From a virus, in IMG/VR virus record IMGVR_UViG_3300035698_013809, positions 1 to 21,221 of that record: a DNA stretch of 21,221 nucleotides. The stretch is one strand, 5' to 3'. The notes beneath the pieces are model-generated. The model saw nothing but the letters and a program-made list of their open reading frames with translations. It did not search any database and was not told the DNA's origin. The position numbers and the translations under genes are program-made. This document shows, in pieces, positions 1 through 21,221 of the stretch (position 1 is its first letter; each line of letters starts with the position of its first letter).

Positions 1-2
1 GA

Positions 3-53
3 ATGTGGTGGACAAAAATCAGAGAAAAGTTATTAAAAGAAAATGATAAATAG
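3..53 (+). CDS. 3' end of an upstream gene (frame uncertain)
   Basis: The window opens inside or just after the previous gene. The frame beginning at base 3 stays open and ends in TAG at 51-53, giving a short Lys/Glu-rich C-terminus. The other two frames also close within 50 bases (34-36 and 47-49), so the frame cannot be decided from what is here. I prefer frame 3 because its end sits closest to the next ribosome-binding site. No function can be given. Confidence 0.3.
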   Translation: MWWTKIREKLLKENDK

Positions 54-70
54 TTGAAAAAGGATAAAAT

Positions 71-619
71 ATGAGCATGGCATATTGAATTTCACCTGAT
101 GGTGAGATTATAGATGTTAAAAGAGGCAAACACATTGCTGAAGTTATTGGGCATCCAGAAAAATTTGGATTCAATAGAGAATTTATTGAATTTGTATATA
201 ATAATTATGGTGAAAGAATAGGACAGGAAGGCAAAGCCAGAGAACAAATAATGCTGTCTTTATTTAATAATGGATGAATTAGAATAAGACAATATAAACA
301 ATTTTGGACATTAAATGTAAAGAAATTTTCTGGAAGAGCAAGAAATTACGTTACTTTATGGGCTAAAAAAATATTAAAAGGATTACATGGATTTAAAGAA
401 ACTGATACTCATGCTATTGTTAAAATAGATCAAAAAGGTAAAAGTATAGAAACATGGGATTTATTAGAACTTACAGAAGCGGTTGAATTTACATTTGATT
501 GTAGATTAGTAGAATGTTTGATTGAAGATTTGCCAGATTTACCATTATATGATATTGTAAATGAAGTGTTGACACATGGTATAAAAAGGCTTAATCTAAA
601 AGAATATATGAGGAGATAA
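71..619 (+). CDS. Conserved hypothetical phage protein, 182 aa, two TGA(Trp) codons
   Basis: The start ATG follows AAAAAGGAT at good spacing, and the frame ends TAA two bases before the next ATG. Under the standard code it would stop at codon 6. Reading TGA as Trp at codons 6 and 69 gives a smooth protein beginning MSMAYWISPDGEI, and TGA 69 falls in NNGWIRIRQY, where Trp fits. The first two thirds look like a compact alpha/beta domain with many aromatic residues, followed by an acidic, leucine-rich tail. I recognise the general look of a widespread uncharacterised phage family but cannot assign a role. It is probably co-transcribed with the next gene. Confidence 0.85.
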
Positions 620-621
620 TA

Positions 622-1266
622 ATGAAATTTAATGAATTTGCAATAAGTATGGATGAAATACCAAATAATAATATGTTGACTGAAGCAGGTTTATCGAGAT
701 TATTAGACAGAATTAAAAACAAAGATTTTGCTATAATTACTGCCTTTAGAAATAATTTTGATAAAAAAGAAAATATACAACGTAATAGAAAATTACGTGG
801 ATCCTTTAATTCAAAAAAAATGGGTGTATATCAATTAATAGGTCACTGGGTGGAGTGTAAAGATGATACTATTGAATATAATAAATGTCCTAAAAATCAA
901 TTGATTGATGTTATAGAAAGATCATATCTATCAATTAAACCTGACAGTATGGAACAAAAAGATTTTATCAAATATATTGCATCTTTAACCAAAGAATATA
1001 AACAAGATGGTGCTGTTATATCTCTTGATGGTAATATTAATATAGTTGATAAAAATGGTTCATTAAATAAAATAGGTTCAAAAGTTTCATTAAATAAAAT
1101 ATCACAGGCATATAGTCAGTTTATTAAAAAACAAAACACGCCTTTTGTATTCGAATGTGAGGTACCTAGTTCAAATAGTGGTAGAATGGTAATGAATGTA
1201 GAAAATATTAAGTATCCTGTATGTGAAAGACATGAAAAAAGGGGTTGACCTTTGTTTACAGCATAA
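622..1266 (+). CDS. Hypothetical protein, distantly DUF3293-like, 214 aa
   Basis: It starts after AGGAGATAATA, tightly coupled to the upstream gene. The segment around residues 34-75 (FAIITAFR, then N-RN-L, then GVYQLIGHW and a Cys) resembles the pattern of DUF3293-type proteins, in which an ITA motif is followed by spaced Asn/Arg residues and a G-W stretch. That is a pattern match only. With TGA as Trp the frame runs past the TGA at 1246-1248 and ends in GWPLFTA at TAA 1264-1266; with TGA as stop it would be 208 aa. The choice affects only the last six residues. A rho-independent terminator follows at once. Confidence 0.8.
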
Positions 1267-1282
1267 ATGATATAATGGTTTT

Positions 1283-1318
1283 AAAAAAGGGGTTGCCTAA
1301 AAAGTAATCCCTTTTTTT
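1283..1318 (+). terminator. Rho-independent terminator
   Basis: The arms AAAAAAGGGGTT (1283-1294) and AATCCCTTTTTT pair over 12 bp with one G-U and an 11-nt loop, followed by a T-run to 1318. It closes the two-gene unit upstream and lies directly against the promoter that begins at 1320. Confidence 0.85.
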
Positions 1319-1319
1319 G

Positions 1320-1348
1320 TTGACAGACTGATTGAATGTGTATATAAT
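1320..1348 (+). promoter_or_regulatory. Sigma70-type promoter, perfect consensus
   Basis: TTGACA at 1320-1325 and TATAAT at 1343-1348 are separated by exactly 17 bases. This is the first of a series of near-identical promoters (2660, 4048, 12813, 13560 and variants), each preceding a cluster of very small genes, as expected for strong host-polymerase early promoters. Confidence 0.9.
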
Positions 1349-1382
1349 GCATCTATAATTAATTAGACAAGGGAGAATAAAC

Positions 1383-1550
1383 ATGAATACAATTTTATTT
1401 TTTAGAACATTAATACAATTATGTAAAGATGATCCTAATGGTTGTGTTGTGAATGTAAATAAGGATACATGTCATTTTGTTTCTTGTTTAAGTGATGATC
1501 ATACTTGTAAACAAAATAGAACTACAAATTTTTTAGTTTATGATTATTAA
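1383..1550 (+). CDS. Small Cys-rich protein, 55 aa
   Basis: First gene after the 1320 promoter. The ATG follows AAGGGAGAATAAAC. The product contains Cys residues near positions 13, 21, 30, 35 and 42, many Asp/Asn and no membrane segment. It could bind a metal but has no clear CxxC pair. Too short for the usual length cut-off, but the promoter, Shine-Dalgarno sequence and downstream coupling support it. Function unknown. Confidence 0.7.
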   Translation: MNTILFFRTLIQLCKDDPNGCVVNVNKDTCHFVSCLSDDHTCKQNRTTNFLVYDY

Positions 1551-1560
1551 AGGATGCTTT

Positions 1561-1647
1561 ATGAATAAAAGAGAATGGATTAAATTGATTATTTTTTGTG
1601 AATACACTTTCATTGCAGGATCATTAATTGGTTTATTATTAAGATAA
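1561..1647 (+). CDS. Single-pass membrane mini-protein, 28 aa
   Basis: ATG 1561 is preceded by AAAGGATGCTTT and the frame ends TAA at 1645-1647. After a charged start (MNKREWIK) the remainder is one hydrophobic stretch ending in Arg, as in a minimal inner-membrane peptide. It sits between two supported small genes with ordinary spacing. Function unknown. Confidence 0.55.
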   Translation: MNKREWIKLIIFCEYTFIAGSLIGLLLR

Positions 1648-1659
1648 GGAGAGTATAAT

Positions 1660-1832
1660 ATGACAAAAGGATTATGTCCATATTGTGGTCACAATAAATG
1701 GCAAAAAAATTTTGGTGTAGTGCTAATCAGAAAGTTTGTAAAAAATGTGATTGTGTATCAACACATTTGGAATGGAAACTTGCATTAAAAGAAAAGAAAG
1801 ATAATGATATAAAAAATAGGAAAGGTAAATAA
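1660..1832 (+). pseudogene. Zinc-ribbon mini-protein with a -1 frameshift
   Basis: The start follows GGAGAGTATAAT. The first frame encodes MTKGLCPYCGHNKWQKNF, a CxxC zinc knuckle, then runs into a non-Cys tail ending at CAT-TAA. Stepping back one base at the run A7T4 (about 1700-1711) yields WCSANQKVCKKCDCVS, which supplies the second Cys cluster, and continues to TAA 1830-1832 with a Lys-rich tail. The frameshifted product is a credible 57-aa zinc ribbon; the unshifted one is not. The switch lies on an in-frame A AAT TTT heptamer, the X XXY YYZ form of -1 slippery sites. It could be programmed, a real indel or an assembly error. Confidence 0.6.
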
Positions 1833-1834
1833 TT

Positions 1835-1996
1835 ATGAAAAAAAGAAAATGTTATCATATTTATGGTTGTTATATTAGTGTAGATGAGTATATAGTTGAT
1901 CTTTATGAAGAAGATATGGAAGAAGCAGAAGATTTATACCATGATATCAAGAAGTTTAAATACGGCCCCGATTGTGGTGAAAGGTTGATAGACTAA
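1835..1996 (+). CDS. Small acidic protein, 53 aa
   Basis: ATG 1835 lies two bases after the preceding frame's stop, with AGGAAAGG as ribosome-binding site. The product starts with a basic KKRK followed by Cys, then a strongly acidic middle (EEDMEEAEDLY) and ends near YGPDCGERLID. Three Cys in total. The stop overlaps the next start (TAATG). Function unknown. Confidence 0.7.
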   Translation: MKKRKCYHIYGCYISVDEYIVDLYEEDMEEAEDLYHDIKKFKYGPDCGERLID

Positions 1997-2142
1997 TGAA
2001 ATATAGATATGGTACATTGGAAGCTTATATTGATGAATTTTATCCAAATTTCGATGATCTCAGTGAAGAAGAACAATTTGAAATTGAAGATGTGGAATAT
2101 CATGAATCAGTAGAAATGGGATATGGAAGGGAGTGGGAATAA
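1996..2142 (+). CDS. Small acidic protein, 48 aa
   Basis: Translationally coupled at both ends: its ATG shares a base with the previous stop (TAATG), and its own TAA shares a base with the next ATG. The product is very acidic (about one third Asp/Glu) with several Tyr/Phe residues and no recognisable motif. An anti-host or nucleic-acid-mimic role is possible but purely speculative. Confidence 0.7.
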   Translation: MKYRYGTLEAYIDEFYPNFDDLSEEEQFEIEDVEYHESVEMGYGREWE

Positions 2143-2687
2143 TGAGTTTTTTATTTACAGCAGATGAACACTATTATCATAAGAATGTTATAAAATATTG
2201 TGATAGACCTTTTGAATCAGTCGAAGAAATGCATGAAGAGCTTATTAAAAAACATAATGAAAATGTATGGGCAAATGATACTGTTATCCATTGTGGTGAC
2301 TTTTCGTTTGGGTCTAAGGAAAGAACATACAAAGAAATCATATCAAGATTAAATGGAAAACATATCTTTTTAAAAGGGGATCATGATAAATGGTTAGGTA
2401 ATGCTGGTTCTTATATGTGGTTGAAGAAGATTAATAAACAACCTATTACAGCTTGCCATTATGCAATGAAAACCTTTCATTTATCACATTATAATTCATG
2501 GCAAGTATTTGGTCATTCACATGGCAAGCTAGATTTAACAGGATTAGGCAAGCAATGGGATGTTGGGGTCGATAATAATAATTATATGCCTGTTCATTTT
2601 CAACAACTTATAAAAATAATGGACAAAAGACCTAATAATTTTAATTACATAAATAATTCTTGACAAACTGATAAAATTAATATATAA
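2142..2687 (+). CDS. Calcineurin-like metallophosphoesterase, 181 aa
   Basis: All metal-binding motifs of the metallophosphoesterase superfamily are in order: DEH (D8, H10), CGDFSFG (D53), KGDHD (residues 79-82, the usual GNHD with Asp for Asn), a lone His in CHYAM (H106) and GHSHG (H125, H127). This predicts a two-metal phosphodiesterase or phosphatase of the short single-domain type common in phages; the substrate is unknown. I chose ATG 2142, overlapping the upstream stop, with AGGGAG upstream, over a GTG nine bases earlier. The TGA at 2661-2663 lies in the TTGACA of the next promoter. Read as Trp, the protein ends at 2687; read as stop, it loses only eight residues. Confidence 0.92.
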
Positions 2688-2688
2688 T
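2660..2688 (+). promoter_or_regulatory. Sigma70-type promoter, perfect consensus
   Basis: TTGACA 2660-2665 and TATAAT 2683-2688 with a 17-base spacer, overlapping the 3' end of the phosphoesterase gene. It drives the small-gene cluster 2761-4063. Confidence 0.9.
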
Positions 2689-2760
2689 TCATATGTAATC
2701 AAAATAGAAGATTAAGGGAAAAGAAGTTAAACAAAAATATTAAATTGGGAGATTTTTATC

Positions 2761-2919
2761 ATGGCAGTTACACATTTTAAAAGAAATGAAAAAGTTATTT
2801 GTAATACAGTTGAACAAAAATATCCTCTTTTATTCACTGATGATGAAGAGGATGTAACTTGTAAAAAATGTCTGAAAAAATTGTCTATAGAGGCTTTAGA
2901 GGCTGAAAAAGTTGAATAA
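2761..2919 (+). CDS. Small Cys-containing protein, 52 aa
   Basis: The start is preceded by GGGAGATTTTTATC. The product has a single Cys near residue 18 and CKKC near 40-43, in a basic-to-acidic sequence ending LEAEKVE. The spaced Cys residues and the CxxC suggest a small zinc-binding fold. First gene of the 2660 promoter unit. No function recognised. Confidence 0.72.
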   Translation: MAVTHFKRNEKVICNTVEQKYPLLFTDDEEDVTCKKCLKKLSIEALEAEKVE

Positions 2920-3091
2920 ACCATGTATTTTTATGAGTGATAAGTGTTGTGAACCTTATCACTCAATGGCATCAATGACAAATAAATGCGTCAAACAATG
3001 GGAATGTAAAGATTATGATCCTGTATGGGATGATCAAGACATTGAACAAGCAAAAGAAGATTTTATGAAAAATTCCACAATCATAGGATAA
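2912..3091 (+). CDS. Small Cys-rich protein with a probable TTG start, 59 aa
   Basis: The frame is open from TTG 2912, which overlaps the previous stop and has AGAGG nine bases upstream. The first ATG (2933) has no ribosome-binding site. From TTG the product begins (M)NKPCIFMSDKCCEP and continues with NKCVKQWECKDYD, giving Cys at about 5, 12, 13, 25 and 30, a likely metal-binding arrangement that the ATG start would break up. The C-terminal half is acidic. The start choice is inference. Function unknown. Confidence 0.6.
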   Translation: MNKPCIFMSDKCCEPYHSMASMTNKCVKQWECKDYDPVWDDQDIEQAKEDFMKNSTIIG

Positions 3092-3116
3092 TCATGATAC
3101 TCTATTGTTTGATTAT

Positions 3117-3212
3117 ATGAAGGGCAGTGAATGTCTTGTAAGAGGTGAATGTCTTGTTGCTTGGGTTGAAATAGATGGTGAAAGAATTGACAAAGGAGCA
3201 AACAATGGGTAA
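3117..3212 (+). CDS. Possible mini-protein, 31 aa
   Basis: An open frame follows a TAG at 3084-3086. The first ATG is 3117, and the frame ends TAA overlapping the next gene's start region. It encodes MKGSECLVRGECLVAW and an acidic tail. No ribosome-binding site precedes the ATG, and TTG 3105 is no better. It may be the displaced 3' part of the preceding gene after an old frameshift. Kept because the paired Cys spacing resembles its neighbours. Confidence 0.35.
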   Translation: MKGSECLVRGECLVAWVEIDGERIDKGANNG

Positions 3213-3405
3213 ATGTATACATATTAAAGGATTTTATGAAGGTAAGTCTATTGCTGGGCATGAATGGGATGATATGAAATATGATCATGATAAAATGGTA
3301 GAATTTTATTTTAAAAACATTGATTCTGCTGTAAGGTATGAAATAAAAGAACCTGCAAAATTAACTATGTTTAAATTTTGTCCTTTTTGCGGAGTAAAAT
3401 TTTAA
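3205..3405 (+). CDS. Small protein with a C-terminal CxxC, 66 aa
   Basis: ATG 3205 has AAAGGAG eight bases upstream, so I prefer it to the in-frame ATG at 3175, which has none. The product begins MGKCIHIKGFYEGKS and ends FKFCPFCGVKF, so a CPFCG knuckle closes the chain and Cys4 with a His near the N-terminus may complete a site. The N-terminal, beta-rich part is not recognised. The stop overlaps the next start by one base. Confidence 0.75.
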   Translation: MGKCIHIKGFYEGKSIAGHEWDDMKYDHDKMVEFYFKNIDSAVRYEIKEPAKLTMFKFCPFCGVKF

Positions 3406-3680
3406 TGAAAAGAATATTAATGCATAGAAATAGGCTTGATGAAACTACATTACAAAGGTTTCTATCAGTAATTAACACAACCCCCGAAACAATTAAAGAA
3501 ATAAATTCTGATTTTATGATTGACAATTTCGATGACATTATGATATTATATATTCAAGATTTAAAAGTGATTTGGAAACATTTGAAAAAAGAAACACAAG
3601 ATATTATTAAGAGTAATATAGAAAAATGTGTTGATTGTCCTAATTGGGGTGATTTTGTTGCATTTATAAAGGAGAAATAA
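3405..3680 (+). CDS. Hypothetical protein, 91 aa
   Basis: Coupled to the upstream gene by TAATG, with GGAG in the upstream coding end. Mostly helical, with a Leu/Ile-rich core and a CVDCPNWGDF motif near residues 76-85 close to the C-terminus. No family recognised. The TAA overlaps the next ATG. Confidence 0.75.
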   Translation: MKRILMHRNRLDETTLQRFLSVINTTPETIKEINSDFMIDNFDDIMILYIQDLKVIWKHLKKETQDIIKSNIEKCVDCPNWGDFVAFIKEK

Positions 3681-4063
3681 TGAAAAAATTAATTACGTTA
3701 ATGGCAACGGTTTTAGTATTTGTATTAATGTCTATACCACCATCTTATGCAGGATCTTCAAAAAGAGACAGAATTGAAAAATTCTTGTTTAATGCTCCGA
3801 TACCAATAATTATTATCCATGACAGTAGACATCAAAGACATGATAGATATAGACATCAAAGACACAGACGTTATCAACGATCAGGAAATTGGCACTGGGA
3901 ATCAAGAAGCATATGGACAGCACCTGTATATGAAAGAAGATGGTTTTATGGGTATGATAAAAATGGTGTATGGTTTCCTGGCAGATATGAAAGAATTTTA
4001 TTAAGAGAAGGTTATTGGGTTGAAACAAGGGTTTGGGTAAACAGCTATTGACATCCTTATTAA
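3680..4063 (+). CDS. Exported His/Arg-rich protein, WxxGRY type, 127 aa
   Basis: It starts with a classical signal peptide: MKK, a hydrophobic core to about residue 20, then PPSYAG with cleavage expected after Ala 24. The mature part has a stretch of alternating His-Arg-Tyr-Gln at about 50-67, then aromatic repeats including WFPGRYER and REGYWVETRVW. These recall the WxxGxW repeats of Gram-negative envelope proteins. It would act in the periplasm or outer membrane; a role in host surface change is conceivable. TGA at 4049-4051 is read as Trp, giving four more residues to TAA 4061-4063, and it overlaps the TTGACA of the next promoter. Coupled to the upstream gene by TAATG, with GGAG upstream. 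Confidence 0.82.
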
Positions 4064-4076
4064 ATTGATGTATAAT
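4048..4076 (+). promoter_or_regulatory. Sigma70-type promoter, perfect consensus
   Basis: TTGACA 4048-4053, 17-base spacer, TATAAT 4071-4076, inside and just after the end of the exported-protein gene. It drives 4108 and the following gene. Confidence 0.9.
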
Positions 4077-4107
4077 CTTCTTATAAATTAAACAAAAAGG
4101 ATAAATT

Positions 4108-4302
4108 ATGAAATCAATTGATATAACTGGAACTGATGGCAATGCTTACTGTTTAATGGGATATGCTAAATCTTATTGCAAACAACTTGGATGGGATTCA
4201 AAATCTATTATTGATAAAATGACAAATGGTGATTATGAACATCTTCTTGATGTATTTGAAGAAACTTTTGGTGATTTTATAAAATTAGAAGGAAGATATT
4301 AA
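4108..4302 (+). CDS. Hypothetical protein, 64 aa
   Basis: Start preceded by AAAAAGGATAAATT. The product begins MKSIDITGTDGNAYCLMGYA and continues as an amphipathic helical sequence ending with acidic residues. Small proteins of this look, with an N-terminal GNAY/C segment, occur in many phages without known function. TAATG coupling to the next frame. Confidence 0.78.
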   Translation: MKSIDITGTDGNAYCLMGYAKSYCKQLGWDSKSIIDKMTNGDYEHLLDVFEETFGDFIKLEGRY

Positions 4303-4535
4303 TGAAAGTTAAAGATTTATTAAAAGAAATTCTTGAATCATCTAAACAATATGATGATTTTCTTAATTAGGATGTATATACAGAACAATGTAATGAAGAT
4401 GATAAGGAATATAAAAGAAAATTTCAAGATTGGGAACATTTTAAAGATATAGAAGATTGGGAATATTTTAAATGTAATGGATATTATACAAAGGCATATA
4501 AGAAAAAAATATTTTCAATCAATGTGAATTATTAA
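4302..4535 (+). pseudogene. Small gene with an in-frame TAG at codon 23
   Basis: The frame opens with MKVKDLLKEILESS and reaches TAG at 4368-4370. It then continues without another stop for 54 codons (DVYTEQCNEDDKEY, GYYTKAYKKKIF) to TAA 4533-4535. The downstream part has clear coding character, with two similar W-E-F/Y-F-K segments, but no start codon or ribosome-binding site of its own. TAG is a normal stop elsewhere here, so this is either an amber-inactivated gene (a TGG-to-TAG change would fit a Trp at this place) or a readthrough gene. Function unknown. Confidence 0.6.
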
Positions 4536-4538
4536 GGA

Positions 4539-4562
4539 TTGACAATCAAATAAGTGTATAAT
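4539..4562 (+). promoter_or_regulatory. Probable promoter with irregular spacing
   Basis: TTGACA (4539-4544) occurs in the same position relative to the next gene as in the other promoters. The nearest TATAAT (4557-4562) is only 12 bases away, and a second TATAAT at 4568-4573 is 23 away. It may be a decayed member of the promoter series, or use a different -35. Expected target: the RNA ligase locus. Confidence 0.4.
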
Positions 4563-4593
4563 TCTTATATAATTTAAATAAGAGAGGTTAAAT

Positions 4594-5046
4594 ATGAAAT
4601 TAAATAGAATGAATAATATTGGTCAATTTAGAAATGCTATCGAACAGGTTCAACACAGTGCTAGATATATTGGTATGGATGCTGATGGTGAACTTATGTA
4701 TGATAATACAGCTAAAATGCCTGTTATTACTGCTCATGGCACAGTAAAATTACATGGTTGTTTTGAAAAAAATACACTGATAACACTTAGTAATGGTGAA
4801 AATATACCAATAAATAAAATTAAAAAAAATATATATGTGTTATCATATGATATAGAACATGGTGAATTTACAGAAAATAAAGTTTTGAATGTTATTAAAC
4901 AAAACTTAAACAAGGATTGGTGTAAACTTATATTTGACAAGACAGAAATAATTTGTACCAAAGATCATAAAATATATACAGAAAATAGAGGTTATGTTGA
5001 GGCAAAGGATTTAAAGGATATTGATATTTTCAAGTCCACATATTAG
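4594..5046 (+). CDS. RNA ligase fragment 1 fused to the N-half of a split intein, 150 aa
   Basis: Residues 1-55 are the N-terminal part of a phage Rnl2-type RNA ligase ending GTVKLHG, which is nucleotidyl-transferase motif I with the AMP-accepting Lys at residue 52. Residue 56 is the Cys of a new domain, CFEKNTLITLSNGENIPINKI (intein block A), with block B further on as CTKDHKIYTENRGYV (the TxxH motif). TAG follows residue 150. The matching C-intein begins at 5392 and ends VHN directly before SNAGVSF, the expected continuation of motif I. Trans-splicing would restore KLHG-SNAG. Ribosome-binding site GAGAGG upstream. Confidence 0.93.
   Translation: MKLNRMNNIGQFRNAIEQVQHSARYIGMDADGELMYDNTAKMPVITAHGTVKLHGCFEKNTLITLSNGENIPINKIKKNIYVLSYDIEHGEFTENKVLNVIKQNLNKDWCKLIFDKTEIICTKDHKIYTENRGYVEAKDLKDIDIFKSTY
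4759..5043 (+). mobile_element. N-terminal half of split intein, 95 aa
   Basis: It starts at the Cys codon TGT 4759-4761 immediately after the ligase KLHG motif. Block A has the nucleophilic Cys1 and the L-NG-pattern; block B has T-x-x-H. The length (95 residues) fits split inteins whose break lies at the usual endonuclease insertion site. Inserting in the active-site loop of an essential-type enzyme is typical of inteins. Confidence 0.9.
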
Positions 5047-5087
5047 TACCATAAATAGTTTCATACCTTTTTGAATTATTTTTATAA

Positions 5088-5387
5088 ATGACAGCCAAGG
5101 AAAAGTGAAACAAGGATAGGAATAGAAGATTTGTCTTGAGAAATAAAGGATGATCTGTTATGGTTGTATGAGAAAATGAATGGATGAATAACAGACAAAG
5201 TGTTTTTGATAAATTAAAATTACTGAAAGACAAAGACTGGATTTACCCAAAATGATATGAATTTGAAATAGTGAAAACTAAAAAAATGATGAATATAAAA
5301 TTGGATAAAAATAAATATGTTACATTGAAGGAAGTTGATGAGTACCTTAAAAACGGTTGAAAATATGGATTTATATTAAGGGAGTAA
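5088..5387 (+). CDS. Vsr-like homing endonuclease, probably truncated, 99 aa
   Basis: With TGA as Trp (five codons) the gap between the intein halves encodes one frame. Residues 1-36 include KWNKDRNRRFV, GWSVMVVWENEW, the C-terminal half of the Vsr/EDxHD endonuclease fold. Endonucleases of this family are known to lie free-standing between split-intein halves in fractured phage genes. The N-terminal part of the fold, with the first catalytic acidic residues and His, is absent: an in-frame TAA lies directly before the ATG and only about 40 bases separate it from the N-intein. No ribosome-binding site is visible. The second half (to LKNGWKYGFILRE) is Lys-rich and may bind DNA. Likely an inactive remnant. 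Confidence 0.75.
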
Positions 5388-5391
5388 ATAA

Positions 5392-5496
5392 ATGGAACTG
5401 TTAAGAATTGAAGAAATAGACAAACAAGATGAATATTGGGACTTAGAAGTAGAAAATACTAACAACTTTTTTGCTAATGATGTGTTAGTTCATAAT
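5392..5496 (+). mobile_element. C-terminal half of split intein, 35 aa
   Basis: Thirty-five residues ending in VLVHN, with the penultimate His and terminal Asn needed for Asn cyclisation, followed by the C-extein Ser. It has its own ATG and ribosome-binding site, so the intein is split at the gene level. Confidence 0.92.
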
Positions 5497-6126
5497 TCAA
5501 ATGCTGGTGTATCTTTCCATCAAGGAAATCTATATGCTCAATCTAAGAAGAATATAATCACCCCACAACAAGATAATGCAGGATTTGCTTCCTTCATGGA
5601 ATCTAAAAGAGATCTATTTCTTGATATGGTAGATCACATTTCATACTTTTTTAGTATTGATAGTGATGAAAACATCATAACCTTCATGGGAGAGTGGGCT
5701 GGTAAAGGGGTTCAAGGTGGTGTTGCTGTAAGTGAATTACCCAAACAGTTTTACATCTTTGGTCTGAAAATCAAACCAATAGATGAAGACCAACCTTCTT
5801 ATTGGTTAGACTATAGTTCATTGAATTCTCATTTTAATTTAAATGAAGATGGAATTTTTACTGTGAATCAATTTGCACCATTTAATATTGATATTGATTT
5901 CAATAATCCGTTAGCGTGTCAGAATAAAATGATTGAAATGATGGAAGAAGTTGAGAGGGAATGTCCAGTAGGTAGATTTTTTGGTGTAAAAGGTATTGAA
6001 TTAACAAAACATAGGATTTCCATAATTGATGGAAAAATAACATCCAATAAAGAATTGCCTGTATGTGTCGTACAAGAGTTGGAAAAACTAAAAGACGGTG
6101 TATATCATATTAGCACAACACTATAG
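5392..6126 (+). CDS. C-half of split intein plus RNA ligase fragment 2, 244 aa
   Basis: Start ATG 5392 has AGGGAG nearby. Residues 1-35 are a C-intein (block F EYWDLEVENTNNFFAND, block G VLVHN), followed by Ser36, the +1 nucleophile. The ligase body continues with SNAGVSFHQGN, then GEWAGKGVQGGVAV and FYIFGLKI (motifs III/IIIa region), to CPVGRFFGVKGI at residues about 191-202. Here the family would continue GEGIV (motif IV), but this chain instead has 42 residues with no match to the ligase (ELTKHRISIIDG to GVYHISTTL) and ends at TAG. Motif IV appears in a third gene at 6867. The ligase is thus in three pieces, only the first junction having an intein. Confidence 0.92.
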   Translation: MELLRIEEIDKQDEYWDLEVENTNNFFANDVLVHNSNAGVSFHQGNLYAQSKKNIITPQQDNAGFASFMESKRDLFLDMVDHISYFFSIDSDENIITFMGEWAGKGVQGGVAVSELPKQFYIFGLKIKPIDEDQPSYWLDYSSLNSHFNLNEDGIFTVNQFAPFNIDIDFNNPLACQNKMIEMMEEVERECPVGRFFGVKGIELTKHRISIIDGKITSNKELPVCVVQELEKLKDGVYHISTTL

Positions 6127-6828
6127 TTTCTTTCTTCTGAGTTGACCCAACATATACCCAGTTGGTATATCATCTATATTCATTCTGACATTTTTTATAC
6201 CATTGTTGGCTCATATAGTATTTTTTGTGGGGTTTTTGTTTAGTTTATAGTAATTTTTCATTGTTTTTGATGCCTTTTCTTTGTATTCTTTTGTATGGGT
6301 TTTGCCATAGAATGGGTTTTCATCACCTGATCGTGATGTGCCATACATTGGATTTGATTCGCCTGGATTTCCTCATTTTTCTTTGCGTTGTTCTTTTGTT
6401 AGAGAATCAGCATATTCTGTTTGTTTGATTGATCTTGATTTTGAGAATTCTGTTCTCATATGTTCATACTGATTTGAAGAAATTTTATATCTCTGTTGAT
6501 TGGATGAAGAAACACACATCATCCAATATGCATTTCACATTTTATGGAAATCACCGTCACTTGTAATCTTTGTTAATAACTGATGACAAATAAAATGTTC
6601 TCTGGCTGTTAAAAGAACAAGGTTTCATCTATTTTTAGAAAATTGTTGACATATAGATGAAGGTAGTATATGATGTTGTTCATAGTAAACTGATCCATCT
6701 TTAGATCTTACCAGAGACAGAGCATTATCTATGATAGAATGGTATCATTTAGAATATTTGTTTCTGGTGAAATTGGGTAATGAATTAAAATGATTGACAT
6801 AAGTATGGTTTGATTTATTTGGTTTCAT
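6121..6828 (-). CDS. HNH homing endonuclease with NUMOD3-type modules, 235 aa
   Basis: On the minus strand, with five TGA codons read as Trp, one frame runs from ATG at 6828 to TAG at 6121. Residues 49-83 carry the HNH core: YYEQHHILPSS (H52, H53), KNRWNLVLLT (N69) and AREHFICH (H78, H82). Further on are SGDENPFYGKTHTKEYKEK and GNPGESNPMYG, the NUMOD3 DNA-binding repeat usual in phage homing enzymes. It fills the gap between ligase fragments 2 and 3 and overlaps the end of fragment 2 by six bases, so it is the likely cause of the second break. A TATAAATA lies just upstream. No ribosome-binding site is seen. Confidence 0.9.
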
Positions 6829-6833
6829 AATTG

Positions 6834-6841
6834 TATTTATA
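6834..6841 (-). promoter_or_regulatory. TATAAATA box (T4-late type) before the HNH gene
   Basis: On the minus strand TATAAATA lies five bases before the ATG, so transcription from it would begin about at the start codon (a nearly leaderless message). The same octamer precedes both GIY-YIG genes. In an AT-rich sequence single hits are common, so the support comes from the shared position. Confidence 0.45.
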
Positions 6842-6866
6842 AAATTAATAGGTGAGGGAATTATAT

Positions 6867-7319
6867 ATGAAATTATTAATAGAAGATAGTAACGGTAATG
6901 ATGTTGTAAATAAAAACATAAGTTTAATAGGAGAAGGGATAGTTTTTACCTTTGAATACAAGGGAACAAGACATGTATTTAAGGTTAAGGGAAATCTCCA
7001 TGCTGGTAAAAGTAAAATCAAAAAACTTAAACCTGTTGATAATGTAAAACTACAAAAAATCATTGATATTGTCAATCAAGTAACACCAAATTGGCGATTG
7101 GTTCAAATGTATGATGAAACATTTGATATTATCAATGGTGGTAAAGGTGACATTAAAAAAACTGGTGATTACTTGAGATCTTTGATTAAAGATGTATGGA
7201 AAGAAGAAAATGATATAATTGCTGAAGCGGGGTTGTCATCTAAAGATATTAATGGTAGAATCAGTAAAATTGGAAGAGAATATTTTATGAATAGATTAAA
7301 TGAAGAGGCAGGACTGTAA
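6867..7319 (+). CDS. RNA ligase fragment 3 (motifs IV and V), 150 aa
   Basis: After 21 residues with no ligase similarity (MKLLIEDSNGNDVVNKNISLI) the chain enters GEGIVFTFEYKG (motif IV, EGIV) and HVFKVKGNLHAGKSKIKKL (motif V, KxK), then a helical C-terminal domain ending RLNEEAGL. This is the C-terminal part missing from the gene ending at 6126. Its own ribosome-binding site AGGTGAGGG favours ATG 6867 over the GTG at 6852. It must assemble with the spliced N-part to make an active ligase. No intein motif is present at this junction, so assembly would be non-covalent. The TAA overlaps the next ATG. Confidence 0.9.
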   Translation: MKLLIEDSNGNDVVNKNISLIGEGIVFTFEYKGTRHVFKVKGNLHAGKSKIKKLKPVDNVKLQKIIDIVNQVTPNWRLVQMYDETFDIINGGKGDIKKTGDYLRSLIKDVWKEENDIIAEAGLSSKDINGRISKIGREYFMNRLNEEAGL

Positions 7320-8146
7320 TGGAAAATAAAATATATTGTGGTGATAGTTTTGAATTAATAAAACAAGTAAAAAACAATTCAATTGATTTAATAGTAACAT
7401 CACCACCTTATGCTGATACAAAATCATATGGTAAGAATATCAATGTATTACATCCAGACAAATACGTTGATTGAATTATACCGTTATTCATTGAAATGTA
7501 TAGAGTAATTAAACCTACAGGTTCTATAATTTTTAATATTGATGATAAATGTTTCAAGAAATTAAGACACACCTTTGTTTTTGATTTGATACACAATCTT
7601 ACACATTATACTGATGTTAAACTATATGATTATTATATATGAGCAAAAAAGTCATTTTTACCTAATGGTAGCAAGAAGAGGCTAAATCATGTAACAGAAT
7701 GAATATTTCATTTTGTAAAAGATCAAAATCAAGTTAAATGAAATATGGATAATGTAAGAGAACCTTATGCTAAAAGTAGTATATCAAGATATAAATCTAA
7801 TATTAACAAATATATAACAGACGATAATGGTATTAAACATATTGATAAATCTAAAAAAGTGACAGCTAATAAAAAGGGTAAAATATCATCCAATTTTTTT
7901 AGATTTAATACAAATGCCACTACAAAAGGCAATAAACATCCAGCACCCTTTAATAAAGATATTCCTGATTGATTTATAAAAGCTTTAACAGATGAAAATG
8001 ATGTAGTATTAGATCCTTTTATGGGCAGTGGAACAACAGCAGAATCAGCCAAAGATTTAAATAGACAATGGATAGGGTTTGAATTAAATGAAGAATATAT
8101 AAAAATGACTAATGAAAGAATAAAAATAAAGCAGTTGTCACTATAA
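7319..8146 (+). CDS. Beta-class DNA methyltransferase (N6-adenine or N4-cytosine), 275 aa
   Basis: The catalytic motif IV comes first (DLIVTSPPY, SPPY at 28-31) and the AdoMet-binding motif I last (LDPFMGSGTTAESA, near residue 231), followed by WIGFELNEEY. That order defines the beta class. HPAPFNKDIPDWFIKAL precedes motif I as in this group. Five TGA codons fall where Trp is conserved, for example in DWFIKAL. The central region (about 140-205) should hold target recognition. No partner endonuclease gene is adjacent, so a solitary protective or regulatory methylase is likely. ATG overlaps the ligase stop. Standard-code annotation would shatter it. Confidence 0.93.
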
Positions 8147-8163
8147 AAAAATTATGATATATT
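8135..8163 (+). promoter_or_regulatory. Probable sigma70-type promoter for the gp32-like gene
   Basis: TTGTCA 8135-8140, 17-base spacer, TATATT 8158-8163, overlapping the methyltransferase end and leaving a leader of about 55 bases before the next ATG. Confidence 0.55.
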
Positions 8164-8225
8164 ATATAAGTAAAGTTAATTAGTACAGAAAAATAATACA
8201 GTTAATTAAAACAAGGAGAAGTAAA

Positions 8226-9221
8226 ATGAGTAAATGAATGAAGAACAAAGAAAAATTGTTCAAAGAATTTAAAGAAAAAAACAGTGAAAAAGATTCAACA
8301 GGTCAACAAAGAAATGAAATTGTCTGAAAAACACCAGAAAAGGGAACAACCGATAAACCAAATATTTATCAGTTAAGACTTTTAATGGATCCAAATGATA
8401 AATTTTATAAAACATATCATTATCATATGTATTATTCAAATTCAGCAGGTAAGTGGATTTTTGTCCTTTGTCCTAAAACATTTGATTTTTCAGCATATTG
8501 TCCGTTTTGTGCAGTAGTATCTAAGCTTTATCTTGGATCAAAAGACGATAAATCAACAGGTTATGATTTTAAAAGAAAAACTAAACATTGTTGTAATACT
8601 TATGTTATTAGAGATTTTAGAGATAATGATAAAATTGATGAAGAAAAATCAACAGGTAAAGTTCTTGTGTATGAATTTCCTGGCAAAGTTGAATCAAAAA
8701 TTAAATCAGAAATGAATGATTCTGAATATGGCGCTGGAATGAATTTATTTGATCCCGGAAAAGATGGATTTGATTTTATTTTAAAGGTTGGTTGTACTGT
8801 ACCAATACAACAAGAAGGACCAAATAAAGGTAAAACTTTCCCTGATTATGGTGATAGTAAATTTGCAAATAAACCAACAGCAATATCTGATTCAGATGAA
8901 GTAATTAATAAAATTATGGGTGATAGACATGATCTAACTGAATATGTTAATACAATGAAACGTGATGATGATGCTATGATAGATTTATTAAAGAAAGAAA
9001 TGTTATTTGAGTTGATTAAAACTGAATGGGAAGCTAGAAAAGGTATTAAAGAGATTTCTAAAAGATCTGATGAAAAAATAGCTGAAAGTGGTAATGATGC
9101 TGGTGAAGTTCAACCAGACAATGATGAACCAACAGGGAAAGAAACTGTAGTTGAAGATGTAAAGGCTGATGAAGTGGATGTATCGGAAATGGAATTATTA
9201 AAAGAATTGGATTCCTTATAG
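8226..9221 (+). CDS. T4 gp32-like single-stranded DNA-binding protein, 331 aa
   Basis: Start ATG after CAAGGAG; TGA codons at 4 and 34 are read as Trp, which the standard code would lose together with the true N-terminus. The basic N-terminal arm (to about 30) fits gp32 self-association. A zinc site has Cys 82, 92 and 95, the same 9-and-2 spacing as gp32, with His 65/67 upstream and an extra CC at 122-123. The end is highly acidic (EVDVSEMELLKELDSL), like the gp32 tail that recruits replication partners. It would coat ssDNA at forks and work with the helicase and polymerase of this window. T4 gp32 has 301 residues, so the length fits. Confidence 0.93.
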
Positions 9222-9256
9222 GAGAGTTAGATAAACTGTAGAAAAAGATTAATTTT

Positions 9257-9299
9257 TATAAATACTCCTTGAGTGGAACATAATTTAAGGAGTATTTAT
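9257..9299 (+). promoter_or_regulatory. TATAAATA box overlapping an RBS-hiding hairpin
   Basis: TATAAATA occupies 9257-9264. Bases 9258-9270 pair perfectly over 13 bp with 9287-9299 (AAGGAGTATTTAT), which contains the Shine-Dalgarno AAGGAG and the AT of the start codon; the loop is 16 bases. A transcript coming from upstream would hide the ribosome-binding site. One starting at the box, about six bases after it, would lack most of the 5' arm and be translatable. This is the arrangement known for T4 I-TevI. Confidence 0.75.
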
Positions 9300-10158
9300 G
9301 ATAATCTATAAAGCAACAAACAAAGTTAATGGCAAGTGTTACATAGGACAGACCATAAAATCCTTGGAACAACGAAAAAGAGAACATTCATATCCAAGGA
9401 AGAAGCCCGGATGTCCATATTTTTTCAATGTAATAAACAAACATGGACTGAGTGGTTTCAAATGACGTGTGTTATGTGAGTGTGAAACAATGGAAGAGAT
9501 GAATGATATGGAGTTTCACTATATTAAGCAATATAACTCATTTGGTTCTGGTGGGTATAATTTAAAAGATGGCGGTGAAGGTAGTTCTGGATATAAGTTC
9601 ACTGATGAACAAAAAAAGAAGATGTGTAAGGCTCATAAAGGCAAACACCATCATACGGATGAGTCAAAGAAAAAGATATCACAATCACACATTGAGTTTT
9701 GAAAAAGTGAAGGTTCAAAACAAAACAGAGAAATATTATCAAAACAAAAAATAGAACAGTGAAAGGATGTTAATTCTACATACAATTCAGATGAATATAA
9801 GAAAAAGATGTCAGATGCTGTTTCTGGTGATAATAACGGTATGTATGGTAAAACACATTCAGATATTACCAAAGATAAGATAAGTGAAAAGGCAAAGCTC
9901 AGAGTTGGTGATAAAAATGGTAATTATGGTAATACTGGTATAAAGAATCCATTATTTAACAGAGAAAATAGAACTAAAAAATGAATCATAACATTACCCG
10001 ATGGTGAGGTTAGAACCGTCACATCATTGAGTAAATTTGCAAGAGACTATGAAGAAGAAACTGGAATAAAATTGTTTGAAGGCAATTTAACAAATGTTGC
10101 TAATGGTAAACTGAAGCATTATAAGAAAATAAAATGTGAAATGGTAAAGAGGGTTTAA
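9298..10158 (+). CDS. GIY-YIG homing endonuclease with NUMOD3 repeats, 286 aa
   Basis: The catalytic domain starts at once: IIYKATNKVNGKCYIGQT (the GIY-type IIY and YIG), an Arg-rich helix (LEQRKREH), FKWRVLCEC with TGA as Trp, and MEFHYIKQYNS with the catalytic Glu. NUMOD3-like modules follow (GDNNGMYGKTH, GDKNGNYGNTG), and the C-terminus has a LPDGEVRTVTSLSKFARDY segment typical of DNA-binding modules in this class. Four TGA codons are Trp. It is free-standing between the gp32-like gene and a terminator, so it could home into a cognate site in related phages. All parts appear intact. Confidence 0.92.
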
Positions 10159-10166
10159 GCAGTAAC

Positions 10167-10199
10167 AAAATAGGGGGAGTTATGCTTCCCTATTTTAAT
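10167..10199 (+). terminator. Rho-independent terminator
   Basis: AAAATAGGG (10167-10175) pairs with CCCTATTTT (10188-10196), with possible extra pairs inside, followed by AATTTT. It ends the gp32/GIY-YIG unit. Confidence 0.8.
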
Positions 10200-10215
10200 T
10201 TTAAGGGATTGTCAT

Positions 10216-10863
10216 ATGAAAAGAGAAATTATAGGATTGGTGGTTGTGATATTTATACTTATAGGCTTTTTTGGATTTTTGCTTCATGGTAGTGGTCAGG
10301 AAGTTATGAGATTAAGAGCAGATGCTGATATATCAATTGGTCTATTAGAGGTTGAAAAAGCCAAATATGTAGATGATGTAATAAAAGCCAAACAAATAGA
10401 AAAACTTCAATACAAAGAATTTCTAATGAACTCAATCGTTTATCTTAACAAAAAGGTTGATCCTGCATTACAAATTATGATAGTTGATACTTTAATAAAG
10501 GAATGTGTTGACATTCCACCTTTATTAGTGATATGTTTAATACATCAAGAGAGCAATTTTAACCCATTGGCAGAGAATAAATTAGGCACAGTTGGTTTGA
10601 TGCAAATCATACCTAAATATCATCAAAAGAAGATTGATGCAATGGCATTGGAAAGGTATGAACTATTTTATATAAATAATAACATCAAGCTAGGCACAAG
10701 CATACTAAAAGAATATTTTGACAGTAAAGGGAACATTGTGGATGCGTTACAAAAATATGTGGGCGCATCAGTTAGAGCTAAAGCTGGCAATTATATAGAG
10801 AATATTATAAATAATTACATAACTTTACAGCTTAAATATAAAGGGGCATATAGATGAAATTAA
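10216..10863 (+). CDS. Membrane-anchored lytic transglycosylase-like protein (SLT), 215 aa
   Basis: One N-terminal membrane segment (about residues 5-23), a helical linker to about 70, then a lysozyme-like SLT domain. CLIHQESNFNPLAENK carries the catalytic Glu (E112), followed by GTVGLMQIIPKY and an INNNIKLGTSILKEYF helix. It would cleave peptidoglycan from the periplasmic side, as an entry, local cell-wall remodelling or lysis accessory enzyme. Ribosome-binding site AAGGG. TGA at 10855-10857 read as Trp gives an end at TAA 10863. The same bases form an ATGA overlap with the next gene, as in standard-code genomes, so the true stop is uncertain by two residues. Confidence 0.88.
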
Positions 10864-11033
10864 ATAGCTATAATAAAAATCAAATAGTTACGCCTGCTAA
10901 AAGGAAAAAGATTGAAAAAAAGGAAGAGGTTGAAGAAGTTGATAATGAAGATAAATATGAAGATAAATATGAATATGAATATGATGATTTAGTTGAAGAA
11001 GATCAAGCATTAGGCAAAAGAATAGATAAATAA
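10854..11033 (+). CDS. Small highly charged protein, 59 aa
   Basis: ATG overlaps the end of the SLT gene, with AAAGGGG upstream. A basic N-terminal part (PAKRKKIEKKEE) is followed by a low-complexity acidic/aromatic repeat (EDKYEDKYEYEYDD), ending ALGKRIDK. Probably disordered. Function unknown. The tmRNA gene begins four bases later. Confidence 0.7.
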   Translation: MKLNSYNKNQIVTPAKRKKIEKKEEVEEVDNEDKYEDKYEYEYDDLVEEDQALGKRIDK

Positions 11034-11037
11034 ATAT

Positions 11038-11385
11038 GGGGATGAACTAGATTCGACAAAGGATAGAATTGATATGTAGCATGCTGGGATTTAAGTTATC
11101 CCATAATTAACTTAACAATTATAATTGCAGATGATTATAAACAACTATTAGCAGCTTAGAGGCTGTTATTTGCTCTACTAGACATCTTATCGATTTAGAT
11201 TAGAGTATCACATTAGATAAGAAAACTCTTATGTACACCTAATAAATAAGAGTTGATTGATTAGGGTATATTAAAGAAATCAATCTGATAAGAGTTCTTT
11301 AATGAAAATAAAAAATCAGATAAGCATGTAGAATCATATTAAAGAAGTCACTTTGGACCCGAGGGGCAGATCCACGGCATCTCCA
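11038..11385 (+). ncRNA. ssrA: tmRNA (phage-encoded)
   Basis: The 5' end GGGGATGAACTAGATTCGAC matches the tmRNA start; GGGGATG (11038-11044) pairs with CATCTCC (11378-11384). Near the 3' end TAAGCATGTAGA and TTTGGACCCGAGG match the conserved tmRNA region before the T-arm. The resume frame starts at GCA 11127 and encodes ADDYKQLLAA followed by TAG 11157-11159. It would free stalled ribosomes and mark the products for ClpXP-type proteolysis. Oddities: the T-loop reads GGCAGAT rather than the usual TTCGAAT class, its stem has one A-A mismatch, and CCA is not encoded (A then CTT). The tag stop is TAG, readable by RF1 only. Confidence 0.93.
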
Positions 11386-11411
11386 CTTTTTATTATAAAA
11401 AGGTATAATAA

Positions 11412-11945
11412 ATGAGTAAATCATCTAAAGGCGGTCAATGAGAACGTGACATAGCTAAATTCTTTACAAACTGATTAACAGGACAAAAGAAAGAATTATA
11501 TTTTTGAAGATCCCCCGGATCTGGCTCAGTTGCAACAATCAATGTTGGTAATAAAGCCATATCTGGTGATATCATGGCATTAAAACCAGAAGCAAAATTG
11601 TTAATAGACTTGGTAAGTATTGAATGTAAAAATGGATATAAAGATGCAAGTTTAGATAAACACTTAAAATATAACATTTCTGACACTATTAAAGATTTTT
11701 GAATACAATGTGTGGATGACGCAGTAAAAGCTGAGAAATACCCCTTATTGGTCTTTAAAAAGCTGGGTATGAAGACTCCTTGAAATGGAATCACAAAACC
11801 ATTATATAAACAAATCAAGCCACATCTAAAAGATATTAGATTCATACATTTAAAATGAGATATAGATTATCCTGATACATATTTCTTTGAATTTTATGAA
11901 TTTTGAAAAATTATTACACCTAAAATAATCAAATCTTTAAAATAA
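11412..11945 (+). CDS. PDDEXK-type nuclease, Holliday-junction-resolvase-like, 177 aa
   Basis: Seven TGA codons read as Trp make one frame. The core is GGQWERDIAKFFTNWL (helix with conserved Glu11), YFWRSPGSGS, then ISGDIMALKP (D53) and VSIECKNGYKD (E71, K73), the D...ExK catalytic set. RSPGSGS and GD...ECK resemble the archaeal Hjc/phage PDDEXK resolvase group. It could resolve recombination intermediates or process DNA ends; a defensive or homing role cannot be excluded. It begins 26 bases after the tmRNA, with AAAAAGG as ribosome-binding site inside a short hairpin. Confidence 0.8.
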
Positions 11946-11948
11946 TCC

Positions 11949-11977
11949 TTTACAATCCTTTTAAATTAGTGTATACT
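11949..11977 (+). promoter_or_regulatory. Sigma70-type promoter
   Basis: TTTACA 11949-11954 and TATACT 11972-11977 with a 17-base spacer, directly after the nuclease stop and in the usual place before a small-gene unit. Confidence 0.75.
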
Positions 11978-12011
11978 CTATCTATAATCAATTAGAAAAG
12001 GAAAAAATATT

Positions 12012-12137
12012 ATGTTTAAAAAATTAATGAAATTGTTAGGATTGGGAAAGAAAAAATCAGTTAAATTTGTTGCAGATAAAAGAACTGGAGACTTTTTTAC
12101 CAGACTGGCTAAAGAAAAATGGGAAAAGAAAGATTAA
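12012..12137 (+). CDS. Small basic protein, 41 aa
   Basis: First gene after the 11949 promoter; ATG 12012 follows AAAAGGAAAAAATATT. Very Lys-rich with a hydrophobic N-terminal helix (MFKKLMKLLGLGKKKS). Possibly a membrane- or nucleic-acid-associated peptide. Function unknown. Confidence 0.65.
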   Translation: MFKKLMKLLGLGKKKSVKFVADKRTGDFFTRLAKEKWEKKD

Positions 12138-12161
12138 TTTTTTAATATTGAGGGATATATT

Positions 12162-12824
12162 ATGATAATTAATTATAATAAAAAATTAGTTAATAAAATG
12201 GGTTTTGTTGTAAGGGATGCAAGTAAAAAATATGAAAGTTTCCTTTACTTTAATAACAATATTGATGATATTAATGTTCTTAGTGCCTTTCTTAATGATG
12301 AATGCAAGGACTATCTTGATGAAGTATCATGGGTTGTTGATAATTCTAAATCTGAACCTGATTGTTTTGATTGGTTTTTTGCTACTGTTACTCTTGAAAA
12401 AGGTAAAGCTAGTGTACAGTTTAACCTTAATAATGATGTTCTTACAGGTACTTGGACAAATGAACAATTTGAATATGAAGTATTAAACTGTTTTTGTCAT
12501 GAAACTATTCATCTTGAACAATATAAAAGGGTTCCTTGGTCAGTATTAAAAAATATGAAGACTTCTTATAGTGATGTTAAAGAAGAGGATTTCTGGAATG
12601 CTTATCACAGTGATCCTTATGAAATAATGGCATATGCTCATAATTTATTTGTTGAGGTTACAAATTCAAGCGATCCTGAAGCATCTTTAAGAAATCCTGA
12701 AAATTTTAAAAATGAACTTCCTACTTATTACACTTACAGAAAATTGTTCAAAACTAATACAAAACCAATTCAAAAACTATTAAAATATACTTATGAATAT
12801 TTTCAAAAGGCATTGACAGTTTAA
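12162..12824 (+). CDS. HExxH-type putative metalloprotein, 220 aa
   Basis: The motif CHETIHLEQYKR (H113, E114, H117) followed by DPYEIMAYAH (E154) matches the zinc-binding pattern of gluzincin-like peptidases, where a downstream Glu is the third ligand. The EAYA-type segment is common in small phage and plasmid HExxH proteins of unknown substrate. No signal peptide, so cytoplasmic. Ribosome-binding site GAGGG. All Trp codons here are TGG, unlike the neighbouring nuclease gene. Confidence 0.75.
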   Translation: MIINYNKKLVNKMGFVVRDASKKYESFLYFNNNIDDINVLSAFLNDECKDYLDEVSWVVDNSKSEPDCFDWFFATVTLEKGKASVQFNLNNDVLTGTWTNEQFEYEVLNCFCHETIHLEQYKRVPWSVLKNMKTSYSDVKEEDFWNAYHSDPYEIMAYAHNLFVEVTNSSDPEASLRNPENFKNELPTYYTYRKLFKTNTKPIQKLLKYTYEYFQKALTV

Positions 12825-12841
12825 TTAAATTAATATATAAT
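12813..12841 (+). promoter_or_regulatory. Sigma70-type promoter, perfect consensus
   Basis: TTGACA 12813-12818, 17-base spacer, TATAAT 12836-12841, again overlapping the 3' end of the upstream gene. Confidence 0.88.
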
Positions 12842-12864
12842 AGAATAAATCAAAGGAAATTTTT

Positions 12865-13092
12865 ATGTGGTGGATAATATATTTTATTGGTGTTATACTT
12901 GTGGTTATAGTAAGTGTTTGTGTAATTGTGGTCTTAGATTTTGTTACACAACCCGAACAAATTATACCTGTTACTCCAAAAACTGTTACTGTTTTTATAA
13001 TTATAGCTTTATGTTCATGGATTACAATAATTTTAACAATATTAAATCTTGTTATAACAAGATTTAAAGAAAATCGTAAGGAAAAGGAATAA
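12865..13092 (+). CDS. Two-helix membrane protein, 75 aa
   Basis: Ribosome-binding site AAAGGAA. Two hydrophobic segments (about 3-25 and 42-65) are joined by a Pro-rich linker (TQPEQIIPVTPKT), and the protein ends in a basic, charged tail (RFKENRKEKE). It would sit in the host inner membrane with a short loop. A holin-like or superinfection role is possible but not shown. Confidence 0.75.
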   Translation: MWWIIYFIGVILVVIVSVCVIVVLDFVTQPEQIIPVTPKTVTVFIIIALCSWITIILTILNLVITRFKENRKEKE

Positions 13093-13095
13093 TCT

Positions 13096-13308
13096 ATGTC
13101 TGGTTGTTTATATGGTAATCCATATTTTGGTAAAGGTAAAAATAAATTGCAAAAACTTGCAAGAGTTGAATTAAAACAAAAAGATCAAAAGGAATTTAAA
13201 AAAGAAATTTTTGATTGTGAAGAGGAATATTTTGATTTTGAAGATGAATATTTTGATTTTGAAGATGAATTTGAAAAGGAGATGTTATTATGGATGATAA
13301 AGAATTAG
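13096..13308 (+). CDS. Small protein with an acidic aromatic repeat, 70 aa
   Basis: The N-terminus MSGCLYGNPYFGKGKNK is basic. The second half repeats EEYFDFED-EYFDFEDE, a 21-base unit present twice in the DNA. The TAG stop lies inside the next gene (19-base overlap). Likely disordered or a coiled acidic patch. Function unknown. Confidence 0.65.
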   Translation: MSGCLYGNPYFGKGKNKLQKLARVELKQKDQKEFKKEIFDCEEEYFDFEDEYFDFEDEFEKEMLLWMIKN

Positions 13309-13556
13309 AAGCAAAAGAGACTTTTAAAAGAGCAAAAAACTCTTTAAAAGAAGTAAAAGAAGAAAGAAAAGTACAAAAAATATTAATAAATGATAAAGAA
13401 TATATTTTTGAAGATTTAACACCTTCACAGCAAGGTTACATTAGACATCTTGGTGATGTAAATGTAAAAATTAATAAAATCAGGTTTGATTTTGAACAGC
13501 TTCAATTTACATACAAAAGTTTTAATGATGCTTTAATTAAATCTTTAATGATTTAA
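13290..13556 (+). CDS. Hypothetical protein resembling DUF6447, 88 aa
   Basis: Start preceded by AAAAGGAGATGTTATT. After a Lys/Glu-rich helical lead the core reads VQKILINDKEYIFEDLTPSQ, then HLGDVNVKINKIRF and a final TYKSFNDALIKSL helix. The order (I-NDKEY, D-L, a helical pair, aromatic near the end) resembles small phage proteins grouped as DUF6447. Resemblance by eye only. Helical-hairpin fold likely. Confidence 0.72.
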   Translation: MDDKELEAKETFKRAKNSLKEVKEERKVQKILINDKEYIFEDLTPSQQGYIRHLGDVNVKINKIRFDFEQLQFTYKSFNDALIKSLMI

Positions 13557-13559
13557 ATC

Positions 13560-13588
13560 TTGACAAAACTATTAAATAAACATATAAT
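13560..13588 (+). promoter_or_regulatory. Sigma70-type promoter, perfect consensus
   Basis: TTGACA 13560-13565, 17-base spacer, TATAAT 13583-13588. It drives the 67-aa gene and probably the structured RNA that follows without a gap. Confidence 0.9.
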
Positions 13589-13622
13589 ATAGTTTTAATC
13601 AATCAACACAAAGGAGTAAATT

Positions 13623-13826
13623 ATGAGTGGATATGGTAATAAAGCCGTATTTGTAAAGGCTAAAATTAATCCAAAAAGACAGAAAGTAAAAGCTGGAAGA
13701 AAATTTGGACAAATGTTTCTTGGATCAGATAAAAAAGAAGTTCTTGATCAATGGTGTCAATCAAAAGACCCTTTATTTAAAAATAAAGGACAAAGAAGAA
13801 CAAACTTAATGACAAGATTTAGATAA
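13623..13826 (+). CDS. Small basic protein, 67 aa
   Basis: Ribosome-binding site AAGGAG. Strongly basic throughout (KRQKVKAGRKFGQ, KGQRRTNLMTRFR), so nucleic acid binding is likely. The stop codon abuts the first base of the structured RNA region; a link between this protein and that RNA is worth noting but unproven. Confidence 0.72.
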   Translation: MSGYGNKAVFVKAKINPKRQKVKAGRKFGQMFLGSDKKEVLDQWCQSKDPLFKNKGQRRTNLMTRFR

Positions 13827-14124
13827 AATTGGTGGGATGTGGGCTTAAAAGTAGCCATCATTTAAAGAGTTGTGAGTGGGTTCCGATACTGGAACGATCC
13901 CAGTTACCAGACACATAACCACAGGGGGGAAGAACAAGCACAGTTGTTAGTTTATATTAACTTATAGAGATAGTAATCATTATTTGAATGGTACCTAATG
14001 ATTATTAACCATAAAGTTTGGTGGGCGAAGCCATTGAACCAAGTATGAGAAAATATGGGATAAAATATCATACAATGTATAAACAGACCCTTAGATCATT
14101 TGGTGTAATAACACACCACCAATT
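13827..14124 (+). ncRNA. Unidentified structured RNA, about 300 nt
   Basis: No frame is open here. The ends close with a perfect 9-bp helix: AATTGGTGG (13827-13835) with CCACCAATT (14116-14124). Inside are several clear hairpins: GGGTTCC-GGAAC within a longer helix GTGAGTGGG/CCCAGTTAC (about 13873-13906), TAATCATTA/TAATGATTA (about 13973-14003), TTGGT...GGCGAAGCC...ACCAA (about 14017-14042) and GTATGA/TCATAC (about 14043-14073). Base composition is richer in G and C than the surroundings. I compared it with RNase P RNA, SRP RNA, 6S, group I introns and tmRNA and found no required core in place. Probably co-transcribed from 13560. Confidence 0.7.
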
Positions 14125-14135
14125 ATTTTAATATA

Positions 14136-14164
14136 TTTACAAAAAACACTTATTGGTATATAAT
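14136..14164 (+). promoter_or_regulatory. Promoter embedded in a palindrome
   Basis: TTTACA 14136-14141, 17-base spacer, TATAAT 14159-14164. The -10 lies in the 15-base centre of the inverted repeat 14141-14183 and the -35 touches its left arm, so either the palindrome is an operator or a terminator has been placed across the promoter. Confidence 0.65.
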
Positions 14165-14183
14165 GTATTAATAAGTGTTTTTT
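14141..14183 (+). terminator. 14-bp inverted repeat: terminator or operator
   Basis: AAAAAACACTTATT (14141-14154) and AATAAGTGTTTTTT (14170-14183) are perfectly complementary, followed by ATTTT. The stem is AT-rich with a T-run, as in a bidirectional terminator for the structured RNA unit, but the loop contains the TATAAT of the next promoter. Confidence 0.6.
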
Positions 14184-14202
14184 ATTTTAAGGAGATTAAA
14201 TA

Positions 14203-14436
14203 ATGAAAACAATAAAAACAATGAAAATAGAATACTGTTCAACCGAAGATAAGGATTGTCCATTTTTTGATTGTTATGAAAAAGGTACATGCTATAATTG
14301 TCATTGTGTATTAGATAAAAAAGAGAGAAATTTGGATGAAAATTGTGTTGATTGTGATGTGGAACCAATACCTTCACCAGAATGGTGTCCTTTAAATAAC
14401 CATAATGTATTAATAACAAAGGAATTAAATGAATAG
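14203..14436 (+). CDS. Cys-rich protein, 77 aa
   Basis: Ribosome-binding site AAGGAG. Ten Cys residues in several pairs (DCPFFDC, TCYNCHC, NCVDCD, WCPL), so at least one and probably two zinc sites. Acidic overall. Its TAG lies inside the helicase gene (8-base overlap), suggesting coupled translation with DNA replication genes. Function unknown. Confidence 0.75.
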   Translation: MKTIKTMKIEYCSTEDKDCPFFDCYEKGTCYNCHCVLDKKERNLDENCVDCDVEPIPSPEWCPLNNHNVLITKELNE

Positions 14437-15760
14437 AAAATTATCAGATGAACTACTAGAATTGCTTATTTTAAAAGGTGTATTGAATAACAAAGAATAT
14501 CTAACTCTATTAATGAACTCCTTTGAATCTCAATTTTTTGATAATCCTACATATAAGGAAATGTATGAAACTATAATAGTCCATTATAAAGAAAATAGAA
14601 CTTTAATGGATCCTTTGCTTATCAAGGATATGATTGACTGTAAGACAGTATTTGAAGAAATTGATACAGATGATTTTGACATAGAAGAAAATCATGATTT
14701 TCTTATCAAAGAAACAAATGCATATCTTAAAGAAAAGGCTATCAAACAGGCTATACTTGATAGTGTTGCTATTATTGACTCAAACAAGAATATAGGTGAT
14801 ATTCGTGAAAGTGTGGAATCAGCGTTAGCTAAAGATCTAACAATGGATCTTGGTACTGATTATTGAAATACAATAGGTCCAAGATTAAAAGAGGTTTTGC
14901 TGAATAATGAACAAAAGATACCTTTATACTATCCAATGTTAGATGAATTTACAAATGGTGGTGTTATTCCATATTCATTGTCATTGTTTCTAAGTAGAAT
15001 ACATGGATTTAAAACAACATTGCTTATTAACTTGATGTCAAGGCTATCAAGAAATGGAAAGAATGTTATTCTATTCAGTATGGAAACCAGTGAAAGTGAA
15101 ATAGCTAAAAGACTTGATTCAATTAACACATTGTCTGATATAAACAAAATTCATTGTACAAAAGGTAGTGTTATAAATTTAGCAAAAAAACTTAACAAAC
15201 AAAAGAGTGAACGTGGATTAATTATTATTAAAGAATTTCCTACAGGGCAAGCATCAGTAAGTGATTTTAGAAAAGTATTAACAGAATTTGGATACAGAGG
15301 CATAAATTTTGATGTGGGTTTTTGTGATTATGTGACTATTATGCAAAGTGAGTACCTTAATACAGGTAATTTATATCAAGATGGTAAGAAAATAAGTGAA
15401 GAACTGAGAGCATTGAGTCTTGAGTTTCTACTTCCTTTTATAAGTGTATCACAATTGAACAGAGAAGGTATTGCTATTGATTTTAAAGAGGTTGACTATA
15501 CACATATAGGAGAATCATTGGGAATTGCTGCAGCAGCGGATTTTATGGCTATAATGGGTCAAGATGAAGAAAAATTAATATATGAATCTGAACTTATGTA
15601 TAAAATTGTTAAGAACAGATTTGGTGGACGTGTAAATGAAACTGGAAAATTTTATGTTGACAAAAAGTCATTAAAGATATATGATGAAAGTGAACTTGAT
15701 TTATGGTTAAGTGATGCTAAATCTACTGATGATGAACGAAAAATGAGTAAGAAATATTAA
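14429..15760 (+). CDS. DnaB/gp41-like replicative helicase, 443 aa
   Basis: One frame once the TGA at 14864-14866 is read as Trp (DYWNTIGPRL); the standard code splits it exactly between domains. Residues 1-140 form the helical N-terminal domain (LILKGVLNNKEYLTLL). The RecA-like domain has a Walker A variant SRIHGFKTTLL (Lys near 195), an NVILFSMETS strand, Walker B in FDVGFCDYVTIM, SVSQLNREG (sensor/motif H3) and VKNRFGGR (Arg finger region). It matches the gp41-type phage helicase, a hexameric 5'-3' fork helicase working with the gp32-like protein and the split polymerase. The Walker A has FKTT in place of the more usual GKT/S. Confidence 0.92.
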
Positions 15761-15771
15761 AGGAGAATAAT

Positions 15772-16668
15772 ATGAAAAAAATTAATTTTAGTGTAACTCA
15801 AGATGGAAAATTATTAGATCCTAGTAAGTATATTTGGGATCTTAAAACTAAAGATTTTAGTACTAAGGAAAATAATCTAGTACTAGATTTTAAAACAGGT
15901 GATAATTGTACTTTTAAAACAGGTTATGGTTGTACTTTTAAAACAAGTTATGATTGTACTTTTAAAACAAGTTATGATTGTACTTTTGATACAGGTGTTA
16001 ATTGTACTTTTGATACAGGTGTTAATTGTACTTTTGATACAGGTAGTAATTGTACTTTTGATACAGGTAGTAATTGTACTTTTAAAACAGGTAGTGATTG
16101 TACTTTTAAAACAGGATTATATTGTACTTTTAATACAAGTCATGGTTGTACTTTTAAAACAAATCATGGTTGTACTTTTAAAACAGGTGATAATTGTACT
16201 TTTAAAACAGGTGTTAGTTGTACTTTTAAAACAGGTGTTAGTTGTACTTTTGATACAAGTTATAATTGTACTTTTGATACAAGTTTTAGTTGTACTTTTG
16301 ATACAAGTTATTATTGTACTTTTGATACAAGTCATGATTGTACTTTTAAAACAGGTTTTAGTTGTACTTTTGATACAAGTCATGGTTGTACTTTTGATAC
16401 AGGTAGTAATTGTACTTTTGATACAAGTGATAATTGTACTTTTAAAACAAGTCATGGTTGTACTTTTGGAACAGGATTATATTGTGTAGTTGTAAGACGA
16501 GATATTTATGAAATTATAGAGTTAGAAGCTGGTGTTAAAATTAAGCTTAATAATAAGAATGTTAAAGGTTATACTATAGTTAAAGATATTAAAATTATAA
16601 CTTTAGATGGTAAAGATATAGAGATAAGTATTGAAAGTTTTGAGAGCCTTAAAAAACAATTATTATAA
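15772..16668 (+). CDS. Octapeptide-repeat protein (CTFxTxxx), 298 aa
   Basis: Start after AAGGAGAATAAT. The N-terminal 45 residues are ordinary, then 24 consecutive eight-residue repeats of form C-T-F-(K/D)-T-(G/S)-x-x run without an indel, ending LYCVVV. The final 60 residues form a separate beta-rich domain (NVKGYTIVKDIKI). Eight-residue repeats with invariant Cys and Phe suggest a right-handed beta-solenoid like pentapeptide-type proteins, with one short strand per repeat and stacked Cys/Phe. Such repeats occur in phage proteins of unknown role; DNA mimicry or surface binding are guesses. Twenty-four stacked Cys in a cytoplasmic protein is unusual and may bind metal. Confidence 0.85.
   Translation: MKKINFSVTQDGKLLDPSKYIWDLKTKDFSTKENNLVLDFKTGDNCTFKTGYGCTFKTSYDCTFKTSYDCTFDTGVNCTFDTGVNCTFDTGSNCTFDTGSNCTFKTGSDCTFKTGLYCTFNTSHGCTFKTNHGCTFKTGDNCTFKTGVSCTFKTGVSCTFDTSYNCTFDTSFSCTFDTSYYCTFDTSHDCTFKTGFSCTFDTSHGCTFDTGSNCTFDTSDNCTFKTSHGCTFGTGLYCVVVRRDIYEIIELEAGVKIKLNNKNVKGYTIVKDIKIITLDGKDIEISIESFESLKKQLL
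15907..16482 (+). repeat. 24 tandem copies of a 24-bp unit
   Basis: The unit is TGTACTTTTxxxACAxGTxxxxxx and repeats exactly 24 times (576 bp) in frame. TGTACTTTT is nearly invariant while the positions for the last two residues vary, implying selection on the protein fold plus recent expansion or gene conversion. Confidence 0.95.
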
Positions 16669-16691
16669 TAATAACTTTAAAAAGGATTAAA

Positions 16692-16860
16692 ATGCAAAGT
16701 ATTATTAAATTACTCAGACATAAGTTATTAATAGATAACTATACAATATTTGATAAAGAAAGAATTATAAATAATATATATAGTTATTTTAAGATCAGAA
16801 GAAGAAGGCAGATGTGAGTGTTTGGAAAATAAATGTCCAATCTTTTATAAAAGGAAATAA
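16692..16860 (+). pseudogene. Small gene with a probable frameshift before a Cys motif
   Basis: ATG 16692 after AAAAAGGATTAAA begins MQSIIKLLRHKLLIDNYTIF and in that frame ends at TAA 16830-16832 with an unnatural RRRRQMWVFGK tail. The +1 frame across 16785-16860 reads ILRSEEEGRCECLENKC, followed by PIFYKRK and TAA at 16858-16860, two bases before the next ATG, with a CxCxxxxC motif like other small proteins here. The coding signal therefore changes frame near the run GTTATTTTAAG. Decay, sequence error or recoding are all possible. Function unknown. Confidence 0.5.
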
Positions 16861-16862
16861 TA
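16826..16862 (+). repeat. 37-bp direct repeat, copy 1
   Basis: Identical to 17128-17164. It contains the end of a small Cys frame (NKCPIFYKRK and stop) plus the AAAAGGAAATAATA ribosome-binding site just before an ATG. Confidence 0.9.
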
Positions 16863-17118
16863 ATGCCTACACTAAATTCCGTAAGAAAAAAAATATTATG
16901 ATAAAATACAAAAAGATAAAAAGTTAGAAAATATTATTAAAGAATATCCATTAGTTCACCAAGAAGGAATTATAGGTATAGAACAAGATTTAAAATCTGG
17001 TATGATTAAAGGTGATATAGGAATACAAGTAGCTATTGATGGTAGAATTTGGATATGTATAAATGGTCAATCTTTAATAAGATTTAGACCTTATATTAAT
17101 AAAGAAAAGGGGATTTAA
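16863..17118 (+). pseudogene. Hypothetical protein frameshifted at an A8 run, about 84 aa
   Basis: ATG 16863, with a good AAAAGGAAATAATA, begins MPTLNSVRKK, then hits TGA-TAA. Removing one A from the A8 run (16886-16893) continues as YYDKIQKDKKLENIIKEYPL and later SGMIKGDIGIQVAID, GRIWICINGQSLIRFRPYI, to TAA 17116-17118. The downstream part looks like a compact beta domain. No start exists for it alone. Family not recognised. Confidence 0.6.
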
Positions 17119-17127
17119 AATGCATAC

Positions 17128-17164
17128 AAAATAAATGTCCAATCTTTTATAAAAGGAAATAATA
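17128..17164 (+). repeat. 37-bp direct repeat, copy 2
   Basis: Identical to 16826-16862, ending at the first base of the next ATG. In this copy the NKCPIFYKRK frame has lost its upstream part (two stops precede it), so it looks like a duplicated gene end that now serves only as a ribosome-binding-site leader. Confidence 0.9.
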
Positions 17165-17328
17165 TGAATATAATTGAAATGAAAGAAGAAGCCGAAAAAC
17201 AAAAATTAAAAAATTCTGATATTGCGCCAGGCACAAATCCACAGCAATTGACAGTTGATGAAGTTAAAAGAAGATGTAATGAGTTAAATTGTCCTGATAG
17301 AGACAATAATAATTCATTTAGTTATTAA
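17164..17328 (+). CDS. Small protein, 54 aa
   Basis: Start supplied by the second 37-bp repeat. A Lys/Glu-rich helix, then SDIAPGTNPQQLTVDEVKRR and a NELNCPDRDNN end with two Cys. Resembles a short helical regulatory peptide, but no family is recognised. Followed by a strong ribosome-binding site for the Nudix-like gene. Confidence 0.7.
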   Translation: MNIIEMKEEAEKQKLKNSDIAPGTNPQQLTVDEVKRRCNELNCPDRDNNNSFSY

Positions 17329-17339
17329 AGGGAGTAAAA

Positions 17340-17765
17340 ATGAAGAAACAAATATCATGTGGTGTTATTGTAACTGATAGTAAATATATTTTGATTGGTC
17401 ATTCTACTGGTAATACACATTTTGATATACCTAAAGGAATGAATGAAACTAATGAAATTCCTATTAACATCGCATTAAGAAAATTAAAAGAAAAAACTGG
17501 TATCATACTTAATAAAAATGATATTAGATATTTAGGTTTTGATTATAATTATACTAAAAATGAAGGTTTGCATTTATTCCTTTATAAAGTAGACGAATTG
17601 CCTGATATAAATTCTATTGAATGCTCTTCAAAGTTTTGTGATAAAAAAACAAAAGAAATGATTCCAGAACTTGATTTTTTCGTATACTCTTTAAATAATG
17701 AATTGGGTGTTTATGTAACTAAAAATATGTATAGTAGTTTATTGAAATTATATTTCAATGTATAA
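17340..17765 (+). CDS. Nudix-fold protein with degenerate Nudix box, 141 aa
   Basis: The N-terminus ISCGVIVTDSKYILIGHSTG and DIPKGMNETNE match the Nudix fold entry. The box should read G-x5-E-x7-R-E-U-x-E-E-x-G-U; here G33, E39, R47 and E51 are present, but the positions after Arg and after the second Glu are Lys (RKLKEKTGI). Loss of two of the metal-binding Glu predicts weak or no hydrolysis, as in Nudix proteins used as binding modules. GIILNKNDIRYLGFD and the helical end are otherwise normal. Ribosome-binding site AAAGGGAG. Overlaps the next gene by eight bases. Confidence 0.82.
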   Translation: MKKQISCGVIVTDSKYILIGHSTGNTHFDIPKGMNETNEIPINIALRKLKEKTGIILNKNDIRYLGFDYNYTKNEGLHLFLYKVDELPDINSIECSSKFCDKKTKEMIPELDFFVYSLNNELGVYVTKNMYSSLLKLYFNV

Positions 17766-18252
17766 AATAAAATGTACTAGATGTAATTTATACAAGAATG
17801 GTATATACCATCCATATATTGGGTCAAAAGCCAAATATTGTATAATAGGAGAATCACCAGCGAGTGCTAATTTCTCTTTAACTCCACCAGATTCTAAATT
17901 TTGATGTACTATGGCAGAAAATGGGTTTACAAAAGATCAATTTAGTGTTATAAATTCTATTAACTGTTACAATAAAAATAAACCTTCTGAATCTCACAGG
18001 GATATGTGTAGATCAAATATAGCAAGGTTTATTGAAAGGGTTGATCCAGAATTGATTATATGTAGTGGAAATTTTGCATTACATACATTAACTGGAAGAT
18101 GAGGTATAAATAATTATGTTAATACAATAGATGAAAGAATATTGTTTAAGAAAAAACGTATGATTATGTATTGAAGAAATACAAATACTATTAATTATAA
18201 CGATAAATTAATCAGATCAATAGAATTATTAAAGGAGTATACTGATGGATAA
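17758..18252 (+). CDS. Uracil-DNA-glycosylase-superfamily protein (family 4-like), 164 aa
   Basis: The frame, with three TGA codons as Trp, opens MYKIKCTRCNLYKNG, the CxxC of Fe-S-type family 4 UDGs, then IIGESPASANF (motif 1, usually GEAPG), NSINCYNKNKPSE (the N-C-P-like segment), MCRSNIARFI and DPELIICSGNFALHTLTG. Cys 6 and 9 plus later Cys could hold the cluster. The usual HP motif near the end is replaced by MYWRNTN, so catalysis is doubtful. It may recognise modified bases or act in DNA repair or exclusion. Start overlaps the Nudix gene end. Confidence 0.8.
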
Positions 18253-18382
18253 TGAAGAACGAGATATGATAGTGGACGAACAAGATTTGTGGGATGCTGA
18301 TCCTGATTGTAATCATGAGGTTGTTGATGCGCCAGGTGGTGGAATTGTGTGTACAAAATGTGGTGGATGGTTTTGCTGGTAA
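18245..18382 (+). CDS. Small zinc-knuckle protein, 45 aa
   Basis: AAAGGAG precedes the ATG, which overlaps the previous stop. An acidic start (DNEERDMIVDEQDLWD) is followed by CNHEVVDAPGGGIVCTKCGG and WFCW, a C-H...CxxC...C pattern of a zinc ribbon. Proteins of this kind are frequent in large phages, without known function. Confidence 0.8.
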   Translation: MDNEERDMIVDEQDLWDADPDCNHEVVDAPGGGIVCTKCGGWFCW

Positions 18383-18393
18383 AGGATAATTAA

Positions 18394-18699
18394 ATGTATA
18401 TAAGAGAGACTGGTCATATTCTTACAAAAATAGAGTTAGAGAAGATTTTGAAGATATGGAAAAAGTCTTTTAATGAATATAAGGATGCATATACAGTGAC
18501 TATAAGTAAAGAGGGTAAACAAATGGATGATAAAGTAAAAGATTATAAGAAAGTTATTGATAGTCTGACTCAACTTGAAATGGCAAAATTATATAGATTT
18601 GCTCCTTTTGATTTTCAAAATTTAGAGGTCAATGATTGTTTTATGAAAAAATTTAAGGGTTTTACACCTGAAATATCTAAAGCAATAGGATGGGAATAA
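18394..18699 (+). CDS. Conserved phage hypothetical protein, 101 aa
   Basis: Ribosome-binding site AAAGGATAATTAA. The C-terminal half (LTQLEMAKLYRFAPFDFQN, then MKKFKGFTPEISKAIGWE) carries the G-x-TPEISK-IGW ending seen in many small phage proteins of unknown role. The N-terminal part (about 1-48) is helical and basic. Only the C-terminal pattern is familiar to me. Confidence 0.8.
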   Translation: MYIRETGHILTKIELEKILKIWKKSFNEYKDAYTVTISKEGKQMDDKVKDYKKVIDSLTQLEMAKLYRFAPFDFQNLEVNDCFMKKFKGFTPEISKAIGWE

Positions 18700-18701
18700 T
18701 A

Positions 18702-18863
18702 ATGGACTTTGAAGAACAATATAAGGAAGAAACTGGTTTTGATGCTGGTTATGAACAAGAATATGGACTCAATGGAGAACAACATGAATGTTATTTTTAT
18801 AATGATTATGTTGAATGGTTAGAGACAAAACTTGAGATAGTATACACACCAAAGGACAAATAA
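18702..18863 (+). CDS. Small acidic protein, 53 aa
   Basis: Two bases after the preceding stop, with GGGAATAAT upstream. Acidic and rich in Tyr/Glu/Gln (FEEQYKEETGFDAGYEQEY), one Cys. No motif recognised. Confidence 0.7.
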   Translation: MDFEEQYKEETGFDAGYEQEYGLNGEQHECYFYNDYVEWLETKLEIVYTPKDK

Positions 18864-18872
18864 TAAAATAAT

Positions 18873-18974
18873 ATGAACATAAAAAAATTAATAGCAAATA
18901 CAATATTAATAACACCAATAATAATTATTGACTTAATAATGTTAATAAGTTTAATAATAGTACTATGTATATAA
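18873..18974 (+). CDS. Single-pass membrane mini-protein, 33 aa
   Basis: After a MNIKK start, nearly every residue is Ile, Leu, Val or Thr to the end. The upstream region has no strong Shine-Dalgarno sequence, so translation may depend on coupling. Probable membrane peptide. Confidence 0.5.
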   Translation: MNIKKLIANTILITPIIIIDLIMLISLIIVLCI

Positions 18975-18983
18975 GGAGATGTT

Positions 18984-19314
18984 ATGAAAAATATGTATAA
19001 ACAATTAGCAGATATATGGAAAAAAAAATGCTGACAAATCTAATGATGTAAATGAACAAGCGTGGTTATATGCTTGTTCAGCTGATCTTAAAAATGCAAT
19101 TAATAGATGTTGTGGTGACCAAAAAATTATTAGTGTAAATGCAAAATGTAGTGATAGATGTTTTACTCAATATCCAGATGGAACAGAAAAAGATGGTTAT
19201 GTTCCATCCGATATTAATATAGGTGGTAATGATTATATAGAATTTGAATACTGTATTAATTGTGGAAAAATAGTTGGTGATTTTCCTATAAAAGTATATA
19301 ACAAAGGAGAATAA
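18984..19314 (+). pseudogene. Cys-containing protein frameshifted at an A9 run, about 109 aa
   Basis: ATG 18984 after AAGGAGATGTT encodes MKNMYKQLADIWKK and soon ends if read straight through the A9 run (19020-19028). With eight A residues the frame continues NADKSNDVNEQAWLYACSAD, then NRCCGDQ, CSDRCFTQYP and FEYCINCGKIVGDFP to TAA 19312-19314. The downstream part is clearly coding and has CxxC pairs as in a zinc-binding protein, but no start of its own. Either the A-run slips during transcription or a base is missing or extra. Confidence 0.6.
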
Positions 19315-19317
19315 ATA

Positions 19318-19512
19318 ATGGCAGAACAAGTATATGTTTATGCAATAGAAAGAGTATCAGATAAAATTCGTGAAGAAATTCAAAAATTACCTAATCATAT
19401 GATGGAGGAACTTAAAACAAAAGAAGGTGGATCTAAATTTGAATTTTTTGGGACAATGATGGATGGTATTACAATGATGGGACTTGGAGCATCAAGTTTT
19501 GGTAGATTATAA
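19318..19512 (+). CDS. Hypothetical protein, 64 aa
   Basis: AAAGGAGAATAAATA precedes ATG 19318. A helical N-terminal part (EQVYVYAIERVSDKIREEIQ) is followed by a Met/Gly-rich end (FGTMMDGITMMGLGASSFG). No family recognised. The polymerase gene starts on the next base after the stop. Confidence 0.72.
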   Translation: MAEQVYVYAIERVSDKIREEIQKLPNHMMEELKTKEGGSKFEFFGTMMDGITMMGLGASSFGRL

Positions 19513-19902
19513 ATGTTTAAAAACGTCTATTATGATCAATATAAAAGCATCATGCATCTATGATATACATCTGATGGTATAAACAGACATAGAGCTGATC
19601 ATTGGACCCCTTATGTGTATAGAAAAGACTCTGATGGTGATACAAAAACCATTTATGGTGATACAGTATCTAAAATGGAGTTCAAAACTTATTCATCATA
19701 CAAAGAATATCAACAAAATAATATTGAGTTATATGAGAATAATTGCAAACCTGAAATTCAATATCTTGCAGAAAAATATTATGATGTAAAAGATGAAGAT
19801 ATTATTCCACCAGATATTAAAATATATTCAATTGATATTGAAGTACATGTGGATAAGAAATTAGAAAAAGATAAAATAATAAAAATTAGGAAAAAGAAAT
19901 AA
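19513..19902 (+). CDS. Family B DNA polymerase fragment 1 (N-terminal and Exo I), 129 aa
   Basis: The start MFKNVYYDQYKSIMHLWYTS (TGA as Trp) and KTIYGDTVSKMEFKTY match the N-terminal domain of T4 gp43-like polymerases. At residues 101-112 is DIKIYSIDIEVH, the Exo I motif with D108 and E110 for 3'-5' proofreading. Where gp43 continues toward PxPxKAEY, this chain has 17 residues that are mostly Lys (VDKKLEKDKIIKIRKKK) and stops. The continuation, GGFPSPLKAEEPI, is in the gene starting at 20831. A GIY-YIG gene lies between. The two products must combine to give an exonuclease-competent polymerase. Confidence 0.88.
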
Positions 19903-19905
19903 TTT

Positions 19906-19947
19906 TATAAATACCTATAGACATTGAAGTGATAATATTTATAGGAG
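19906..19947 (+). promoter_or_regulatory. TATAAATA box with RBS-hiding hairpin
   Basis: TATAAATA at 19906-19913 is followed directly by CCTATAGA (19914-19921), which can pair with TTTATAGG (19938-19945). The second arm overlaps the Shine-Dalgarno ATAGGAG of the GIY-YIG gene. A transcript started about six bases after the box would lack the first arm. Same design as at 9257-9299. Confidence 0.65.
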
Positions 19948-19951
19948 TAAT

Positions 19952-20868
19952 ATGATAATTGATAGAAAACAACCATCACAGGTATATAAAATAACACATT
20001 TACCATCACAAAAGTATTATATAGGCATTACATGGGGTAAAAAACATTCATATAAGAAAAGATTTGAAATTCATATGAAAGGTAAGGGTGGTGTATATAT
20101 AAAAAACTGTTAAATGAAGGATGTAGCCGTGACGAATTCATCACAGAACTTGTTTATGAGGGGTCGTTGGATATATCCTGACAAATGGAAGCTGATTTGT
20201 CTGTTTTGTACCCAATAGGATTAAATGGTAATAAGGGTCATGCTATTGTATTTACAAGTGATATGGTAGAGAAAAGAAAACAGACTTGGAAAGATAGAAC
20301 TGATGAAGAAAATATGATGCGTGGGAATAGAATATCAGAAGCTCTTAAAAATAGAACTAATGAAGAAAAAGAGCAAACAAAATTAAAGATGGCTGTAACT
20401 TGTAATAATAGGTCAGATGAAGAAAAGAACATCATAATAAACAAATTCAAATCATCTTATTATGGTAGGTCAGATGAAGAAAAATCTGACACAAGGAAAA
20501 AACAACAAGGTGTAAGAAAAAAACGAACAAAGATTATTAATAAAGCAATAATACCTAAGATATTAAGGTCAGATGAAGATAATGACAAGTCAAATAAAAA
20601 AAGATCAACTACTCTTAAAAATACATTATCAATGTTTACAGAACAACAAATGAATGATAGAATGTTAAATAGTTGTTTGAATTTAACAGATGAGCAGAAG
20701 GTAGAAAGGGGTAAGAAGATATCAGCATCTAAAATAGGTAAATCAACCAATCAACAAAAGATTATGGAACAGCGATATAAAGATATGTCAGATAAAAATT
20801 TTAATATATGATGTAAAGGGAGAAAACAATTTGTCATCACAAGAGCAACAAATCTTAGAAATAAATAA
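19952..20868 (+). pseudogene. GIY-YIG homing endonuclease with an internal -1 frameshift
   Basis: It starts MIIDRKQPSQVYKITHLPSQ then KYYIGITWGKK and YKKRFEIHM: the GIY-YIG strands (VYK, YIG) and the catalytic Arg. At 20101-20113 the frame meets AAC-TGT-TAA. Moving back one base at A AAA AAC gives LLNEGCSRDEFITELVYEG, the expected middle of the domain, and the frame runs on with two TGA codons as Trp. The C-terminal part holds at least four copies of a (R/N)xx-DEEK module (RTDEENMM, RTNEEKEQ, RSDEEKNI, RSDEEKSD), probably DNA-binding. It ends at TAA 20868, overlapping polymerase fragment 2. Functional only if the frameshift is read through or is an error. Confidence 0.8.
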
Positions 20869-21221
20869 TGATGTAGTAGAAATATTGGTTGGTGATATGG
20901 AAGATTATACCAACAAAGAAGACTTTGAATATTATGATGATGATACAGAAACGTGGAAGACATACAACACTAAAAAATTCATGAAAGGTGGAGGTTTCCC
21001 TTCACCACTTAAAGCAGAAGAACCTATAACAATTATAAGCATATATGATTGGTTAAATGACCATATATATTCTTTTGGATTGCATGAATACAAACATAAT
21101 AGAAACAATCTTACATATGAGTGTTGTGGTGATGAAAAAACTTTACTGAGAAAGTATTTCAGTTTTACTCATAAAAATGCTCCTGATGTATATACAGGAT
21201 GGAATATATCATTAAACAAGA
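20831..21221 (+). CDS. Family B DNA polymerase fragment 2 (from Exo II), partial
   Basis: The frame opens at TTG 20831, eight bases after AAAGGGAG; no ATG fits the ribosome-binding site. About 52 residues without polymerase similarity, strongly acidic (GDMEDYTNKEDFEYYDDD), come first. Then GGGFPSPLKAEEPITIISIY takes up the exonuclease domain where fragment 1 stopped. The sequence reaches DVYTGWNISLNK (Exo II, TGWNI) and leaves the window. The remaining exonuclease and polymerase domains should lie downstream. The acidic lead and the basic tail of fragment 1 (19902) could pair. Confidence 0.85.
   Translation, partial: MSSQEQQILEINNDVVEILVGDMEDYTNKEDFEYYDDDTETWKTYNTKKFMKGGGFPSPLKAEEPITIISIYDWLNDHIYSFGLHEYKHNRNNLTYECCGDEKTLLRKYFSFTHKNAPDVYTGWNISLNK

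Follow-up and report, generated by a model that had tools for sequence, protein, structure and literature searches.

The DNA analyzed here, referred to as the window, is the whole of IMG/VR virus record IMGVR_UViG_3300035698_013809, a linear fragment of 21221 bases. At its right edge it carries the start of a gp43-type DNA polymerase gene that is broken in the exonuclease domain, after the Exo I strand and before the one that follows, with a probable GIY-YIG homing endonuclease gene in the gap. We consider it probable that the homing endonuclease gene was inserted into a native loop of the exonuclease domain, giving a two-cistron polymerase whose chains re-associate. Events of this kind are already known, and the site differs from those of the cases compared below.

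The polymerase gene is broken after Exo I

Both the N-terminal domain and Exo I of a gp43-type polymerase are present in fragment 1 (Table 1), whose C-terminal end is YSIDIEVHVDKKLEKDKIIKIRKKK, 18 residues past DIEV. Fragment 2, whose N-terminus reads MSSQEQQ...KKFMKGGGFPSPLKAEEPITIISIYD, matches the profiles PF03104 (29 bits) and phrog_262 (E 1.9e-16). The closest relative found, L001, is 65-70% identical to the window polymerase: 65% over residues 1-113 of fragment 1, and 68% from residue 54 of fragment 2 onward. At the corresponding site of L001 the two strands are joined without interruption by DIEVNTVNSPGVFPSP, and other relatives are also uninterrupted there. The initial reading of a family B polymerase broken after Exo I is confirmed. 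A profile of the relatives matches RB69 gp43, and the alignment places the break at about residue 117 in RB69 gp43 numbering, in the turn after V117, past the DIEV of Exo I and before the next strand. The Exo motifs are catalytic.

As in a split gene 43, there are two cistrons, each with its own start (ATG at 19513 and TTG at 20831). A Shine-Dalgarno sequence comparable to that of fragment 2, at 4-11 bases upstream, was found for only 3 of the 518 TTGs on the same strand. Because fragment 2 has its own Shine-Dalgarno sequence and TTG start, fragments 1 and 2 are likely to be separately translated chains. The substitution rates relative to L001 (dN 0.25 and dS 0.82 for fragment 1; dN 0.22 with saturated dS for fragment 2) indicate purifying selection on both parts across the lineage; as a lineage average, this gives no date for the insertion and is no sign of constraint after the split.

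Gene order and genetic code

The window contains a partial set of T4-like replication genes, with a gp32-like protein (8385-9221) and a gp41-like helicase (14429-15760) in addition to the polymerase start. The order gp41, the ORF at 17719-18249 and polymerase is kept between the window and L001, at 58-70% amino-acid identity.

TGA is best read as tryptophan in this phage, because profile matches span TGA-containing frames and TGA terminates none of the 11 genes examined. The ORF at 11412-11942, with seven in-frame TGA codons, is spanned by a PDDEXK_15 match (78.6 bits, residues 4-172), and the one at 7319-8143, with five, by a match to the methyltransferase family phrog_67 (210 bits, residues 1-269). 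Fragment 1 of the polymerase stays open only if its codon 17, a TGA, is read as Trp, the residue found there in all aligned relatives. L001 likewise reads TGA as Trp, since its polymerase has a TGA at the W of TGWN (W190), a position invariant among relatives. A search of the window for a tRNA gene that would account for the recoding found none.

The probable GIY-YIG endonuclease gene in the gap

The gap is nearly all endonuclease gene: only 49 bases separate the stop codon of fragment 1 from the endonuclease ATG, and if TGA is taken as Trp the endonuclease gene extends at its 3' end into the beginning of fragment 2. The sequence-only reading had placed a GIY-YIG gene in this gap. Such a gene is probably present, but not as a single open frame, the frame being broken at an A-run (20101-20107). 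Residues of the GIY-YIG catalytic type lie on either side of this frame break. The first piece (53 aa) matches the homing endonuclease family phrog_314 (E 0.0048) and scores 16 bits with PF01541, under the cut-off of 22.6. The second piece has no profile match, and no relatives of the C-terminal part could be confirmed among viral contigs. The A-run has the canonical heptamer form A AAA AAC, read in the zero frame, and a -1 ribosomal frameshift there would bring the endonuclease back into one frame; the heptamer occurs 18 times on the same strand, and A-runs also gather indels. A second A-run frame break was observed at about 19020-19028, in the ORF at about 18982-19314, about 1.1 kb from the first. 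These frame breaks may reflect sequencing error, decay or frameshifting.

Neither an intron nor an intein was detected at the break. No group I intron was found with Rfam (up to E 1) or in a dedicated group I search (RF00028), and neither polymerase fragment matches TIGR01445 or TIGR01443, both of which do match the RNA ligase of the same window. The inserted element looks like a free-standing homing endonuclease gene of the T4 type, outside intron or intein.

The endonuclease gene is preceded by the T4-type late promoter motif TATAAATA and by a predicted RNA hairpin that pairs the AGG of its AGGAG ribosome-binding site (19943-19947). On its own, TATAAATA is no rarer than expected by chance in AT-rich sequence, and it is informative only together with the hairpin. 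A second GIY-YIG gene (GIY-YIG 34.9 bits, NUMOD3 59.1 bits) is likewise preceded by TATAAATA and a ribosome-site hairpin; it lies right behind gp32, the place of segG in T4. The window contains just these two cases of the layout, whereas at least one was seen in 8 of 1000 shuffled sequences and two in none of the 1000, for a pattern defined after both cases had been seen. In this layout the two GIY-YIG genes of the window resemble I-TevI, segB and mobE of phage Aeh1, in which the ribosome site is hidden in read-through RNA and not in late RNA (PMC2988022). In the stretch from fragment 1 to the endonuclease gene, GACATTGAAGTG resembles the DIEV codons and was also considered as a homing-site-like operator in the manner of I-TevI. 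This idea was dropped, since the likeness did not reach significance when compared with the exon of the window itself (p 0.38-0.64) and was only weak for L001 (p 0.01-0.09).

Table 1. Features of the window around the polymerase break and the second GIY-YIG gene, and interruptions before motif C in related polymerases (coordinates of each contig)
Sequence	Feature	Position	Strand	Basis or remark
Window	Polymerase fragment 1, N-terminal domain and Exo I (DIEV)	19513..19902	+	129 aa, ATG to TAA
Window	Lys-rich 17-residue end of fragment 1, read as first loop half, origin uncertain	19849..19899	+	Net charge +6
Window	TATAAATA, T4-type late promoter motif	19906..19913	+	Pattern search
Window	RNA hairpin before endonuclease gene	19914..19945	+	Fold -7.6 kcal/mol, z -1.98
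Window	GIY-YIG homing endonuclease gene, two frames	19952..20868	+	19952-20113, then frame of 20086-20868 (TGA = Trp)
Window	Shine-Dalgarno AAGGGAG of fragment 2	20816..20822	+	8 bases before TTG start
Window	Polymerase fragment 2, exonuclease domain from loop onward	20831..21220	+	TTG start, open at contig end before Exo II
Window	Acidic start of fragment 2, read as second loop half	20831..20989	+	Mendera loop similarity
Window	Second GIY-YIG gene element (gene 9298-10158), behind gp32	9257..10158	+	Same layout
L003	Motif C split	7765		ATGA overlap of stop and start
L010	Motif C split	6260		Overlapping stop/start
L017	Motif C split	6744		Overlapping stop/start
L009	Motif C split	~2697		Short gap
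L006	Motif C split	6987-7883		HNH-like gene between
L011	Motif C split	6727-7395		GIY-YIG gene between
L019	Motif C split	2360-2800		Insert between
L001	Motif C interruption	6890		

The charged tails and the exonuclease loop

The two fragments have oppositely charged ends at the break. The Lys-rich 17-mer at the end of fragment 1, already pointed out in the sequence-only reading, has a net charge that is reached by only 0.7% of the 17-mers in the window proteins. The same reading had described about 50 acidic residues at the start of fragment 2; the start is indeed acidic, with a net charge of -10 over the first 50 residues (lowest 1% of 50-mers in the window proteins), the count being 14 Asp/Glu among these 50. 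The PHROG 262 alignment begins at residue 26 of fragment 2.

The loop that follows the Exo I strand is short in most relatives, and in several intact polymerases it is long, with 60 aa in Stenotrophomonas phage Mendera, 58 aa in Xanthomonas phage X1, 68 aa in contig L003, whose polymerase is intact at the loop, and about 75 aa in the Ackermannviridae. The acidic part of fragment 2 aligns with the Mendera loop (VGDMEDYTNKEDFEYYDDDTETW and VGEIRNYDGAAQYEVYDLMHDRW, respectively; shuffle p 0.002), and its comparison with the X1 and L003 loops gave shuffle p values of about 0.07. The intact L003 loop has a charge of +3 over its first 20 residues and -6 over the remainder, and the joined window loop would have the same basic-then-acidic polarity (+6 and then -9). 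In an AlphaFold model of L003 both flanking strands are formed and the loop is mostly of low confidence. The simplest reading is that the tails are the two halves of a pre-existing native loop, because intact polymerases carry long loops at this place, the acidic part resembles the Mendera loop and the L003 loop has the same polarity. Since the Lys-rich half had no significant match among the known loops, part of this tail may derive from the insertion and consist of endonuclease-derived residues. A search for further long-loop relatives like L003 returned only L003, and a scan for the pattern MFKNVYYD gave no clade member besides those already found. As no relative with the window-type loop unbroken was found, the exact insertion points are not fixed.

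Alternative explanations

The charged tails had suggested electrostatic docking of the two chains, that is, that the tails arose at the break as docking handles. In charge, each tail ranks within roughly the extreme 1% of the window, and in Aeh1 NrdA tails at the break reportedly help in assembly. This explanation is nevertheless not supported and quite unlikely: long, largely acidic loops occupy the same place in intact polymerases, the polarity of charge is the same in the unbroken L003 loop, and L003, L010 and L017, whose polymerases are split before motif C, do without such tails at that break. The insert could instead be a divergent group I intron that escaped detection and carries the GIY-YIG ORF, with splicing giving one continuous polymerase. 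GIY-YIG genes frequently reside in introns, and gene 43 is reported to contain group I introns in Aeromonas phage 25 (in 43B) and in phage JSE (PMC2993671). However, in addition to the negative intron searches, the endonuclease gene leaves little space in the gap for an intron core and fragment 2 carries its own ribosome site, so that splicing appears highly unlikely.

The polymerase gene might also be inactivated, either as a decaying copy or in a dead phage variant, with a working polymerase elsewhere or absent. The frame breaks of the endonuclease gene itself and of the ORF at about 18982-19314 would fit such decay, as would the small share of such a genome that the contig represents. On the other side, with TGA read as Trp both polymerase fragments are open across their entire visible length, the start site of fragment 2 is good, and no second polymerase was found in the window, within that small part of the genome; we regard inactivation as unlikely. 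We give very little credence to the idea that errors in sequencing or in metagenome assembly produced the break or part of it. The two A-run frame breaks, about 1.1 kb apart, do suggest indel noise, and the site is close to the contig end, but indel noise does not create a gene with a promoter, a hairpin and a new start site, and the synteny with L001 on the left continues up to the polymerase.

Proposed origin of the two-cistron polymerase

The explanation that we favor is the insertion of the homing endonuclease gene into the native loop. A free-standing GIY-YIG gene, equipped with a late promoter of its own and a hairpin that blocks translation, would have entered the gp43-type polymerase gene at the long, variable loop that connects the Exo I strand to the following one in the exonuclease domain. 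Fragment 1, with the N-terminal domain and Exo I, would terminate at the stop codon at the insertion, and fragment 2 would re-initiate from its Shine-Dalgarno sequence and TTG codon. The two chains would most likely re-associate through the contacts of the normal fold, with the loop halves as dangling tails, so that Exo I of chain 1 would meet Exo II and Exo III of chain 2. We infer the insertion as the cause, as well as the translation of both parts, their re-assembly and their activity; the precedents of phage 25 43A/43B and Aeh1 NrdA argue by analogy for the re-assembly. Against the insertion stand the frame break of the endonuclease gene and its weak profile scores, and a contig that stops short of Exo II, Exo III and the polymerase motifs A-C. 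More doubtful, although conceivable, is the further step that the phage replicates with an exonuclease site made from two chains, one with Exo I and the other with Exo II and III, or with three chains if it shares a motif C break of the L001 type.

If both chains are made and cooperate, the proofreading site of a replicative polymerase would be spread over two polypeptides, and omission of chain 1 could reveal what proofreading and the N-terminal domain add to replication. A further suggestion from this arrangement is that polymerase loops already tolerant of insertions are where homing endonuclease genes settle.

Comparison with known split genes

Aeromonas phages 44RR2.8t and 25 have gene 43 in two parts, 43A and 43B, and phage 25 also has seg43 (PMC2988022; NC_005135), in agreement with the sequence-only reading, which had referred to Aeromonas T4-like phages with an endonuclease gene between the two parts of gp43. 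For phage 25, the two gp43 chains are reported to co-purify and to be active as a polymerase (PMC2988022). The window resembles 43A/43B in having a gp43-type gene in two cistrons that needs no splicing, with a probable GIY-YIG gene in the gap where phage 25 has one. It differs in the position of the break, which in 44RR gene 43 falls after 498 aa and in the window, as had been suggested, further toward the N-terminus, at about residue 117. In addition, the window phage is TGA-recoded, unlike the Aeromonas case, and its endonuclease gene has a late promoter and a hairpin predicted to hide the ribosome site, whereas the seg43 hairpin is said not to hide its site (PMC2988022).

In Aeromonas phage Aeh1 the nrdA gene is split by mobE, and the split NrdA works (PMC2988022, PMC3653736). 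Here too a free-standing endonuclease gene breaks the gene of an essential enzyme without intron or intein, and translation of the endonuclease is controlled by a hairpin. However, mobE encodes an HNH endonuclease, its target is ribonucleotide reductase and function has been shown, whereas the window combines a GIY-YIG gene with a polymerase. In the papers searched, which did not include the main ones on split gene 43, nothing was found that describes a break at this place, between Exo I and the strand that follows.

A second recurrent split in the same polymerase clade

Immediately ahead of motif C (DTDS, palm), a further break is seen repeatedly, in L003, L006, L009, L010, L011, L017 and L019 (Table 1), and the L001 and L002 polymerases are also interrupted before motif C. 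The motif C split affects the same polymerase clade and also gives two cistrons, but it lies about 500 residues further on than the break in the window. Together, the two sites hint at a polymerase gene that has been repeatedly broken and yet survives. Intein-like inserts with a Cys start and a VHN end were also observed in the same polymerase, in L002 (6592-7560) and L020 (3966-4988), at GWN^C near Exo II.

Other features of the window

The RNA ligase gene (4594-6126) is itself fragmented and contains a split intein, whose N-half comes after KLHG (TIGR01445, 30.2 bits) and whose C-half precedes the remaining ligase (TIGR01443, 25.1 bits), both above cut-off. An ORF for a Vsr/MTES_1575-like nuclease (5088-5387) lies between the intein halves. 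Fractured genes with split inteins are known from phage metagenomes, and this RNA ligase gene resembles them.

A phage-borne tmRNA gene was identified at 11038-11388 (Rfam RF00023, 99 bits). It was missed by ARAGORN; its tag is readable and ends in ADDYKQLLAA-stop (11127-11159). Finally, the protein encoded at 15772-16668 consists largely of repeats of a CTFKTG/CTFDTS-like unit of about eight residues.
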